Below, in pieces: positions 1 through 64,000 of a DNA stretch of 64,000 nt. The notes beneath the pieces are model-generated. The model saw nothing but the letters and a program-made list of their open reading frames with translations. It had not been told where the DNA came from and did not search any database. How positions within the stretch are numbered: position 1 is the stretch's first letter; the number at the start of each line of letters is the position of its first letter. Source of the DNA: Desulfurispora thermophila DSM 16022 (GTDB taxonomy: Bacteria > Bacillota > Desulfotomaculia > Desulfotomaculales > Desulfurisporaceae); contig NZ_AQWN01000008.1 of assembly GCF_000376385.1 (NCBI RefSeq), positions 62,001 to 126,000 of the forward strand, read 5' to 3'. The position numbers and the translations under genes are program-made.

Positions 1-1
1 G

Positions 2-145
2 CCCGGCGAGGTGATGGAAATTCTGGCCACCGATTCAGGCAGCCAGAAGGACATCCCGGCCTGGGCCAAAAAAATGGGCCACGAGTTTTTAGGCGTGGTA
101 GAGGAAGCGGGCTACTGGAAGCTGTATGTGAAGAGGATGAAGTAG
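2..145 (+). CDS. TusA-like sulfur carrier protein (3' end only)
   Basis: Only the last 47 codons lie in the window; the gene begins upstream. The readable part (PGEVMEILATDSGSQKDIPA, then WAKKMGHEF, ending in YVKRMK) matches the C-terminal half of TusA/SirA/YeeD-family proteins, small cytoplasmic carriers that hold sulfur as a persulfide on an N-terminal CPxP cysteine (not visible here). The stop codon is one base before the start of the MvhD-like gene, so they form one operon. Together with the DsrE2-like gene at the far end of the operon, this suggests a sulfur-transfer role for the whole cluster. TusA identity is by sequence feel of the C-terminal half; the diagnostic motif is outside the window. 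Confidence 0.75.
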   Translation, partial: PGEVMEILATDSGSQKDIPAWAKKMGHEFLGVVEEAGYWKLYVKRMK

Positions 146-146
146 C

Positions 147-572
147 ATGGCTGGGACAACACAGGGCCAGGATTTTTCCCCGAAAATCCTGGCCTTTTCC
201 ACAAACAACATTTCCGACCCGGGCGTGGACCTGGCCGGCAGCGCCCACCTGCACTACCCCCCGCAGGTAATGGTGATCAGCCTGCCCTGCAGCAGCGGCG
301 TGCGGCCGGAGTGGATAGTCCGGGCGGTGGAAAAGGGTTTTGACGGCGTCTTTCTGGCCGCCGATGGGGAGGAGTGTGCCTACCTGCCCGATTGCGCCGA
401 GCGCACGGCGCACATTGTACAAAAAGCGCAGCAGCTTTTGCAAAGCCGCGGCCATGATCCCCAGCGCGTGCGCATGGCGGCCATTTGCTCGGTCTGCGCC
501 GAGCCTTTTACCCGGCACATGCAAGAATTTGCCGCGTCCCTGCGCCAGCTGGGGCCGGCCAGGAAGGGATAA
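147..572 (+). CDS. mvhD: MvhD-like (FlpD) iron-sulfur electron-transfer subunit
   Basis: A 141-residue protein of the methyl-viologen-reducing hydrogenase delta subunit family, which carries electrons to or from HdrA in heterodisulfide reductase complexes. The core is recognisable: YPPQVMVISLPCSSGVRPEW, then GFDGVFLAADGEECAYLPDC. Cysteines are at about residues 48, 77, 83, 114 and 117. In typical family members the N-terminus carries a CxxC pair in the segment 'LAFxCxxCS'; here that segment reads LAFSTNNISDPGVDLAG, so the pair is missing and cluster ligation may differ. The ATG at 147 follows a GAGGATGAAG ribosome site; the gene is followed after 3 bases by the HdrA-like gene. Function in the Hdr-like complex is inferred from family and neighbours. 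Confidence 0.85.
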   Translation: MAGTTQGQDFSPKILAFSTNNISDPGVDLAGSAHLHYPPQVMVISLPCSSGVRPEWIVRAVEKGFDGVFLAADGEECAYLPDCAERTAHIVQKAQQLLQSRGHDPQRVRMAAICSVCAEPFTRHMQEFAASLRQLGPARKG

Positions 573-575
573 AAC

Positions 576-3278
576 ATGGATTACGATATACTGGTTGTCG
601 GTAGCGGCATTGGCGGCATGGAGTCGGCCATCAAACTGGGCGACATGGGCTACCGGGTGCTGCTGGTGGAAAAGGAGGCCAGTGTGGGGGGCAAGATGAT
701 CCTGCTGAGCAAGGTTTTTCCCACCCTGGACTGTTCCAGCTGCATTTCCACGCCCAAAATGGCCGCCACCGTGCACCATCCCAATATTGATGTGCTCACC
801 TATTCCGAAGTGGAGGAAATAAATAAAAATCCGGACGGCACTTTTTCCGTCCTGGTGCGGCGCAAGCCCACCTTTGTCAACCCGGCCCGGTGCACGGGCT
901 GCCGGCAGTGCGAAGAGGTGTGCAATGTGGCCGTGCCCGACCAGTTCAACTTCGGGCTGGTGGCCCGGCGGGCGGTGTACATCCCCTTTCCCCAGGCCGT
1001 GCCCAAAAAGGCGGTCATTGAACGGGAAGGCACCTCGCCCTGCTCGCACACCTGTCCCACGGGTATCCGGGCGCACGGTTACGTGGCCCTGGTGCGCAGT
1101 GGCAAATTTGATGCCGCCATGGAACTAATTTTACAGAGCACACCTTTAGTGGGCAGCCTGGGCCGGGCCTGTTACGCTCCCTGTGAATCCCAGTGCAGCC
1201 GCGCCCGGCTGGAGGGAGCTGTGCCCGTGCGCCGCCTCAAGCGCTTTGTGGCGGAAAACTACTACGCCCGCCATGCCCAACCGGCCGGCGGAGCACCGGC
1301 CGAGCCCGGTGGCAAAAAGGTGGCGGTGGTGGGCTCCGGCCCGGCCGGGCTGTCGGCGGCCTATTTTCTGGCCCGCCGGGGACACAGTGTGACCATTTTC
1401 GAAGCGGCAGAAAAACCCGGCGGTATGCTCCGCCTGGCCCTGCCCGAATTCCGCCTGCCCCGGGCCGTTCTGGAGCGGGATATCGCCAATGTCACCGCCC
1501 TGGGGGTGGAAATCCGCACCGGGGTGCGGGTGGACGACCCGGTGGCACTCAAAGAGAGCGGCTATGACGCCGTCTTTGTGGCCACTGGTACGCCTGGCCA
1601 GCGCCGGCTGGGCCTGGAGGGGGAAGACCTGGCGGGCGTGCAGGGAGGGCTGGACTTTTTGCGGGCAGCTAAAAGCGACAGCCCGCCCGACTTGAGTGGC
1701 CGGACTGTACTGGTGGTGGGCGGCGGCAATGTGGCCATTGATGCGGCCCGGGTGGCCCGGCGCCTGGGGGCGGCCCGCGTGATTGTCCAGTACCGGCGCG
1801 GCCGGGAGGAAATGCCGGCCCACGCCTGGGAGATTGCCGCGGCGGAAAAAGAGGGGGTTGAGTTCCAGTACCTGGCCCTGCCCCGGCGCTTTACCGGACG
1901 GGACGGTCGGGTGGTGCAGGTGGAAAGCGTGCGCATGCGGCTGGTGCCCGACCCGGCCGGCGGGCGGCCCCGGCCCGAGCCCCTGGCCGGCTCGGAGTTC
2001 AGCACACCGGCCGATCTGGTGCTGGTGGCGGCGGGCCTAAAACCCGATACGGCCGCCTTTGCGGCCAGCCTGCCTGTAAGGCCGGACGGCACTCTGCAGG
2101 TGGACCCCGAGACGCTGCAGACGAGCGTACCCGGCATCTTTGCCGGCGGCGATGTGGTCAGCGGCCCCTCCATGATAGTGCAGGCGGCCGGCCAGGGCCG
2201 GCGGGCGGCCCATTATATCGACAGCTACCTGAGGGGCCTGGATCTGCAGGCCGCCGCTCTGCCTGAGCAGCTGCCCGCCGTGGATGTAGAGCAGGTGCTG
2301 GGCCGCCAGCAGCAGTACACCGTGCTGCCTCCGGCTCCCGAGGAGCAGCGCACCGGCCCGGACGGCCTGCTGCTGCCCGAACCGGTTTTCAGCGAGCAGG
2401 AGGCCAGGCAGAATGCCGCCCGCTGTCTGGACTGCGGTGTGTGCTCGGAGTGCAGCCAGTGCGCTGCGGTCTGCCCGGCCGGCGCCATCGACCTGCAAAT
2501 GCGGGAAAAACGGCAGCAGTATGCTGTGGGCGCCGTTATCCTGGCCACGGGCTTCCGGCTTTTCCCGGCCGAACAGAAAAAACAATACGGCTACGGCCGT
2601 TTTGCCAATGTGATCACGGGCATGCAGATGGACCGCCTGCTGGCGCCCACCCGCCCCTATAATGCGGTGCTGCGCCCCTCGGACGGCAAAGTGCCCGAAA
2701 ACATCGCCTATGTGCTGTGCACGGGCTCGCGCGACGTTACGGCGGGTAACCCGCTCTGCTCGCGGGTTTGCTGCATGTACTCGGTGAAGCAGAACCAGCT
2801 GATTATGGGGGCCCTGCCTCTGGCCGATGTGACGGTTTACTATATGGACATCCGCGCCTTTGGCAAAGGTTACGAAGAGTTTTACCGCCAGGCCCGCGAT
2901 ATGGGCGCCAACTTCATCAAGGGCCGGGTGGCCCGCATTGAGGAAAAAGAGGACGGCAACCTGCTCCTGCATTATGAGGATATAGACGGGGGCGGCGCGC
3001 TGCGCGAAGCCGAGCACGACCTGGTAGTGCTCGCCGTGGGCCTGTTGCCCGACCCGCGGGTAAAAGAGCTGTTCAAAAACCTGGATCTGCCCCAGGATGA
3101 GCAGGGCTTTGTGCGGGAAATGGACGAAGACTTTAGCCCGGCCCGTACCGGCAGTGAGGGCGTTTTTGTGGCCGGGGCGGTGTCCGGCATCAAGGACATT
3201 CCCGACTCCATCCTGCATGCCGGGGCGGCGGCGGTGCAGGCCGCGGCCTATGTGGAAAGGATTAAGGTGAGAAAATGA
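576..3278 (+). CDS. hdrA: HdrA-like flavoprotein with an internal GltD/NfnB-like NADPH oxidoreductase module
   Basis: A 900-residue fusion. Residues 1-100 are the HdrA FAD domain (VGSGIGG near 8-14; HdrA cysteine motif CSSC near 53-56). A cluster motif CTGCRQCEEVC follows at 106-116. About residues 150-560 are an inserted glutamate-synthase-small-subunit/NfnB-type module: N-terminal Fe-S helical part (CSHTC, CYAPCESQC), FAD fold (VVGSGPAGLSAAYF near 251) and a pyridine-nucleotide fold (VVGGGNVAIDAAR near 380). A cysteine-rich ferredoxin part (CLDCGVCSECSQCAAVC, 617-633) then leads back into HdrA (TGFRLF; LCTGSRD; CSRVCCMYS) to the end. Two flavins and several [4Fe-4S] clusters are expected. 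Inferred role: linking NAD(P)H to Hdr-type, possibly bifurcating, electron transfer. It overlaps the next hdrA by 4 bases (ATGA), so the two are translationally coupled. Confidence 0.9.
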   Translation: MDYDILVVGSGIGGMESAIKLGDMGYRVLLVEKEASVGGKMILLSKVFPTLDCSSCISTPKMAATVHHPNIDVLTYSEVEEINKNPDGTFSVLVRRKPTFVNPARCTGCRQCEEVCNVAVPDQFNFGLVARRAVYIPFPQAVPKKAVIEREGTSPCSHTCPTGIRAHGYVALVRSGKFDAAMELILQSTPLVGSLGRACYAPCESQCSRARLEGAVPVRRLKRFVAENYYARHAQPAGGAPAEPGGKKVAVVGSGPAGLSAAYFLARRGHSVTIFEAAEKPGGMLRLALPEFRLPRAVLERDIANVTALGVEIRTGVRVDDPVALKESGYDAVFVATGTPGQRRLGLEGEDLAGVQGGLDFLRAAKSDSPPDLSGRTVLVVGGGNVAIDAARVARRLGAARVIVQYRRGREEMPAHAWEIAAAEKEGVEFQYLALPRRFTGRDGRVVQVESVRMRLVPDPAGGRPRPEPLAGSEFSTPADLVLVAAGLKPDTAAFAASLPVRPDGTLQVDPETLQTSVPGIFAGGDVVSGPSMIVQAAGQGRRAAHYIDSYLRGLDLQAAALPEQLPAVDVEQVLGRQQQYTVLPPAPEEQRTGPDGLLLPEPVFSEQEARQNAARCLDCGVCSECSQCAAVCPAGAIDLQMREKRQQYAVGAVILATGFRLFPAEQKKQYGYGRFANVITGMQMDRLLAPTRPYNAVLRPSDGKVPENIAYVLCTGSRDVTAGNPLCSRVCCMYSVKQNQLIMGALPLADVTVYYMDIRAFGKGYEEFYRQARDMGANFIKGRVARIEEKEDGNLLLHYEDIDGGGALREAEHDLVVLAVGLLPDPRVKELFKNLDLPQDEQGFVREMDEDFSPARTGSEGVFVAGAVSGIKDIPDSILHAGAAAVQAAAYVERIKVRK

Positions 3279-4999
3279 GCCAGCGGAGAATTGGCGTCTA
3301 CATTTGCCACTGTGGGGGCAATATTTCCGACTATGTTGATGTGCAGGCTGTCTTGCAGGCGGTGCGGGACGAGCCGGGTGTGGCCGTGGCCAAAACCGCC
3401 CAGTTTACCTGTTCGGACGCCACTCAGCAGGAGATGATCCAGGACATCCGGGAACAGCAGTTGGATGGCCTGGTGGTGGCCTCCTGCTCGCCCAAGCTGC
3501 ACCTGCACACCTTTCGCGATGTGGCCCGGCGGGCCGGCCTCAACCCCTACCAGTACACCCAGGTGAACATCCGCGAGCAGTGCTCCTGGGCCCACACCGA
3601 CGACCCGGCCGGGGCGACCGAAAAGGCCATTCGCCTGGTACGGGCCGGCATTGCCCGTACCGGCCTGACCCGGCCACTTGAGCCCCTCCAGGTGGACACT
3701 GTACCCCGCGTGCTGATCGTGGGTGCTGGCGTGGCCGGACTGCGGGCGGCCCTGGCCCTGGCTGACGTCGGCCTTACGGTGTTCCTGCTGGAAAAAGAGG
3801 AACGGCCGGGCGGTCACGTAGCGGCTTTAGGCACCATGTACCCGCACGGGGTGAGCGGGAAGGAACTGGTTAAGCGCCTGCTGGACGAGGTGGGGCAGCG
3901 CGCCAGCATTACCCTGCTCACCCGGGCCGAGCTGGTGGAAAAGAAAGGCAGCATGGGCGATTTTCAGGTCAAAGTGCGCGTGGGCGGTGCAGGCGGCCGG
4001 GAGATGGACTTGCAAGTGGGGGCGATTATTGTGGCCACCGGCTTTGACACCTACCGGCCGCCGGCCGGTGAGTACGGCTTTGGCAGTCCTGGTGTGGTTA
4101 CTCTGGAAGAATTTAACCGGCTGCTGGAGCAAACGGGCGATCAATTGACCATAGACGGCCGGCCGGTGCACAGCATGGCCTACATTCACTGTGTGGGGGC
4201 CGGCAACGGGGCGGAGGCACCCGTGCCCTATTGCTCGCGCTATTGCTGCAACGCTGCGGCCCACGCCGCTGCCCGGGTGGCGCAAGCCTGGCCGCAGGTG
4301 AGCCAGTACCATTTCTACCGCGACCTGCGCACCTATGGCCGCTACGAGATGCTGGCCACGGCCGCCCTGCAGGCGGGCAGCGTGTTCATCCGCTTTCCGG
4401 AAGAGGAACCGCCGCAGGTGCAAAAGCAGCCGGGCGGCCGGCTGACGGTAGCCGCCCGTGACCTGCTCACGGCGGGAGATCAGGTGGCCGTGCCCGTGGA
4501 TCTGGTGGTGCTGGTCACGGGTATGGTGCCGCGGGCCGACAGCGCTCTGGTGGAAGCGCTCAAGCTGCCTCTGGGCCGGGACGGCTTTTACAGCGAAATT
4601 CACCCCAAACTGCGCCCGGTGGAAACCGTGGTGGACGGCGTCTACATCTGCGGCAGCTGCCAGGGGCCCAAGAACTCGGCGGAAAGTGTGACCTCGGCCC
4701 TGGCGGCCGCCGCCCAGTGTGCGGCCCTCTTGAAAAAAGGTCATGTGGAGTTGGAGCCGCTGGTGGTCACAGTGCATCCCGAGCGCTGCACCGGCTGCGG
4801 CGATTGCCTCACCACCTGCCCCTACACGGCGCTGGAGCAATCCGGGCCGGGTGCCCCGGTGCAGGTGAACCGGGCCCTGTGCAAGGGCTGCGGCGGTTGT
4901 GTGCCCCTGTGCCCGCAGGGTGCTCTGGACCTGGAGGGCTACAGCGACGCCCAGCTCACGGTCATGATTGATGCCCTGCTAAAGGAGAGTAAAACATGA
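3275..4999 (+). CDS. hdrA: HdrA-like heterodisulfide reductase subunit A
   Basis: A 574-residue second HdrA. The N-terminal domain has the classical HdrA start (VYICHCGGNISDYVDV, and ASCSPKLHLHTF); the FAD fold begins at VLIVGAGVAGLRAALAL near residue 147; the C-terminal end carries two ferredoxin-type motifs, CTGCGDCLTTCP and CKGCGGCVPLCP, near residues 508 and 538. HdrA is the flavin subunit that receives electrons from MvhD or an oxidoreductase and passes them to HdrBC and ferredoxin. Paired with the HdrA-GltD fusion it could form a hetero-HdrA core. It overlaps the genes on both sides by 4 bases. Confidence 0.9.
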   Translation: MSQRRIGVYICHCGGNISDYVDVQAVLQAVRDEPGVAVAKTAQFTCSDATQQEMIQDIREQQLDGLVVASCSPKLHLHTFRDVARRAGLNPYQYTQVNIREQCSWAHTDDPAGATEKAIRLVRAGIARTGLTRPLEPLQVDTVPRVLIVGAGVAGLRAALALADVGLTVFLLEKEERPGGHVAALGTMYPHGVSGKELVKRLLDEVGQRASITLLTRAELVEKKGSMGDFQVKVRVGGAGGREMDLQVGAIIVATGFDTYRPPAGEYGFGSPGVVTLEEFNRLLEQTGDQLTIDGRPVHSMAYIHCVGAGNGAEAPVPYCSRYCCNAAAHAAARVAQAWPQVSQYHFYRDLRTYGRYEMLATAALQAGSVFIRFPEEEPPQVQKQPGGRLTVAARDLLTAGDQVAVPVDLVVLVTGMVPRADSALVEALKLPLGRDGFYSEIHPKLRPVETVVDGVYICGSCQGPKNSAESVTSALAAAAQCAALLKKGHVELEPLVVTVHPERCTGCGDCLTTCPYTALEQSGPGAPVQVNRALCKGCGGCVPLCPQGALDLEGYSDAQLTVMIDALLKESKT

Positions 5000-5229
5000 T
5001 GCGAGACGTGCGCGAGATCATCCGGGAAGAGATGTACTGGCAGGAGCAAATCCTGGACCTTTTGCGCCGCCAGGCCCTCACCGTGCCCGAACTGGCCGCT
5101 GCGCTGGATCGCCCTTCCCCCGAGGTGATGTTCTGGGTAATGGGCCTGCGCCGCTTTGGCCGGCTGGTGGAGGATGAACTGACCGGGGAAGGTTACTACA
5201 AGTACCGGGCAGCGGGGGAGGTAGACTAA
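4996..5229 (+). CDS. small winged-helix-like protein of the hdr operon
   Basis: A 77-residue basic/acidic helical protein (EEMYWQEQILDLLRRQALTV, then PELAAALDRPSPEVMFWVMG, then RRFGRLVEDE). The pattern of three short helices followed by a glycine turn and a beta wing (YYKYRAAG) is that of a small winged-helix fold, as in DsrD or minimal MarR-like proteins. It overlaps hdrA by ATGA and its stop abuts the HdrC start, so it is made with the complex. It may be a structural or regulatory accessory rather than a DNA-binding repressor; the sequence alone does not decide. Confidence 0.6.
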   Translation: MMRDVREIIREEMYWQEQILDLLRRQALTVPELAAALDRPSPEVMFWVMGLRRFGRLVEDELTGEGYYKYRAAGEVD

Positions 5230-5541
5230 ATGGCCCTGCAGGTGAACAGTGATTTTATCCGGGAAATCCAGGGGATGCAGCACAAATTCAACGCCTCGTC
5301 CTGCATGAACTGCGGGGCCTGCAGCGCGGCCTGCCCCATGGGCCTTGAGATCCTGCCGCGCAAGCTCTTCCGCTATGTACTGCTGGGGGCGAAAGACAAG
5401 GTGCTGGAAAGCAAGGAGGCCATTTACGGCTGTCTTTTGTGCCGCATGTGCGAGGCGGGCTGCCCGGCCGGCGTGCGCATTGCGGAAAATGTGCGCACCT
5501 TACGCCGCTACATCAATGAGCATGTTTTTCATTTACCATAA
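5230..5541 (+). CDS. hdrC: HdrC-like iron-sulfur protein
   Basis: A 103-residue protein with two [4Fe-4S] motifs, CMNCGACSAACPMG near residues 22-32 and CLLCRMCEAGCPAG near 66-77, in the CxxCxxCxxxCP spacing of HdrC/GlpC-type subunits. It should relay electrons between HdrA and the HdrB active site. The start ATG follows the previous stop directly and is preceded by a GCGGGGGAGG ribosome site. The HdrB-like gene follows, as in canonical hdrCB. Confidence 0.9.
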   Translation: MALQVNSDFIREIQGMQHKFNASSCMNCGACSAACPMGLEILPRKLFRYVLLGAKDKVLESKEAIYGCLLCRMCEAGCPAGVRIAENVRTLRRYINEHVFHLP

Positions 5542-5559
5542 ATACGAGGGGTTTTGCCT

Positions 5560-6513
5560 ATGCCTTTACCAATCGGCGATACCATCGGCATCCTTTCCGA
5601 CAACCTGCACCTGCGCCGCTCGGTCCTGCCCCTGCCCACCGCCGCGGCGACACAGTGGGCGCGCGGCTTAAGCCTGCCCCGGGGCGGGGAAACCGTGCTG
5701 TATACCGGTCTCATGTACCAGCTCATCCCCTATATCACCGCCATGAGCCGGGCGCAGGAAAAACTGGAAAACTCCCGCCTCACCGCCTTCACCGGCCTGG
5801 GACGGCGGGTGAACAAGGTGATCAATATATCCGCCTTTATGGCCCGGCCACCGGCGGCGCTGCGGCAGAAATACAACAGCGTGCTGGCCGGCATCGTCCG
5901 CCTGCTGCAGGCGGCCGGACTCAATGTGGGCTACCTGTACGAGGACGACCTTTACTCCGGCGCCCTGGTTTACGACCTGGGCGTGGACCGGGTGGTGGAA
6001 GAGCAGGCACGGCGCGTTTGGAAGGCGCTGCAGCGGCACGGTGTGCGGCGGGTGATCACTGTGGATCCGCACACCACTCACATGCTGCGCAGTGTTTACC
6101 CGCAGCTGCTGCCCGGCTACGACCTGGAAGTGCGCAGCTACCTGGAAGTGCTGGCTGAAAGAGGCCTGGAGCCCCGGCAGGAACTGACCGGTACCGTGGC
6201 CGTGCACGACTCCTGCCTGTACGCCCGGGCGGAAAACGTGCAGCAGGAACCGCGCCTTTTGCTGGCGCGGGCCGGGCTGGAGATCAAAGAGCCCGTGCAC
6301 TGGGGCGAGTTTACCCGCTGCTGCGGCGGACCGGCCGAATCGCTTTTCCCCGCCCGGGCGCACGAACTGGCCGGGCAGCGGGTGGCCGAACTTAAGGCCG
6401 CCGCGCCCGCCGCCGTGACCATGTGCCCCATTTGTCTGGTCAACCTGCAAAAAGCGGCCGGTGAACTGGCGGTGGATGACATTGTCACCTACCTGGCCCG
6501 GGCCTATCTGTAA
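5560..6513 (+). CDS. hdrB: HdrB-like protein with one intact CCG domain
   Basis: About 317 residues. The C-terminal half has a full cysteine-rich (CCG) motif: VHDSCLYARAENV, then FTRCCGGPAE, then MCPICLVNL, which in HdrB ligates the non-cubane cluster that reduces disulfides. The N-terminal half should contain a second CCG domain but the key cysteine is gone: the usual YTGCM segment reads LYTGLMYQLIPY and no paired Cys follow. The subunit is thus HdrD/HdrB-like with one working site. Start: ATG 5560 lies 9 bases after GAGGGG; a TTG at 5554 in the same frame is less likely. Substrate unknown; a TusA/DsrE-bound persulfide or disulfide is an inference from the operon. Confidence 0.85.
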   Translation: MPLPIGDTIGILSDNLHLRRSVLPLPTAAATQWARGLSLPRGGETVLYTGLMYQLIPYITAMSRAQEKLENSRLTAFTGLGRRVNKVINISAFMARPPAALRQKYNSVLAGIVRLLQAAGLNVGYLYEDDLYSGALVYDLGVDRVVEEQARRVWKALQRHGVRRVITVDPHTTHMLRSVYPQLLPGYDLEVRSYLEVLAERGLEPRQELTGTVAVHDSCLYARAENVQQEPRLLLARAGLEIKEPVHWGEFTRCCGGPAESLFPARAHELAGQRVAELKAAAPAAVTMCPICLVNLQKAAGELAVDDIVTYLARAYL

Positions 6514-6534
6514 ATCCAAGGAGAGTGAACGCGG

Positions 6535-7002
6535 ATGAAAAAGACCATTATCGTCTTCAGCGGCGATTTAGACCGCGTCATGGCTGCCTTCATCATTGCC
6601 AACGGTGCTGCCGCCATGGGTGACGACGTGACCATGTTTTTCACCTTCTGGGGGTTAAACGCCTTGCGCCGGCCGGAAAAAGTGGCCGTGAAAAAGAACT
6701 TTTTGCAGGCCATGTTTGGCTGGATGATGCCGCGCGGTGCCGACCGCCTGGGCATTTCCAAAATGAACTTTGGCGGCCTGGGCGCCCGCATGATGAAGCT
6801 GGTCATGAAACAGCAAAATGTCACGCCTCTGCCCGAGCTGATTAAAACAGCTCAGGAGCAGGGCATCAAAATGGTGGCCTGCACCATGTCCATGGACGTG
6901 ATGGGCATTCGCGAGCAGGAACTGATTGACGGCCTGGAGTTTGCCGGCGTGGCCAGCTACCTGGCCGAGGCGGACGAGGCCAATGTGAATTTGTTTATTT
7001 AA
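6535..7002 (+). CDS. dsrE2: DsrE2-like sulfurtransferase/peroxiredoxin-family protein
   Basis: 155 residues of the DsrE/DsrF/DsrH superfamily, DsrE2 type: IIVFSGDLDRVMAAFIIANG at the N-terminus and ACTMSMDVMGIREQELIDGL near residues 117-136, holding the single conserved, probably persulfide-carrying cysteine. DsrE2 proteins exchange sulfur with TusA in sulfur-oxidising and sulfate-reducing organisms. It follows hdrB by 21 bases with an AAGGAGAGTG ribosome site and is the last gene of the tusA-hdr operon. Residues near 35-75 (FFTFWGLNALRR, AMFGWMMPRG) are hydrophobic and may form the peripheral membrane segment seen in this subfamily. Confidence 0.85.
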   Translation: MKKTIIVFSGDLDRVMAAFIIANGAAAMGDDVTMFFTFWGLNALRRPEKVAVKKNFLQAMFGWMMPRGADRLGISKMNFGGLGARMMKLVMKQQNVTPLPELIKTAQEQGIKMVACTMSMDVMGIREQELIDGLEFAGVASYLAEADEANVNLFI

Positions 7003-7112
7003 TAACAATATCTACCATAACATTATCCTCCATATATTAAATTTCCAGCAGGTAAACAACGGCCTCCTGGCGAATCAGTGTAATGCCAACGACTTATAAG
7101 GAGGCGGTAGGT

Positions 7113-7892
7113 GTGGAAAGCAAAATTGCCCGGGCGCTCAACCTGAAGTATTCTCCCATTGCCATCATCCTGACCGATGAAAAGCCGGAAGGAGCGCTGC
7201 AGTTCAAGGAGGGGGTCTGGGGCTGTGTGGCCGCCATGCTGAACGGGGCGGCCAGAGGAAAAACCTGTGTCTTTGACCGCAAGACCTTTGGCTGTCTGGG
7301 TGGCGGGGTCGGTCTGGGTTTTGGCAACCAGTATGAGCGGTTCCCCGGCGGCATTGAATACTTCCTGTCCACGGGGAATAAAGAGTTCTGCCAGAGTGAA
7401 GCGGGTAAAGGGCTGGTGCGCAACATGCCGGCGCTGGAGCACGGGGAAGGTTATGTGAAAACGCCCGAACTGGCCAGAAAATTTGTTAACCAGTTGCCCA
7501 TAGTGGATGTGCCCACCCAGTATGTGGTATTTAAGCCCCTGGACAAAGTGGGCGAGAATGAAAAACCTGAAGTGGTGGTTTTCCTGGTCAACCCGGACCA
7601 GCTTTCCGCCCTGGTGGTGCTGGCCAACTACGAGCGGCAGGACAACGAGAACGTCATCGCCCCCTTCGGCGCCGGCTGCCACAATGTGGGGATCATCCCC
7701 TTCCGGGAAGCCCGGGCGGCCAAACCGCGGGCCGTGATTGGCCTGACCGACATCTCGGTGCGCAAGCAGTTTGAGAAAGATATCCTTTCTTTCACCGTGC
7801 CGTACAGTATGTACCTGGAAATGGAAGGCAATGTGGAAGGTAGCTTCCTGGAAAAAGAAGTCTGGCAGAAGGTACTGGAGAGGAACAGGTAA
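7113..7892 (+). CDS. DUF169 domain protein
   Basis: About 259 residues of the DUF169 family, found mainly in anaerobes. Visible features: LNLKYSPIAIILTDEKPEGA, GVWGCVAAMLNGAARGKTCV, and CLGGGVGLGFGNQYERFPGG, with conserved Cys in the first third, and GAGCHNVGIIP later. No biochemical role is firmly known to me; frequent co-occurrence with redox and one-carbon genes suggests a metal- or cofactor-related role. The GTG at 7113 is the best start: AAGGAGG at 7099-7105 sits 7 bases before it, whereas the upstream ATG at 7083 has no ribosome site. Confidence 0.85.
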   Translation: MESKIARALNLKYSPIAIILTDEKPEGALQFKEGVWGCVAAMLNGAARGKTCVFDRKTFGCLGGGVGLGFGNQYERFPGGIEYFLSTGNKEFCQSEAGKGLVRNMPALEHGEGYVKTPELARKFVNQLPIVDVPTQYVVFKPLDKVGENEKPEVVVFLVNPDQLSALVVLANYERQDNENVIAPFGAGCHNVGIIPFREARAAKPRAVIGLTDISVRKQFEKDILSFTVPYSMYLEMEGNVEGSFLEKEVWQKVLERNR

Positions 7893-7963
7893 AAGTTTTT
7901 ATAAATCCACCGGGATTTGGGAACTTTTGTCGTACAGCGAATTGCTGTGATGCACTGAACAAG

Positions 7964-8026
7964 AAGCGGTCTTTTCTCGCCTATCGTTCTTGGTAGCGTC
8001 CGGGCATGGCGAGAAAAGGCCGCTTT
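7964..8026. repeat. 18-bp inverted repeat
   Basis: AAGCGGTCTTTTCTCGCC (7964-7981) is the near-perfect inverted partner of 8008-8026 (GGCGAGAAAAGGCCGCTT, one T-G mismatch pair), with a 26-base spacer. It sits after the DUF169 gene and its right arm overlaps the 5' end of a Uma2 gene remnant. It could act as a terminator-like hairpin or mark the edge of a deletion; there is no clear U-tract. Confidence 0.55.
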
Positions 8027-8149
8027 TACGTTCAACAAATTAATGCTACCGGCAAATACGAGCCAGTGGGCGACAACGGGCCGGAAAGTGTTTTAACCAC
8101 AGAAATTCTGCCGGGCCTGGAGTTAAATCTGGCGGAAGTGTTTTCGTGA
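8006..8149 (+). pseudogene. Uma2-family endonuclease, C-terminal remnant
   Basis: The frame ending at TGA 8147-8149 reads KYEPVGDNGPESVLTTEILP then GLELNLAEVFS. This is the typical C-terminal end of Uma2 (DUF820) proteins (compare LHSPLLPGLALALTAVF in the intact copy at 29633-30229). Only about 47 codons are open and the catalytic PD-(D/E)xK part is absent, so the gene is a truncated relic, probably left by a deletion whose edge coincides with the inverted repeat. Confidence 0.6.
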
Positions 8150-8489
8150 ACATTATTTTCTGGACCCTCGTTTTGGGCTTTGGCGTGCATTTGCAAAACA
8201 GTTTAGCCAAACTACGACGGCTTAACGAAACCAGGTCAGCCCGTTCCATAGTGCCATCAGTATTTTGTGACAGACTCACACCTCAACTGGTTACTTTTCC
8301 AAAGGCAGCAATCATGCATGTCTTTAGCCAGCAGATAGCTAGCCCCATCCGGGCATTGGCAGACAAACTCAAATCATTTCAAGATATTGTTGTGGCCCAT
8401 ATTTAAGGGGAGTTGCCTTGCTACTCAACCACCCAGGGCACTCTCGGGTGGTTGGTGTATTTTTCGCGCAATTGCGTTATGTTATGTTG
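8150..8489. other. intergenic region without recognisable gene
   Basis: AT-richer than the neighbours. A + frame from 8146 to 8406 is open but has no ribosome site, starts inside the Uma2 relic and gives a protein I cannot relate to any family, so no gene is called. The only structure seen is a 9-bp perfect hairpin at 8426-8454 (CAACCACCC / GGGTGGTTG) followed on the + strand by GTGTATTTTT. Confidence 0.4.
8426..8460 (+). terminator. hairpin, possible terminator
   Basis: Perfect stem CAACCACCC/GGGTGGTTG with an 11-base loop, followed by TGTATTTTTCG on the + strand. There is no clear upstream + gene; it lies beyond the 3' end of the minus-strand regulatory operon but has no U-tract on that strand. 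Kept at low confidence. Confidence 0.35.
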
Positions 8490-8810
8490 TCAACCCTTAT
8501 CCAACTTAACACAAATAATGCCCTGTTGTTGCAGGTATTCCAGTGATTCCTTCAGCTCTGCAGGGGTGATACCAATCAAATTGGCGAGTTCGTGACAAGA
8601 AATGCCGGCCAGATCCGGAGACCTGCCCTTTCCCTTGGAGAGAAACAGATTAAGCAGCGTTTTAACGGTTTTGCCCAGTGGGGTATTGGCTTTGATTTCA
8701 AATAGTAAATCCCTTATTAGATTTAACCGGGTGACCATTTTTTTTATTTGAGCATTGACTTCTTCTTTATCCCGGCTATGCTCGGGGTAATGCAACTCTT
8801 TTTGACCCAT
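8490..8810 (-). CDS. small helix-turn-helix protein, unknown role
   Basis: About 106 residues. The C-terminal half (GISCHELANLIGITPAELKE, then SLEYLQQQGIICVKLDKG) is a winged helix-turn-helix like the DNA-binding end of Crp/Fnr proteins, but there is no cyclic-nucleotide-type sensor domain; the N-terminal half is helical (AQIKKMVTRLNLIRDLLFEI). ATG 8810 is preferred over an upstream frame start at 8849 that would overlap the Crp/Fnr gene by 26 bases. It is the last gene of the DUF1638-crp operon and may modulate or copy the output of that regulator. Confidence 0.6.
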   Translation of the reverse strand: MGQKELHYPEHSRDKEEVNAQIKKMVTRLNLIRDLLFEIKANTPLGKTVKTLLNLFLSKGKGRSPDLAGISCHELANLIGITPAELKESLEYLQQQGIICVKLDKG

Positions 8811-8823
8811 AACACCAGCCCCG

Positions 8824-9510
8824 TTACACAGCTTCGATGGCCCCGGCAAGTTTTTCCCTGCTTAAAAGGATAAATTGGTGCCCCCTGGTGGCAATGGCCC
8901 CTTCCTGCCTCAAATCACCCAGAACATTGGTTACCATGACCCGCGAGGCGTTAACCAAGGAGGCTATATCCTGGTGAGTGAGGTCGATATCGATAACGGT
9001 GCCTTCCGGAGAGGGTTTCCCGTATTCACCGGCCAGCCTGAGCAGCATGGCTGAAATTCTACCCTTTACATCCTGGAAAGCAATGCTGGCCACCTTATCG
9101 GTGTAATTATTTAATTTACTCCCCAGCAGTTGGATTATTTTTAGGGCAGTTTGCGGATTTTGTAGCAATATGGCGAAGTGTTCTTTATTACAGGAACAGA
9201 TAAATGTATCTTCCATCGCCTGGGCATTCATGGTATGGTGGGCGTTTTCTTCAAAGAAAGTATTCTCTCCGAAGATATCATCCTCTTTGATGATGTCGAG
9301 GGTAATTTCCTTGCCCCCTTCCGAAACTTTGAACAGTCTGACCCGGCCATACTTGATCAGATAGATGGTGTGGGCGGGATCTCCATCCCGGAAAATCATT
9401 TCGTTTTTGCGGTAAACCTTTTTCCCGGCCAGCGTCCCGACTTTTTCCCGTTCCGCAAAATCAAGGGTGGCAAACAAGGACAACTCTTTCATGCATTTAA
9501 TTTTTTTCAT
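8824..9510 (-). CDS. Crp/Fnr-family transcription regulator
   Basis: 228 residues. Residues about 10-120 are the cNMP-binding-type beta roll (KKVYRKNEMIFRDGDPAHTI, YLIKYGRVRLFKVSEGGKEI, DDIFGENTFF); a dimerisation helix follows; residues about 160-215 are the winged helix-turn-helix (IDLTHQDIASLVNASRVMVT, NVLGDLRQEG). No obvious Fnr-type Fe-S cysteine set at the N-terminus (Cys near 6 and 107-109 only). Likely target: the two TGTAAA-N4-TTTACA sites at 10137-10152 and 10242-10257, one upstream of its own operon, so autoregulation is expected. The signal is unknown; HcpR-like NO or redox sensing is possible because clostridial HcpR sites have a similar shape. Confidence 0.92.
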   Translation of the reverse strand: MKKIKCMKELSLFATLDFAEREKVGTLAGKKVYRKNEMIFRDGDPAHTIYLIKYGRVRLFKVSEGGKEITLDIIKEDDIFGENTFFEENAHHTMNAQAMEDTFICSCNKEHFAILLQNPQTALKIIQLLGSKLNNYTDKVASIAFQDVKGRISAMLLRLAGEYGKPSPEGTVIDIDLTHQDIASLVNASRVMVTNVLGDLRQEGAIATRGHQFILLSREKLAGAIEAV

Positions 9511-9517
9511 GAAAATT

Positions 9518-10078
9518 TCACCCGTTCAGCACTTGTTTTAGTAGTCTGTGCAAGTGGCCCAGATCCACCGAAATGGTTTCTATAGGCACCTGGGTGTAGT
9601 CATAAAACTCAAGCAAGTTTATTTCATCAATGGGTACAATTCCAGTGTCCAGCAGCAATATACGATCATAGTAACCAAAATTTTGCCGGGCATCAACTGC
9701 GTCCCAACCTAACCCTTCCATGAAGATCTTGCGCCAGTTTTCCAGCCACCCGCTGGTAAGGTAAAAAGTTTTAGCTTCGGCGTCCATCTCTGCCATTTTT
9801 TCTCCCAGGAGCATTTCAATGCAACTTTTAGCCTGAATTACCCGCCCGCCCCGGGCAGCGGCCATATCTTCCATCTCCGGGTGGCACTGGTTGCCTATCA
9901 CCAAGGAAATATTGTCGCCGCTCATTTGCTTTAAAGCATTAGTTATCTCGTTGGCTAATTTGTCCAGGTTTACATGCAGCGCCGCATCCAGGTAGCGGAT
10001 TTCTACATTTTCATTGGCCAGCAGGTATTCCAGTTCATGGCGCAGTATACCGCAGCATAATATTTTTTTTCCGGACAA
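9518..10078 (-). CDS. DUF1638 family protein
   Basis: 186 residues: LCCGILRHELEYLLA at the start, VIGNQCHPEM and AKSCIEMLLG in the middle, FYLTSGWLENWRKIFMEGLG and RILLLDTGIVPIDE later. This is the DUF1638 pattern, seen in anaerobes next to corrinoid and methyltransferase genes; the function is not established. The start is a TTG at 10078 with AGGGGGTGAAG 8 bases before it. First gene of the minus-strand operon; crp follows after 7 bases. Confidence 0.8.
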   Translation of the reverse strand: MSGKKILCCGILRHELEYLLANENVEIRYLDAALHVNLDKLANEITNALKQMSGDNISLVIGNQCHPEMEDMAAARGGRVIQAKSCIEMLLGEKMAEMDAEAKTFYLTSGWLENWRKIFMEGLGWDAVDARQNFGYYDRILLLDTGIVPIDEINLLEFYDYTQVPIETISVDLGHLHRLLKQVLNG

Positions 10079-10104
10079 ATTGCTTCACCCCCTGCTATTA
10101 TTTT

Positions 10105-10115
10105 GATATAGCATA
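10105..10115 (-). promoter_or_regulatory. predicted -10 element of the DUF1638-crp operon
   Basis: On the minus strand TATGCT (10115 to 10110) is a 4/6 match to TATAAT. With the start site about 10103 the centre of the operator at 10137-10152 falls at -41.5, the class II position for Crp/Fnr activators. No good -35 box is present, which fits activator dependence. Confidence 0.5.
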
Positions 10116-10136
10116 AAAATAATTGGGCAATGGTGC

Positions 10137-10152
10137 TGTAAAAAAGTTTACA
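10137..10152. promoter_or_regulatory. Crp/Fnr-type operator, site 1
   Basis: TGTAAAAAAGTTTACA: inverted repeat TGTAAA-N4-TTTACA, serving the minus-strand DUF1638-crp operon. It matches the half-sites of site 2 exactly. Confidence 0.7.
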
Positions 10153-10241
10153 AACATTAAATAATTTTTCTATACAGGCTTTTTATGCACAGTCCGCAGC
10201 GCTTGCCGGCGCCGGCTATAAATATCAAACATATTTTTTAT

Positions 10242-10257
10242 TGTAAAATATTTTACA
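10242..10257. promoter_or_regulatory. Crp/Fnr-type operator, site 2
   Basis: TGTAAAATATTTTACA: a perfect 16-bp palindrome with the same TGTAAA-N4-TTTACA half-sites as site 1. It serves the + strand PNPOx-like gene at 10328. Confidence 0.75.
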
Positions 10258-10278
10258 GCACCTCCTCCTTCAGGATGG

Positions 10279-10284
10279 TAGCAT
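10279..10284 (+). promoter_or_regulatory. predicted -10 element of the PNPOx-like gene
   Basis: TAGCAT, 4/6 to TATAAT, places the start site near 10291 and the centre of operator site 2 at -41.5, the same geometry as on the opposite strand. No -35 consensus is present. Confidence 0.5.
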
Positions 10285-10327
10285 TGGATTAACCTATCAA
10301 AAATCCCAAAGAGGAGGTTATTGTAGT

Positions 10328-10663
10328 ATGGCATGTAACTATTGTGGCGGAAACGGTAACGCGATTTTAACTCCGGAGATCAAGGAAGTGATCGCCCAAT
10401 CAGCCTTTGTACCCATTGCCACTCTTTCCGGGGACGGGCAACTCCATTTAATCGTAGCCGGCCAGGTCAAGGAGGTAAAAGACGATAACACCCTGGTTTT
10501 CGGTGTGTACAAAATGGTTAAAACCCGCCAGAACCTGGCCGAAACTGGTATTATGCAAGTGGCTGTCGTCTCCGGGAAAAAAGGTTACCGTCTAGTCGGC
10601 AAGGGCCGGGCTGAAGGTGAAGAGGTTATTTTTACGGTGGAAAAAGCTGATTCATTGTTATAG
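10328..10663 (+). CDS. pyridoxamine 5'-phosphate oxidase-fold (FMN-binding) protein
   Basis: 111 residues. The stretch PEIKEVIAQSAFVPIATLSG, DGQLHLIVAGQVKEV, MVKTRQNLAETGIMQVAVVS is the split-barrel flavin-binding fold of the PNPOx-like superfamily. The N-terminus carries ACNYCGGNGN, a CxxC that could be redox active or bind metal. Good ribosome site AAAGAGGAGG before ATG 10328. Lying behind a Crp/Fnr operator, it is probably a stress- or redox-induced flavoprotein; the substrate is not known. Confidence 0.8.
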   Translation: MACNYCGGNGNAILTPEIKEVIAQSAFVPIATLSGDGQLHLIVAGQVKEVKDDNTLVFGVYKMVKTRQNLAETGIMQVAVVSGKKGYRLVGKGRAEGEEVIFTVEKADSLL

Positions 10664-10718
10664 ACTTCTTCCTACAACCCCCCAGGGCTTTTTGCAAACC
10701 CGGAGGAAGTACAAGTAT
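10664..10718 (+). terminator. possible terminator of the PNPOx-like gene
   Basis: ACTTCTTCC (10664-10672) can pair with GGAGGAAGT (10702-10710), one G-U pair, 29-base loop, followed by ACAAGTATAATTTTTG. The loop is long, hence low confidence. Confidence 0.4.
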
Positions 10719-10836
10719 AATTTTTGCCTGTATCACAGGTAATACACTTGTTGGTATCTATTGGGAAGCCAACAGGGGGTTCCCAAGGACGCGCATTGTC
10801 GTACCTTGCAGAAATAGTGCTGCCATTGCAACTAGC

Positions 10837-12672
10837 TCAGCTGGTCTCCACCACACCCCGGTATTCCGCCTCCTGCCGTAAAAACGGGTGCCGGCCGCGG
10901 GGCACGTAGCTGGTGTGCAGGTATTTCCTGGCCACTTCCGAGAGCGGCTGGCCCAGGAATTCGCGGTAAATCTGCTGGATGCGCGGGTTTTCGTGGGAGC
11001 GGCGGATCTCCTTGCCCCGGTCGATGTTGTACAGGGCGTCGGCCCGGTTGTGGCGGTAACTGAGGGAAAGGTATTTCAGATCCCGGCCGCTTAAAATGGG
11101 CTGGCCGCCGCCGCCCACGCAGCCGCCCGGACAGGCCATTACTTCCATGTAGTCAAAACGCCTTTCGCCGCTCTTGAAAGCCTCCAGCGCCCGGCGGGCG
11201 TTGCCCGCGCCGTGGGCCACGGCCACGGTGATGGTCTTGTCTCCCAGCTTCACGCTGCCGTACTTGAGACCGCTCTGGCCGCGGGCTTCCTCGAAATCGG
11301 GCACGGACATCTCCCGCCCCGTGATCAGTTTGTGCGCCGTGCGCACGGCAGCTTCCAGCACGCCGCCCGTGGCGCCGAAGATCATCCCGGCGCCGCTGTA
11401 CTGGTCGAAGGGTTCATCGTAGGGCTCGTCGGGCAATTCCGGGAAGTTCAGGCCCACCTCCCGGATCATGCGGGCCAGTTCCCGGGTGGTCAGGACATAG
11501 TCAATATTGCGCAGGCCGTCGCACTCCATTTCGGGGCGGGCGGCCTCGTATTTTTTGGCCGTGCAGGGCATGATGGCCACATTGACCATGCGCTGCGGGT
11601 CAATATTATGCTGCCGGGCGTACCAGGACTTGGTCAGGGCGCCGCACATGGCGTGGGGCGACTTGGTGGAAGAAAGGTGGGGCAAAAACTCCGGGTAAAA
11701 ATGCTCGGCGTATTTCACCCAGCCCGGGCAGCAGGAGGAGAGCAGGGGCAGCTTTTCCGGTTGGTGCAGCAATCTTTCCATCAGTTCGCTGCCCTCTTCC
11801 ATGATGGTCAGGTCGGCGGTGACGTCTGTAGCAAAGACCCGGTCGAAGCCCAGGTGGCGCAGCGCCGCCACCAGTTTGCCGGCCACAAAGCTGCCCATGG
11901 GCATGCCGAACAGTTCCCCGATGGTCACCTGGATGGAGGGGGCGGTTTGGACCACCACCAATTTGTCCGGGTCGGCAATGGCCCGCCACACTTCGGCAAT
12001 GTGTTCCTTCTCGGTCAGCGAGGCGGTGGGGCAGGCCAGCACGCACTGGCCGCACATGATGCAGCTGACTTCGGCCAGATCCTTCTGGAAGGCGGGAGCG
12101 ATGACCGTGTTCAGCCCCCGGTAAAGGGGCGAATAGACGTAGCACTCCTGGATTTTATTGCAGATGGCCAGGCAGCGCCGGCAGTGGATGCACTTGTTGT
12201 AGTCACGCTGGATGGCCGGGTTGTGGTCGAAAAAGCCGTAGTCCTTCATTTCGCCGGTGAAGGGAATGTTGCGGATGCCCAGGCTGTCGGCCACGTTCTG
12301 CAGCTCGCAGTTTAAATTGCGGATGCAGGTGGTGCACTCCCGGTGGTGGTTGGAGAGCAGCAGGGTGACCGCGGTTTTTCTGGCCCGGCGCACCCGCTCG
12401 GTGTTGGTGCGCACTACCAGCCCCTCCCGCACCGGGTAGACGCAGGAGGCCTGCAGGGTGCGGGCTCCCTCGATTTCCACCACGCAGACCCGGCAGGCGC
12501 CGATTTCGTTGATGTCCTTCAAATAGCACAGGCTGGGAATTTCAATATTTACCGTGCGGGCGGCCTCAAGCACGGAAAGGCCGCGCGGCACCCGGTAGTC
12601 CCGGCCGTCGATGTTGATGGTGACCATTTCTCCGGCCGCCTTGATTTCTTCCTTCTCGCGCAGGTTTTCCAT
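10837..12672 (-). CDS. hndD: [FeFe] hydrogenase catalytic subunit (HndD/HydA type)
   Basis: About 611 residues. Domains in order: [2Fe-2S] plant-ferredoxin-like part (Cys near 49, 60, 63, 77), His-ligated cluster (HHRECTTCIRNLNC near 109-122), two [4Fe-4S] clusters (CIHCRRCLAIC and CIMCGQCVLACP near 161-215), then the H-cluster domain with all three signatures: SSCCPGW near 312, MPCTAKKYE near 368 and MACPGGCVGGGGQP near 520. The C-terminus contains the small-subunit-like tail. The start is ATG 12672 after AGGAGGAAAGAAC; an open extension to 12912 has no homology. Partner subunits are encoded at 13175-15597 in the same orientation. Role: reversible H2 formation or oxidation coupled to NAD(H) and ferredoxin by flavin-based bifurcation. 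Confidence 0.95.
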   Translation of the reverse strand: MENLREKEEIKAAGEMVTINIDGRDYRVPRGLSVLEAARTVNIEIPSLCYLKDINEIGACRVCVVEIEGARTLQASCVYPVREGLVVRTNTERVRRARKTAVTLLLSNHHRECTTCIRNLNCELQNVADSLGIRNIPFTGEMKDYGFFDHNPAIQRDYNKCIHCRRCLAICNKIQECYVYSPLYRGLNTVIAPAFQKDLAEVSCIMCGQCVLACPTASLTEKEHIAEVWRAIADPDKLVVVQTAPSIQVTIGELFGMPMGSFVAGKLVAALRHLGFDRVFATDVTADLTIMEEGSELMERLLHQPEKLPLLSSCCPGWVKYAEHFYPEFLPHLSSTKSPHAMCGALTKSWYARQHNIDPQRMVNVAIMPCTAKKYEAARPEMECDGLRNIDYVLTTRELARMIREVGLNFPELPDEPYDEPFDQYSGAGMIFGATGGVLEAAVRTAHKLITGREMSVPDFEEARGQSGLKYGSVKLGDKTITVAVAHGAGNARRALEAFKSGERRFDYMEVMACPGGCVGGGGQPILSGRDLKYLSLSYRHNRADALYNIDRGKEIRRSHENPRIQQIYREFLGQPLSEVARKYLHTSYVPRGRHPFLRQEAEYRGVVETS

Positions 12673-12800
12673 GTTCTTTCCTCCTGCCGTCCGGCCGCGC
12701 AAGTTTCCCCGATTCGCTGGGCCGGGCGATTTCCGAATGATGTACGGGAAGTTTTTTCCGTTTTGGCCAGTGCTACAGCGTAATTTATAAACCGCTAATT

Positions 12801-13157
12801 GCGGGTGTGCATCCTTCGCTCGCCCGAATTGGACCGGGCGGCACCGGCAGCTCGGTCGCGGCTGGGACAATGCAGTGCGAGCATGTGCAACGCTCGCCCG
12901 ATCGCTACGCACCGGACGGCACTACGGCTGGCGGCGGACTCAGCCGGACCGCCCCAGATTCGACATCCTGTCGAAAGCTAGGGCTGGGCCGGACATCCGT
13001 GTCCGGCCCTCCGGCTTCGTTACCGCCGCTGCGCCTAGTGCCGTATGCCGGTGCTCCGCCACGGGCTCGCTTTTGCACACTGCTCGCCAGCGAGCTGGCT
13101 TTCATGTTCTGCACAGCTGGTACTCCAGACGGGCTCGCTCAGGAAGATCACACCCGC
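12801..13157 (-). repeat. foldback (long palindromic) element, copy A, inside the hydrogenase operon
   Basis: 357 bp whose ends are inverted repeats: GCGGGTGTG at 12801 and CACACCCGC at 13149-13157, followed inward by CGCTCGCCCG and CGGGCTCGC. Further long-range complementarity covers most of the length, with two apical hairpins: GGGCCGGAC/GTCCGGCCC (12986-12994 with 13001-13009) and TTCGACA/TGTCGAA (12959-12965 with 12969-12975). The minus strand reads AGCGAGCCCGTCTGGAGTA in the sense of transcription, as in copies B and C. Not coding: open frames across it are GC-rich noise. It separates hndC from hndD and would be part of their transcript. Confidence 0.8.
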
Positions 13158-13174
13158 CACTTTACGCTGTAGTA

Positions 13175-15073
13175 CTAGCGCTTGTAAATGGCCTCCACCG
13201 GACATTTGGCAATGCAGGCCCCGCACTTGATGCAGATGTCCTGGTGGATGTGATAGGGCGGCTTTTTGCGCTCGCCGCTGATGGCGTTCACCGGGCAGAT
13301 GCGGGCGCAGATGCCGCAGGCAATGCATTTTTCGTCGGAAATGATCACCCGCAACAGGCCGTGGCACACCCCGGCCGGGCAGCGCTTTTCTTTAATATGG
13401 GCGATGTATTCGTGGCGAAAATATTCCAGGGTGCTCAGCACCGGGTTGGGGGCGGTCTGGCCCAGGCCGCACAGCGAGGCGTCCTTGATGTCGTGGCAGA
13501 GGTCCTCCAGCAGCTGCAGATCCTCCATCTCACCCTTGCCGGCGGTAATGCGCTCCAAAATTTCCAGCAGGCGTTTGGTGCCCACCCGGCAGGGCACGCA
13601 TTTGCCGCAGGACTCGTCCTGGGTGAACTCCAGATAAAAGCGGGCGATGTCCACCATGCAGTCGGTCTCGTCCATGACAATCAGGCCGCCCGAGCCCATC
13701 ATGGAGCCGATCTCGGCCAGCGACTTAAAGTCAATGCGGGTGTCCAGGTGGGCGGCCGGGATGCTGCCCCCGGAAGGGCCGCCCGTCTGCACGGCTTTGA
13801 AAGCCCGCCCTTCCGGAATGCCGCCGCCAATGTCGTAAATGATCTCCCGCAGGGTGGTGCCCATGGGCACTTCAATCAGGCCGGTGTTGACAATCTGGCC
13901 GGCCAGGGCGAAAACCTTGGTGCCCTTGCTGTCGGGCGTCCCGATGCCGGCATACCATTCGCCGCCCCGGCGCAGAATGACCGGAATATTGGCAAAGGTC
14001 TCCACATTGTTGTTTAAAGTGGGTTTTTCCCACAGTCCCACTTCGGCCGGGAAGGGAGGACGGGGGCGGGGTTCGCCCCGCAGGCCCATCACCGACTGGA
14101 TCAGGGCGGTTTCCTCACCGCAGACAAAGGCGCCGGCCCCCAGGCGGATGTCCAGGTGAAAGGCAAAACCGCTGCCCAGGATGTTGTCGCCCAAAAGGCC
14201 CAGCTGCCGGGCCTGGTCGATGGCGATTTCCAGCCGCTGGACGGCGATGGGATACTCGGCCCGCACATAGATATAGCCCTGGCGGGCGCCGATGCAGTAA
14301 CCGGCAATGATCATGGCCTCCAGCACGCTGTGCGGGTCGCCTTCCAGGATGGAACGATCCATGAAAGCACCCGGATCGCCCTCGTCGGCATTGCAGAGCA
14401 CATACTTGGTATCGCCGGGGTAACCGGCCGCGTATTCCCATTTCAGCCCGGTGGGAAAGCCGGCGCCGCCCCGGCCGCGCAGGCCGGACTTCTTCACTTC
14501 TTCGATTATTTCCTGCGGCGGGGTGCGCCGGGTTAAAATTTCCCCCAGAGCCCGGTAGCCGTCCAGGGCGATGTATTCCGTGATGTCCTCCGGGTTGATC
14601 ACCCCGCAGTTGCGCAGGGCGATGCGCAGCTGTTTGCGGAAGAAGTCGATCTCGTCCATGGTGCGCTGGAGCTGGCCGGTGCGGGGAGAGTGGTAGAGCA
14701 GCCTTTCCACCACTTTGCCGTGGGCCATGTGGCTGTCCAGTATTTCATCCACATCCTCGGGCTGCACATGGATGTAGAAAGTGCGGTCGGGGTGCACCAC
14801 CATGACCGGTCCCATCTTGCAAAAGCCGAAGCAGCCGGTTTTGAATACCTTTACCCGCTCGCCCAGGCGGCGCTTGCGGATCTCCTCCTCCAGCCGGGCA
14901 CGAACCTGATGGCTGCGGGAGGAAGTGCAGCCCGTGCCGCTGCAGACCAGTATGTGGTAGAGGGGCAGGTTTTCCTCCAGCGGTGTGCCGGATAAGCGCA
15001 GTTTGATGGCCTGGTAGGTTTCTTCCTGCAGTTTGCGCAGGTCGTCCAGCGACTTGAGCTTTTTCAGGGACAA
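13175..15073 (-). CDS. hndC: NADH-binding flavoprotein subunit of bifurcating hydrogenase (HndC/HydB, NuoF-like)
   Basis: 632 residues. Residues about 35-125 form a thioredoxin-like [2Fe-2S] domain (LVCSGTGCTSSRSHQVRARL; FKTGCFGFCKMGP), i.e. the HndB part fused to the N-terminus. The NuoF core follows: FMN site GLRGRGGAGFPTGLKW, NADH site GAGAFVCGEETALI, and the cluster motif SCGKCVPCRVGTKR. The C-terminus has two ferredoxin motifs (CIACGICARICPVN; CIKCGACIAKCPVE). This is the domain layout of HydB/HndC of trimeric bifurcating hydrogenases. The gene lies 17 bases after hndA. Confidence 0.95.
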   Translation of the reverse strand: MSLKKLKSLDDLRKLQEETYQAIKLRLSGTPLEENLPLYHILVCSGTGCTSSRSHQVRARLEEEIRKRRLGERVKVFKTGCFGFCKMGPVMVVHPDRTFYIHVQPEDVDEILDSHMAHGKVVERLLYHSPRTGQLQRTMDEIDFFRKQLRIALRNCGVINPEDITEYIALDGYRALGEILTRRTPPQEIIEEVKKSGLRGRGGAGFPTGLKWEYAAGYPGDTKYVLCNADEGDPGAFMDRSILEGDPHSVLEAMIIAGYCIGARQGYIYVRAEYPIAVQRLEIAIDQARQLGLLGDNILGSGFAFHLDIRLGAGAFVCGEETALIQSVMGLRGEPRPRPPFPAEVGLWEKPTLNNNVETFANIPVILRRGGEWYAGIGTPDSKGTKVFALAGQIVNTGLIEVPMGTTLREIIYDIGGGIPEGRAFKAVQTGGPSGGSIPAAHLDTRIDFKSLAEIGSMMGSGGLIVMDETDCMVDIARFYLEFTQDESCGKCVPCRVGTKRLLEILERITAGKGEMEDLQLLEDLCHDIKDASLCGLGQTAPNPVLSTLEYFRHEYIAHIKEKRCPAGVCHGLLRVIISDEKCIACGICARICPVNAISGERKKPPYHIHQDICIKCGACIAKCPVEAIYKR

Positions 15074-15090
15074 GAGCGGTTACCTCCCTG

Positions 15091-15597
15091 TCAGGGCGCC
15101 GTTTTGCGGCCGGCTTTCTGGTATTTATACAGGATGGAAGGGATGTCGGCCGGGGTGAGCCGGCCGTAAACCTCCTCGTTGATAGTGATCACCGGGGCCA
15201 GACCACAGGCCCCGATGCAGCGGGTGGGCTTCAAGGTGAACAGGCGGTCCAGGGTGGTTTCGCCCGCCTTGATGTGTAGCTCCTCCTCGATGGCCCGCAG
15301 CACTTCCATAGCCCCCTTGACATAGCAGGCCGTGCCCAGGCAGACCGAGATGGTGTATTTGCCGGTGGCCTCCTGGGAGAAAAGCGAATAAAAGGTCACC
15401 ACGCCGTTGACCGTGGAAACCGGTAACTGCAGCCTGTCCGCAATGTGGGTCTGCACTTCGGGCGGCAGGTAGCCGAAAACCTCCTGCGCCTTTTGCAGCA
15501 CCCGGATCAGCATGCCCGGCTGCTGTTTGTAGTAGTCGATTATTTCATCCAGACGGCGCCAGTTTTCGGCTGCGGCCTGTCCTAAAGGGCTGCCCAT
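15091..15597 (-). CDS. hndA: NuoE-like [2Fe-2S] subunit of bifurcating hydrogenase (HndA/HydC)
   Basis: 168 residues of the thioredoxin-like NuoE family: helical N-terminus (LDEIIDYYKQQPGMLIRVLQ) and [2Fe-2S] ligands in VCLGTACYVKG and KPTRCIGACGLAPV. First gene of the minus-strand operon hndA-hndC-(element A)-hndD. Electron entry or relay between NADH flavoprotein and the catalytic subunit. Confidence 0.93.
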   Translation of the reverse strand: MGSPLGQAAAENWRRLDEIIDYYKQQPGMLIRVLQKAQEVFGYLPPEVQTHIADRLQLPVSTVNGVVTFYSLFSQEATGKYTISVCLGTACYVKGAMEVLRAIEEELHIKAGETTLDRLFTLKPTRCIGACGLAPVITINEEVYGRLTPADIPSILYKYQKAGRKTAP

Positions 15598-15868
15598 TGG
15601 CCTTAAGACACCTCTCTTTTGGTTCGCGCTCGGGTCAATATCCAGACAGGATTATTTTCTGGTAAAGAGAGGCATGTTATGCATCGGGTGGGGAGTGGTT
15701 TTGTTATTCTGCGGCCAATGCTGAAAGAGTAATTGTTTTTCTTAGGAGGAAAAAGTGCATCGGTGGAAAAATTATCATTTGTAGGAGAAAATAATGTTTT
15801 CTTATTTGTATTTTGCCGGTGCCGCCGGCGGCACCGGCCGGACAAACATATAAAGGCAGGTAGAGAAA
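15598..15868. other. divergent intergenic region between hndA and the MFS gene
   Basis: Contains an inverted repeat CCTCTCTTT (15611-15619) / AAAGAGAGG (15664-15672) just upstream of hndA, AT-rich promoter-like sequence from about 15720 to 15815, and a perfect palindrome at 15815-15838. No gene seen. Confidence 0.5.
15815..15838. promoter_or_regulatory. perfect 24-bp palindrome before the MFS transporter
   Basis: The left half is GCCGGTGCCGCC and the right half is its exact reverse complement, GGCGGCACCGGC. It ends 30 bases before the ATG of the transporter and lies between an AT-rich promoter-like stretch and the ribosome site, so it fits an operator for a TetR- or MarR-type repressor or an RNA hairpin masking initiation. 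No repressor gene is adjacent. Confidence 0.5.
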
Positions 15869-17299
15869 ATGAAACCGCAAACTGGAGCATCAATTTCCAA
15901 TAAGCAGGACATCAACAGCCAGCTGCAAAAATACACCCTGCTGGCTGTGATGCTGGGCTCTTTCCTTACGCCCTTCAACGGCAGCGCGGTCAACCTGGCC
16001 ATTCCGGCCATCGGGCGGGAACTGGGGGCCAGCGCCGTGCAGCTGGGTTGGGTGGCCACGGCTTTTTTGCTGGCCTCGGCAGCCTTTTTGGTACCCTTTG
16101 GCCGGGCGGCCGATTTGCTGGGGCGCAAAAAGGTTTTTGCCACCGGTCTGACCCTTTTTGGCCTCACCTCTCTGGCCTGTGCCCTCAGTCACACCATTGG
16201 GATGCTGCTGATCAGCCGCGCTCTGCAGGGGGCGGCCAGTGCCATGATGTTCGGCACGGGCATGGCCATGCTCACCTCGGTCTACCCCCCGCAGCAGCGG
16301 GGCCGGGTGCTGGGCCTGTCTGTGTCCACAACATATCTCGGCCTGTCCCTGGGGCCGGTGCTGGGCGGCTTTTTGAGCTATCAGCTGGGCTGGCGGTCCA
16401 TCTTTTACTTCACCGCCCTGCTGGCCCTGGTTGCGGCGGCGGTGGCACTGCTTAAAGTGCGGCAGGAGTGGCGGGGGGCGGAGAACGAGCCCTATGACTG
16501 GGCCGGGGCGGCCCTGTACGTGGCCGGTATGCTGCTGTTCATGTACGGCTTTTCCGCTTTAAAAACCGCACCCCAGGCCAGATACAGCCTGCTGGTCGGG
16601 GCACTATTGCTGGTGCTTTTTGTCCGCCAGGAAGTGCAGACGCCCTATCCCGTGCTGCACATGCAACTGCTGCTGAAAAACCGGCTTTTTGCCTTTTCCA
16701 ACCTGGCGGCGCTGATCAACTACAGCGCCACCTTTGCGGTTTCTTTCCTGCTTTCGCTGTACCTGCAGGTGATCCGCGGGTACGACTCGCGCACGGCGGG
16801 CTTTATCCTGCTTTGCCAGCCCGTAATGATGGCGCTGCTGTCGCCTTATGCCGGACGGCTTTCCGACCGGGTGGCGCCGCGTCTCCTGGCCTCCCTGGGC
16901 ATGGGCCTGACAGCGGCCGGTCTTTTGCTGTTTGCTTTTCTTACGCCTGCTACCCCGCCGGTACTGGTGATGGCCAACCTGGTGCTTTTGGGTACGGGCT
17001 TTGCCCTGTTTTCCTCGCCCAACAGCAACGCCGTGATGGGGGCGGTGGAAAGGCGCTTTTACGGCATCGCCTCCTCCATGCTGGGCACCATGCGCCTCAC
17101 CGGTCAGGCCATCAGCATGGCTGTGGCCACCCTGCTCATCGACATATTTATCGGCCACGCCCGCCTTTCCGCCACCCTGGCCAAACCGCTGCTTTCCAGC
17201 CTGCGCCTGGCCTTTGTCATTTTCGCCGCCACCTGTGTGCTGGGCGTGCTGGCTTCACTGGCCCGGGGACCGGGTGGAGAACAGGCGGGGCGAGTTTAA
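15869..17299 (+). CDS. MFS drug-efflux-type transporter (DHA2/EmrB-QacA family)
   Basis: 476 residues with about 14 hydrophobic segments. Visible MFS motifs: SFLTPFNGSAVNLAIPAIGR in TM1, GRAADLLGRKK (motif A) after TM2, RALQGAASAMMFGTG (motif B) in TM4, and LGLSLGPVLGGFL (motif C) in TM5, the mark of proton-coupled exporters. Substrate unknown. Ribosome site AAAGGCAGGTAGAG before ATG 15869. A perfect palindrome just upstream suggests local repression. Confidence 0.88.
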   Translation: MKPQTGASISNKQDINSQLQKYTLLAVMLGSFLTPFNGSAVNLAIPAIGRELGASAVQLGWVATAFLLASAAFLVPFGRAADLLGRKKVFATGLTLFGLTSLACALSHTIGMLLISRALQGAASAMMFGTGMAMLTSVYPPQQRGRVLGLSVSTTYLGLSLGPVLGGFLSYQLGWRSIFYFTALLALVAAAVALLKVRQEWRGAENEPYDWAGAALYVAGMLLFMYGFSALKTAPQARYSLLVGALLLVLFVRQEVQTPYPVLHMQLLLKNRLFAFSNLAALINYSATFAVSFLLSLYLQVIRGYDSRTAGFILLCQPVMMALLSPYAGRLSDRVAPRLLASLGMGLTAAGLLLFAFLTPATPPVLVMANLVLLGTGFALFSSPNSNAVMGAVERRFYGIASSMLGTMRLTGQAISMAVATLLIDIFIGHARLSATLAKPLLSSLRLAFVIFAATCVLGVLASLARGPGGEQAGRV

Positions 17300-17344
17300 G
17301 GGGGCTTAACATATTCATGAGAGTGCTGCTGATTATGTTTAATG

Positions 17345-17371
17345 TTAATTTAATCGCCCCTGTGGTATAAT
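17345..17371 (+). promoter_or_regulatory. possible promoter of glnS
   Basis: TATAAT at 17366-17371 with a weak TTAATT 15 bases upstream. It is in the AT-rich gap between the MFS gene and glnS. Confidence 0.4.
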
Positions 17372-17440
17372 AAATGTTATCATTAATTACCAAATGATCA
17401 TATAAGACCAGAAAACCTCTGTCTGGATAAGGAGACCATC

Positions 17441-19135
17441 ATGAGCAGCGAAAAATCCACCAACTTTATTCAGGCCATCATTGAGGAGGACCTGAAAACC
17501 GGCAAGCACGGTGGCCGGGTGCACACCCGCTTTCCTCCCGAGCCCAACGGCTACCTGCACATTGGCCACGCCAAATCCATCTGCCTGAACTTCGGTCTGG
17601 CCCTGCAGTACGGCGGGCTGTGCAACCTGCGCTTTGACGACACCAACCCCAGCAAGGAAGACATCGAGTATGTGGATTCCATCCAGCGCGATGTGCAGTG
17701 GCTGGGCTTCAGCTGGGACGACCGCCTGTTTTACGCCTCGGATTATTTCGAACAACTGTACGATTACGCTGTGCAGCTGATTAAAATGGGCAAGGCCTAC
17801 GTCTGCGACCTGAGCCCGGAGGAAATCCGCCAGTACCGGGGCACCCTCACCGAGCCGGGCCGGGAAAGCCCCTACAGAGGCCGCAGTGTGGAAGAAAACC
17901 TGGATCTCTTTGCCCGCATGCGGGCGGGCGAGTTTCCCGACGGGGCGCGGGTGCTGCGGGCCAAAATTGACATGGCCTCGCCCAATTTAAACCTGCGCGA
18001 CCCGGTGCTCTATCGCATCCAGCACACCGCCCACCACCGCACGGGGGACAAGTGGTGCATCTATCCCATGTACGACTTTGCCCACCCCCTGTCCGATGCC
18101 ATTGAGGGCATCACCCACTCCATCTGCACGCTGGAGTTCGAGGATCACCGCCCGCTGTACGACTGGCTGCTGGACACGCTGGGCATAAAGCCCCGTCCCT
18201 ACCAGTATGAGTTTGCCCGCTTAAACCTTACCCGCACGGTGATGAGCAAGCGCAAACTGCGCCGGCTGGTGGAGGAGGGCCATGTGCGGGGCTGGGACGA
18301 CCCGCGCTTGCCCACCATTGCCGGACTGCGCCGGCGCGGCTACACGCCCGCGTCCATTCGCCGGTTCTGCGAGCTGATTGGCGTGGCCAGGGCCAACAGC
18401 ATGGTGGATATCGCCCTGCTGGAGCACTGCCTGCGCGAGGACCTGAACTTAAAGGCCCCCCGGCTGATGGCCGTGTTGCGGCCGCTGAAAGTGGTGATTG
18501 AAAACTATCCGGCCGACCGGGTGGAATACCTGGAGGCCGAGTACAACCAGGAGAACCCGGCGCTGGGGACGCGGCAGCTGCCCTTTTCCCGGGTCATTTA
18601 CATCGAGCGGGACGACTTTATGGAAGACCCGCCCAAAAAGTTCTTCCGCCTGGCCCCCGGTAGGGAAGTGCGCTTAAAACACGCCTACATCATCAAGTGC
18701 GAGCGGGTGATCAAGGACGAGACCACGGGGGAAATTATCGAGCTGCGTTGCACTTACGACCCGGAAACCAGGAGCGGCACGCCCCAGGCCGATGCTCGCA
18801 AGGTGAAGGGCACGCTGCACTGGGTGTCCGCCGCCCACGCGGTACCCGCCGAGGTGCGCCTGTACGATCACTTGTTCACTCAGGAAAACCCGGAAGAGGT
18901 GGCCGAGGGCGACTTCACCGCCGCAATAAACCCCCGCTCGCTGGAGGTGCTGGAAAACTGCCTGCTGGAGCCCTCCGTGCAACAGGCCGCACCGGGCAGT
19001 CACTACCAGTTCCTGCGCCACGGCTTTTTCTGTGTGGATCCGGACACCCGCCCGGGCCGCCTGGTGTTCAACCGCAGCGTTTCCTTGAAAGACTCCTGGG
19101 CCAAAATACAGCAGGGGGGAAGAGCCGGTAAATAA
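17441..19135 (+). CDS. glnS: glutaminyl-tRNA synthetase
   Basis: 564 residues, class I aminoacyl-tRNA synthetase. HIGH motif as HIGHA at residues 40-44 after [15 protein letters not shown] variant of KMSKS near 268; the GlnRS-specific catalytic core ([40 protein letters not shown]) and the two C-terminal beta-barrel domains for anticodon reading ([20 protein letters not shown]) are all present, so it is a true GlnRS and not a GluRS. Most Bacillota make Gln-tRNA through GatCAB; a GlnRS is less usual here and points to an ancient transfer. It ends in a strong terminator that uses its own stop codon. Confidence 0.95.
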
Positions 19136-19177
19136 ACAGCCGGCCAGAGAAGGTTTTTCTCTGGCCGGCTGTTTTGC
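19135..19177 (+). terminator. rho-independent terminator after glnS (bidirectional)
   Basis: A 17-bp perfect stem (AACAGCCGGCCAGAGAA, 19135-19151, with 19157-19173), loop GGTTT, followed by TTG. The A-rich left flank gives a U-tract on the other strand, so it can also stop the convergent PepSY gene. Confidence 0.9.
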
Positions 19178-19237
19178 CATCAGCCGGGCACTGGCCTTTG
19201 TATTCAGTTCGGGTTGCCGGATGACGCCGGGTTATTG

Positions 19238-19804
19238 TTAATCGGCATCCTCCTGTTCATTATCCGGGCCGTCATGGCTTTCGCCCTGTTCGTTTGCATC
19301 GCTCTGGTTGTTACCGGTGTCATCCGCGGATTCATCTTCGCATTTCAGCACTTTGCCATTACCGGCATCAATCTTCACATCACTAATTCCTTTGGCAGTT
19401 TGCACTTCCACGCTGTAGACTACATTGCCATCTTCATTTTCCAGAGCAACTTTCTGCGCTTTGCCGGGAACGGCGCTCAGCGCGCTGCTTTCCGCCTGGG
19501 CGGCGGTGATTTTGGCCAGGCCGGCCAGCTGTTTGCTTTCCGCCGCTTCCCTGTCGGGGGCGGTGGATTCATTTTCGGCGCTGTCGGAAAATTGTTTGGT
19601 CTGCACAGAACTGGTGTAGGTCACACTGTCTTCCTGTTCCTGCTTTTCCGGTTGGGTTTGATTCTGCCCTTTTTCGACCACTGTTACCGGTGAGGTGGGA
19701 TTGGTCTGGGCCTGGGCTTTGTGCACGCTGTATGAACTCAGAAAAGCAATGGAGCCCAGAATCAGCAGTGAACCGGTTAGAGCGGCGATAATCTTGTTGC
19801 GCAC
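19238..19804 (-). CDS. secreted PepSY-domain (YpeB-like domain) protein
   Basis: About 188 residues. The N-terminus is a signal peptide or anchor (MRNKIIAALTGSLLILGSIA then FLSSYSVHKAQAQ). A low-complexity Gln/Glu/Ser/Thr linker follows, then one PepSY domain near residues 100-160 (KITAAQAESSALSAVPGK; VVYSVEVQTAKGISDVKIDA; NGKVLKC) and an acidic tail. PepSY proteins are thought to inhibit or modulate extracytoplasmic peptidases. GTG 19804 is the start, with ACAGGAGGGATTCC before it. It is divergent from the two-component system at 19971-22049, a common pairing in which the PepSY gene is the target. Confidence 0.85.
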   Translation of the reverse strand: MRNKIIAALTGSLLILGSIAFLSSYSVHKAQAQTNPTSPVTVVEKGQNQTQPEKQEQEDSVTYTSSVQTKQFSDSAENESTAPDREAAESKQLAGLAKITAAQAESSALSAVPGKAQKVALENEDGNVVYSVEVQTAKGISDVKIDAGNGKVLKCEDESADDTGNNQSDANEQGESHDGPDNEQEDAD

Positions 19805-19888
19805 TGGAATCCCTCCTGTAAAATAATAATTCATTGCCCGGCACTGTAAAAATAAAACCACAACAGTATGGGAAGACAATTAAGATGG

Positions 19889-19918
19889 CATTAGAAAAAC
19901 ATTAGAAATAATTCTAAT
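19889..19918. promoter_or_regulatory. direct repeats, likely response-regulator site
   Basis: CATTAGAAA occurs at 19889 and again 11 bases later at 19900; the second copy is also half of the palindrome ATTAGAA-ATAA-TTCTAAT (19901-19918). Direct repeats with an 11-bp period in the gap between a PepSY gene and an OmpR-type regulator are a typical arrangement for that regulator class. Confidence 0.55.
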
Positions 19919-19970
19919 ACTCCTTTAATCTGAGACTGGTAAAATGCGTGGGGGAGGGATGGCTTTTCCC

Positions 19971-20663
19971 ATGGAAGAGAGAGATAGACCGCGTATTCTG
20001 GTGGTGGAGGACGAGCCCGACCTGGCCCGCTTCCTGCAACTGGAATTGAACCATGCCGGTTACCAGGCGGCAACAGCAGCAAATGGATATGAGGCGCTGG
20101 GACGGATGGCCGAAGAATGGGATCTGATAATTCTGGATCTGATGCTGCCCGGTCTGGACGGTCTGGAAGTCTGCCGCCGTATACGCCAGACCAGCGTTGT
20201 ACCTGTCATTATGCTCACGGCCCGCGATTCCGTGGCGGATAAAGTGTGCGGTCTGGACAGCGGTGCGGATGATTACCTGACCAAACCGTTTGCCGTGGAA
20301 GAACTACTGGCCAGGGTGCGGGCGCGGCTTCGCTCTGTGGGAACCGCCCGGCAAAGTGGTGAAAAGATTGTTGTTGGCGATCTGGTAGTCTGTCCCGGTA
20401 CGCGCATGGTGTGGAGAGAAGGGCAATTAATCCAGCTTTCGCGCCGTGAATTTGATTTGCTGGTTTACCTGGCGGAAAACAGCGGGATAGTCTTGAGCCG
20501 CGAAACCATTCTGTCGCGCGTCTGGGGGTATGATTACTACGGCAGCACCAACATTGTGGATGTATATGTCCGTTATTTACGGGCCAAAATAGACGAGCCC
20601 TTTGCCCGGCGGCTGCTGCATACCGTGCGCGGCGTGGGGTATACGTTGCGGGAGGAAATATGA
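19971..20663 (+). CDS. OmpR/PhoB-family response regulator
   Basis: About 230 residues. Receiver domain: RILVVEDEPDLARFL, phospho-acceptor Asp in LIILDLMLPGLDG, Lys in DYLTKPFAVEE. C-terminal winged helix: LSRREFDLLVYLAENSGIVL, SRETILSRVWGYDYYGSTNI, VRGVGYTLREE. It is cotranscribed with the kinase (stop TGA at 20661-20663 abuts the kinase GTG). Start uncertain: ATG 19971 is 13 bases after GGGAGGG; in-frame ATGs at 19944 and 19959 have poorer spacing. Confidence 0.93.
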   Translation: MEERDRPRILVVEDEPDLARFLQLELNHAGYQAATAANGYEALGRMAEEWDLIILDLMLPGLDGLEVCRRIRQTSVVPVIMLTARDSVADKVCGLDSGADDYLTKPFAVEELLARVRARLRSVGTARQSGEKIVVGDLVVCPGTRMVWREGQLIQLSRREFDLLVYLAENSGIVLSRETILSRVWGYDYYGSTNIVDVYVRYLRAKIDEPFARRLLHTVRGVGYTLREEI

Positions 20664-22049
20664 GTGCGTTCGCTCTCCTGGCGATTAACGGTGTGGTATG
20701 CGGTGATTTTGCTCCTGATACTGCTGTTGTGCGGTGTGGCAGCATTCTGGGGCATGCGTTACCTGCTTTATAGCGAGGCGGCACATGAATTGAGCAACGC
20801 TCTGGCTACTCTGCAGCGTTTGGCCGGCTCCGAGCCGGAAAATGGCGACCTGGAGCATATGGATCTGGAAGATCCTGAACTGGTGGTCGTGGCTGATAAT
20901 GGCTTGCTGATGGTACAAATTGTTGCCGCGGATGGGCGGGTTTTAAACAAGTCGCGCTCACTGGGACAAAAATTACTGCCCCGCCAGTACAGTGGGCCCC
21001 CGGCAGTGCTTACATGGGACGGGCAGAAAATAATGCTGGCCGGGGCATGGCTGGCGGGTGGAGCGCGGGTGCAGATAGCCAGACCCCTGGTACGGGAGGA
21101 TGGTTTCTTACACACGCTGTTATTAGTGCTGGCATTGCTGGGTTGTGCCGGCCTGGTGCTGGCGGTGGCCGGTGGCCGGCTGATTTCCCGGGCGGCGCTC
21201 CAGCCGGTGTATCAGCTGATTAACATGGCCCGCCAGATCACCACCAGCGACTTGAGCCGCCGCATACAATTGCCGGTGGTGCGGGATGAGTTGTACCTGC
21301 TGGCGGAAAATTTCAATCAAATGCTGGATCGCCTGGAGCAGGGTTTTAAAAGCCAGCAGGAGTTCGTAACTGCGGCATCACATGACCTGCGCACACCGCT
21401 GACGGTGATAAAGAGCTATACCGATATGCTGCGCCGCTGGGGAAAAGAAGACCCGCAGGTGCTGGAAGAGGCTGTAGTGGCTCTGGGCAGGGCGGTGCAT
21501 GTTATGGAGCGGCTGGTCAATGATTTGCTGCTGCTGGCCCGCATGCAAACCGGCCTGCCGCTAAATATGCTACCGGTCGCCCTGGGTGAGCTGGTCAGCG
21601 AGACCGCGCGCGAGGCTGCGGCAGTGGCGGGGAATGTAACCGTGTACCAGGACGTGCAGGGTAATCCGGTAGTAATGGCCGATGAGCATTATTTACGCCG
21701 CGCGCTCTGGGCACTGGTGGACAACGCTATAAAATACAACCGGCCCCAGGGTGAAGTTGTCATAAAACTGGAGCAAGCTTTGGGACAGACACCGGGGCGG
21801 GCGCAGGCAATTATTTCGGTCACGGATACAGGTCCGGGAATAGCGGAGGAAAAAATACCCAGGCTTTTTGAGCGCTTCTACCGGGGCGACCCGGCCCGCG
21901 GTTCCCGGGGCTTTGGTCTGGGTTTGGCCCTGGCCAGGGAAATTGTGGAGGCTCACAAGGGCAGAATGGAGGTGAGCAGCAGGTTGGGTGAGGGCAGTTG
22001 TTTTAAAATGATTCTACCATTACCGGGACAGGATGATTGCACCAGGTAA
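20664..22049 (+). CDS. sensor histidine kinase
   Basis: 461 residues. TM1 near 10-32 (VWYAVILLLILLLCGVAAFW), extracytoplasmic sensor of about 115 residues, TM2 near 150-172 (LLLVLALLGCAGLVLAV), HAMP, HisKA with phospho-acceptor His in TAASHDLRTPLTVIKSYTDM, and HATPase_c with N box (ALVDNAIKYNR), G1 (DTGPGIAEEKIPRLF), G2 (GFGLGLALAREIVEAH). A membrane sensor for the adjacent OmpR-type regulator; the signal may be envelope stress given the divergent PepSY gene. GTG start directly after the regulator stop. Confidence 0.93.
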   Translation: MRSLSWRLTVWYAVILLLILLLCGVAAFWGMRYLLYSEAAHELSNALATLQRLAGSEPENGDLEHMDLEDPELVVVADNGLLMVQIVAADGRVLNKSRSLGQKLLPRQYSGPPAVLTWDGQKIMLAGAWLAGGARVQIARPLVREDGFLHTLLLVLALLGCAGLVLAVAGGRLISRAALQPVYQLINMARQITTSDLSRRIQLPVVRDELYLLAENFNQMLDRLEQGFKSQQEFVTAASHDLRTPLTVIKSYTDMLRRWGKEDPQVLEEAVVALGRAVHVMERLVNDLLLLARMQTGLPLNMLPVALGELVSETAREAAAVAGNVTVYQDVQGNPVVMADEHYLRRALWALVDNAIKYNRPQGEVVIKLEQALGQTPGRAQAIISVTDTGPGIAEEKIPRLFERFYRGDPARGSRGFGLGLALAREIVEAHKGRMEVSSRLGEGSCFKMILPLPGQDDCTR

Positions 22050-22108
22050 ATAATTAAATTTCAAGATATATCATGGGCAGCTGCAAAAGACATAATATTA
22101 TAAAATTA

Positions 22109-22138
22109 TTGACAAATGTTATTTGATTGTGCTACCAT
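22109..22138 (+). promoter_or_regulatory. promoter of the glycine riboswitch-gcv operon
   Basis: TTGACA at 22109-22114, 18 bases, then TACCAT at 22133-22138 (4/6 to TATAAT). Transcription would start near 22145, about 40 bases before the first aptamer. Confidence 0.7.
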
Positions 22139-22184
22139 TAGGGTGAGTTTGGTTTAGTCTATTGTTAATTGCATACGGCAGGTG

Positions 22185-22466
22185 AATGAAGCAGGCGAGA
22201 GAAGCGGGTGTAAAGCGCCCGGACCGAAGATGTAATCCGCGCCCGGCCGGGGTGGCGGAGAAACTTTCAGGTAAAAGGATCGCCTGCCGACACAGCTCTG
22301 GAAAGTCGCTCCGGGCGACGCCGAAGGAGCAAGCGCTTTTGCAGTGTGCCGGACCCGCGGGAGCAGGGTTTTGCCGGGCAGGGCACAATGGCAAAAGAGT
22401 GAATCTCTCAGGTGAATCAACAGAGCAAAGGCAACAGTGTATTGCCTTTGCTCTGTTTTCTTTTTT
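22185..22466 (+). ncRNA. tandem glycine riboswitch with terminator
   Basis: Two glycine aptamers in series. Aptamer 1: P1 GCAGGCGA (22191-22198) with TCGCCTGC (22280-22287), conserved GAGAGAAGC and AACTTTCAGGTAAAAGGA. Aptamer 2: P1 GCTCTG (22295-22300) with CAGAGC (22421-22426), conserved GCCGAAGGAGCAAGC and GAATCTCTCAGGTGAA. The terminator hairpin 22420-22434 / 22442-22456 plus TTTTCTTTTTT reuses CAGAGC, so P1 of aptamer 2 and the terminator exclude each other. Glycine binding should therefore prevent termination and switch the glycine cleavage operon on. Confidence 0.93.
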
Positions 22467-22671
22467 GTGCAGGGCCGTAAGTTCGGACTGTCGGGTAGCG
22501 GAAGGAAGGCGGAACAGGTCGGAGGCGGAGAGATGGCTGCTTGCCGGAGGAGTTAAAGGGTTAAACTAACACCAGGTTTTAAACGTATACATATAACGGT
22601 TACCCAGGGCAGAGCACTGGTGATGCCGGTATGGCGCAATTAAGGTTAGTATCTGTCAGAAGGGAGTAATA
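22467..22671. other. leader between riboswitch and gcvT
   Basis: 205 bases without a recognisable gene or strong structure; it ends in the gcvT ribosome site AGAAGGGAG. Confidence 0.4.
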
Positions 22672-23781
22672 ATGATGCCGGAAGCCAGAAAAACCCCCCT
22701 TTACGACATGCACCTCAAGCACGGCGGCAAAATGGTGGACTTTGCCGGCTGGCTTTTGCCGGTGGAGTACAGCGGCATTATCCACGAGCACAGAATGGTG
22801 CGGGAAAAGGCCGGCCTGTTCGACGTTTCCCACATGGGGGAAATTGTGGTCAGCGGGCCGCAGGCCGGAGAGTTTTTGCAGTACATGACCACCAACGATG
22901 TGGCCCGCCTGGCCCGGGGGCAGATCTGCTATTCGCTTTTGTGTTATGAAGACGGCGGTGTGGTGGACGACATACTAATTTACAAACTGGGGCCGGAGGA
23001 GTTTCTGCTGGTGGTCAACGCGGCCAACACGGCCAAGGATCTGGCCTGGCTGGAGCAACACGCCCGTCCCGGGGTGCAAATCCGGGATATGTCGAACCAG
23101 TACGCCCAGCTGGCCCTGCAGGGTCCGCGGGCGGAAAAAATCCTGCAGCCCCTGACGGACAAAGACCTGGCCGCTTTGAAATACTACTGGTTTTACCCGC
23201 AGGCGGTGGTAGCGGGCATCCCCTGTCTGCTCTCGCGCACCGGTTACACCGGCGAGCCCGGCTTTGAGCTCTATGTGGCGCCGGAAAAGGCTGCCGCCCT
23301 GTGGGAAGCGCTGCTGGCCGCCGGGGGCGAGGATGTGGTGCCGGCCGGCCTGGGGGCACGGGACACCCTGCGCATGGAGGTCAAGCTGCCCCTGTACGGC
23401 CACGAACTGGGCCCGGACATCACGCCCCTGCAGGCCGGGCTGGGATACTTTGTCAAGCTGGACAAGGGCGACTTTATCGGCCGGGCCGCCCTGCAGGCCG
23501 AAAAAGCGGCCGGACCGGCGCGGCGGCTGGTGGAACTGGTCGCGCTGGAAAAGGGCATCCCCCGCGCCGGCTACCCGGTGCGCTGCCAGGGGAGGGAAGT
23601 GGGCCGCGTCACCAGCGGGGGCTATGCGCCCACCCTGGACAAATTCATCGCCCTGGCCCTGGTGGAGAGCGAGTGCGACCGGCCGGGCGAGATGCTGGAA
23701 ATTGTGGTGCGCGGCCGGGGCATCAAGGCCCGCCTGGAGCGGGGCATTTTTCTGCCGCCTTTTAACCGGCGGGGAAAGTAG
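22672..23781 (+). CDS. gcvT: aminomethyltransferase, T protein of the glycine cleavage system
   Basis: 369 residues. Hallmarks: MVDFAGWLLPVEYSGIIHEH, GLFDVSHMGEI, the THF-binding core around YYWFYPQAVVAGIPCLLSRT and GYTGEPGFELYV, and the C-terminal barrel (RAGYPVRCQGREVGRVTSGG). It takes the aminomethyl group from lipoylated GcvH, releases ammonia and makes 5,10-methylene-THF. First gene of the gcv operon behind a glycine riboswitch. Codons 1 and 2 are both ATG (22672 or 22675). Confidence 0.96.
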   Translation: MMPEARKTPLYDMHLKHGGKMVDFAGWLLPVEYSGIIHEHRMVREKAGLFDVSHMGEIVVSGPQAGEFLQYMTTNDVARLARGQICYSLLCYEDGGVVDDILIYKLGPEEFLLVVNAANTAKDLAWLEQHARPGVQIRDMSNQYAQLALQGPRAEKILQPLTDKDLAALKYYWFYPQAVVAGIPCLLSRTGYTGEPGFELYVAPEKAAALWEALLAAGGEDVVPAGLGARDTLRMEVKLPLYGHELGPDITPLQAGLGYFVKLDKGDFIGRAALQAEKAAGPARRLVELVALEKGIPRAGYPVRCQGREVGRVTSGGYAPTLDKFIALALVESECDRPGEMLEIVVRGRGIKARLERGIFLPPFNRRGK

Positions 23782-23827
23782 TATTTATCAGCAATACATA
23801 CCATACAAAACCAAGGAGGAATCCCCC

Positions 23828-24211
23828 ATGCAAGTAAAAGAAGGACTGTACTACTCCCGCGAACACGAATGGGTGCGGGTGGAAGGCGATCTGGCCTACA
23901 TCGGCATCACCGACCACGCCCAGCACCACCTGGGCGACGTGGTCTACGTGGAACTGCCGGCCGTGGGCAGCAGCTTTGCCGCCCACGAGGTCATCGGCGT
24001 TATCGAATCGGTTAAAGCCGTGGCCGACATGCACACGCCGGTGAGCGGCACGGTGGAGCAGGTGAACAGCGAGCTGGAAGGCCAGCCCCAGCTATTAAAC
24101 AGCGACCCCTACGGGGCCTGGATTGCCTGCCTGCGGCTGGAAAACCCCGCCGAACTTGATGAACTGCTGGACGCCGCCGGGTACGAAGCCTTTTGCCGGG
24201 AACAGGAATAA
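23828..24211 (+). CDS. gcvH: glycine cleavage system H protein
   Basis: 127 residues, the usual length. LYYSREHEWVRVEGDLAYIG, then GDVVYVELPAVGSSF, and the lipoyl-lysine site IESVKAVADMHTPVSGTV (Lys near residue 63). Carries the aminomethyl intermediate between GcvP, GcvT and Lpd. ATG 23828 after AAGGAGGAATCCCCC; a much longer in-frame extension upstream overlaps gcvT and is not real. Confidence 0.96.
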   Translation: MQVKEGLYYSREHEWVRVEGDLAYIGITDHAQHHLGDVVYVELPAVGSSFAAHEVIGVIESVKAVADMHTPVSGTVEQVNSELEGQPQLLNSDPYGAWIACLRLENPAELDELLDAAGYEAFCREQE

Positions 24212-24229
24212 GCGAAAGGGGGAAGCGCC

Positions 24230-25546
24230 ATGTATGTCCCCAACCCGCCCCGGGTGCGGCAGCAAATGCTGGCCGAACTGGGCCTGAAAAGCCTGGACGA
24301 ACTTTTTGCCGATATTCCGGAGCAGCTGAAAATCAAGGGGGAACTGCAACTGGAAGAGCGGCGCGACCCGCTGCAATTGCAGCGCGAACTGGCCGCCCTG
24401 GCCGACAAGAACACACCCGCCGGCACCCGGCCCTGTTTTCTGGGCGCCGGTGCCTACGATCACTACATTCCGCCCCTGGTGGAGCAGCTGCTGCTGCGCA
24501 GCGAGTTTTTCACCGCCTACACGCCCTACCAGGCCGAACTGAGCCAGGGCATTCTGCAGGCCATTTTTGAATACCAGACCATGATCTGCCAGCTCACCGG
24601 CCTGGATGTAGCCAACGCCTCGCTTTACGACGGGGCCAGCGCCCTGGCCGAGGCGGTCAGCCTGGCCGTGGATGTCACCCGGCGGCGCAAGGTGCTGCTG
24701 GCCGCCACATTGCACCCGGCCTGCCGGCAGGTGGTACAGACCTATGCGGCCGGCGACCGCTACCAGCTGGTGGATGTGTCCGCCCCCCGGGGCGTGCTCA
24801 CCGTGGCGGATGTGGAAAGCCTGCTGGATAAAGATACCGCCTGTCTGGTGGTGCAGCACCCCAACTTCTACGGCTGTGTGGAAACCGCTCTGGCCGAACT
24901 GGCCGCCACTGTGCACGGCGCCGGCGGGTTGCTCATTGTGGTGGCCAACCCCGTGGCCCTGGGGCTGTTAAAGCCGCCCGGCCAGCTGGGGGCCGATGTG
25001 GTGGTGGGCGAAGGTCAGCCCCTGGGGGCCCCTTTGAGCTTCGGCGGTCCCTACCTGGGTTTCATGGCCGTGCGGCAGGATTTTGTGCGCCGCATTCCCG
25101 GCCGCCTTTCCGGTCAGACTGTGGACCGGGAGGGCCGGCGGGCCTTTGTGCTCACCCTGCAGGCCCGCGAACAGCACATCCGCCGGGCCCGGGCCAGTTC
25201 CAACATCTGCTCCAACCAGGCCCTCTGCGCTCTGGCCGCCACCATGTACCTGGCGGCGGTGGGGCCCCGCGGTTTGCACAGCATAGCCCGGCGCTGCCAC
25301 CAGCTGGCCCTGTACGCCAGGCAGCGGCTGACCGAAAAGGGTTTTGAATTGCTCTTTAGCCAGCCCTTTTTCCACGAGTTTGCCATCAAAATAGCCGACC
25401 CGGCCGCCGCCAACCGGCGCCTTTTCCAGCAGGGTATGATTGGCGGTTACGAACTGCCCGGCGCGCTGCTGCTGGCTTTCACTGAAAAAAGAACCCGGGC
25501 GGAAATCGACCGCCTGGTGGAAGTGCTGGGAGGGGAGATGGCATGA
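24230..25546 (+). CDS. gcvPA: glycine decarboxylase subunit 1 (P protein, N-terminal part)
   Basis: 438 residues. Typical start ([35 protein letters not shown]), [54 protein letters not shown], and [40 protein letters not shown]. Together with GcvPB it decarboxylates glycine; split P proteins are normal in Bacillota and archaea. Overlaps gcvPB by 4 bases. Confidence 0.95.
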
Positions 25547-27003
25547 GCCAGTTGATTTTTGAAAAGAGTGTGCCCGGCAGCAACTCCTTTGCTCTGGGTT
25601 TGAGCGACCTGCCGGCCGATCTGCAGTCCGACATCCCGGCGGCCATGCTGCGCGATGAGCCGCCCCCCCTGCCCGATGTGGCCGAGGTGGAAGTGGTGCG
25701 CCATTTTACCGCCCTCAGCAAAAAGGCCTATGGTGTGGACGACGGCTTCTATCCCCTGGGTTCCTGCACCATGAAATACAACCCGCGCATTGGCGAGTGG
25801 GCGGCCCGCCTGTCCGGCTTTACCGCGGCGCACCCGGCCCAGCCAGCGGATCAGGTACAGGGCTGCCTGGAGCTGATGTACCGCCTGGAGCGCCTGCTCT
25901 GCGAAATCACGGGCATGCACCGCTTCACCCTGCAGCCGGCGGCCGGCGCCCACGGCGAGCTGGTGGGCGCTCTGATCATCAAGGCCTATCATACAGCGCG
26001 GGGTGATTTAAAACGCAACATCATCCTGGTGCCCGACTCGGCCCACGGCACCAACCCGGCCACGGCCAACATGGTGGGCTTTAAAGTGGTGGAGATAAAA
26101 TCCGACGGGCGGGGTCTGGTGGACCTGGAGCAATTGCAAAAAGCGGTAAGCGAACAGGTGGCCGGGTTGATGCTCACCAACCCCAACACCCTGGGTCTTT
26201 TTGAAGAAAATATTGGCCAGATTGCCCGAATTGTGCATGATGCCGGTGGCCTTTTATACTACGACGGGGCCAACCTGAACGGGATTATGGGCGTGGCCCG
26301 GCCGGGCGATATGGGCTTTGACATTGTGCATCTCAACCTGCACAAGACCTTTGCCGCGCCCCACGGCGGGGGCGGTCCGGGTGCCGGGCCGGTGGGCGTA
26401 AAGGACTTTTTGAGCCAGTTTTTGCCCGTGCCCCTGGTGGAACAAAAAGAGGGCCGCTACTACCTGGATTACGACCGTCCCGCCTCCATCGGCCGGGTGC
26501 TGGCCTGGCACGGCAACTTCGCCGTGTTGGTCAAGGCCTTTACCTACCTGCTGGGCCTGGGCGCCGCCGGGGTGAAGGAAGCCTGCCAGAACGCGGTGTT
26601 AAACGCCAACTACCTGCGCCGGCATATTGGCCGGCTGCTGCCCGTGCCCTACGACCGGCTGTGCAAGCACGAATTTGTGGCTACGGGCAAGGAGCTGAAG
26701 AAAAAGTACGGCGTGAGCACACTGGATATGGCCAAACGCCTGCTGGATTACGGCTACCATCCGCCCACCGTGTACTTTCCGCTGATTGTGGAAGAGGCGC
26801 TGATGATTGAGCCCACCGAGACCGAGAGCAAGGAGCGCCTGGACCGGTTCATCCGCACCATGCAGGCCATTGTGCAGGAGGCGGCGGAAAACCCGCAGCT
26901 TTTGAAAGATGCGCCCCGGCGCACGCCGGTGCGCCGCCTGGACGAAACCGCGGCCGCCCGCCAGCCCGTGCTGCGCTGGCATCCCGAGGGGGCAGTTAAA
27001 TGA
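25543..27003 (+). CDS. gcvPB: glycine decarboxylase subunit 2 (P protein, C-terminal part, PLP)
   Basis: 486 residues. [60 protein letters not shown], and the PLP lysine in [19 protein letters not shown] near residue 270. Forms the active decarboxylase with GcvPA. ATGA overlaps at both ends show tight coupling gcvPA-gcvPB-lpd. Confidence 0.95.
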
Positions 27004-28376
27004 GCGGATACGACCTGTTGATCATTGGGGGCGGGCCGGGCGGCTACACGGCGGCCATCCGGGCCCGCCAGCTGGGTATGAGCGTGGGTCTGGTGGAAAA
27101 AGATGCCCTGGGCGGCACCTGTCTCAACCGCGGCTGCATTCCCACCAAGACCTACTACCACCAGGCCGCCCTGGCCCGCCAGCTGCGGCAGGCTGCGCAG
27201 CATAACTTCCAGGTGCAGTGGCAGTTTGACATGGCCGGGGCCCGGGCCCGCAAGGACAAGATTGTGGCCGGCCTGGCCGGCGGCATTGCCGGCCTGCTGC
27301 GCGGCTACAAAGTGGAGGTGCGGCAGGGAGCAGCGCAATTGCTCGGCCCCGGCCGGGTGCTGGTGGAAGGGGAGGAAATAGCCGCGCGGCGGGTGCTGCT
27401 GGCCACCGGTTCGCAGGTCAGCCGCCCGCCTCTGCTCGGTGCCGGCCTGCCCGGCGTGCTCACCAGTGATGAAATGCTGGATCTGGACAGGGTGCCGGCC
27501 AGCCTGGTGGTGATTGGCGGCGGCGTGGTGGGTCTGGAGCTGGCCGGGATTATGAACGCTTTTGGCAGCCGGGTCACCGTGCTGGAACTGCTGCCCGAAA
27601 TCCTGCCCGCCCTGGACCGGGAGATTGTCCGCCGCCTGGTGCTGGCTTTGAAAAAGCAGGGCATCACCCTGGTCACCGGGGCCGGTGTGACCGGCATCCG
27701 GCAGCAGGATGGGCTTTTGCAGGTGGACTACACGATGGGCGGCAAGGAACAGAGTGCGGCCGGGGAAATGGTGCTGCTTTCCGCCGGCCGCCGCCCCTGC
27801 ACAGAGGGCGTGGCGGCCGCCGGCCTGGGGCTGGATGAGAAGGGCTTTGTGCAGGTGGACGAAAACTACCAGACCAGCCTGCCCGGTGTGTATGCCGTGG
27901 GCGATGTGAAGGGCGGCTACATGCTGGCCCATGTGGCCGCCGAGGAGGGCGTAGCCGCCGTGGAAAACATGGCCGGTCACGCCGTCCGGGTGGCTTACCA
28001 CGCCGTGCCCGCCTGCCTGTTCACCTTCCCCGAGGTGGCTACCGTGGGCCTTTCGCAGGAGGCGGCCGCCGCCCGGGGGATAAACTGCCGCATTGGCCGC
28101 ATGAGCTTCGCCGCCAGCGGCATGGCCAGCGCCATGGGCGAGACCGAGGGAATGGTCAAAGTGGTGGCCGGTGAGGACGGCACAGTGCTGGGCGTACACA
28201 TCATCGGGCCCCAGGCGGCCGAGATCATCCCGGCGGCCAGCCTGCTGGTGCGCCAGGGCGCCCGCATAGACGATGTAGCCGGCACCATCTTTCCCCACCC
28301 GGTACTGGGCGAGGCCCTGCGGGAGGCCGTGCTGGCCGCCGCCAACCGGGCCATCCACACCCTGCCGGGCCGCTGA
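27000..28376 (+). CDS. lpdA: dihydrolipoyl dehydrogenase (L protein)
   Basis: 458 residues. FAD site [20 protein letters not shown], redox-active disulfide [17 protein letters not shown] near residues 40-50, NAD site [20 protein letters not shown], and C-terminal interface [13 protein letters not shown]-type sequence with the catalytic His-Glu near the end ([15 protein letters not shown]). Reoxidises dihydrolipoyl-GcvH with NAD+. Being inside the gcv operon it is dedicated to glycine cleavage. Confidence 0.96.
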
Positions 28377-28505
28377 TGTTGGTGATTTATCCGAAAATGG
28401 AGCGGTCTGCCAAAACCGCGCGGAGCGAGCCACCGCCGGGATGGCCCGTGCGGGTGGTTAGCGGGAACGCGAGATTAGCTGTGGAAAAAAGCGGGGTGGG
28501 AGCAA
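28377..28505. other. lpdA-lplA gap
   Basis: 129 bases, GC-rich, with short hairpins (GCGGT/ACCGC near 28402-28420 and CCACC/GGGTGG near 28431-28460) but no U-tract, so read-through into lplA is likely. Confidence 0.35.
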
Positions 28506-29489
28506 ATGCTGTATTATGTGGAAAACCCCTCTCTGGACGCCGCCTACAATCTGGCCCTGGAAGAATACCTGCTCACCGGGAAGGAGCAGGAGTTCTTCCT
28601 GCTCTGGCAGGACCGCTGCGCCATTGTGGTGGGGCGCAATCAGAACACTGAAGAGCAGATCAACCGGCAGTTCGTGCAGCAGCGGGGCGTACAGGTGGTG
28701 CGCCGTCTGACCGGTGGCGGGGCGGTCTACCACGACCTGGGCAATCTCAATTTCACTTTTATTGTCAACAGTGTGGAAGCCGAATTCGCCTTTGCCCGCT
28801 TCGCCCGTCCTCTGGTGCAGTATCTCCAGAGCCTGGGGGTGCCGGCCGGGCTGGCCGGGCGCAACGATGTGGTCATCCAGGGCAAGAAGATTTCGGGCAA
28901 TGCCGCCTGCCACCACCGCGGCCGCCTGCTGCACCACGGCACCATCATGTTTGACGTGGAGCTGGACGACCTGGTGCAGTCCCTGCAGGTGGATCCGGAA
29001 AAGATCAGCAGCAAGGGCGTGGATTCGGTGCGCAGCCGGGTGACCAACATCAAGCCCTACCTACCGCCCGGCATGACCCTGGAGCAGTTTCGGGAGGGCC
29101 TGCGGGCGCGGGTGGAAGAGGAGTACGGCGGCCTGGTTCTCTACCGCCTGGAGGCGGCCGAGTTGGCGGCGGTGGAAAAGCTGGCCCGGGAGAAGTATGC
29201 CAGTCCGGCCTGGGTGTACGGCCAGTCCCCGGTTTACAACGTGCGTCAAAGCCACCGCTTCCCCTGGGGACAGCTGGACCTGCGCCTGCAGGTGGAGGAG
29301 GGCGTGATCAAACAGTGTCGCATCTTTGGCGACTTTTTCGCCCGGCAGGATTTGGCTCCCCTGGAAGAGTGGTTTGCCGGCCGGCCCTTTGACCGGCCCG
29401 CCCTGGAAGCGGCGCTGGACGAGACCTGGGTGTGCTCCTTCCTGCCCGAGCTGGGCCGGGAGGAACTGCTGGATGTGCTGTTTGCCTGA
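28506..29489 (+). CDS. lplA: lipoate-protein ligase A
   Basis: 327 residues. Typical motifs: NLALEEYLLTGKEQEFFLLW, VVGRNQNTEEQIN, RRLTGGGAVYHDLGNLNFTF, and the lysine-bearing GRNDVVIQGKKISGNAACHH; a C-terminal accessory domain is present (WVYGQSPVYNVRQSHRFPWG). It attaches free lipoate to GcvH via lipoyl-AMP. It follows the gcv operon whose H protein it serves. Confidence 0.94.
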   Translation: MLYYVENPSLDAAYNLALEEYLLTGKEQEFFLLWQDRCAIVVGRNQNTEEQINRQFVQQRGVQVVRRLTGGGAVYHDLGNLNFTFIVNSVEAEFAFARFARPLVQYLQSLGVPAGLAGRNDVVIQGKKISGNAACHHRGRLLHHGTIMFDVELDDLVQSLQVDPEKISSKGVDSVRSRVTNIKPYLPPGMTLEQFREGLRARVEEEYGGLVLYRLEAAELAAVEKLAREKYASPAWVYGQSPVYNVRQSHRFPWGQLDLRLQVEEGVIKQCRIFGDFFARQDLAPLEEWFAGRPFDRPALEAALDETWVCSFLPELGREELLDVLFA

Positions 29490-29524
29490 TGGCGGTTTTG
29501 GACCTTTAACCCTTAAATGCTTAT

Positions 29525-29557
29525 GGCCCCGCGCCAACTGCGGGGTCGTTGTTTTTC
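29525..29557 (+). terminator. terminator after lplA
   Basis: Stem CCCCGC (29527-29532) / GCGGGG (29540-29545), extended by G-U and G-C pairs, loop GCCAACT, followed by TCGTTGTTTTT. It closes the gcv-lplA unit. Confidence 0.75.
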
Positions 29558-29632
29558 CAGCACCAGCGTGGTAAGATTTTTTTACAGAGGAATGAGCGGA
29601 GTCCCATTTTAAAGCTAAGGGAGGGAGCAGTT

Positions 29633-30229
29633 GTGTTCACACCGGGTGCTTCACCAGGTATGGGCCAAACAGGCTGTTACACCTATGCCGATTATTTGGC
29701 TCTGGATGACGGTAAGCGGTATGAAATAATTGAGGGGGTGCTGCTTTTGACGCCGGCACCGGGCATTGTGCACCAGCATGTGGTGGCCAAACTGGCCGCT
29801 GCGCTGGCTCACTATGTAGAACAAAACGATCTGGGCATTGTGCTGCCCGCCCCTCTGGATATGGTGCTGGATGAGCATCTGGTTTTGCAGCCCGATCTCA
29901 GCTTTGTTTCCCGTTCCCGGTACCGGATTATTACGGCGTCATGTTTGCGGGGCGCTCCCGATCTGGTTATCGAAGTGCTTTCCCCTTCCTCCCAGTTGCG
30001 CGACCGGGTCCAGAAAAGTAAAATCTATCACCAGTATGGTGTAAAAGAATACTGGTTGGTCGATCCGCTGGCTCAAACGGTGGAAATACTCAGTGCGGGG
30101 GACCAGGGCTGGCTGCTGGCTGGAGCCTGCGGGCCGGAAGACACTCTGCACTCACCGCTTTTGCCCGGACTGGCCCTGGCTCTGACTGCGGTGTTTACTC
30201 TGCCGGACAGCCTGCAACTGGGCGAGTGA
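29633..30229 (+). CDS. Uma2-family (DUF820) PD-(D/E)xK nuclease-fold protein
   Basis: About 198 residues. Uma2 signatures: YTYADYLALDDGKRYEIIEG, VLLLTPAPGIVHQHVVAKLA, the active-site region PDLVIEVLSPSSQLRDRVQK with KSKIYHQYGVKEYWLVDP, and the end LHSPLLPGLALALTAVF. The family is widespread and often multicopy, probably linked to mobile or conflict systems; no firm role is known. GTG 29633 is the best start (AAGGGAGGGAG 6 bases upstream). A truncated relative lies at 8006-8149. It converges on the Csx1-like gene, 4 bases apart. Confidence 0.85.
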   Translation: MFTPGASPGMGQTGCYTYADYLALDDGKRYEIIEGVLLLTPAPGIVHQHVVAKLAAALAHYVEQNDLGIVLPAPLDMVLDEHLVLQPDLSFVSRSRYRIITASCLRGAPDLVIEVLSPSSQLRDRVQKSKIYHQYGVKEYWLVDPLAQTVEILSAGDQGWLLAGACGPEDTLHSPLLPGLALALTAVFTLPDSLQLGE

Positions 30230-30233
30230 TGGT

Positions 30234-31841
30234 CTAAACGTCTTCTTTTAGCCATTTCTTAATCAGGGGAATGGTTTCCCGTTTATTGCCCTGTCGGTCC
30301 TGGTACTGGTCGGCATAGCGCAGGTAAATATTATCTTGCTCGATTATGAACTGGGTGATATTTTTTTCCAGTCCAGAATGAGCTAAAAAATTGCGCTTAT
30401 TTTTTGCGTTTAGGTATGAAGTGCCTTGTTCTAAAATGGACACGGAATACCATTTGCCCGTTTCCAGCTGGTCTTTTTTGCTTTCAATTTTACTTTTTAT
30501 TTTACCAATTTCGTTGGTTAGTAAGGTGCGGTTCAGAGACAACATGAATTTATTGTATACCTGTTCGAAATCCTGTTCAACTGATAATAGAGGGATCTTT
30601 ATCTCTTGGGCTTTGGTGATGCCCTGTGCTTGCAACACTTCTACTATGCCCTGATAAAAGCCCAGGGAGAGTATGGCTTTGGTGTAACTCGTCCGGCTAA
30701 GTTTGGGTGATTTCTGGTAGTTATCTTGTAGCATTTGACGGGTGTCGTCAATCAGGTCCTTCAGACAGGTTGTGATTTGTTCCAGAGAGTGACCTTCTAG
30801 ATGATATAAAATTAATGGTATGTTGTTTTTCAGGGCCGAGAAAAAATACACAAATTGCTCCAGCTGACAGGCTAGTCGTTCCCTTTTTTCCAGGCAAGAC
30901 TGGTTATCGGCAGTGTGATCGTATATATCGTTTAATAGTTTCCGACAAAAAGGGGGCTGACTATCTCGGGAAGTGATGGGGGAAAAGAAAAATGTCTTAT
31001 ATTCAACCTTTTGCTCGTAAATATTGTAGAAGGGAACTTCGACGTTGGCCAGGATGGGATCGGTATAAAGCAAATGCACTTCGGGAGCATCAGCCTTGTT
31101 TTGCCAGTAACGTAACTGGCTCCAGGTCCCAAAAATTCGTCCCGCTTCCAGCAAGGCGGGCACATAAATGTTCAGACCACTGGAAATGTCCAGGTACAAC
31201 CGGCGAAAACCTTGCTGCAAGTAACGAACCAGAATATCCAGAAATATTTCCAGCACCACATCATCAAAAGAGGTCTGAAAAGACACTGTATTTTTTTTCA
31301 TATATGTGCCCAGAGAGTGCAATATTAAGTAATCGTCCAGATCAGCGTAATAGGGCATAATGTTAAAAAACCGGGCCGGGTTTTTCAGGTAAGAGTGGGG
31401 TTGTTCGATTGCTTGAATAATCGCATTTTTAAATACAGGGTTTTTGTCAAATTTGGCCAAATGATCTTTATCCTTTAGTGATTCATTTAATGGAAGACTG
31501 ACCGGGTAAAGTAAAATTACAGCAGAGGTCTCTTTTTTTTGCTCAACCAGGTATTTTTTAAAAGCCAGGGAAGAGAGTTCACTTTCTTTTTTATAGTCTT
31601 TAATTTTAAAGGTGACGTTTTTAATATATTTATCCAGGCGCCCAATCTGGTATATAACATTTGTAAATTGCACATTAACCAGCCTCCAGATGGTGTAAGG
31701 TATTTTCCCGGTCGCTTTCACATAATTCCCGGGCCCTTTAGTGAGCACCGTTTTACCACCGACAACTGTGTTAGCGTTTTTTTGGAGAATTCGGGCCCTG
31801 ATGTCAAATTCCTCCTGTGTACCACAAAATAGGAAAAACAA
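30234..31841 (-). CDS. csx1: orphan Csx1-like CARF-HEPN protein (predicted CRISPR-linked ribonuclease)
   Basis: Up to 535 residues, markedly AT-richer than the neighbours. The middle carries a CARF-type motif, RRLYLDISSGLNIYVPALLE near residues 213-232 (D-x-[TS]-[HS]-G-x-N pattern of Csx1/MJ1666 proteins), preceded by a hydrophobic strand VILLYPVSLPLNES. The C-terminus has a HEPN ribonuclease motif RNFLAHSG (R-x4-H, near 483-488) in a helical context. Csx1 proteins bind cyclic oligoadenylate through CARF and cut RNA through HEPN. No cas gene or CRISPR array is in the window. The start is uncertain: the TTG at 31841 lies in the upstream terminator, an AGGAGG at 31810-31816 suggests initiation near 31802 (non-standard ATC), and GTG 31748 is the first standard alternative. 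Confidence 0.65.
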   Translation of the reverse strand: MFFLFCGTQEEFDIRARILQKNANTVVGGKTVLTKGPGNYVKATGKIPYTIWRLVNVQFTNVIYQIGRLDKYIKNVTFKIKDYKKESELSSLAFKKYLVEQKKETSAVILLYPVSLPLNESLKDKDHLAKFDKNPVFKNAIIQAIEQPHSYLKNPARFFNIMPYYADLDDYLILHSLGTYMKKNTVSFQTSFDDVVLEIFLDILVRYLQQGFRRLYLDISSGLNIYVPALLEAGRIFGTWSQLRYWQNKADAPEVHLLYTDPILANVEVPFYNIYEQKVEYKTFFFSPITSRDSQPPFCRKLLNDIYDHTADNQSCLEKRERLACQLEQFVYFFSALKNNIPLILYHLEGHSLEQITTCLKDLIDDTRQMLQDNYQKSPKLSRTSYTKAILSLGFYQGIVEVLQAQGITKAQEIKIPLLSVEQDFEQVYNKFMLSLNRTLLTNEIGKIKSKIESKKDQLETGKWYSVSILEQGTSYLNAKNKRNFLAHSGLEKNITQFIIEQDNIYLRYADQYQDRQGNKRETIPLIKKWLKEDV

Positions 31842-31863
31842 AAACAGCAGCCTGTCCGGCTGC
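31831..31863 (-). terminator. terminator of the selenoprotein gene
   Basis: On the minus strand GCAGCC (31863-31858) pairs with GGCTGC (31852-31847), loop GGACA, followed by TGTTTTTGTTTTTCC. It ends the selenoprotein transcript just before the Csx1-like gene. Confidence 0.8.
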
Positions 31864-31875
31864 CGAAATATACAG

Positions 31876-32130
31876 TTACTTCCGGGAGAGGAGTTTGGCC
31901 AGTTCCGCCTCCACTTCGCCCTCCTCCGGAAAGCGGCCCAGCGCCTTTTTGGAAAAGAGCAGCTGGTCTCCCGCCTTTACCTCGAAGACGCCGCCCCAGG
32001 AAGAGACGAGCCGCGGCTTTGCCACTTTTTCTCCGTATTGCTCTACAATTTTCTCAGCCAGCCTGGCTGCTTTGCTCCGGTACCCTCAGGTCGAGCAAAA
32101 TTCAATGGTAATGGGCAGTTTTTCCACCAT
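31876..32130 (-). CDS. SelW/Rdx-family selenoprotein with in-frame UGA
   Basis: Reading the minus strand from ATG 32130 gives MVEKLPITIEFCST, then TGA (32088-32086), then GYRSKAARLAEKIVEQYGEK, then VAKPRLVSSWGGVFEVKAGD, QLLFSKKALGRFPEEGEVEA, ELAKLLSRK and TAA at 31878-31876: 84 residues, the length of the SelW/Rdx thioredoxin-like family. The TGA sits exactly at the U of the CxxU motif (CSTU) after the first beta strand, where relatives have CxxC or CxxU, and the frame is conserved on both sides. A short hairpin CAGC-CAG-GCTG lies about 20 bases after the UGA and could be part of a bacterial SECIS. Ribosome site GAAAGGAGACCC. Its own terminator follows. Sec readthrough is inferred; a plain nonsense mutation is the alternative. 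Confidence 0.8.
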
Positions 32131-32147
32131 GCCGGGTCTCCTTTCTG

Positions 32148-32651
32148 TTATTGGATGATCTGCTGCATTTTCTGGATGAACAATTGCACCTCCCGCGTGA
32201 GTCCCGCGCTCACAGCGGGCAGTTTTTCCAGAAGAGCACTGATTTTTTCCTCCGACAGGTTAAATCCGTAGACGTTGCGGAAAACATGGCGAAAGGCACG
32301 GAATTCGTCCAGTTTCCGGGCGGTGTGTTTGCTGATTACAGGGGGGCGTATGCCCGGTAGATCCAGCGTCATCTGCAGAATCAGCTCCCGGTGCCAGTGT
32401 TCGCCGGCGGGAATTTTTTCATCCAGCTCCCGGGCAATGATTTTAAAAATATTCTCTACCGCTACGTAAAAGTCGTGCAGCACGCTGCCGGCCGCCCGCA
32501 GGGTAAAAGTATCGCCTTTAATAAACTGGCGTAGTTTGTTCCCGGGGGCATTGATCAGTTGACGGCTGGCCAGCTCTGCCAGCAGATATTCAATTTGGCG
32601 CATTTCTTCCGCCAGGCGGGCGGCGACAAAGGTGAACTGTTTGGGCGTCAC
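32148..32651 (-). CDS. hepT: HepT-like HEPN toxin of a MntA/HepT-type pair
   Basis: 167 residues, all-helical: RLAEEMRQIEYLLAELASRQ, LRAAGSVLHDFYVAVENIFK, IIARELDEKIPAGEHWHREL, and FRAFRHVFRNVYGFNL near residue 130. Relatives carry R-x4-H-x-Y in the last segment; here it reads R-HVFR-N-V-Y, so the catalytic His is Asn while the Tyr that is AMPylated in HepT is kept. It overlaps the nucleotidyltransferase gene by 4 bases (GTGA), the standard coupling. A long upstream open extension to 33290 runs through mntA in another frame and is not real. Confidence 0.8.
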   Translation of the reverse strand: MTPKQFTFVAARLAEEMRQIEYLLAELASRQLINAPGNKLRQFIKGDTFTLRAAGSVLHDFYVAVENIFKIIARELDEKIPAGEHWHRELILQMTLDLPGIRPPVISKHTARKLDEFRAFRHVFRNVYGFNLSEEKISALLEKLPAVSAGLTREVQLFIQKMQQIIQ

Positions 32652-33010
32652 AGGATCACTCCTTCGCGCAGCACTTTGTCCCGCAGCTGGGGCAGGGCAT
32701 CGGCAGCATCCACCAGGCTCACCGGCCAGGGCAGGGTGATGGGTTCCAATTCTACCAGCAGTTGCCAGTAGTTGGCGCCGGCCGGCAGACCGGTCACCAG
32801 CAGGTCGATATCGGAATGGGGGGTAAAGTGTTGTCCCCAGGCCAGTGACCCGTACAGATAAACCGTGGTGCCCGGATAGCGGCTTTTGATGTGCGCGGCC
32901 GCCCGGCGAGCTTTGTGCAGCGCATCCCGGCGCCGCTCCTGTTCCTGGCGCTGTTCCCGGGCGGCCCGCTCTTGCCAGTAACGGCGCATGGCTTGCTCTT
33001 GGTCGGACAT
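32648..33010 (-). CDS. mntA: MntA-like minimal nucleotidyltransferase antitoxin
   Basis: About 120 residues. Nucleotidyltransferase motif YLYGSLAWGQHFTPHSDIDL near residues 60-80 (GS...DxD) and a third acidic strand further on (PVSLVDAAD). The N-terminal 40 residues are a charged helix (QEQAMRRYWQERAAREQRQE). In known pairs MntA AMPylates HepT to neutralise it. ATG 33010 preceded by GGGGAGAGGAAG. Upstream TTAAAAT at 33037-33043 may be its -10 box. Confidence 0.85.
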   Translation of the reverse strand: MSDQEQAMRRYWQERAAREQRQEQERRRDALHKARRAAAHIKSRYPGTTVYLYGSLAWGQHFTPHSDIDLLVTGLPAGANYWQLLVELEPITLPWPVSLVDAADALPQLRDKVLREGVIL

Positions 33011-33277
33011 GGAAGGCTTCCTCTCCCCTATCACCTATTATTTTAACACAGCTGCCGGCCGTCTGGAGAATATTCTGCACCGGGTCACGGAAAATTAATC
33101 CGCCGGTGACCAGCAGGGTTTTTTCGCCCGGAAAAATCCAGCCGGTGGGCAGCAGCTGGCGTCCGGTTCCCTGGCGGGGCAGGTTTACCGTATGCATGGG
33201 ACGGTTGTTTTCCCCTGTTTGATTTGTTATGATATTTTGTGAACCTTTTGCATCGGCTGGGTGAAGGGGGTGGCGCA
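33011..33277. other. intergenic region between mntA and the DUF488 genes
   Basis: About 270 bases with divergent promoters implied. A minus-strand frame from 33197 (HTVNLPRQGTGRQLL...) is open but runs into mntA without a stop and shows no family resemblance; no gene is called. Confidence 0.4.
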
Positions 33278-33721
33278 ATGAACCAGTCACCGAAGGGCGT
33301 GCTCTATACTACCAGCCTGGCGCGTTTAAGCAAACTGTCTGTACCCCGGGTGTGGGTGATTACCCGCTACGGTAATGACATTAAAAACACCCGGCGGGTG
33401 ACCGAACTGGCCCCCAGCCCGCAGCTGTACCAGATGTACATGGAACATTGGCGGGGCAGGGACCCCGAAACCTGGTGGGAAAAATATAAAGAGATTTTTC
33501 TTAGAGAACTGGCCATGCCGGAAAAAAGAAAGGCGCTGCGCGAACTGTGGAATCTTTTACAGGAGGGCCAGGATGTGGCCCTGGCTTGTTACTGCAGTGA
33601 CGGAACTTATTGTCATCGCCGCCTGGTGGGAGAATTTCTCGGCCAGTATGGAGTGCAGGTAGTTGAGTTGGCGGCGGAGCCGTGTTTGGTGCAGGGGCGC
33701 CTGTTCGAGGAGGGACTTTAG
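33278..33721 (+). CDS. DUF488 family protein, copy 1
   Basis: About 147 residues. LYTTSLARLSKLSVPRVWVI and a C-terminal metal/thiol-like motif LACYCSDGTYCHRRLVGEFL, the ending of DUF488/YeaO-like proteins. ATG 33278 follows GAAGGGGGTGGCGCA. Function unknown; the family is often found in pairs in defence- or conflict-associated islands. Its last base is shared with the GTG of copy 2. Confidence 0.8.
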   Translation: MNQSPKGVLYTTSLARLSKLSVPRVWVITRYGNDIKNTRRVTELAPSPQLYQMYMEHWRGRDPETWWEKYKEIFLRELAMPEKRKALRELWNLLQEGQDVALACYCSDGTYCHRRLVGEFLGQYGVQVVELAAEPCLVQGRLFEEGL

Positions 33722-34167
33722 TGGGAACGGTTTTGTATACCATCGGATTTGCCAAAAAGAGCCTGCGCCATTTTATAGAACTGCTGCGCAGCGTGGGAGT
33801 GGAAAGTGTGCTGGATGTGCGGCTGAACAATACCTCCCAGCTGGCCGGATTTGCCAAAAAAGATGACCTGGAGTACATTCTTTCCCTGGTGAACATTTCT
33901 TATCAGCATTTGCCAGAACTTGCTCCTACCGAGGAACTGCTGACCAAATTCAAGAAAAAAGAGATTACCTGGCCGGAGTACGAGGAGATCTACCGGCAAA
34001 TTTTGCAGGAAAGGCAGGCAATCCGATTGTGGGGTGACCGGGTAAGCAGGGAGATCCGGCATTGCCTTTTGTGCAGTGAGCACGATTTTCAGCACTGTCA
34101 CCGGAGACTGATAGCCGAACACTGGCAGGCGGCGGATCCGGAGCTGGAAGTGGTGCACCTGGTTTAG
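33721..34167 (+). CDS. DUF488 family protein, copy 2
   Basis: 148 residues from GTG 33721 (ribosome site GAGGAGGGAC). VLYTIGFAKKSLRHFIELLR, SVLDVRLNNTSQLAGFAKKD, DLEYIL, and the end HCLLCSEHDFQHCHRRLIAE are the classical DUF488 pattern (IGxS/A...DVRxxxxS...CxExxxxxCHR). Coupled to copy 1, likely a heteromeric partner. No established activity. Confidence 0.88.
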   Translation: MGTVLYTIGFAKKSLRHFIELLRSVGVESVLDVRLNNTSQLAGFAKKDDLEYILSLVNISYQHLPELAPTEELLTKFKKKEITWPEYEEIYRQILQERQAIRLWGDRVSREIRHCLLCSEHDFQHCHRRLIAEHWQAADPELEVVHLV

Positions 34168-34207
34168 TTGTTTTGGTGAAAAGCAAATACTATGCTTGTT
34201 TTTGTAG

Positions 34208-34246
34208 CCCGCTGGCGGATATTGTCAGCGGGTGTATTATTGTATT
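34208..34246 (+). terminator. terminator after the DUF488 pair
   Basis: CCCGCTG (34208-34214) / CAGCGGG (34226-34232), 11-base loop, followed by TGTATTATTGTATT. Confidence 0.6.
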
Positions 34247-34369
34247 AAAATAATTGAAAATTATCTGGCCTGGTTTTGGTGTTTTTGAGTTGTGGGGTTT
34301 GTTTTATGAATAAAATAAAGAACTGCACTACACCGAACCAACCTAATATGCAGGGGGGGTATTACGTTT

Positions 34370-34822
34370 ATGGAGGATTTTGTAGCATTTGTTTGTCTGG
34401 CCAATTCAAGAAAGAATCATGATAGATGTGTTGCTGGCATTGATTTGGAAACAGGCAACTGGGTTCGTTTGGTTAGAGATAGAAGGGGAAGTGCTCTGCA
34501 ATACAGGCAGGTTTGTTATATAGAGGGAGAGGAACTGGAACCTTTGGACATTGCCGCTGTAATGATTGCTCACAAAGCACCATTGTATTTTCAGCCTGAA
34601 AATGTGGTAATTGACAATACTTGTAGCATGTTTTGGCATGGCAAGATGCCAGTTGACAAACTGGATAACTACTGCACTAAGGAAACTTATCTTTGGGGTG
34701 ACAATTCAGACAGGATTCCTGCTGCTGATTTGGAACAATATGCTGGAAGGCCTGGTTATCCGGGGTCGCTACAGTTAAGTAAAAGGGATTTTTTGAGTAT
34801 TAAAAAGTTCTTTTCGTGCTGA
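34370..34822 (+). CDS. dual-OB (DuOB) domain protein
   Basis: 150 residues, AT-rich. VAFVCLANSRKNHDRCVAGI at the start and LETGNWVRLVRDRRGSALQY match the N-terminus of dual OB domain proteins, nucleic-acid-binding proteins found next to DUF488 and other defence-type genes. The rest (IAAVMIAHKAPLYFQPENVV) fits OB strands. Role unknown; nucleic-acid binding is inferred from the fold. Gene composition suggests transfer together with the DUF488 pair. Confidence 0.65.
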   Translation: MEDFVAFVCLANSRKNHDRCVAGIDLETGNWVRLVRDRRGSALQYRQVCYIEGEELEPLDIAAVMIAHKAPLYFQPENVVIDNTCSMFWHGKMPVDKLDNYCTKETYLWGDNSDRIPAADLEQYAGRPGYPGSLQLSKRDFLSIKKFFSC

Positions 34823-34870
34823 AAGGCAGTACATAATGCATCTGGGTATTTCAGGAGGAACAGAATAGAA

Positions 34871-35668
34871 GTGAGCGACAGGTTTTTCCGCGTTTTAATC
34901 GTCTGTTTGGCAGTGGTGATTTTGACCGGGGAGGTTGTGGAGAAAGCCTATGCCGGTGGTGGACAGGGAAAGGATGGAGAACAATTAGAGCAAGTGCGGC
35001 AGGTAATTTTTGCTGAAGGTGTGTCCTGCTGCTGGATAAATGGCCAGGCAACTGGGATAGCGATGTCTTTGGCACCATATACTGCAAACGGCAGGCTGAT
35101 GGTAGCTGTGCAAGACCTGTGCCGTGCTCTGGCCGGTGATGCATATACAATAAACTGGGATGAACATAATCAGAAAATGAATCTGACGCTCCGGGGATTA
35201 ATATTTAATCTGAGGGTAGGCCAGTCTATGCTGGAAATTGCCAGGATTTGCCCTGGTGAGGAAGGATGTGCCCACAAACAGGAGGAAAGCAGGCTCATGG
35301 ATGCATCTCCTGCTTTGCGTTCGGTTGGGCCGCGGACAATCTCGCGCGGCTTTGTTGTAAGCCGTTCCATTGTAGGTGATGGCAAAAAATATCGCTATAT
35401 TTCCGATGTAGGCGGTGGAGTATGTCGTGCGGCAACTGTGCTTCATCAGGCTGTTGCCAGGGTGAAAGGTGTAAAGATAATTGAGAGGCACAGGCATGTC
35501 CTGCCGGTGCCCTATGCCGCGACGGGGCAGGATGCAGCCGTATGGTACGGGAAGCAGGACTATCGTTTTATCAATAAACGCGCAAAACCTTTGCTAATCA
35601 AGGCCTGGTGGGACGGCGAGGCCGGAAACCGGCTGATTGTGGCGTTGTATGAGAATATTTCTCCCTGA
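34871..35668 (+). CDS. exported VanW-like protein with stalk domain
   Basis: 265 residues. Signal peptide FFRVLIVCLAVVILTGEVVE ending near KAYAGG; a copper-amine-oxidase-like stalk domain (INGQATGIAM; ANGRLMVAVQDLCRALAGDA; WDEHNQKMNL); then the VanW core (DVGGGVCRAATVLHQAVARV; IERHRHVLPVPYAATGQDAA; YRFINKRAKPLLIKAWWDGE). VanW proteins are extracytoplasmic and of unknown activity, common in Bacillota. GTG start after CAGGAGGAACAG. Confidence 0.8.
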   Translation: MSDRFFRVLIVCLAVVILTGEVVEKAYAGGGQGKDGEQLEQVRQVIFAEGVSCCWINGQATGIAMSLAPYTANGRLMVAVQDLCRALAGDAYTINWDEHNQKMNLTLRGLIFNLRVGQSMLEIARICPGEEGCAHKQEESRLMDASPALRSVGPRTISRGFVVSRSIVGDGKKYRYISDVGGGVCRAATVLHQAVARVKGVKIIERHRHVLPVPYAATGQDAAVWYGKQDYRFINKRAKPLLIKAWWDGEAGNRLIVALYENISP

Positions 35669-35895
35669 GTGAAGTGTGAATATTGGCTGTACAGCTGGCA
35701 AAGGAGTGTTATTAGAATCCGGTACGTAGTAATCAATTGTCGTGTGATATATGACAGGTGGTTAGATGATGAAGTTTTTACATTGTTTGATGATTGTTGG
35801 TGTTGCTTGTAATTAGCGGTCTAGGGTCCCGGCACGAATCGCTTCTGGCGATGGCCGGGGTTAATCCCGGTGGTCGAAAATCAACCGCCAGAGCT

Positions 35896-36324
35896 ACTAC
35901 AGGTGCGGCCCGGGCCGGTGAGCAGGGCAGGGGATTTGCTGTGGTTGCTGATGAAATCAGAAAGCTGGCCGAACAGGCGGGCAGAGCCGTTGCAGAGATC
36001 AAAGAGCTGGCCAGCATGGTGTTGCAGGTAAGTGATGATGTGGTTCTGGCCATGGATGACGGGAAAAAGCAGATTTCCGAAGGGGTTACCATGGTTCAGG
36101 ATACCGGACAGGCTGTGGAAAACATTATCAATGGTATCAAAGATGCCGCCGGTTTTACGCGCAGTGCTGCGCAAAGTGTTCGTCAATCCAGTGAAGGAAC
36201 CAGACAGCTGGCACAGGCGTACAACCAGGTAAAGTCAACGATTCGGCAGATGGCATTGCTGGCCGAAAACCTGGCGGAGGTGGCGGGCACTCTCAAACAG
36301 AAAGTAGAAAAGTTCAACGTGTAG
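35896..36324 (+). pseudogene. methyl-accepting chemotaxis protein, 3' fragment
   Basis: The frame reads GAARAGEQGRGFAVVADEIR then KLAEQAGRAVAEIKELASMV, the hairpin tip of an MCP signalling domain, and runs on through helical sequence to a normal end (GTLKQKVEKFNV). Nothing upstream encodes the sensor, membrane helices or HAMP; the sequence before 35890 is unrelated. So only the last 140 residues remain, and no start or ribosome site is seen. Confidence 0.75.
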
Positions 36325-36325
36325 G

Positions 36326-37066
36326 TTACGCCAGCCAGCGGGTGAACTGTTCCACACCGGGGGCCGGGTTTTGCAATACCTGCGCCAGCGGCCCCTGCTG
36401 GAGCACCCGGCCCCGGTCCAGCACCACCAGGTGGTGGGCCAGCTGTTTGACCTCGCTGTAGTCGTGGGTGACGTAGACCGCGGTGCAGTTGTTTTCCGCC
36501 AGCAACTTTCTTAAATCGTTCAGCAGGGCCTGGCGGGTGGGCGTGTCCAGCGCGGTGGTGGGCTCGTCGAAAAACAAAAGGCGGGGCTGCAGGACCAGGG
36601 CGCGGGCCAGGCTGACGCGGCGGGCTTCGCCGCCCGAGAGCGAGAAGGCCTGCTGTCCGGACAAATGGGCAATGTTCAGGCGTTCCAGCCAGTATTGCAC
36701 CCGCTGCTTGATCTCGGCCCGGGGCAGGCCGCGGATTTTCAGCCCCAGAGCCACGTTTTCAAACACCGTGGTGTGCAGTAAAAGCGGTTGCTGCATGACC
36801 ACGGCGTTTTCTTTTCTCAGCTGCACCGCGTTGCGCGGGGTGACTTCCTGGCCAAACAGGCGCACCCGCCCGGCGGTGGGCTTTTGCAGCAGGGCCATGA
36901 TGTGCAACAGGCTGGTCTTGCCGGCACCGTTTAAGCCCAGCAGGGCGGAAGTGCCGCCGGCCGGCAGGGCCAGGTGGTCAATTTGCAAAATGGTGCGCTG
37001 GTTTTTGACCAGCAGCAGTTGGTCAATTTCTATGGCGGGGGTGGCTGTTGCATTTGTCACGGGCAT
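36326..37066 (-). CDS. tupC: ABC transporter ATP-binding protein, tungstate/molybdate type
   Basis: 246 residues. Walker A LLGLNGAGKTSLLHIMALLQ, Q loop (AVVMQQPLLLHTTVFENVAL), signature LSGGEARRVSLARALVLQPR, Walker B LLFFDEPTTALD, and the His switch VTHDYSEVKQLA. The Leu-rich N-terminus and short length fit TupC/WtpC-type importers. Substrate assignment comes from the TupB-like permease and the Moco/Tuco-type riboswitch upstream. Confidence 0.85.
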   Translation of the reverse strand: MPVTNATATPAIEIDQLLLVKNQRTILQIDHLALPAGGTSALLGLNGAGKTSLLHIMALLQKPTAGRVRLFGQEVTPRNAVQLRKENAVVMQQPLLLHTTVFENVALGLKIRGLPRAEIKQRVQYWLERLNIAHLSGQQAFSLSGGEARRVSLARALVLQPRLLFFDEPTTALDTPTRQALLNDLRKLLAENNCTAVYVTHDYSEVKQLAHHLVVLDRGRVLQQGPLAQVLQNPAPGVEQFTRWLA

Positions 37067-37149
37067 GGGTTTGTCCTCTCTTTATCGTGCGAGTTGTTTG
37101 ATACGAGTAACCGTTTACGCTGCAGTATTATTGAATTAATGGAATAATG

Positions 37150-37851
37150 TTACAAAATTTGCCGCCGGGCCTGCTGGGCCTGGGTCAGGAGTGCGGTCAC
37201 CGTCAGGCTGAAAAGCAGCAAAATAATGCTGAAGGCCATGGCCATTTCGTACTGCCCTTTGGATACCTCCAGCACGGTGGCCGTGGTCAGCACGCGGGTC
37301 TGGCCGGCAATGTTGCCGCCCACCATCATGGAGGCCCCCACCTCGCTGACCACACCGCCAAAGCCGGCCATCACCGCGGCCAGAAGCCCCAGGCGGGCTT
37401 CCCGGGCCAGCAGCAGCATCAGTTGCCAGCGGCCGGCGCCCAGGGCTAAAAGCTGCAGGCGCAAGGCGGGGTTCAGTTGCTGAAAAGCGGCCGTGGCATA
37501 GCCCATGACAATGGGGGCGGCAATGATGCTCTGGGCGATGATCATGGCGGTTGGCGTGTACAGAAGACCCAGCATGCCCAGCGGGCCGTAGCGGGCCAGC
37601 AGCAGCCAGACAAACAGGCCCACCACCACGGGCGGCAGGCCCATGCCGAAGTTGACCAGGCTGACCAGGGCATTGCGGCCGGGAAACTGGCTCATGGCCA
37701 GGGCAAAGCCGGCCGGCAGGCCGATGAGCACAGCGATGGCCGTGGCCAGACCGGAAACCTTTAATGTGAGCAGGGTGATTTGCCAGACCTGGGGGTCGCC
37801 GGTAAAAAGCAGGTAAAGAGCGGTTTTCAGGCCGGACAGATAAACGGACAC
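37150..37851 (-). CDS. tupB: ABC transporter permease, tungstate type (TupB)
   Basis: About 233 residues with 5-6 membrane segments (LTLKVSGLATAIAVLIGLPA; LVNFGMGLPPVVVGLFVWLL; MAFSIILLLFSLTVTALLT) and the permease EAA-type loop ALGAGRWQLMLLLAREARLG. GTG 37851 follows GGGAGGCAGAATACA; the open extension upstream overlaps the riboswitch terminator region. No substrate-binding protein gene (tupA) is adjacent, which is unusual. Confidence 0.85.
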   Translation of the reverse strand: MSVYLSGLKTALYLLFTGDPQVWQITLLTLKVSGLATAIAVLIGLPAGFALAMSQFPGRNALVSLVNFGMGLPPVVVGLFVWLLLARYGPLGMLGLLYTPTAMIIAQSIIAAPIVMGYATAAFQQLNPALRLQLLALGAGRWQLMLLLAREARLGLLAAVMAGFGGVVSEVGASMMVGGNIAGQTRVLTTATVLEVSKGQYEMAMAFSIILLLFSLTVTALLTQAQQARRQIL

Positions 37852-37950
37852 TGTATTCTGCCTCCCTGTGTAACTTAATTTCACAGCGCCCAAACTTCGG
37901 ATTCTATGTCTTCTATGTCCCCGACGTCCGAAGTCTGACATCCGATGACC

Positions 37951-38115
37951 AAAATAAACGCCGCCCCGAAAAGGGCGGCGCAGGTCTGGCTGCTCTAAAA
38001 AACAGCCTGGCCCGGCGCGCTCCTTTCCGAATGCGGGAGGCCGGGCAATTTCTCGCCCGACCCTGACGGCCTGTTGCCATAGCGGTTGCCTTAGGCGATT
38101 CAGGCTCGGAGCACG
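37951..38115 (-). ncRNA. Moco/Tuco-type riboswitch with terminator
   Basis: On the minus strand the segment 38115 to 37981 has the conserved pieces of the moco RNA: GTGCTCCGAGCC, AAGGCAACC, a hairpin CGGGC-GAGAAATT-GCCCG (38063-38043), then GGCCTCCCGCATTCGGAAAG and GAGCGC, which parallel the E. coli moaA leader (CGCCTCCCGTATCTGGAAAG). It is followed by a terminator CGCCGCCC-TTTTC-GGGGCGGCG and TTTATTTT (37980-37951). It lies 100 bases before tupB, so molybdenum or tungsten cofactor should control tungstate uptake through transcription termination. Confidence 0.85.
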
Positions 38116-38208
38116 GGTTTTAGATAGCTTTTTAAAAATTATAAGCTACTGATAACGGTATGACAAGTGCGAAAAATTCTCCTTCGCCCACTGCTGGCTT
38201 GCCTGTGT

Positions 38209-38214
38209 TATAAT
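38209..38214 (+). promoter_or_regulatory. possible -10 element before the MetE-like gene
   Basis: TATAAT at 38209-38214; no good -35 at the right distance. Confidence 0.35.
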
Positions 38215-38265
38215 AGAAGCATTTAATAAGCCCAAAACATCGCTATGCAAAGGCAGGTTTGGAAA

Positions 38266-39369
38266 ATGCAGCAGATTAACGCACCAACATCCAGCATTCC
38301 CGCCGGTTTGGTCACCGGCATTGGCAGCCTTCCTTTTACCTCGCCGCAGGAGGCCCTGCCGCTGATCATGCAGTACTGCCCGCAGGCGCCCCACTGGCCG
38401 CAACTGCCCCGGCGCGGCGGGCGGGAGGGCTTTGTTTTTCAGTTCCTCACGCCGCTCCTCACAACGCGCCTCTTGCGCCTGGAAGGGGAAAAGGCGGTCT
38501 TTGCCACCGATAGCCCGGACTGGCCGGCTTACCTGACCGAGTTTTATACGCTGTACCTGGCGGCGGAAGCCGGCGAAGCGACGGCGCTGGACTACTTCGC
38601 CCTGCCGCGGGAGGCGGCGGTGGGCTTCCACGCTTTTGTCGAGCATATTGCTGCCCGCGGCCCTGGAGCAGCGCTCTTCTATAAAGGGCACCAGGCCGGT
38701 CCGTTGACCATTGCCCTGCAGCTCAAGGATCACCTGGGCCGCATTGCGTACTACGACGACCAGTTGCGCGATTTGATAGTCAAAAGCCTGGCCATGAACG
38801 CCCGCTGGCAGGTGCAGCGGCTGGGCGCTCTGGGCCGGCCGGTGATTTTCTTTGTGGACGAGCCGGCCATCGGTGTGTGTGGCAACTCAAACTACATAAC
38901 AGTCACTCGCCAGATGGTGCTGGATGACCTAAACGCCATCTTTGACCAGGTGCATGCCGCCGGCGGTATAGTGGGCGTGCATTCCTGCGACGGCATCGAC
39001 TGGTCGCTGCTTTATGAAAGCAAGGTGGATATAGTCAACCTGGACGCCTTTGACTACTGGCAGTCATTGTTGCCCTACGCTGCAGAGATGAAAGGCTTTC
39101 TGGCGCGCGGCGGGTTCATGGCCATGGGCTTGGTGCCCACCAACCCGGCGGCCTGGCAGCAGACGGCGGACACACTCCTGGCCCACTTAAGCAATGTGTA
39201 CGGCGAACTGGCCGCCCGCGGCGTGCATCTGCCTACACTAAAACAGCAGACCATGATCACCCCGGCCTGCGGTACCGGACTTTTGGAACCGGAACTGGCG
39301 GTGCATATCTACAGCCTGGCCCGGCAGGCGGGCGAAAAATTCTCCCGGGAAGTGGCCGGCCTTGATTGA
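38266..39369 (+). CDS. MetE/UroD-fold methyltransferase-like protein
   Basis: About 367 residues. IPAGLVTGIGSLPFTSPQEA at the start, LFYKGHQAGPLTIALQLKDH, IFFVDEPAIGV, and zinc-ligand-like motifs VGVHSCDGIDWSLLYES and ITPACGTGLL resemble the C-terminal (catalytic, zinc) half of cobalamin-independent methionine synthase. The N-terminal homocysteine domain of MetE is absent, as in the short archaeal/anaerobe type, so the methyl donor and substrate are not certain. ATG 38266 is preferred (AAAGGCAGG 9 bases before); ATG 38245 is an alternative. Overlaps the next gene by 8 bases. Confidence 0.75.
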   Translation: MQQINAPTSSIPAGLVTGIGSLPFTSPQEALPLIMQYCPQAPHWPQLPRRGGREGFVFQFLTPLLTTRLLRLEGEKAVFATDSPDWPAYLTEFYTLYLAAEAGEATALDYFALPREAAVGFHAFVEHIAARGPGAALFYKGHQAGPLTIALQLKDHLGRIAYYDDQLRDLIVKSLAMNARWQVQRLGALGRPVIFFVDEPAIGVCGNSNYITVTRQMVLDDLNAIFDQVHAAGGIVGVHSCDGIDWSLLYESKVDIVNLDAFDYWQSLLPYAAEMKGFLARGGFMAMGLVPTNPAAWQQTADTLLAHLSNVYGELAARGVHLPTLKQQTMITPACGTGLLEPELAVHIYSLARQAGEKFSREVAGLD

Positions 39370-40165
39370 CCTGCACCTGCACACCGACCGCTGCGGCCAC
39401 GCCCGGGGCACCATGCAGCAGTACATTGCGCGGGCCCGGGAACTGGGCCTGATAGCCATTGGCTTTGCCGATCACATCCCCATGTACTGGCTGCCGCCCG
39501 GGCAGCGCGATCCCGAACTGGCCATGCCGCAGGAGCAGTTTGGCGATTATGTGCGCGAGGTGCTGGACTGGCGGGATAAGTGTCCCGATATCAGGATTTA
39601 CCTGGGAGTGGAGGCCGATTTTCAGGCGGGATATGAAGATGTACTGACCGGCCTTATAAAAACTCACCCGTTGGATTATGTGCTGGGCTCCATCCATTTC
39701 ATTGACGGCTGGGGCTTTGATAACCCGGCACTGCGCGACGAGTACGCCCGCCATGACCCGGACGAGCTGTATGAAAGCTATTTTGCTCTGGTGGAGCAGG
39801 CGGTGGCCAGTGGCCTTTTCGACAGCATGGCCCATGTGGATCTGCTGAAAAAATTTGCCTTCTGGCCCCGCCGTCCATTGACTCATCTTTACCAACGCCT
39901 GGCCGGGTTAATGGCACAGGCTGACGTTTGTGTGGAATTGAACACGGCCGGTCTGCGGGTGCCGGCAAATGAGATGTACCCTGCGGTGGAACTGCTGCGG
40001 GCCTGCTTTCAGCACTGCGTGCCCGTCACACTGGGCTCGGATGCCCACGCTCCCGAGCAGGTGGGCTGGGAGTTCGGGCGGGCCATTAACCTGCTGCGCG
40101 AGGTGGGCTATGGCGAAATCACTTATTTTGTGGGCCGGCGGCGCTTTTGCCGGCGCCTGCCCTAA
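39362..40165 (+). CDS. hisK: PHP-domain phosphatase, histidinol-phosphatase (HisK) type
   Basis: 267 residues. PHP metal-binding motifs: IDLHLHTDRCGHARG, GFADHIPMYW, YLGVEADFQAGYEDVLTGLI, VLGSIHFIDGWGFDN, MAHVDLLKKF, and LGSDAHAPEQVG. The layout fits HisK-type histidinol-phosphatase, though other small phosphoesters are possible. TTG start at 39362 inside the end of the preceding gene. Confidence 0.82.
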   Translation: MIDLHLHTDRCGHARGTMQQYIARARELGLIAIGFADHIPMYWLPPGQRDPELAMPQEQFGDYVREVLDWRDKCPDIRIYLGVEADFQAGYEDVLTGLIKTHPLDYVLGSIHFIDGWGFDNPALRDEYARHDPDELYESYFALVEQAVASGLFDSMAHVDLLKKFAFWPRRPLTHLYQRLAGLMAQADVCVELNTAGLRVPANEMYPAVELLRACFQHCVPVTLGSDAHAPEQVGWEFGRAINLLREVGYGEITYFVGRRRFCRRLP

Positions 40166-40592
40166 TTTTGCAGTGTAAATTGCGGGTGCGCCTTGGGAGC
40201 GAGCCCACCCGTTATTTGGCCCGGTTGTGTCACAATTGTAAACAGTTATAGCAGGAAATGGCCCGGCAGCGGCGAATAATATAACATTAAACAGCTGTGG
40301 CAGACACATCCTCTGGATTTTTACTCCGGCGGGGTGTAAAATAGCCTTGGGCCTGACTCTCCTCCCGGCAGGGTTGGTTATTAAAGCATTATTAAAGATG
40401 TAAGATTTTTTTAAAAAAATACCGCTTTTTTAGCAGGAATAATTGAGCCAGGCGCGAATATCTTGCCTTGAAGGAGAGAGTGTTACAAAGTTTGGCACTT
40501 TGCTCTTTGTGCGGGTAAAGTGCAAGGCGGTTTTTTGTGTCTTTGTGAAAAAATGTATCAGCAAAAACAATTTTCAAGGAGGTCTGTCGGGC
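40166..40592. other. 427-base gap before the dsr locus
   Basis: Contains a hairpin at 40183-40211 (CGGGTG ... CACCCG) whose middle, GGGAGCGAGCCC, resembles the end of the foldback elements; an AT-rich promoter-like stretch 40370-40440; and TTTAGCAGGAATAATTGAG near 40430, similar to a sequence before the second ferredoxin gene (43677). No gene seen. Confidence 0.45.
40183..40211 (+). terminator. hairpin after the PHP gene, possible terminator or element relic
   Basis: GCGGGTG at 40183 and CACCCG at 40206-40211 form a 6-bp stem, followed by TTATTTGG. Its sequence also resembles the first 28 bases of foldback copy A. Confidence 0.4.
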
Positions 40593-40781
40593 ATGTATAT
40601 GGTAACAGTTGATCGGGACAAATGTGAAGGCTGCGGCGAATGCGCCAGCTCCTGCCCCGCTTCCATTCTGGGCATGGTTGACGATAAAGCCGAAGTTACC
40701 GGCGACGCCACCGAATGCCTGGGCTGCGAAACCTGTGTCACCGTTTGCCCCACCGGCGCCGTGACCATTCGCGAACTGTAA
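40593..40781 (+). CDS. ferredoxin, 2x[4Fe-4S], copy 1
   Basis: 62 residues with two cluster motifs, CEGCGECASSCP and CLGCETCVTVCP, after MYMVTVDRDK. A dicluster ferredoxin that could feed electrons to sulfite reductase. ATG 40593 follows AAGGAGGTCTG. It directly precedes dsrA and has a close paralogue at 43841 in front of dsrM. Confidence 0.93.
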   Translation: MYMVTVDRDKCEGCGECASSCPASILGMVDDKAEVTGDATECLGCETCVTVCPTGAVTIREL

Positions 40782-40889
40782 GCCTTCCCCGCCAGAGTGG
40801 GCAGTCGGGCCCTTTATCATTTAGGCAACCAAATGGCTGGCTAGCAATTTTTCTATAAAAAAGAGTTCAAAAATACTGGAGGTGTCTTG

Positions 40890-42074
40890 ATGGCTGAATT
40901 GAAAACGCCACTTCTGGATCAGCTGACGACTGGCCCGTGGCCAAGCTTTGTGGCTGACATGAAGAGGCTGGTAGACAGAAAGCCCACCGTGGCTGACGTG
41001 CTCGCTCAGCTGGAGCTGTCCTATGAAGAGAAAAAGGGACACTGGAAACACGGCGGTATCGTGGGCGTAATGGGTTATGGCGGTGGTGTTATCGGTCGTT
41101 ACTCCGATATGCCGGAGAAATTCCCTAACGTGGCCGAGTTCCACACCATGCGCATTAACCAGCCCAGCGGCTGGTTCTACACCACCAAAGCGCTGCGCGA
41201 CCTGATGAAAATCTGGGACAAGTATGGCAGCGGTCTGACCAACATGCACGGTTCCACCGGCGACATCATTCTGCTGGGTACCGTTACTGACAATCTGCAG
41301 CCCGCTTTTGACGAGTTCAGCGATTTGGGATGGGATCTGGGTGGTTCCGGTTCCGACCTGCGCACTCCCAGCTGCTGCGTGGGCCCCGCCCGTTGCGAAT
41401 GCGCCTGTATTGATACCCTGGATCTTTGCTATGACCTGACCCAGGAATTCCAGGATGAACTGCACCGCCCGATGTGGCCGTACAAGTTCAAGATCAAGAT
41501 TTCCGGTTGCGCCAACGACTGCGTGGCCTCCATCGCCCGGGCCGACTTTGCCATTATCGGTACCTGGCGCGACGATTTGAAGATCGACCAGGAAGCTGTA
41601 CGCGAGTACGTGAACAGCGGCTTTGACATCCAGGGCGTTGTTATTGACAAGTGCCCCACCAAGTGCCTGACCTGGACCGGCAGCGAGCTGGTGCTGGACG
41701 GTTCCAACTGCGTGCGCTGCATGCACTGCATCAACAAGATGCCCAAGGCCCTGCGTCCTGGCGATGATAAAGGTGCCACCATCCTGGTGGGCGGTAAGGC
41801 TACCATTCTGCAATCCGCCTTCCTGGGCTGGGTGATCGTGCCCTTCATGAAGCTGGAGAAGCCCTACGATGAGCTCAAAGACCTGCTGCGCAACATTTGG
41901 GAATGGTGGGACGAGCACGGCAAGGTGCGCGAGCGCATTGGCGAGCTGATCTACCGCAAGGGCATGCGCGTGTTCTTGAAAGACCTGGGCATGGATCCCC
42001 TGCCGCAAATGGTCTTCAGGCCGCGGGCCAACCCGTACTTCTTCTGGTGGCCGGAAGAAGTCAACCAGGGTTAA
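40890..42074 (+). CDS. dsrA: dissimilatory sulfite reductase alpha subunit
   Basis: About 394 residues. Siroheme-[4Fe-4S] region [18 protein letters not shown] and the second pair [20 protein letters not shown]; the ferredoxin domain [15 protein letters not shown]; Gram-positive DsrA start ([20 protein letters not shown]). DsrAB reduces sulfite to a DsrC-bound sulfur. ATG 40890 follows GGAGGTGTCTTG. Confidence 0.98.
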
Positions 42075-42089
42075 GAATATTCCCTTTGA

Positions 42090-42134
42090 CCGGTGCTGCT
42101 TGATTGCTCATACAGCGGCATAAAGTTGCACCGG
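42090..42134 (+). other. stem-loop between dsrA and dsrB
   Basis: CCGGTGC (42090-42096) pairs with GCACCGG (42128-42134), 31-base loop, no U-tract. Probably an mRNA processing or stability structure in the dsrAB message. Confidence 0.45.
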
Positions 42135-42189
42135 CCAGGTCTTATATTCCAGCACTAAAGTAAATCTTTCGGGAGAGGTGAACCAAATT

Positions 42190-43245
42190 ATGGCCAGAAC
42201 CGATATCGGGCCTCCACATTATGAGCAGTTTCTACCCCCTGTGATCAAAGAGAACTACGGCAAGTGGAAGTATCACGAGATCCTGAAGCCCGGCGTTCTG
42301 AAGCACGTGGGTGAAACCGGTGAAATATACAGTGTGCGCGTAGGTTCCGCCCGTCTCTTGACCATTGACCGGATCGAGGAATACTGCCAGCTCGCTGACA
42401 AGTACTGCGATGGCTACCTGCGTTTCACCAGCCGCAACAACGTGGAATTCCTGGTTTCCGACCCGGCCAAAGTGGAACCCCTGCTGGCCGAACTGAAGGA
42501 AAAAGGCTTCCCCGTGGGCGGCACCGGCAATGCCCTGAACAACATCATCCACACCCAGGGCTGGGTGCACTGCCACTCGGCCGCCACTGACGCCTCGGGT
42601 ATCGTGAAGGCCGTCATGGACGAGCTCTATGAATACTTTGTGGATATGAAGCTGCCGGCCAAGCTGAAAATCTCCCTGGCCTGCTGCCTGAACATGTGCG
42701 GTGCCGTGCACTGCTCCGACATCGCCATCCTGGGTATTCACAGAACTCCGCCCAAGATCCAGCACGAGTGGGTAGCCAAACAGTGCGAAATCCCCACCGT
42801 GGTGGCCAGTTGTCCCACCGGCGCTATTCGTCCCAATCCCAAGGAGAAGAGCGTCGTGGTCAACGAAGAAAAGTGCATGTACTGCGGTAACTGCTACACC
42901 ATGTGCCCGGCCATGCCCATTGCCGACCCGGACAACGACGGCGTGGCCATCCTGGTGGGTGGCAAGGTTTCCAACGCCCGTACCGTGCCCATGTTCTCCC
43001 GCCTGGCCATTCCGTACCTGCCCAACAACCCGCCGCGCTGGCCCGAGGTTACCCAGGCCATCCGCAAGCTGGTGGAAGTGTGGGTACAGAATGCCCGTCC
43101 CGGTGAGCGCTACGGCGAGTGGATTGAACGCATTGGCTGGGAAGCCTTCTTCAAGATTGCGGATCTGCCCTTTACCGACAAGCACATCGACGACTTCATC
43201 TTCTCCGTGCCCACCTTCCGGACTTCTGCTCAGTTCAAGTTCTAA
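42190..43245 (+). CDS. dsrB: dissimilatory sulfite reductase beta subunit
   Basis: 351 residues. Starts [20 protein letters not shown]; siroheme region [20 protein letters not shown]; ferredoxin domain [20 protein letters not shown]; ends [10 protein letters not shown]. Forms the alpha2beta2 core with DsrA. ATG 42190 is the family-typical start; an in-frame GTG at 42178 is possible. Confidence 0.98.
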
Positions 43246-43289
43246 CAAGGCGGCATAAGCTGTGTAGTTAAGGTATACAATATATTGCA

Positions 43290-43315
43290 GGCAGGCGGCG
43301 CAAGTGCCGCCTGCC
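43290..43315 (+). other. strong hairpin between dsrB and dsrD
   Basis: Perfect 10-bp stem GGCAGGCGGC/GCCGCCTGCC with loop GCAAGT. No U-tract directly after it, so it is more likely an mRNA stability or attenuation structure separating dsrAB from dsrD than a full terminator. Confidence 0.6.
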
Positions 43316-43318
43316 GTG

Positions 43319-43348
43319 CTTGCACAAATTTTTACTTGCACAAATTTT
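43319..43348 (+). repeat. 15-bp tandem duplication before dsrD
   Basis: TTGCACAAATTTTTA occurs twice, separated by one base (43319-43334 and 43335-43349 region), 20-50 bases before the dsrD start. Confidence 0.6.
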
Positions 43349-43366
43349 TATCCGGTGGTGATTTTC

Positions 43367-43555
43367 ATGTCCGAAGATTTAAGAGCCAGAGTGCTGGCCT
43401 ACCTGGAAAAGGTGGACAAAGTGAAGAGTAAAGACATCGCCGCCGCGCTGGGCGAGAAAAAGTCCGACGTGGACAAAGTGGTCAAGGAGCTGGCCAAAGA
43501 GGGCAAGGTGGAGTTTCTCTACATCGGCACCTCTTATGTCAAACTGGTCAAGTAG
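43367..43555 (+). CDS. dsrD: DsrD protein
   Basis: 62 residues: SEDLRARVLAYLEKVDKVKS, KDIAAALGEKKSDVDKVVKE, LAKEGKVEFLYIGTSYVKL. This is the winged-helix DsrD, conserved next to dsrAB and known to stimulate sulfite reduction. ATG 43367 after GGTGGTGATTTTC. Confidence 0.95.
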   Translation: MSEDLRARVLAYLEKVDKVKSKDIAAALGEKKSDVDKVVKELAKEGKVEFLYIGTSYVKLVK

Positions 43556-43590
43556 CCCTGGTCAAATAAAACATTTTTACGCCTGAAAAG

Positions 43591-43628
43591 CCGCACCGCT
43601 GCCCTGAAGAGTTGCGGAGCGGTTTTTT
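43591..43628 (+). terminator. terminator after dsrD
   Basis: CCGCACCGC (43591-43599) / GCGGAGCGG (43614-43622), one mismatch, followed by TTTTTTCTT. Ends the Fd-dsrABD transcript. Confidence 0.85.
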
Positions 43629-43840
43629 CTTGTGATGGAACATCCTACCTTTGTCAATTCTAAAAAAACTGACACTTTGTAGCAGGATTAATTTGTTCTT
43701 TAACGAATTATTAATAAAACCAAACGGTCAATCAAAGAGCCGGTTTTTGCCGCCGGCAGCGGGAGCGAGCGGGAGAGGAGAGCACGCTTTGGGCCGGCGG
43801 AACGGGATTGGTTGGGATCAATTGCGAGGAGGTGAATGGG

Positions 43841-44029
43841 ATGTATCTGGTACAAGTTGATCGCGACAAATGTGAAGGCTGTGGCGAATGCGCTGAAGCC
43901 TGTCCGGGTTCCGTGCTGGGCATGGTGGATGGCAAGGCCGAGGTGGTGGGCAGCAATGACGACTGCCTGGGTTGCGAAACCTGTGTCACCGTCTGCCCTT
44001 CCGGTGCCGTTACTCTGCAGGAGCTGTAA
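43841..44029 (+). CDS. ferredoxin, 2x[4Fe-4S], copy 2
   Basis: 62 residues, CEGCGECAEACP and CLGCETCVTVCP; very similar to copy 1 (40593), including the DRDKCEGCGECA block and the AVT-x-x-EL end, so a duplication. ATG 43841 after GAGGAGGTGAATGGG. It precedes dsrM and may serve a different partner than copy 1. Confidence 0.93.
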   Translation: MYLVQVDRDKCEGCGECAEACPGSVLGMVDGKAEVVGSNDDCLGCETCVTVCPSGAVTLQEL

Positions 44030-44078
44030 TTAAAACCCGACAGGAAACGGGTTGCACCGACAAGGAGGTGTTTACCTG

Positions 44079-44888
44079 GTGCTTTCATACTTTATTGCCC
44101 AGATCATGCCTTACATCACTGTGACCATCTTTGTACTGGGCATTCTGTATCGCCTGGGACGCTGGGCCGGTGCCAGGATTGTGCACAACATCACATTGTC
44201 ACCCTGGCCGCAGAGCAATGCTGAAGTAGCCGCCATCATTGGCAGTGAAATTATTTTCTTCCGTAGCCTGTTCAATTTTGACCGTGCCCTGTGGGTAGGG
44301 GCCTGGTTTATGCACATTGCCCTGTTCGCCGTGCTGGGCGGGCATGTCATGGGTATTTACTTCCTGGGCAAACAGTTTGTTTATATTGGTATGACCGAGC
44401 ACACCAGCGAGCAGATGTCCAACCTGCTGGGTACCACCATGGGTCTGGTCATGTTCGCCGGGCTTTTGTATCTGCTGTATCGCCGGGTGGCCATTGACAA
44501 GGTGCGCCAGGTGTCCAATCCCAGTGACTACCTGCACCTGTTATTGATCCTTTCTATTGTTTCTGTGGGCAACTTTATGCGTTTGTTCCCCGGCTTTGGC
44601 ATTGAATACGCGCCGGTGAAGGAGTTCATGACCCACCTGTTCACCCTGACCCCGGTGCCGGCCGATGCCGAGATTTATCAGAAGCCGTTCTTTATCTTGC
44701 ATTTCTTCCTGGTACAGATTCTGATGATAGTTTTCCCGTTCAGCAAACTGTTGCACGTCTTCGGCATCTTTGCTGAGCGCTATATCATTAACCGCGTCTA
44801 CAAGGATCCGGCTCCCGGTCTGCCCAATGTGGACGTGGCGGCTGCCAGGGCTGCGGGCATTGGCCTGCCCAGCGGCGGGGATGCCTGA
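44079..44888 (+). CDS. dsrM: DsrM, membrane cytochrome b subunit
   Basis: About 269 residues with 5-6 membrane helices (IMPYITVTIFVLGILYRLGR; AWFMHIALFAVLGGHVMGIY; LLGTTMGLVMFAGLLYLLY; DYLHLLLILSIVSVGNFM; FFILHFFLVQILMIVFPFSK) and histidines in the helices for two hemes b, like NarI. It oxidises menaquinol and passes electrons to DsrK. GTG 44079 after AAGGAGGTGTTTACCTG. Two-subunit DsrMK without JOP is the Gram-positive form. Confidence 0.96.
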   Translation: MLSYFIAQIMPYITVTIFVLGILYRLGRWAGARIVHNITLSPWPQSNAEVAAIIGSEIIFFRSLFNFDRALWVGAWFMHIALFAVLGGHVMGIYFLGKQFVYIGMTEHTSEQMSNLLGTTMGLVMFAGLLYLLYRRVAIDKVRQVSNPSDYLHLLLILSIVSVGNFMRLFPGFGIEYAPVKEFMTHLFTLTPVPADAEIYQKPFFILHFFLVQILMIVFPFSKLLHVFGIFAERYIINRVYKDPAPGLPNVDVAAARAAGIGLPSGGDA

Positions 44889-44903
44889 TGGGAGGTGTAG
44901 CAA

Positions 44904-46286
44904 TTGCCGATTGTAAATGGTCTTAAGGTACCTGTTCGGGCAACAGACGAAGAAATGCGGCACATTCACATTGATCCCATTCCCGATGAGCAAAAGCCCG
45001 AGGTGGCACTGCAGCACCTGGACGAAATGCGCAAAAAATTCCGCTCCTTCGTCCTGGCCATGGAGTCCTGCATCAAGTGCGGGGCCTGTGCTGAAAACTG
45101 TCACACCTATCTGGGGACGCGGGATCCCAACAACATCCCCACCAACCGGGCCGAACTGATCCGCAAGATCTACCGGCGCTACTTTACTCTGGAAGGCCGC
45201 TGGTTCGGCAAGCTGGTGGGGGCGGAAGATATCAACCTGGACATCATTGAGCAGTGGTATTCTTATTTCTACCAGTGCAACGAGTGCCGCCGCTGTGCCA
45301 TGGTCTGCCCCATGGGCATTGACACCTGTGAGGTGACCTTTATTGGCCGCCAGATTCTGCACTGGCTGGGTATTGTACCCAAACTGCACGCCCACGTGGG
45401 CGCGGCCATGGAAAAAGTGGGTAACCACACCGGCCTGCCCAAACCGGGCATTGTGGACACGCTGGAGTTCCTGGCGGAAGAAATCATGGACGAGTTCGGC
45501 GTGGAAGTGGAATTCCCGGTAGACAAGCCGGATTCCGATATACTTTATATTCCCTCCTCGGCCGACTTCCTGCTCAACCCCTACACTCTGATGGGGGCGG
45601 GCATGTTCTTCACCTATATCGGCGCCAACTGGACCATTCCCAGTACGGTGACCGAGGCCGGTAACTTTGGCCTTTTGTTCGACCAGCAGTTTACCCAGCG
45701 CCACAACGTCACCCGCCTGCTGGACGCCGCCCAGAAGCTGGGCGTGAAGAAGATAGTATGGGGCGAGTGCGGACACGGCTGGCGGGCGGCCAAGATGTAC
45801 ATTCCCACCCTGGCCGACCGGCCGGTGCGCTGGCCCATTGTGCACCTGCACGATGAAGTGGCCTATTATATCAAGACCAACCAGCTCAAACTGGATCCCA
45901 CCAAGAACAGCCGTCCCACCACATTGCACGACCCGTGCAACTACGGTCGGGCCTGCGGCTTGATTCAGCAGTTGCGCGACGTGATCACGGCTGTGACCAC
46001 CGACTTTAGGGAAATGACGCCCAACCGTGAAAAGAACTTCTGCTGCGGAGGCGGTTCGGCCATCCTGTTTGACGATCCGGAAATGTACGAGCTGCGCATC
46101 AAGTTCTCGCAGACCAAGGCTGATCAGGTACGCGCCACCGGCGTGGGTGCCAACGGCGACGGTGTGCTCTGTGCTCCCTGCTCCATTTGCAAGGCCCAGC
46201 TCTATCCCATGGTGGAAGAGCACAAGCTGGGCGTGGAGGTTAAGGGTCTGATTGACCTGGTGGGCCGCGCGCTGGTGTGGAAGTAA
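44904..46286 (+). CDS. dsrK: DsrK, HdrD-like iron-sulfur subunit
   Basis: 460 residues. Two [4Fe-4S] motifs, CIKCGACAENCHTYLG and CNECRRCAMVCPMGIDTCEV, then CCG-domain cysteines DPCNYGRACG, NFCCGGGSAIL and CAPCSICKAQLY that bind the catalytic cluster. It reduces the DsrC trisulfide/disulfide with electrons from DsrM. TTG start after GGGAGGTGTAGCAA. Confidence 0.96.
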   Translation: MPIVNGLKVPVRATDEEMRHIHIDPIPDEQKPEVALQHLDEMRKKFRSFVLAMESCIKCGACAENCHTYLGTRDPNNIPTNRAELIRKIYRRYFTLEGRWFGKLVGAEDINLDIIEQWYSYFYQCNECRRCAMVCPMGIDTCEVTFIGRQILHWLGIVPKLHAHVGAAMEKVGNHTGLPKPGIVDTLEFLAEEIMDEFGVEVEFPVDKPDSDILYIPSSADFLLNPYTLMGAGMFFTYIGANWTIPSTVTEAGNFGLLFDQQFTQRHNVTRLLDAAQKLGVKKIVWGECGHGWRAAKMYIPTLADRPVRWPIVHLHDEVAYYIKTNQLKLDPTKNSRPTTLHDPCNYGRACGLIQQLRDVITAVTTDFREMTPNREKNFCCGGGSAILFDDPEMYELRIKFSQTKADQVRATGVGANGDGVLCAPCSICKAQLYPMVEEHKLGVEVKGLIDLVGRALVWK

Positions 46287-46452
46287 CATTTAGCCGCCGG
46301 TGATGATTGACTGCTGACGCGGACAATGGTATTCTATTGAGTGGGAACAAAACAAGCGGGAGTTAGTGTGCCCAAGCGGGCAGGCAGTAGTTAAGTTTGC
46401 TGGCTGTAAACAAAGCCACATTTAAAAAATAAACGGAGGTGCTATTCCTGCT
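46287..46452. other. dsrK-dsrC gap
   Basis: 166 bases, AT-rich from 46390 on, ending in the dsrC ribosome site ACGGAGGTGC. A separate dsrC promoter is plausible but no clear box pair is seen. Confidence 0.4.
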
Positions 46453-46770
46453 ATGCCATCCATCAATGTGAATGGTGTGGAAATCGAACTGGACGAGGAC
46501 GGTTTTATTGTTGACCCCGAGCAGTGGAACGAAGACGTTGCCAAAGCTTTTGCGGCCAGTGAAGGTATTTCCGAGCTGACCGAAGATCACTGGAAAGTGA
46601 TCAACTACCTGCGTGACTACTACAAGCAGTTCCAGATCGCTCCCATGATCCGCAAGCTGTGCAAAGAAACCGGCTGCAGCCTGAAGTACATCTATGAACT
46701 GTTCCCCACGGGTCCGGCCAAAGGCGCCTGCAAACTGGCCGGTCTGCCCAAGCCCACCGGTTGCGTGTAA
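46453..46770 (+). CDS. dsrC: DsrC sulfur carrier protein
   Basis: 105 residues. INVNGVEIELDEDGFIVDPE, EDHWKVINYLRDYYKQFQIA, PMIRKLCKETGCSLKYIYEL, and the redox-active C-terminal arm GACKLAGLPKPTGCV with both cysteines (about 93 and 104) ten residues apart, which defines true DsrC rather than TusE. Carries the sulfur from DsrAB as trisulfide to DsrK. Confidence 0.97.
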   Translation: MPSINVNGVEIELDEDGFIVDPEQWNEDVAKAFAASEGISELTEDHWKVINYLRDYYKQFQIAPMIRKLCKETGCSLKYIYELFPTGPAKGACKLAGLPKPTGCV

Positions 46771-46831
46771 TTTGCCAGCGCGAGGCATAAAAAAAAGAAA
46801 AAGGGCCATAATTTAGACAAGTGTCGCATCA

Positions 46832-46890
46832 GGCACATCCGATGGTGAAATGATTAACGTTTCCCAGGGCGATGTGCCTGTTGTTTTATT
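46832..46890 (+). terminator. hairpin after dsrC, partial terminator
   Basis: GGCACATC (46832-46839) pairs with GATGTGCC (46871-46878), 31-base loop, followed by TGTTGTTTTATTT. Placed between dsrC and dsrN, it may lower dsrN expression relative to dsrC. Confidence 0.5.
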
Positions 46891-46915
46891 TGCCGCACGC
46901 AAAGAGGGTGCTATT

Positions 46916-48532
46916 GTGAATGATTTTTTTTCCGGGACGGTTGTCTCCGGTTCGGCCGCCGGTTCCCTCCCGTCCGCCGGCGAGCGAAAGACGGTGACCA
47001 CCGCCGTACCCAGACTGCTGATTGCCGCGCCGCACGGCCGCAGCGGAAAAACCACGGCCACCATCACCCTGCTGGCGGCCTTGCGGGATGCCGGACTCAC
47101 CGTACAGGCTTTTAAAAAAGGACCGGACTTCATCGACCCCAGCTGGCTGACTCTGCTCACCGGCCGTCCCTGCCGCAACCTGGACGCATTTTTAATGGAA
47201 AAGCCGGACATTGTGCGCAGTGTGGCCCGGTATTCCGCCAGCGCGGACATAGCTGTGATTGAGGGGGCTATGGGTCTGTACGATGGGGTGGATCTCGAGG
47301 GCAGCGGTAGCACGGCGGTGGTTGCCAAAACCGTGCAGGCCCCCGTGCTGCTGGTGGTGGATACCACGCGCATGACGCGCAGCGTGGCCGCTATGGTCAT
47401 GGGTTACCAGCACTTCGATCCCCAGGTACATATTGCCGGCGTTATTCTCAACAAGGTGGCCCGGCCGCGCCATGAAAAGATGCTGGTGGCTGCTGTGGAA
47501 CACTATTGTGGAATACCGGTAGTGGGCGTTATACCCAAAAACCGGGGTCTCTCCATACCCGACCGCCATCTGGGTCTGATCCCGGCTGGCGAGGTGGACG
47601 AACTGGTGGGCAAGATATTGGCCGCGGGAGCTCAGGCCCGCCAGTATTTCAACCTGGACGCCATACTGCAGATAGCCCGCCAGGCCCCCCCGTTGGGCGT
47701 GGCTGAGGGCGGCAGGTCGGTGGGTGAAGGTGGGGCTATAGCCGGGCAAATGTCATCGTACGGTGCCGGGTTTGAACAGCCGGACAGCAATATGCGATAT
47801 GAACATCGGCCGGAGGATGCGGCACCGGCGGGCAGTCCGGCAGGGCCGGGCGTGGTTTCGCCCATCGCTCACCAGCGGCCGCGCATTGGCATTATCCGTG
47901 ACCGCGCTTTTAGCTTTTACTACCCCGAAAACCTGGAAGCACTCCAGGCGGCCGGGGCGGAACTGGTCTTCCTGGACGCGCTCTCGGCAACCGCGCTGCC
48001 CGATGTGCACGCCCTGTATATTGGTGGGGGCTTTCCCGAAGTCTTCGCCGAACGTCTGGCCGCCAACCAGGCCTTATTGCAGGATCTAAGAAACAAAGTG
48101 GAAGCCGGTTTGCCTGTATACGCCGAATGCGGCGGTTTGATGTTTTTGGGCCGCAGCATCATCAGCGGGGAAGCCGTCTACCCGCTGGCCGGCATTTTTC
48201 CCTTTGATGTGGTTATGTGCCAAAAGCCCCAGGGTCATGGCTATGAAGAGGTTCAGGTGGTGGGGGAAAACCCCTATTACCCGCCGGGAACCATATTGCG
48301 CGGGCACGAGTTCCACCATTCCCGTCTGGTCAATCTGGAGGAGGGGCAGGCCCGCTTTGCGCTCAGGGTGACCAGGGGCAAAGGAATCGACGGTCTGCAT
48401 GACGGCCTGGTTTATAAAAACGTACTGGCCTGTTACCTGCACCTGCACGCCCTGACAGTGCCCGGCTGGGCGCCGGCCCTGGTGGAGCGGGCGCGGCGTT
48501 ATATGGGGCAGGGTGACCGGACTACAAAGTAA
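46916..48532 (+). CDS. dsrN: DsrN, siroheme amidase (CbiA/CobB-like cobyrinate a,c-diamide synthase family)
   Basis: About 538 residues. N-terminal ATPase domain with P loop RLLIAAPHGRSGKTTATITL, FKKGPDFIDPSWLTLLTGRP, EGAMGLYDGVD; C-terminal class I glutamine amidotransferase domain with YIGGGFPEVFAERLA, catalytic Cys in VYAECGGLMFLGRSI, and GHEFHHSRL. In dsr loci this family amidates siroheme for DsrAB. The first 35 residues are variable. GTG 46916 after AAGAGGGTG is preferred over ATG 46850, which lies inside the hairpin. Confidence 0.9.
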   Translation: MNDFFSGTVVSGSAAGSLPSAGERKTVTTAVPRLLIAAPHGRSGKTTATITLLAALRDAGLTVQAFKKGPDFIDPSWLTLLTGRPCRNLDAFLMEKPDIVRSVARYSASADIAVIEGAMGLYDGVDLEGSGSTAVVAKTVQAPVLLVVDTTRMTRSVAAMVMGYQHFDPQVHIAGVILNKVARPRHEKMLVAAVEHYCGIPVVGVIPKNRGLSIPDRHLGLIPAGEVDELVGKILAAGAQARQYFNLDAILQIARQAPPLGVAEGGRSVGEGGAIAGQMSSYGAGFEQPDSNMRYEHRPEDAAPAGSPAGPGVVSPIAHQRPRIGIIRDRAFSFYYPENLEALQAAGAELVFLDALSATALPDVHALYIGGGFPEVFAERLAANQALLQDLRNKVEAGLPVYAECGGLMFLGRSIISGEAVYPLAGIFPFDVVMCQKPQGHGYEEVQVVGENPYYPPGTILRGHEFHHSRLVNLEEGQARFALRVTRGKGIDGLHDGLVYKNVLACYLHLHALTVPGWAPALVERARRYMGQGDRTTK

Positions 48533-48537
48533 AGTGG

Positions 48538-48598
48538 CAGGTGTGTTATCCTGAGTGAGCCCGTATGGCAGGTGCCCCGCGCACCTGCCTTTTACATA
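48538..48598 (+). terminator. terminator after dsrN fused to a half copy of the foldback element
   Basis: GGCAGGTGTGTTATCCTGAG then TGAGCCCGTATGG (48537-48569) matches the left end of copies B and C. Right after it GGCAGGTGC / GCACCTGCC (48568-48576 with 48582-48590) forms a 9-bp hairpin followed by TTTTACATATTT. The other half of the element is missing. Confidence 0.7.
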
Positions 48599-48672
48599 TT
48601 TATCCCCCTCCCGGAGCACAATATCACACATAGAAGTCTGTGCGTACAAAACAAGCTGGGGAGGGATAATCT

Positions 48673-49368
48673 TTGCTAACCGGGAAGAGAAGAAAAATCC
48701 TCCTGATCACGCTGTTGGCCGGGGCATTGCTCCTCGCCCTCTGGCAGGGGTTGGCTGTAGCCCAGGGGCGGGTGCTGTACTGGGGCAGCCGGGGCAACGA
48801 TGTGATCAAGGTACAGAGCAAGCTCAACCAGTGGGGCTACTACCGGGGGCCTATCGACGGCTATTACGGCAGCAAAACGGTCAAAGCCGTCAAGCAGTTC
48901 CAGTATAAAAACGGCCTGCGCGCAGACGGCGTTGTGGGACCGAAAACCTGGGCGGCGCTGGGTTTTCCCACAACCGTTAGCGCCAGCAGACCGGGAATTT
49001 CCCGCGGCATTACCGACCGGGATCAGGTGACGCTACTGGCCCGTATTATCGAAGGCGAGGCGGCCGATGAACCTTACCTGGGCAAGGTGGCTGTGGGTGC
49101 GGTGATCTTAAATCGGGTACAGAGTCCGGCCTTTCCCAACACTCTGGCCGGGGTGATCTACCAGCCGCTGGCCTTTGAAAGTGTGGCCAACGGTCAGGCT
49201 TACCGGCCCCTGTCCGAGGAATCATTGCGGGCGGCCCAGCAAGCTTTAAGCGGCTTCGATCCCACCGGAGGAGCGCTGTATTTCTGGAATCCGGCCAAAC
49301 GGGTCAGTTCCTGGATCTGGTCGCGGCCCATCTTGACGCAAATCGGCCGGCATGTTTTCGCCCGTTAG
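48673..49368 (+). CDS. sleB: spore cortex-lytic enzyme SleB
   Basis: 231 residues. Signal peptide ILLITLLAGALLLALWQGLA; peptidoglycan-binding domain (SRGNDVIKVQSKLNQWGYYR; DGYYGSKTVKAVKQFQYKNG); SleB hydrolase domain (LARIIEGEAADEPYLGKVAV; AVILNRVQSPAFPNTLAGVI; ALYFWNPAKRVSSWIWSRPI). Lytic transglycosylase that degrades spore cortex during germination. TTG start after GGGGAGGGATAATC. ypeB follows, as in Bacillus. Confidence 0.94.
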   Translation: MLTGKRRKILLITLLAGALLLALWQGLAVAQGRVLYWGSRGNDVIKVQSKLNQWGYYRGPIDGYYGSKTVKAVKQFQYKNGLRADGVVGPKTWAALGFPTTVSASRPGISRGITDRDQVTLLARIIEGEAADEPYLGKVAVGAVILNRVQSPAFPNTLAGVIYQPLAFESVANGQAYRPLSEESLRAAQQALSGFDPTGGALYFWNPAKRVSSWIWSRPILTQIGRHVFAR

Positions 49369-49428
49369 TGGATTTCCGGGGTAGCATTCGCATACACATT
49401 ACGGCAGGTGAAAAAGGTGGAAGGCAAA

Positions 49429-50799
49429 ATGAACAGACGGCGGTGGATTATCCCGGCATTGTTAGGCCTGCTGGCTCTATTATTGGCCGGGTACTGGGGC
49501 GTAACCCAGCAAAGGGGAAGGGCGGAACTGGAGACGGCATTGCGCAATAAATACCAGCGGGCCTTTTATGAGCTGGTCTACCATGTGCAGGGCGTGGAGG
49601 TTCTGCTCTCCAAGAGCTTGATTGGCCAGGACAGCAAAATGGACTTAAGCCTGTTCATGAACTTGTGGCAGCAGGCCGACATTGCCCAGAGGGAACTGGC
49701 CCAGCTGCCAGTGCCCGCAGCAGCCGCCGGGCGCATCAGCAAATTCTTGAACCAGGTCAGCGACTTTTCGGGCAGCCTGGCCCGCCAGGCGGCGGCCGGT
49801 AAGCCGCTGTCTGAAGAGCAGTGGAAGACAATCAAAGAACTGTACGGCCGGGTGAGCAGCCTGCATGAGGACCTGCGGGCCATTGAAACCAGCATTGCCG
49901 ACGGCAGTATGACCATGAGCGAGCTGGCCGGCAGCCGCCGCCGGGGCTTGCTGAAAGAGGCGCCCCGGTTGGCCGACAGCAACTTTGCCGAAATCAGCGA
50001 TAAAATGAAAAATATGCCCGTGCTGATCTACGACGGCCCTTTTTCCGACCATCTGGCGGCAAGGAAGCCGCGCGGTCTGCCGGCGGGCACAGTGAGTCTG
50101 GAGCAGGCCCGGCAAAGCGCCTTTAAATTCATGCAGCGCACTCCCGGCCGGGAGTATTCCTTTGGGGAAATTCGACTGGACCGGGGTAATATACCGGTTT
50201 ACCGGGTGGAAATAGTTGGCCGGCCACTCAGGCGCGGGGAACGGGTGCTGGTGGGCGTTACGCGGCAGGGCGGCCAGGTGCTGTGGATGATTAACACCCG
50301 GCCGCTGGGTGACAAAAAGCTTTCCATCCGGCAGGCCCTGGACAGGGCGCGGTCATTCTTAAAAGAGCGAGGTTTTCCGGACCTGGAGCCCAACTACTAT
50401 GAATTACAGAACAATGTTCTAATGATCAACTACGTCTATAAAACATCCCGGGGTGTGCTGGTTTACCCCGACCTGCTCAAAGTGGGTGTGGCGCTGGACA
50501 ACGGCCAGGTGGTGGCCTTTGAAGCGAAAAATTACTGGCAAAACCATGTGGCGCAGCGCCCGGTCAAACCCGTGCTCACGTTGGAGCAGGCCCGGCAGCG
50601 CCTCTCGCCGCACCTGGAAAGCGTAAGCTCCGGTCGCCTGGCCATCATACCGGTATCGCCGGACAAAGAGGTGCTCACCTACGAATTTAAAGGTCAGCTG
50701 GGCAATGATGTTTACTTGGTTTACATCAACGCTTCCACCGGAGCCGAGGAAAAAATTCTGCGTCTGGTGCGTACGGGGGGCGGGGTGCTGACAATTTGA
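49429..50799 (+). CDS. ypeB: germination protein YpeB
   Basis: About 456 residues. One N-terminal membrane anchor (WIIPALLGLLALLLAGYWGV), a long helical region (ELETALRNKYQRAFYELVYH; YGRVSSLHEDLRAIETSIAD) and C-terminal PepSY repeats (SLEQARQSAFKFM; TLEQARQRLSPHLESVSSGR; DVYLVYINASTGAEEKILRL). YpeB is needed to localise and keep SleB inactive in the dormant spore. ATG 49429 after AAGGTGGAAGGC; GTG 49408 is in the same frame. Confidence 0.92.
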   Translation: MNRRRWIIPALLGLLALLLAGYWGVTQQRGRAELETALRNKYQRAFYELVYHVQGVEVLLSKSLIGQDSKMDLSLFMNLWQQADIAQRELAQLPVPAAAAGRISKFLNQVSDFSGSLARQAAAGKPLSEEQWKTIKELYGRVSSLHEDLRAIETSIADGSMTMSELAGSRRRGLLKEAPRLADSNFAEISDKMKNMPVLIYDGPFSDHLAARKPRGLPAGTVSLEQARQSAFKFMQRTPGREYSFGEIRLDRGNIPVYRVEIVGRPLRRGERVLVGVTRQGGQVLWMINTRPLGDKKLSIRQALDRARSFLKERGFPDLEPNYYELQNNVLMINYVYKTSRGVLVYPDLLKVGVALDNGQVVAFEAKNYWQNHVAQRPVKPVLTLEQARQRLSPHLESVSSGRLAIIPVSPDKEVLTYEFKGQLGNDVYLVYINASTGAEEKILRLVRTGGGVLTI

Positions 50800-50834
50800 A
50801 AAGATAAAATGCCGGAATTGTTGCTCCAAAAGCA

Positions 50835-50864
50835 TTGACGCACCTGCCCTCCACGTGCTAAAAT
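50835..50864 (+). promoter_or_regulatory. promoter of the T-box-lrp-aminotransferase operon
   Basis: TTGACG at 50835-50840, 18 bases, TAAAAT at 50859-50864. Start of transcription near 50871. Confidence 0.72.
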
Positions 50865-50870
50865 ATGCGT

Positions 50871-51189
50871 ACTTTTGAATCAAGTGAGAAGCGATGATGG
50901 GAGAGAAGGACAGCCAGCGGTCGGCAGCGAGCCGGGGTGGGTGCGAGCCCGGTGGACCAGCACTGTCCGGGCCGGCCCGGAGCGCCTGCCAGAGCGCCAA
51001 AGTCGCTGGAAGCAGGCCGGTTACCCCGCCGTTACCGGGGAGCCAAGCGGGTATACTGTTTGGGGCTGTTGCGTTATGATTTATGCGCTCCCGGTCCCGG
51101 GTTGCTGCCTTTAGCGACCGGTATACCAACAGGGGTGGTACCACGGGAAAACAAGCTCTCGTCCCTTGCCGGGACGGGAGCTTTTTTAA
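50871..51189 (+). ncRNA. T-box leader (tRNA-sensing riboswitch)
   Basis: Stem I pieces: GATGGGAGAGAAGGACAG with CTGTCC, the distal AGCGAGCCGGGGTGGGTGCG region with AGCCCGG. The T-box itself is AGGGGTGGTACCACGGG (51131-51147). The terminator is AAGCTCTCGTCCC (51153-51165) / GGGACGGGAGCTT (51171-51183) with TTTTTT. Uncharged cognate tRNA should favour the antiterminator and turn on the regulator-aminotransferase operon. The specifier codon cannot be fixed with confidence by eye (candidates lie in GGGCCGGCC just after CTGTCC). Confidence 0.9.
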
Positions 51190-51218
51190 TTTATTCACCA
51201 GTAAGGCGGTGAGAAAGA

Positions 51219-51722
51219 TTGCCCGTTCCATCTAAAAGTGTGGACAAAGAAATCCTGGCCATATTAGAAGAAAATGCCAGAATATCCCTGCCCGAAATTG
51301 CTTTTATGTTGAATATGGATGTAGAGGAAGTGGCCCGGCGGGTGAGGGAACTGGAGGAACGAAAGGTGATCACCGGTTACCTTACCCTGGTCAACTGGGA
51401 GAAGGTGGGCGAAGAACGGGTCTGCGCCTTCATAGAAGTGCGCACCCAGCCGCAGCGCGATGTGGGTTATGACGCCGTAGCCGAGCGCATTTCCCGCTTT
51501 TCCGAAGTGCGCAGCGTCCGCTTGATGTCGGGCGCTTACGACCTGGCGGTGATTGTGGAAGGGCGCAACATGCGCGAGGTGAGCAACTTCGTGGCCACCC
51601 GCCTGGCCACCATTGAAGGAGTGGTCAGCACCACCACCCACTTTGTGCTCAAAACCTACAAGCAGGACGGCGTGATTTTTGAAAACGAAGAAGAGGACAG
51701 GAGGCTGGTGATTTCCCCATGA
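51219..51722 (+). CDS. Lrp/AsnC-family regulator
   Basis: 167 residues. Helix-turn-helix KEILAILEENARISLPEIAF, DVEEVARRVRELEERKVITG, then the RAM ligand domain (RVCAFIEVRTQPQRDVGYDA; VRSVRLMSGAYDLAVIVEGR; VVSTTTHFVLKTYK). It likely senses an amino acid and controls its own operon. TTG start after AAGGCGGTGAGAAAGA. Overlaps the aminotransferase by 4 bases. Confidence 0.9.
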   Translation: MPVPSKSVDKEILAILEENARISLPEIAFMLNMDVEEVARRVRELEERKVITGYLTLVNWEKVGEERVCAFIEVRTQPQRDVGYDAVAERISRFSEVRSVRLMSGAYDLAVIVEGRNMREVSNFVATRLATIEGVVSTTTHFVLKTYKQDGVIFENEEEDRRLVISP

Positions 51723-52924
51723 CCGGTAAAAGAGATTGGAGTGAAAAGCTGAACCCCGTGGTGCGCCACATGCCTCCCTCGGGCATCCGGCGGTTTTTCG
51801 ATCTGGTGGCCGAAATGAAGGGCGTCATTTCCCTGGGGGTGGGCGAGCCCGACTTTATCACCCCCTGGCACATCCGGGAGGCCTGCATCTACGCCCTGGA
51901 AAAGGGTTACACCATGTACACCTCCAACCAGGGTTTGCTGGAATTGCGGGAAGCCATCGCCCGGGACCTGGACCTCACCTACGGCGTGACCTACGACGCC
52001 CGGCGCGAGCTGCTGGTCACAGTGGGCGTGAGCGAGGGACTGGATCTGGCCATGCGGGCGCTGCTGGCCCCGGGCGATGAAGTGCTCATCCCCGAGCCCT
52101 CCTATGTGTCCTACGCCCCCTGTGTGCTCATGGCCGGCGGGGTGCCCGTGACCATGCCCACCAGCATGCAAAACAGCTTCCGCCTGACGGCGGACACACT
52201 GGAAAAACACATCACGCCGCGCAGCAAAATTCTGCTGCTCTGCTACCCCAACAATCCCACCGGGGCGGTCATGGGGCGGCGGGATTTGCTGGAGGTGGCC
52301 GAAGTGGCCCGCGCCCATGATTTAATAGTTATCTCGGACGAAATTTACGACCGGCTGACCTATGTGGGACAGCACACCTGCATGGCCTCATTGCCCGGCA
52401 TGCAGGAACGCACCGTGCTGCTAAACGGCTTTTCCAAGGCCTACGCCATGACCGGCTGGCGGGTGGGTTATGTGGCCGCCAACGCCGATTTCATTGCCGC
52501 CATGACCAAAATCCACCAGTACACCATGCTTTGCGCGCCCATCACCGCCCAGATGGCCGCGCTGGAAGCGCTGCAGAACGGCCGGGAGAGCATGCAGAAA
52601 ATGGTGCAGCAGTACAGCCGCCGCCGGCATCTGGTGGTGCAGGGGCTGCGGGAAATGGGCCTGCCCTGTTTTGAGCCGGGCGGCGCCTTTTACGCCTTCC
52701 CCGATATCACGCCCACCGGCCTGTCCTCGGAGGAATTCGCGGAAGCGCTGTTGCGGGAGGAGAAAGTGGCCCTAGTGCCCGGCAATGCCTTCGGCCCCAG
52801 CGGCGAGGGTCACGTGCGCCTGTCCTACGCCTCCTCGCTGGATGACCTGGGCGAAGCCCTGCGCCGCATGGCCCGCTTTGTCAAAAAGCGCGGCGTGCAG
52901 GTGCGGGCGGTGGTGAATATGTAG
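51719..52924 (+). CDS. PLP-dependent class I/II aminotransferase
   Basis: 401 residues. Substrate site ISLGVGEPDFITPWHI, NPTGAVMGRRDLLEVAEVAR, IVISDEIYDRLTY, PLP lysine in LLNGFSKAYAMTGWRVGYVA, and the Arg for the carboxylate near the end (GHVRLSYASSLDDL). Type I aminotransferase (PatA/AspB/aromatic group). Substrate not fixed by sequence; an aromatic 2-oxoacid would match the iorAB and arylacetate-CoA ligase genes downstream. Confidence 0.9.
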   Translation: MTGKRDWSEKLNPVVRHMPPSGIRRFFDLVAEMKGVISLGVGEPDFITPWHIREACIYALEKGYTMYTSNQGLLELREAIARDLDLTYGVTYDARRELLVTVGVSEGLDLAMRALLAPGDEVLIPEPSYVSYAPCVLMAGGVPVTMPTSMQNSFRLTADTLEKHITPRSKILLLCYPNNPTGAVMGRRDLLEVAEVARAHDLIVISDEIYDRLTYVGQHTCMASLPGMQERTVLLNGFSKAYAMTGWRVGYVAANADFIAAMTKIHQYTMLCAPITAQMAALEALQNGRESMQKMVQQYSRRRHLVVQGLREMGLPCFEPGGAFYAFPDITPTGLSSEEFAEALLREEKVALVPGNAFGPSGEGHVRLSYASSLDDLGEALRRMARFVKKRGVQVRAVVNM

Positions 52925-53062
52925 CGCTGGACGAAATATTTTTGTGACGGGCAGGAAAATGGCCGGGCCTGCCGAATAGAATATAGTATTGTCGCGCGGC
53001 ACCGGGCAGGCTCCTGGTGCCGGCATCCCAAATTTAATACGAAGTATGGGAGGATGGTAGGT

Positions 53063-54583
53063 ATGAAACTGCTACTGCTGGGTATTTTTGTGGTTGTGCT
53101 GCTGGGCTGCGGGCTCTACAGCATGAGCCGGGCGCGCACTGTGCAGGAGTTTTTCCTGGGCGACAGGGGGGTGGGTCCCTGGCTGTCGGCTTTCGCGTAC
53201 GGCACCACATACTTTTCAGCAGTTATTTTTATTGGTTACGCCGGCAAGGTGGGCTGGGGCTTCGGCCTGTCCTCGCTGTGGATTGTGCTGGGTAACACTC
53301 TGCTGGGTAGCCTGCTGGCCTGGCTGGTGCTGGCCCGGCGCACCAGGCTCATGACCACCCGCCTGGGCGCCATGACCATGCCCGAGTTTCTGGGCGTTCG
53401 CTACCGGGACAACAACCTGAAAATTTTCTCCGCTCTGGTTATCTTCATCTTCCTGGTTCCCTACTCGGCTTCGGTATACATGGGCTTAAGCTACCTGTTC
53501 AACCAGATCTTTGGCATCCCTTACCTCTATGTGGCCGTCTTCATGTGCGTGCTCACCGGCCTGTACCTGGTGCTGGGCGGCTACCGGGCGGTGGCCCTGA
53601 CCGACTTCATCCAGGGCCTGGTGATGATTGGCGGTGTAGCTGTTTTGCTCTACTATGTACTGCACGCTCCCCAGGTGGGTGGCCTGAAGGGCTTTTTGCC
53701 CGCTCTCAAAGCGCACAATCCGGCCCTGACCAGTCCCTTCGGACCGGAGGGCGGGCGGCTGGCCCTGCTTTCCCTGGTGCTGCTTACCAGCCTGGGCCCC
53801 TGGGGGATGCCCCAGATGGTGCAGAAGTTTTACGCCATTCGCGATGAGGCGGCCATCCGCCGGGCCATGATTGTGGCCAGCCTGTTTGCCCTGATTATCA
53901 CTTTTGGCGCTTATTTCTCGGGCTCGCTCACCCATCTCTTTTTCGACCGCCTGCCGGTCGACCCGGTGAGCGGCAAGCCCACGCCCGACTTGCTCATGCC
54001 CATTCTGCTCAAGAATCTGCTGCCCGAGCTGGCGGCCACATTGATTTTGCTGCTGGTGCTGTCGGCTTCCATGTCCACACTGGCTTCGCTGGTGCTGGTG
54101 AGCGCTTCCAGCATTTCTATCGATCTGACGGTGGCCCTGGGCCTTAAACTCAGCCCGCGCGGCGGCATCAACCTTCTGCGCCTGCTGTGCGCTCTATTCA
54201 TCGCCCTGTCACTGGTCATTGCCCTGCTGAAACCGGCCATCATCCTCAGCCTGATGGCCATGTCCTGGGGGGCGGTGGCCGGGTTCTTCCTGGCCCCGTA
54301 CCTGTACGGCCTGTTCTGGCGCGGTGCCACTCCGGCCGGGGCCTGGGCGGCCGGCCTCACCGGTCTGACCGTGGCGGTGGTGGGCTCGCTGTACTTCAAG
54401 CTCAATCCGGCCGTCATTCCCCAGGTTGGCTGCGCGGCCATGCTGGTGCCCCTGCTGGTGCTGCCCCTGGTCAGCCTGGTCACGCCGGCCTTAAATAAGG
54501 AACATGTGGAAAAAGTTTTCGGGGCCCTGGCCCCGGCCGATAAAGCATTCTTGCTCACAGGTAAGGAAGTGGAAAGCACATGA
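53063..54583 (+). CDS. sodium:solute symporter (SSS/PutP family)
   Basis: About 506 residues with about 13 membrane segments (LLLLGIFVVVLLGCGLYSMS; SAVIFIGYAGKVGWGFGLSS; VALTDFIQGLVMIGGVAVLL; ALFIALSLVIALLKPAIILS). GGYRAVALTDFIQG and SASMSTLASLVLVSASSISI are SSS-family signatures with Na+ ligands. Imports an organic anion or amino acid; the operon suggests an arylacetate or amino acid. ATG 53063 with GGAGG 9 bases upstream; the ATG at 53054 touches the GGAGG. Overlaps the ligase gene by 4 bases. Confidence 0.9.
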   Translation: MKLLLLGIFVVVLLGCGLYSMSRARTVQEFFLGDRGVGPWLSAFAYGTTYFSAVIFIGYAGKVGWGFGLSSLWIVLGNTLLGSLLAWLVLARRTRLMTTRLGAMTMPEFLGVRYRDNNLKIFSALVIFIFLVPYSASVYMGLSYLFNQIFGIPYLYVAVFMCVLTGLYLVLGGYRAVALTDFIQGLVMIGGVAVLLYYVLHAPQVGGLKGFLPALKAHNPALTSPFGPEGGRLALLSLVLLTSLGPWGMPQMVQKFYAIRDEAAIRRAMIVASLFALIITFGAYFSGSLTHLFFDRLPVDPVSGKPTPDLLMPILLKNLLPELAATLILLLVLSASMSTLASLVLVSASSISIDLTVALGLKLSPRGGINLLRLLCALFIALSLVIALLKPAIILSLMAMSWGAVAGFFLAPYLYGLFWRGATPAGAWAAGLTGLTVAVVGSLYFKLNPAVIPQVGCAAMLVPLLVLPLVSLVTPALNKEHVEKVFGALAPADKAFLLTGKEVEST

Positions 54584-55893
54584 TCTGGGACCCCCAGCAC
54601 GAGTGTATGGAGAGAGAACAAATGCAGGCGCTGCAGTTGCAGCGCCTGCAGCAGGTTGTGGCCCGGGCGTACGACCGGGTCGCTTTTTACCGGCAGCTTT
54701 TTGACGAAAAGGGAATCCGGCCGCAGGATGTGCGCAGCCTGGCGGACCTGGCCCGCCTGCCCTTCACCACCAAGGACGCCCTGCGGGAGAACTACCCCTA
54801 TGGCCTGTTTGCCGTGCCCATGCAGCAAATAGTCCGCCTGCACGCCTCCTCGGGCACCACGGGCAAGCCCACTGTAGTGGGTTACACCAGAAACGACCTG
54901 AACACCTGGGCCGAGTTGGTGGCGCGCATGGTTACCCAGGCCGGGGTGACCAGCGGCGACATTGCCCAGATCACCTTTGGCTACGGCCTGTTCACCGGCG
55001 CCTTTGGCCTGCATTACGGTTTGGAAAGGGTGGGGGCGGCCATTGTGCCGGCCTCGGTGGGCAACACCGAAAAGCAGATCACCCTGATGCAGGATTTCGG
55101 CACCACCGTGCTGGTGGGTACGCCCTCCTATGCCCTGCACCTGGCCGAAGTGGCCCGGGGCATGGGGGTGGATCCGGTGGCGCTGCCCGTGCGCCTGGGT
55201 CTTTTCGGCGCCGAAGCCTGGACCGAGGAAATGCGCCGGGAACTGGAGGCGGCCTGGGGCATCAAGGCCACTGACAACTACGGACTGAGTGAGATCATCG
55301 GCCCGGGGGTGGCCGGCGAATGCGGCCATAGTCCGGGCTGGATGCACATTTCCGAGGATCATTTCCTGGCCGAGGTAATCGATCCCCACACCGGCCAGCC
55401 CCTGGGCCTGGAGCAGGAAGGTGAGCTGGTGATCACCACCCTGACCAAAGAGGCCCTGCCCCTGATTCGCTACCGCACCAAAGATATTACCGTGCTCACC
55501 GCGCAGCCCTGTGCCTGCGGCCGCACCACGTTGCGCATGCGCAAAGTGAGCGGGCGCAGCGATGATATGCTCATTGTCTCGGGCGTCAACGTCTTTCCCT
55601 CGCAGATTGAGAGCGTGCTCATGTCCATTGAGGGTATCGCCCCCCATTACCAGATCATCCTGGGCAAGAAAGGTTACCTGGACTATATTGAGGTGCAGGT
55701 GGAATTGACCGAGGAGGCCTTCACCGGCCAGTTCCGCGATCTGGAGGAACTGGAGCGGCGCATCAAAACCCGCCTGCAGAGCGTGCTGTCCATTGGCCCG
55801 CGGGTGCGCCTGCTGGAGCCGCACTCTATCGAGCGCAGCCAGGGCAAGGCCAGGCGGGTGATTGACCTGCGCCGCCAGCCTCAAGACAAATAA
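54580..55893 (+). CDS. paaK: phenylacetate-CoA ligase (PaaK-type)
   Basis: 437 residues. AMP-binding signature RLHASSGTTGKPTVVGYTRN, DNYGLSEIIGPGVAGEC, LIRYRTKDIT, and the C-terminal lid VSGRSDDMLIVSGVNVFPSQ, IERSQGKARRVIDLR. Makes arylacetyl-CoA from arylacetate, ATP and CoA (or the reverse to gain ATP). Next to iorAB, whose product is arylacetyl-CoA. Confidence 0.93.
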   Translation: MIWDPQHECMEREQMQALQLQRLQQVVARAYDRVAFYRQLFDEKGIRPQDVRSLADLARLPFTTKDALRENYPYGLFAVPMQQIVRLHASSGTTGKPTVVGYTRNDLNTWAELVARMVTQAGVTSGDIAQITFGYGLFTGAFGLHYGLERVGAAIVPASVGNTEKQITLMQDFGTTVLVGTPSYALHLAEVARGMGVDPVALPVRLGLFGAEAWTEEMRRELEAAWGIKATDNYGLSEIIGPGVAGECGHSPGWMHISEDHFLAEVIDPHTGQPLGLEQEGELVITTLTKEALPLIRYRTKDITVLTAQPCACGRTTLRMRKVSGRSDDMLIVSGVNVFPSQIESVLMSIEGIAPHYQIILGKKGYLDYIEVQVELTEEAFTGQFRDLEELERRIKTRLQSVLSIGPRVRLLEPHSIERSQGKARRVIDLRRQPQDK

Positions 55894-55924
55894 TGCACTG
55901 ATCGTAAGCATTGCAGTGCTTCAT

Positions 55925-56134
55925 GCAGGTGTGTCTATCCTGAGCGAGCCCGTCTGGAGTAACGGTTGCAGCACCCGGCGAGGGCGCGGCAGCGGGCCGG
56001 GAGGCGCGGACAGGACGTCCGCGCCAGCCCCAGTTGAGACACGATGTCGAATCTGGGGCGGCCCGGCCCGCCCGCGACCGAGCCGCTGGTGCTGCCCGTT
56101 ACGAAATTCGGGCGAGCGCAGGATACACACCTGC
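55925..56134 (+). repeat. foldback (long palindromic) element, copy B
   Basis: 210 bp between paaK and iorA. Outer stem GCAGGTGTGT (55925-55934) / ACACACCTGC (56125-56134), continuing TATCCTGAGCGAGCCCG / CGGGCGAGCGCAGGATA and GTAACGG / CCGTTAC. Apical hairpins GGCGCGGAC/GTCCGCGCC (56003-56011 with 56017-56025), CCCCAG/CTGGGG (56028-56033 with 56053-56058) enclosing GACA/TGTC. Versus copy A, stem positions change on both sides (GCGGGTGTG/CACACCCGC to GCAGGTGTG/CACACCTGC; GGGCCGGAC/GTCCGGCCC to GGCGCGGAC/GTCCGCGCC). ATGTCGAATCTGGGGCGG is shared unchanged. Confidence 0.85.
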
Positions 56135-56190
56135 AGCAGGCTATTACTGGAAGATAAGCTGTTAGCATTAGCCAAAGGCAGGTGTTATAG

Positions 56191-57963
56191 ATGACCCGTA
56201 AAATGATGACGGGCAATGAAGCCATTGCCCGGGGCGCCTACGAGTACGGCGTGCGCCTGGGGGCGGGCTACCCCGGCACCCCCAGCACGGAAATCCTGGA
56301 AAACTTCGCCCGCTACCCGGGCATTTACGCCGAATGGGCCCCCAACGAAAAGGTGGCCCTGGAAGTGGCCATCGGCGCGGCCATGGCCGGAGCCCGCGCC
56401 CTGGTGACCATGAAGCACGTGGGCGTGAACGTGGCCGCCGACCCGCTGCTTACCCTGGCCTACACCGGCGTAAACGGCGGTCTGGTGCTGGTGGCGGCCG
56501 ACGACCCGGGCATGCACAGCTCGCAAAACGAACAGGACACCCGCCATTACGCCCGCCTGGCCAAAGTGCCCGTGCTGGAGCCTTCCGACAGCCAGGAGGC
56601 CAAGGACATGGTGGGTCTGGCTCTGGAAATCAGCGAGCGCTTTGACATCCCGGTCATCCTGCGCACCACCACCCGGGTGGCTCACTCCCAGAGCTTTGTG
56701 CAGGTGGGCCAAAGGCAGGAGGTACCCCTGCGCCCCTACCAGAAAGATGTGCAGAAGTGGCTCATGGTGCCCGCTTTCGGCCGGCTGCGCCGCCAGGCGC
56801 TGGAGCAGCGTCTGAGCGCCTTAAGAGAATATGCCGAAAGTGCGCCGGTGAACAAAATATTCCCCGGTGAGGGCAAAATAGGCGTGATCACTTCGGGCAT
56901 CAGCTTCCAGTATGTAAGAGAACTGCTGCCCGGGGCCAGTATCCTCAAGCTGGGCCTCACTTACCCGCTCCCCGAGCAACTGATTAAAAAGTTTGCCGCC
57001 GGTGTGGACAGGCTGCTGGTGGTGGAAGAGCAGGAACCCTTCCTGGAAGATCATTTGAAACAGTGGGGCATCCCCTGCGCGGGCAAAGCCATCTTCCCGG
57101 CCATGGGAGAGTTCAGCACGGCCCTTTTGCGCCGCTGTCTGCAACAGGCCGGCATACTGCCCGCCGCGGCCGCAGAAGGCGCCCCCGATCTTTCGGACAT
57201 GCCCGCCGCGCCGGTACGCCCGCCCGTGCTGTGCGCCGGCTGTCCGCACCGCGGTGTCTTCTATTTGCTGAACAAAATGAAACTGCTGGTGACAGGCGAC
57301 ATTGGCTGCTACACCCTGGGCGGCCTGCCGCCCCTGTCGGGCATTGACAGTTGCGTATGTATGGGGGCCAGCATCGGTATGGCCCACGGCATAGGCCAGG
57401 TGGCGCCCGAGCTGGGCCGCCGCACCGTGGCCGTGATTGGCGACTCCACCTTCATGCACTCGGGCCTCACCGGCCTTTTGAATGTGGTTTACAACCGGGG
57501 CAGCAGCGTGGTGCTCATCCTGGACAACAGCACCACGGCCATGACCGGCCACCAGGACCACCCGGCCACCGGGCGCACCCTGCTGGGGCAGGAGGCGCCA
57601 GCGGTGGACATGGTGGCTCTGGTGCGGGCCCTGGGCGTACCCCATGTGGTTACAGTGGATCCGCTGGACTTAAAAGCAATGCAGCAGGCCCTGGAAGAGG
57701 CCCTGGCCGCGGATGGCCCGGCCGTGATCATTGCCCGCCGGCCCTGTGTGCTGCTGCGCAAACTGCCCCCCAACCCGGTGGCGGTGGATGAAGATAAGTG
57801 CACCGGCTGCAAAACCTGTTTGAAGCTGAGCTGTCCGGCCCTGTCCGTGGTGGACAAGAAATGCCGGGTGGACAGCATCGCCTGTGTGGGTTGTAATCTG
57901 TGTGTGCAGGTGTGCAAATTTGCCGCCCTGCAGGCTGCCCAAAGGGGTGAGACCAATGCTTGA
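56191..57963 (+). CDS. iorA: indolepyruvate:ferredoxin oxidoreductase alpha subunit
   Basis: 590 residues. Start TRKMMTGNEAIARGAYEYGV, GYPGTPSTEILENFARY, TMKHVGVNVAADPLLTLAYT; TPP-binding part with CAGCPHRGVFYLLNKM, GDIGCYTLGGLPPLSGIDSC, GDSTFMHSGLTGLLNVVYNR, LDNSTTAMTGHQDHPATGRT; C-terminal ferredoxin domain CTGCKTCLKLSCPAL and CVGCNLCVQVCKFAAL. Oxidises arylpyruvates to arylacetyl-CoA, reducing ferredoxin. Overlaps iorB by 8 bases. Confidence 0.96.
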   Translation: MTRKMMTGNEAIARGAYEYGVRLGAGYPGTPSTEILENFARYPGIYAEWAPNEKVALEVAIGAAMAGARALVTMKHVGVNVAADPLLTLAYTGVNGGLVLVAADDPGMHSSQNEQDTRHYARLAKVPVLEPSDSQEAKDMVGLALEISERFDIPVILRTTTRVAHSQSFVQVGQRQEVPLRPYQKDVQKWLMVPAFGRLRRQALEQRLSALREYAESAPVNKIFPGEGKIGVITSGISFQYVRELLPGASILKLGLTYPLPEQLIKKFAAGVDRLLVVEEQEPFLEDHLKQWGIPCAGKAIFPAMGEFSTALLRRCLQQAGILPAAAAEGAPDLSDMPAAPVRPPVLCAGCPHRGVFYLLNKMKLLVTGDIGCYTLGGLPPLSGIDSCVCMGASIGMAHGIGQVAPELGRRTVAVIGDSTFMHSGLTGLLNVVYNRGSSVVLILDNSTTAMTGHQDHPATGRTLLGQEAPAVDMVALVRALGVPHVVTVDPLDLKAMQQALEEALAADGPAVIIARRPCVLLRKLPPNPVAVDEDKCTGCKTCLKLSCPALSVVDKKCRVDSIACVGCNLCVQVCKFAALQAAQRGETNA

Positions 57964-58540
57964 AAAGCTGGACATTCTGCTGGTGGGCGTGGGCGGTCAG
58001 GGCACCATCCTGGCCAGCAAAATTCTGGTGAATGCTGCCGCCGCGGCCGGCTATGACATCAAAATGTCGGAAATCCACGGTATGGCCCAGCGGGGAGGCA
58101 GTGTGGTCACCCATGTGCGTTTGGGCAGCGCGGTGAGCTCTCCCATGGTGGAAGAAGGGCGTACCGATATCATCCTGGCCTTTGAGCAGCTGGAAGGGCT
58201 GCGCTGGCTGAACTACTTAAAGCCGGGCGGCAGCATGATTTTGAGCAGCCAGGTGATTTATCCCGTACCGGTTCTGGCCGGTCTGGCCGCCTACCCGGAG
58301 AACATCCCCGGCTACATCGCCGCCCGGGTGCCCGATACGCTGGTCATTGACGCCTTGCAGGCCGCCCTGCAGTGCGGCAATGCTAAAGCGGCCAATGTGG
58401 TGCTGGTGGGGGCGCTGGCCGCCCGCCTGCCCCTGGAGCGTGCCCTGTGGGAGCAGGCTCTCAAGGAAACCGTGCCGCCGCGCCTTTTGGAGGTCAACCT
58501 GGCCGCCTTCGCCGCCGGGTATGAGTACCGGAAATCCTAG
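57956..58540 (+). CDS. iorB: indolepyruvate:ferredoxin oxidoreductase beta subunit
   Basis: 194 residues. LDILLVGVGGQGTILASKIL, MSEIHGMAQRGGSVVTHVRL, EQLEGLRWLNYLKPGGSMIL. Gamma-type domain of 2-oxoacid:ferredoxin oxidoreductases, partner of IorA. ATG 57956 after AAAGGGGTGAGACC. Confidence 0.95.
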   Translation: MLEKLDILLVGVGGQGTILASKILVNAAAAAGYDIKMSEIHGMAQRGGSVVTHVRLGSAVSSPMVEEGRTDIILAFEQLEGLRWLNYLKPGGSMILSSQVIYPVPVLAGLAAYPENIPGYIAARVPDTLVIDALQAALQCGNAKAANVVLVGALAARLPLERALWEQALKETVPPRLLEVNLAAFAAGYEYRKS

Positions 58541-58552
58541 ATGCCTGACAAC

Positions 58553-58720
58553 GTGTGTGCCAATCCTTCAGCGAGCCCGTCTGGAGTACCGGCTGCAGCA
58601 CCCGGTGAGGGCGCGGTAGCGGGCCGTATATAAACGTGCGCGGCAGTGTCCACACTCGCTCCGTACTACACACCGACGGCACTACGGCGCGGCTGCGGGC
58701 CGCACCTGCGCGGCGCTCAT
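58553..58720 (+). repeat. foldback element, copy C (degenerate)
   Basis: GTGTGTGCCAATCCTTCAGC followed by GAGCCCGTCTGGAGTACCGG, CTGCAGCACCCGGTGAGGGC and GCGGTAGCGGGCCG matches the left half of copy B almost base for base. The right half (ACGGCACTACGG near 58676, also found in copy A) is only partly kept and the closing CACAC end is missing. Same orientation relative to transcription as copies A and B. Confidence 0.7.
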
Positions 58721-59029
58721 ATGCGGCATGAACCCGGTTGTTTTTCCATTCAGTGTATGGTGCACCTCAGTTCTCTTTTAGCTGTTGCCCACATGTAGCC
58801 TCGCCATTTCGCGCCGCGGGTGCGGCAGCCTCGTCCCGCCTGTGCCGTTACCGGTGCTTCGTAAGTCGCTCGCTTTGGACAACTGCCGCGCTCATGTATT
58901 GGCGCTACCAATTCCTGATGTCCGAAACCGACAGCCGACAACTGTTCCCGGCCCGCTCCGGCGGGCCGGTTTGCTTTCCGCCCCGGCCGGATGCTCCCCA
59001 AAGCTCTGGCTTTTCGCCCGCTTTCGTAC

Positions 59030-59035
59030 TATAAT
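59030..59035 (+). promoter_or_regulatory. possible -10 element of argS
   Basis: TATAAT, 57 bases before the argS start; the -35 is not clear. Confidence 0.4.
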
Positions 59036-59091
59036 TTTACCATGATTTATTCGCATCCCAATTTATACCGCAATTAAGGAGTGCATCAAGC

Positions 59092-60777
59092 ATGAACTAC
59101 CTGGTAGAAAGAGTGCGCGGCGGTATTGCAGCCGCCCTGGGAAAAGCCGTCCAGCAGGCCGTGGCGGCCGGTGACCTGCCGCCGTTGGAAATGCCTGCCT
59201 TTGTGGTGGAAGTGCCGCGGGAGAAGGAGCACGGCGACTTTGCCACCAACGCGGCCATGCTGCTGGCCCGTCCGGCCCGTCGCGCTCCGCGCCAGATTGC
59301 CGAAATTATTTTGAGCCACCTGCAGGCACCCGAACTGCCGCTGCAAAAAACCGAAATTGCCGGCCCCGGCTTTATTAATTTTTACCTGCATCCCGAATGG
59401 GTGCTGGCCGTCCTGCCGGAAATCATCGCCGCCGGGGAGAACTATGGCCGGCTGGGCATTGGTAAAGGGCAGAAGATACAGGTGGAGTTTGTCAGTGCCA
59501 ACCCCACCGGTCTTCTGCACATGGGCAATGCCCGGGGAGCCGCCCTGGGCGACAGCATTGCCGCTTTGTTGGACTTTGCCGGCTATGAGGTGACGCGCGA
59601 GTTCTACATCAACGATGCCGGCAACCAGATCCTGCACTTTGGCGCTTCCCTGGAGGCGCGCTATTTGCAGCAGCTGGGCTACGACGCCGCCGTGCCCGAG
59701 GAAGGCTACCACGGCGAGGATATAGTGGATACAGTGAAAAACTTCATTGCCCTGCACGGCGACCGCTACCTTAATGCCAGCCCGGACGAGCGACGGGCCG
59801 CCCTGACCGAATTTGCTTTAAATGAAAAATTAACCGCCATTAAAAATTCCCTGGCCAATTTCGGCGTGCATTACGACGTGTGGTTTTCCGAGCAGAGCCT
59901 GCATGACAGCGGTCAGGTGCAGCAGGCCATAGACATCCTGCGCCAGCGCGGCTACCTGTACGAACATGAATCAGCCCTGTGGTTTAAAGCACGGGAATTC
60001 GGCGTGGAAAAGGACGAAGTGCTGGTGCGCCAGAACGGTATTCCCACCTACTTCGCCGCCGATATCGCCTACCACATGAACAAATTCCAGCGGGGCTTCG
60101 ACCGGGTCATTGACATCTGGGGCGCCGATCACCACGGCCACGTGCCGCGCATGAAGGGGGCGGTGGCCGCCCTGGGCTACAACCCGGACAACTTGCAGAT
60201 CATTATCATGCAACTGGTGCGGCTGTACAAGAAGGGCGAAATTGTCCGCATGAGCAAGCGCACCGGCCAGTTTGTCACCCTGGACGAGCTGGTGGAAGAG
60301 GTGGGTAAGGACGCCGCCCGCTATTTCTTTGTCATGCGCAGCGCGGACAGCCACCTGGACTTTGATCTGGATCTGGCCCGTTCCCAGAGCAATGAAAACC
60401 CGGTCTACTACATCCAGTACGCCCACGCCCGCATCTGCAGCATCATGCGCCAGCTGGCCCAGCAGGGGGGCAGCCTGCCCGACCCGGCGCAGGTGGACTT
60501 GAGCTGTCTGACCGCCGAGGCCGAGCTGGCCCTGGCCCGCCGCCTGGCCGACCTGCCCGAGGAAATCGCCCTGTGCGCCCGCGACCTGGCGCCCCACCGC
60601 CTGGCCCGCTATGTGCACGAGGTGGCCGGGCTGTTCCACAGCTTCTACAACAGCCACCGCGTGCTTACGGAGGACGCCGCGCTCACGGCAGCCCGCCTGA
60701 TGCTGGTGCAGGCCACGCGCCTTGTGCTGGCCAACTGCCTGCGGCTGCTGGGCCTTTCTGCGCCGGAAAGCATGTGA
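59092..60777 (+). CDS. argS: arginyl-tRNA synthetase
   Basis: 561 residues, class I. EFVSANPTGLLHMGNARGAA with HMGN as the HIGH variant near residue 142, GDSIAALLDFAGYEVTREFY, IWGADHHGHVPRMKGAVAAL, MSKRTGQFVTLDELVEEVGK, and the DALR anticodon-binding end (VHEVAGLFHSFYNSHRVLTE). Charges tRNA-Arg. Ribosome site TTAAGGAGTGCATCAAGC. Confidence 0.96.
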   Translation: MNYLVERVRGGIAAALGKAVQQAVAAGDLPPLEMPAFVVEVPREKEHGDFATNAAMLLARPARRAPRQIAEIILSHLQAPELPLQKTEIAGPGFINFYLHPEWVLAVLPEIIAAGENYGRLGIGKGQKIQVEFVSANPTGLLHMGNARGAALGDSIAALLDFAGYEVTREFYINDAGNQILHFGASLEARYLQQLGYDAAVPEEGYHGEDIVDTVKNFIALHGDRYLNASPDERRAALTEFALNEKLTAIKNSLANFGVHYDVWFSEQSLHDSGQVQQAIDILRQRGYLYEHESALWFKAREFGVEKDEVLVRQNGIPTYFAADIAYHMNKFQRGFDRVIDIWGADHHGHVPRMKGAVAALGYNPDNLQIIIMQLVRLYKKGEIVRMSKRTGQFVTLDELVEEVGKDAARYFFVMRSADSHLDFDLDLARSQSNENPVYYIQYAHARICSIMRQLAQQGGSLPDPAQVDLSCLTAEAELALARRLADLPEEIALCARDLAPHRLARYVHEVAGLFHSFYNSHRVLTEDAALTAARLMLVQATRLVLANCLRLLGLSAPESM

Positions 60778-60789
60778 GGTTGATTGCAA

Positions 60790-60957
60790 ATGAAAGAGAC
60801 AATCAAAGATATCCTGCTCTCCACCGCGGCCGGCTTTGTGGTGGGGGCGCTCTTCGCCCGTTTGCGCCTGCCCGTGCCCGCTCCGCCCACCCCGGCCGGT
60901 GTGATGGGCATTGTGGGGCTTTTCCTGGGTTACTGGCTGGTTTCCCGCCTGAATTGA
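60790..60957 (+). CDS. small XapX/DUF1427-like membrane protein
   Basis: 55 residues: MKETIKDILLSTAAGFVVGA, LFARLRLPVPAPPTPAGVMG, IVGLFLGYWLVSRLN. Two hydrophobic helices with the RLxxPxPxPPxxxGxxGIVGxxLG pattern of the XapX family, tiny membrane proteins of unknown role. Start 12 bases after argS stop; TGAGGTTGATTGCAA acts as the ribosome site. Confidence 0.8.
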   Translation: MKETIKDILLSTAAGFVVGALFARLRLPVPAPPTPAGVMGIVGLFLGYWLVSRLN

Positions 60958-62683
<1,726 letters not shown>

Positions 62684-62728
62684 CCTGCCGTTATTTCGAC
62701 AATATTTATATTGTTTAATGGACTTGAG

Positions 62729-62758
62729 ACAGCTCGCCGGACAGCGGGCTGTTTTTTT
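62729..62758 (+). terminator. terminator after pyrG
   Basis: ACAGCTCGC (62729-62737) / GCGGGCTGT (62744-62752) with one G-U pair, followed by TTTTTTCT. Confidence 0.85.
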
Positions 62759-62936
62759 CTGACAAAATATTGCAAGAAAAATTTTCCTCAACCGGCCGGC
62801 AGTCCGGCAGGATTAACAGCCCGGTGTGCAGAAAGTGAAAATTAATTATTTTATTACGCGGCCTGAACACAGAGATGGGTAACCAATAACAACCTGAAGG
62901 GAGCATGGAGTTGTTTGGGGTAAAAAAAGGGGGACG

Positions 62937-63365
62937 GTGAGGGAGCCGATGGGCGGAGAAATGTATAGCGTGTTGGTGGTGGATGACCAGCCTGGACTGC
63001 GCCGGTTGCTCTATGAAGCGCTTACCGACGTGTGTCCTTGTGTTCTGGCTGCTGCCGGTGGGCGGGAGGCACTGGCAATGATTGACCGGCACCGGCCGGC
63101 CATTGTGCTGCTGGATTTAAAAATGCCGGGTCTGGATGGCGTGGATACATTGCGCCTGCTGCGGGAGAGGTATCCTGACATGGTGGTTGTGGTCATGACG
63201 GCCTACAGTGAACTGGAAACGCTGAAAAGCATCAAGGAGCTGGGAGTGAGTCATTATCTGGCCAAACCCTTTGACATTCACGAAGTGCGGTATCTGGTCA
63301 AGGCCCTGCTGGCAAAAGTGGACAAAAAAAACTGCGACTGGCGGGAGAGAGCCGGCGGAGCATGA
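62937..63365 (+). CDS. spo0F: Spo0F-like single-domain response regulator
   Basis: About 142 residues, receiver domain only: YSVLVVDDQPGLRRLLYEAL, phospho-Asp in AIVLLDLKMPGLDGVDTLRL, VVVMTAYSELETLKSIKELG, and Lys in HYLAKPFDIHEVRYLVKALL. No output domain. The position pyrG-spo0F-fba is conserved in Bacillus, supporting Spo0F of the sporulation phosphorelay. Start options GTG 62937, ATG 62949 and ATG 62961 (the last has GGCGGAGAA before it). Confidence 0.85.
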   Translation: MREPMGGEMYSVLVVDDQPGLRRLLYEALTDVCPCVLAAAGGREALAMIDRHRPAIVLLDLKMPGLDGVDTLRLLRERYPDMVVVVMTAYSELETLKSIKELGVSHYLAKPFDIHEVRYLVKALLAKVDKKNCDWRERAGGA

Positions 63366-63565
63366 AGGGTGGTCGACAGGGCTGCCTGCGGATCCAAAGC
63401 GGGCGGTTTGCCAGCATGGGGTTGGCTGGTAAAGATGATGCTTGGAATCCTGTGTAGCGGGTTATGATATAATCTGTGAATAAGATCTATGTTGCAGGTG
63501 TTTCGGGATATTGTTGGGGACAATATTGTGGTGAAAACTTAACAGGCAAGGAGGTTTAAATAAAC
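63366..63565. promoter_or_regulatory. gap with probable fba promoter
   Basis: TATAAT at 63468-63473 with TTGGAA at 63442-63447 (20-base spacing, wide). The fba ribosome site AGGCAAGGAGG lies at 63544-63554. Confidence 0.4.
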
Positions 63566-64000
63566 ATGCCTTTTGTACCAGTAGATGTATTGCTTAAACA
63601 GGCCGAAGAAGGCCAGTACGCCGTGGGGGCCTTCAACTGCAACAATATGGAGATCGTGCAGGCCATCGTGGCGGCCGCCGAGGCGGAAAGGGCGCCTGTG
63701 ATCATGCAGGCCAGCCAGGGAGCTATCAAGTACGCCGGTTTGGACTTCATAGTGGCCATGGCCCGCCAGGCCGCGGAAAAGGCCAGCGTGCCTGTGGCGC
63801 TGCATCTGGACCACGGTACCAGCTTCGCCCAGGTCATGCAGTGCATCCGGGCCGGCTTCAGCTCGGTGATGATCGACGGCTCCAAGTTGCCCCTGGAAGA
63901 AAACATCGCTCTCACCCGCCAGGTGCTGGCCGTGGCCCGGGCGGTGGGCGTATCGGTGGAAGCCGAACTGGGCAAAATAGGTGGGACGGAGGACGATATC
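63566..64000 (+). CDS. fba: class II fructose-bisphosphate aldolase (5' part)
   Basis: The first 145 codons are in the window: MPFVPVDVLLKQAEEGQYAV, GAFNCNNMEIVQAIVAAAEA, APVIMQASQGAIKYAG, zinc ligand region VPVALHLDHGTSFAQVMQCI, SSVMIDGSKLPLEENIALTR, VEAELGKIGGTEDD. Zn-dependent aldolase cleaving or making fructose 1,6-bisphosphate. Continues past the right edge. Confidence 0.96.
   Translation, partial: MPFVPVDVLLKQAEEGQYAVGAFNCNNMEIVQAIVAAAEAERAPVIMQASQGAIKYAGLDFIVAMARQAAEKASVPVALHLDHGTSFAQVMQCIRAGFSSVMIDGSKLPLEENIALTRQVLAVARAVGVSVEAELGKIGGTEDDI

What the first reader, a model, noticed from the sequence alone, without database searches (positions are those of the whole stretch)
31876..32130. 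Hidden selenoprotein: SelW/Rdx family with CSTU motif
An in-frame TGA lies exactly at the second redox position of a CxxU motif, with family-like sequence continuing for 69 codons to a normal stop, its own ribosome site and its own terminator. Ordinary gene finding breaks this gene. Sulfate-reducing Peptococcaceae commonly have selenocysteine machinery.
Basis: partly seen in the sequence, partly recalled or inferred. Interest (0 to 1): 0.75.

Follow-up and report, generated by a model that had tools for sequence, protein, structure and literature searches.

The report
Bacterial SelW-like selenoprotein, UGA-coded
This is a small redox protein gene in which a UGA 'stop' codon is read as selenocysteine; it is real and easily missed by gene finders, but it belongs to a selenoprotein family already known from many bacteria, including close relatives.

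Summary
On the minus strand, 32130..31876 encodes an 84-residue protein with one in-frame TGA at codon 15 (MVEKLPITIEFCSTUGYRSK...), ending at TAA. The read-through protein matches Pfam Rdx (PF10262) and TIGR02174 (SelT/SelW/SelH) well above their curated cut-offs. The genome holds tRNA-Sec (UCA anticodon), selA, selB and selD, and its own SelD and formate dehydrogenase also carry TGA at their expected active-site positions. Of 75 relatives aligned, 71 have TGA at this exact codon, all with the Cys three residues earlier; two have Cys there. A hairpin 22 nt after the UGA meets all four published bacterial SECIS rules and covaries across 60 non-redundant relatives (93% paired against 80% under within-column synonymous permutation, 0 of 2000 reaching it). 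Expression and Sec insertion are inferred, not shown. The family, its CxxU motif and its presence in Desulfotomaculum-type bacteria have been published since 2006, so this is a new member of a known kind and of low novelty. The one unusual feature is its position 17 nt downstream of an MNT/HEPN-type gene pair, probably incidental because relatives have other neighbours.

The parts
31876..32130 (-). selW-like (Rdx family) selenoprotein gene, 84 aa with Sec at residue 15, TAA stop
   Evidence: translation; PF10262 E 1.5e-18, TIGR02174 E 2.4e-15; 71 aligned sequences with TGA at the same codon
32086..32088 (-). in-frame TGA (Sec codon) of the CSTU motif
32055..32069 (-). bSECIS-type hairpin: 6 pairs (5 with the larger loop), apical loop GGC (or AGGCU) at 32063-32061, 22 nt after the UGA, -8.4 kcal/mol
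   Evidence: rules from PMC13188914
32138..32142 (-). Shine-Dalgarno-like AGGAG, 7 nt before the ATG
   Evidence: sequence
31845..31865 (-). intrinsic-terminator-like stem-loop with T-run
   Evidence: consensus match only

Best explanation
A SelW-like (Rdx family, PF10262) selenoprotein. SelA, SelD and tRNA-Sec make Sec-tRNA. SelB carries it to the ribosome and recognises the hairpin just after the UGA, so that UGA inserts Sec instead of stopping. The product is expected to have a thioredoxin-like fold with a CxxU redox pair (Cys12/Sec15) that cycles between selenol-thiol and selenenylsulfide, as a small thiol-disulfide oxidoreductase. Shown computationally: gene, family, machinery, Sec/Cys pairing and conserved RNA hairpin. 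Inferred: expression, actual Sec insertion, and redox function; the physiological substrate is unknown.
For: Family matches over curated cut-offs and homologous solved structures such as 2fa8 with Cys aligned at the Sec position. tRNA-Sec, 72 bits against a cut-off of 47, anticodon TCA. selA E 3.8e-185, selB E 1.4e-109, selD E 3.1e-117. The genome's own SelD (AAGUAAKVG) and FdhA (CARLUHAPTV) have TGA at the expected site. TGA lies at the same codon in 71 of 75 aligned sequences (this one included) from many phyla, with Cys12 kept in all 71. The Cys form in G453 goes with no selB over cut-off. The hairpin is in fixed register: 89% of cells paired against 24-49% when slid; 93% of the first five pairs against 80.4 +/- 1.2% under within-column synonymous permutation (0 of 2000); G at the first loop base in 59 of 60, followed by U or G in 55.
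Against: The 56-nt stretch after the UGA, folded alone, is not more stable than shuffles (z 0.78), and no Rfam model matches there. For this sequence alone, 7% of synonymous recodings would keep all six pairs, so the RNA evidence rests on the family rather than on this one copy. There are no expression or protein data.
Confidence: 0.97

Rival explanations
1. A Cys-form rdx gene disrupted by a TGC/TGT-to-TGA mutation or sequencing error (a pseudogene).
For: Cys forms exist (L041, L082).
Against: TGA is at the same codon in 70 relatives, the full Sec machinery is present, and the hairpin is conserved. The 69 codons after the TGA remain open and family-like.
Confidence: 0.01
2. UGA is read as an amino acid other than Sec (near-cognate read-through by Trp or Cys tRNA).
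For: Low-level read-through of UGA is possible in any bacterium (general knowledge).
Against: Position in CxxU, pairing with Cys in the Cys-form homologues and solved-structure relatives, a bSECIS hairpin, and other Sec genes in the same genome.
Confidence: 0.015

Closest known systems
Bacterial SelW-like selenoproteins (Rdx family PF10262, TIGR02174, CxxU)
   Same: Same family, motif, Sec position and bSECIS placement. Listed as a prokaryotic selenoprotein family with CxxU in PMC13188914; 10 SelW-like selenoproteins in the 2006 survey, including Desulfotomaculum reducens and Alkaliphilus (PMC1794560).
   Different: About 50% identity to the nearest relatives in the order; neighbouring genes differ.
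Cys-form Rdx proteins such as Agrobacterium Atu0228 (PDB 2fa8)
   Same: Homologous over residues 5-81 (E 1e-7).
   Different: CxxC in place of CxxU.

Membership tests
SelW-like / Rdx selenoprotein (PF10262) | Rdx domain over the curated cut-off | tested here: met
   67.2 bits against 22.6; TIGR02174 56.6 against 34.2. The Campylobacter-type equivalog NF041051 scores 78.3, below its cut-off of 88.
SelW-like / Rdx selenoprotein (PF10262) | CxxU with UGA at the second redox position, paired with Cys in Cys-form homologues | tested here: met
   71 TGA and 2 Cys among 75 aligned sequences
Bacterial selenoprotein | selA, selB, selC, selD in the genome | tested here: met
Bacterial selenoprotein | bSECIS: 3-9 nt apical loop, 4-16 bp stem, G in the first two loop positions, 16-37 nt spacing, MFE at or below -7.5 | tested here: met
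   3-nt loop GGC, 6 bp, 22 nt, -8.4 kcal/mol; rules from PMC13188914
SelW-like / Rdx selenoprotein (PF10262) | thioredoxin-like fold | not tested
   Inferred from homology to solved Rdx proteins; no model was made
SelW-like / Rdx selenoprotein (PF10262) | Sec in the protein and redox activity | not testable with these tools
   needs 75Se labelling, mass spectrometry or assay

The most novel reading that the evidence does not exclude
The selenoprotein works as a redox partner of the MNT/HEPN-type pair encoded 17 nt upstream, next to a Csx1 gene, linking selenium redox state to a toxin-antitoxin or defence module.
Probability: 0.03. Interest if true: 0.55.

Novelty: new member of a known kind. 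Interest (0 to 1): 0.15.

Why it matters
It adds one correctly decoded selenoprotein to a sulfate/sulfite-reducer genome that a plain gene finder would leave blank. The family alignment also gives a clean example of a SECIS hairpin conserved in a protein-coding sequence. It changes no concept.

Tried and rejected
Single-sequence folding of the 56 nt from the UGA region was uninformative, and Rfam found no relevant match there. A scan of the window for other TGA-interrupted frames with a CxxU/UxxC-like motif gave 17 frames including this one; only the SelW gene combines known family homology with a good hairpin, and the rest look like chance frames, judged from their sequences rather than by a family search. 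Conserved operon context was looked for: relatives have varied neighbours, for example a cysteine-synthase-like gene upstream in L026 and L030 (named from sequence only), so no conserved partner was found. No structure prediction was run, since the family match was already decisive.

Full report
Observation. On the minus strand, window 32130..31876 reads MVEKLPITIEFCSTUGYRSKAARLAEKIVEQYGEKVAKPRLVSSWGGVFEVKAGDQLLFSKKALGRFPEEGEVEAELAKLLSRK* with TGA as U. The TGA is codon 15 (32088-32086) and 69 sense codons follow. AGGAG precedes the ATG by 7 nt and a terminator-like stem follows the stop. The ordinary code gives no ORF of 50 aa or more in this frame.

Family. The read-through product matches Pfam Rdx at 67.2 bits (cut-off 22.6), residues 7-76, spanning the TGA, and TIGR02174 SelT/SelW/SelH at 56.6 bits (cut-off 34.2). 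Solved homologues such as 2fa8 carry Cys at the Sec position.

Machinery. The genome (2.82 Mb, 99.6% complete) has one tRNA-Sec at 72 bits with anticodon TCA; two further matches over the Rfam cut-off are tRNA-Cys and tRNA-Ser by ARAGORN. It has selA, selB and selD. SelD itself has Sec at its usual site (SLTSAAGUAAKVG) and FdhA has Sec at its usual site (DHCARLUHAPTV); that these are the usual sites rests on general knowledge of the two families. The genome therefore appears to use Sec in at least three genes.

Sec/Cys pairing. In the order, 18 of 113 genomes (this one included) hold a match, all with an in-frame TGA. Across these, a phylum sample and named genomes from several phyla, 75 sequences gave alignments: 71 (this one included) have TGA at exactly this codon with the Cys at position 12 kept, 2 have Cys (L041, L082), 1 weak match has Arg and 1 is truncated. 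The genome of L082 (G453) has no selB match over cut-off, while the other 19 phylum genomes tested all do. This is one case and so only suggestive; the Arg-bearing genome, G256, does have selB. selB is over cut-off in 109 of 113 genomes of the order, so within the order it cannot discriminate.

SECIS. PMC13188914 gives the bSECIS rules: apical loop of 3-9 nt, stem of 4-16 bp, a G in the first two loop positions, 16-37 nt from UGA to loop, MFE at or below -7.5. Here the loop is GGC, the stem 6 bp, the spacing 22 nt and the MFE -8.4. On 60 non-redundant sequences, in fixed register from the UGA, 89% of cells pair (24-49% when slid by 1-3). The outermost five pairs reach 93%, against 80.4 +/- 1.2% when codons are permuted among sequences with the same residue in the same column (0 of 2000 reach it; shared ancestry of the sequences is not removed by this control). 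Four of the six pairs show at least four cells changed on both sides. The first loop base is G in 59 of 60. The family argument is strong; the single-sequence argument is weak (z 0.78; 7% of synonymous recodings keep all six pairs).

Mechanism. Inferred from these families: SelB bound to the hairpin delivers Sec-tRNA to the UGA, and the CxxU pair in a thioredoxin-like fold then acts as a thiol-disulfide/selenenylsulfide redox couple. The substrate and physiological role of bacterial SelW-like proteins are not established here.

Surroundings. An MNT-like nucleotidyltransferase and a HepT-like HEPN gene lie directly upstream on the same strand, the HEPN gene ending 17 nt before the selW start, and a Csx1 gene lies downstream. 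The relatives examined have other neighbours, so no functional tie is claimed.

Known or new. SelW-like proteins are a listed prokaryotic selenoprotein family with CxxU (PMC13188914). The 2006 survey found 10, including one in Desulfotomaculum reducens, and noted that few Cys forms occur in Sec-using organisms (PMC1794560), which matches. SelW genes being missed by annotation was also reported (PMC4607533). This is a correct but ordinary find.

Noticed in passing
window 32148-33010, minus strand: MNT-like nucleotidyltransferase (start ATG 33010, Polbeta/NTP_transf_2; weak MntA_antitoxin match below its cut-off) and HepT-like HEPN gene overlapping by GTGA, ending 17 nt before the selW start; probably co-transcribed with it.
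   Followed up: partly
window 30234-31841, minus strand: CRISPR-associated CARF-HEPN protein Csx1 (TIGR01897, 122.5 bits, cut-off 110) just downstream of selW; the listed TTG start lies within 5 bases of the selW terminator-like stem, so the true start is uncertain.
   Followed up: partly
window 40914-42068, plus strand: dsrA (dissimilatory sulfite reductase alpha) at 591.8 bits, followed by a second, weaker dsrA-family match, likely dsrB.
   Followed up: partly
window 33239-34167, plus strand: Two consecutive DUF488 genes.
   Followed up: no
L026, L030: Two relatives have a cysteine-synthase-like ORF directly upstream of selW, a possible functional hint (named from sequence only).
   Followed up: no

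Follow-up and report, generated by a model that had tools for sequence, protein, structure and literature searches.

A dispersed foldback element with the TwoAYGGAY RNA motif at its core, probably mobile, non-autonomous and the carrier of an RNA with two CsrA-binding sites, in Desulfurispora thermophila and its relatives

The window, as the whole 64,000-nt stretch of Desulfurispora thermophila DSM 16022 contig NZ_AQWN01000008.1 analysed here is called, contains two long foldback sequences, copy B and the longer copy A, together with a truncated third copy. The features at these loci are listed below in window coordinates; genomes, contigs and loci are cited by our handles G, C and L, G000 being the window's genome.

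54580-55893, + strand: gene upstream of copy B, an AMP-binding enzyme with an AMP-binding_C_2 domain, phenylacetate-CoA-ligase-like (Pfam PF14535, PF00501)
55925-56134, + strand: copy B, a foldback element of 210 nt, full length for the family in this genome (folding z score; relatives in the genome)
56000-56064, + strand: match of copy B to the core of RF01731 TwoAYGGAY, 49.3 bits, gathering score 43, model positions 46-112 (Rfam)
56003-56025, + strand: apical hairpin 1 of copy B, GGCGCGGAC-aggac-GTCCGCGCC, its loop carrying GGA as part of a CsrB-type repeat, CAGGAC; inside the RF01731 match (alignments, pair counts)
56027-56059, + strand: apical hairpin 2 of copy B, with the loop CACGATG and a GA-rich internal loop in its stem (alignment)
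56191-57963, + strand: gene downstream of copy B, indolepyruvate ferredoxin oxidoreductase alpha-like (POR_N, TPP_enzyme_C, Fer4; Pfam)
58555-58626, + strand: third copy, truncated, 5' arm only (blastn, C8:120555-120626, 89% identity)
10837-12672, - strand: gene downstream of copy A, the large subunit of an iron-only hydrogenase with a NuoG-like N-terminus (Pfam PF02906, PF02256, PF10588)
12770-12783, no strand: outer terminal inverted repeat of copy A, GTGCTACAGCGTAA (read in the sequence; the same repeat in L006, L013 and L014)
12801-13157, - strand: copy A, a longer member of 357 nt with extra nested stems between its outer and apical parts; outer stem and apical hairpins common to copy B (fold)
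12902-13061, - strand: full-length match of copy A to RF01731 TwoAYGGAY, 64 bits, gathering score 43, model positions 1-168 (Rfam)
12951-12984, - strand: apical hairpin 2 of copy A, loop ACAGGATGT (sequence, alignment)
12986-13009, - strand: apical hairpin 1 of copy A, loop ACACGGATGT, an ANGGAN hexaloop, RsmE/CsrA-like (sequence, alignment)
13162-13175, no strand: the other arm of copy A's outer inverted repeat, TTACGCTGTAGTAC, which runs up to the upstream gene's stop codon (read in the sequence)
13175-15073, - strand: gene upstream of copy A, a NuoF-like subunit (Complex1_51K; Pfam PF01512, PF10589)

Copy B folds as one long rod, running almost from end to end and tipped by the two apical hairpins; none of 200 dinucleotide shuffles was equally stable (folding energy z = -10.96), and 75% of the bases are paired, which bears out its earlier description, made from the sequence alone, as almost wholly self-complementary. 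The same holds for copy A (z = -8.21). The compensatory changes that this sequence-only reading had proposed between the arms of the two copies were found where it placed them, as was the shared 18-mer ATGTCGAATCTGGGGCGG, which occurs once in each of copies A and B, with 0.11 matches expected by chance (up to 3 mismatches). GGA has been lost from loop 2 of copy B, where CGA stands in its place, whereas CAGGANG is kept in most copies, and the outer inverted repeat seen in copy A is decayed in most of them. Simple scans beside copy B revealed no sigma-70-like promoter site (consensus scan) and no terminator or T-tract on the sense strand. A smaller palindrome, GCGAGCGNNGCACATGCTCGC, lies within copy A (about 12877-12897; L040:1578-1598) and also near L012, L033 and L037/L043, and looks like a second, nested repeat family. 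Elsewhere in the window, Rfam models match a Moco/tungsten riboswitch (RF01055, 71 bits, 38004-38123, - strand) and a glycine riboswitch aptamer (RF00504, 63 bits, 22186-22292, + strand).

As judged by the covariance-model matches, the foldback core is the Rfam family RF01731, TwoAYGGAY; both copies score above the gathering threshold, so that the earlier impression of a family not previously described does not stand. RF01731 belongs to Rfam clan CL00106, to which an identical scan also assigned E. coli CsrB. The loops read ACAGGAYGU, with ACACGGAUGU in copy A, a type equivalent to that of the CsrB repeats and RsmE sites. Weinberg et al. (2010, PMC2864571), who reported TwoAYGGAY from human gut, gammaproteobacteria and Clostridiales, classed it as a probable RNA that is probably without a cis-regulatory role; its loops have since been noted to match the CsrA-binding motif, with CsrA binding predicted (PMC4333381). 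The RNA family and the suspected link with CsrA are thus already known; in a limited literature search no description was found of mobility, of duplicated terminator hairpins or of an association with csrA for TwoAYGGAY, and the insertion behavior, the selection on the RNA and the csrA enrichment reported below appear to be new.

A search for further copies, proposed in the sequence-only reading, found them both in relatives and throughout the 2.82-Mb genome of the window, where 45 blastn matches correspond to about 40 distinct places. Twenty-seven copies are near full length, with 85-93% identity, and they align over about 210 nt, the flanks being unalignable except for the decayed outer inverted repeat TACTACAGCGTAA ... 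TTACGCTGTAGTA. RF01731 matches at 28 places (23 above gathering), mostly over model positions 46-112 only, while copy A and a few others match positions 1-168. Two contigs end within copies (L028, G000:C5:1-117, and L030, the end of G000:C8), which means that the actual number of copies could be slightly different and that the contigs may join there. Another repeat, GCAAGTCGCTCGCTTTGGATAA-TGCCGCGC, adjoins several copies of the genome (flanks of L021, L022 and L023).

The uniform orientation of the copies relative to their flanking genes, put forward earlier as an argument for an RNA and against a freely inserting element, holds for the three copies of the window (3/3) and fails genome-wide: between same-strand gene pairs 15 copies are sense (16 with copy A) and 6 antisense (binomial p = 0.05), and 6 further copies sit in convergent or divergent gaps. 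The argument was rejected on these counts, though there may be a mild sense bias in the window's genome. In the relative G010, 5 copies are sense and 6 antisense; the genes around copies were called with a simple codon-usage caller, and strands may be misassigned, chiefly in G030 and G039. Where a copy is antisense, the GGA loops would not be displayed by host transcripts.

Comparison of gene pairs across genomes shows copies A and B to be insertions, since they interrupt pairs that are adjacent, in the alignments, in other families. At copy B the aligned gap is 333 bp here versus 31-138 bp in at least a dozen other genomes (for example 49 bp in G066, 85 in G051 and 115 in G010), and some other genomes have larger gaps, of about 220-380 bp; at copy A the gap is 16 bp in G029 versus 504 bp here and 84 bp in G028 versus 569 bp here, and it is some 440-490 bp shorter in G007, G010, G028, G050 and G068. 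No flank duplication above background was detected for the 27 copies of the window's genome, and no terminators of the kind described below for G010 were seen at the sites of copies A and B; the mode of insertion in this genome is therefore read from the relatives together with the gene-pair comparison.

The distribution of the element among relatives is patchy: it occurs in 21 of 80 relatives, 27 of 113 genomes of the class and 51 of 398 genomes sampled in the phylum, many of them multi-copy, and G000, G010 and G039 carry 28-30 copies each while several members of the genus of G010 have none. The element termini in G010 and G007 read CAGACTGTAGACAAA ... TTTGTCGACACTCTG, with two near-identical hairpins bracketing the elements; the similarity between left and right flanks has a median of 18-19 at the same site versus 6.5-7 between different sites. 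Within a strict set of 15 elements of 42-266 bp from these two genomes, 14 have a duplication, usually joined to the inverted repeat with no base between, and hairpins are formed by 13 of the 14; the duplications measure roughly 17-26 bp. Two sites on contig 13 of G010 have empty counterparts at the orthologous gene pairs of congeners. At the first, ATGCCCGTT..AACGGGCAT is double in G010 and single, with no element, in G061 and G043; at the second, the terminator is single and the element absent in G061 and G034. Duplicated flanks and empty sites, which the sequence-only reading had named as evidence for a mobile element, were thus found in relatives. No same-site excess was obtained in G030 and G039, where the limits of the elements were only roughly trimmed, and no clear terminator duplication was seen by eye at inserted members in G351, G328, G383, G398 and G181.

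Some elements of G010 and G007 consist of little but their ends (L113, L115, L117 and L118, 42-59 bp; L114, L116 and L125, 111-115 bp). These short forms of 42-115 bp have lost the GGA hairpins, and the duplicated terminator hairpins still flank them; they are either later deletion products or mobile derivatives that transposed as short forms. No match to the element was found on phages, plasmids or viral contigs, and hence there is no sign of such carriage. A stringent pattern scan of genome contigs, too stringent to serve as a census, returned 9 stretches (Desulforamulus, a Peptococcaceae MAG, a Bacillota MAG and one Thermoanaerobaculia MAG). The TwoAYGGAY elements of G351 (L161, L162 and L164) are contained in, or adjacent to, larger inverted repeats that include GAGTCACGGGGACGGTTCT. 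A group IIC intron, which also targets terminators, was considered and rejected: no intron family is among the Rfam matches in the window, and the element is too short. In G010 a loxP-like sequence, ATAACTTCGTATAGCATACATTATACGAAGTTAT, unusual for a natural genome, lies inside a tandemly duplicated region (L126, G010:C10:84200-86000) and is possibly an assembly or library artefact.

Covariation was gauged on 31 aligned cores from 24 genomes, with the two-hairpin structure, by comparing pair counts with shuffles and with partners slid by 1-3 columns. In this alignment 87.9% of the cells are paired, and the paired columns have an average majority identity of 70%; double-change cells number 126, whereas shuffling gives 34.8 on average and sliding the partners 8-30, and the covariation score is 0.601 versus 0.165. 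Within the window's genome, double changes occur in 23 of 77 consensus pairs among 23 full copies. The loops, by contrast with the stems rewritten between lineages, retain GGA: it is kept in loop 1 of 29, loop 2 of 28 and both loops of 26 of the 31 sequences, with at least one in every sequence. The covariation for which the sequence-only reading had proposed a search is thus strong, and the alignment supports selection acting on the RNA form of the element. That earlier reading had posed a structured RNA and a palindromic MITE as alternatives; the evidence backs the two at once, not one against the other.

The element is also found preferentially with csrA, which is present in 22 of 27 element-bearing genomes versus 40 of 86 others among the 113 of the class (Fisher p = 0.0017, with genome size and assembly quality outside the model). 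In the 80 relatives, a set that overlaps the former so that the two tests are not independent, csrA occurs in 19 of 21 element-bearing genomes versus 29 of 59 others (p = 0.0007; within-family permutation p = 0.034). The element-bearing genomes with csrA undetected (G062, G063, G081, G091 and G097) are multi-contig assemblies, some of them well below full completeness. The window's genome has one csrA, whose protein is similar to solved CsrA structures and whose neighbors, read by eye, seem to be of flagellar type (L041).

Taken together, these data point, with somewhat better than even confidence, to a dispersed, non-autonomous mobile element that carries a two-site CsrA-binding RNA with the TwoAYGGAY core, a reading in which we infer the CsrA binding, the expression and the transposase. 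On this reading the element has no gene of its own, is built around the TwoAYGGAY RNA core and inserts between genes as DNA, in G010 and G007 at intrinsic terminators, with duplication of the terminator hairpin. A transposase acting in trans may cut both strands at the base of the extruded terminator hairpin and so generate a duplication of hairpin length. As a functional hairpin with its T-tract would be left on the outer side, insertion would do little harm; the duplicate lacking the T-tract would let transcription read into the element, and the outer duplicate would still terminate it. Transcription would usually proceed by read-through from the neighboring gene and yield the long rod with its two GGA-loop hairpins, across which one CsrA dimer would most probably bind in a sense transcript. 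Each sense copy could then provide CsrA with a local site in a 3' UTR or between cistrons, and all copies together could serve as a distributed CsrA decoy.

The main rival, which we consider rather unlikely, is a foldback MITE acting purely at the level of DNA, in which hairpins and GGA loops would serve transposase recognition, arm pairing would be maintained by intrastrand repair or template switching, and the RNA would have no function. It accounts for the dispersal, the inverted termini, the duplicated terminator hairpins and the empty sites, for the inconsistent orientation and for derivatives as short as 42 bp that lack the GGA hairpins and are flanked by the same duplications. It is, however, at odds with the fact that divergent elements retain GGA, on a single strand, in both loops: an unpaired, conserved and strand-specific motif is left unexplained by DNA-level correction, which could keep arm pairing alone. 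The match of the motif to the CsrB repeat, the place of the family in the CsrB clan and the association with csrA also argue against it.

A fixed, non-mobile cis-regulatory RNA, that is, an attenuator or leader for the downstream genes, is disfavored and very improbable. Copies A and B are both in sense orientation, within short intervals separating co-directional genes, and Rfam gives RF01731 the type label 'Cis-reg'; nevertheless, the flanking genes have nothing in common by Pfam, some copies are antisense, the element is patchy among congeners and has empty sites, the sense strand of copy B has no terminator-like T-tract, and Weinberg et al. scored the motif as probably not cis-regulatory (PMC2864571). 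Least probable of all are REP/REPIN-type palindromes spread by a RAYT (TnpA_REP) HUH transposase, which would likewise be intergenic, palindromic and of high copy number, but are palindromes of 20-40 bp versus about 210-360 nt here, and would have to accommodate the target duplication of G010 and G007, to our knowledge not expected from HUH transposition.

A bolder form of the reading as a mobile element with a CsrA-binding RNA, which we advance tentatively and regard as falling short of an even chance, is that of a class of mobile element with a two-site CsrA decoy RNA as its sole cargo, entering terminators by hairpin duplication in such a way that the terminator stays usable. If so, expansion of the element would provide the host with a genome-wide, evolvable CsrA sponge or with 3'-UTR CsrA sites, and the element itself may need hosts that have CsrA. 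Since 2010 TwoAYGGAY has remained an orphan among RNA motifs; its spread as an insertion element, with CsrA-like loops kept under strong selection, would link mobile elements with global post-transcriptional control. FliW is the known antagonist of CsrA in Firmicutes; the element would offer a testable answer to how CsrA might be antagonized in this group, and natural pairs of occupied and empty sites are at hand for experiments.

Among known systems, bacterial MITEs resemble the element in being short, geneless, intergenic and dispersed, with inverted repeats and, in the relatives studied here, duplicated flanks; they differ in that the element carries a conserved, covarying RNA and duplicates a whole terminator hairpin. 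Insertion sequences of the IS1202 group produce long target duplications of 16-28 bp, with targets reported as not found (PMC10132070), a length comparable to the roughly 17-26 bp of the relatives; their ends are 5'-TGT...ACA-3', whereas the outermost ends of the G010 element are CAGA...TCTG, with TGT/ACA 5 nt inside, and the group may be taken as a lead for the element's transposase. The CsrA-sequestering sRNAs of CsrB/RsmZ type (clan CL00106) likewise have hairpins whose loops carry GGA in the form CAGGA(N)G, at least two sites on each RNA and a csrA gene in the genome; the element differs in that each of its numerous, dispersed units has only two sites, a long rod-like outer stem and no recognized promoter of its own. 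Closest is RF01731 TwoAYGGAY itself, with which the element has in common the two adjacent GGA-loop hairpins, the GA-rich internal loop and an outer stem, matched over the full model by copy A and a few others, both cores scoring above the curated threshold; the family was described as a probable RNA of unknown function, whereas here it is multi-copy and inserting, with duplicated terminator hairpins and empty sites in relatives.
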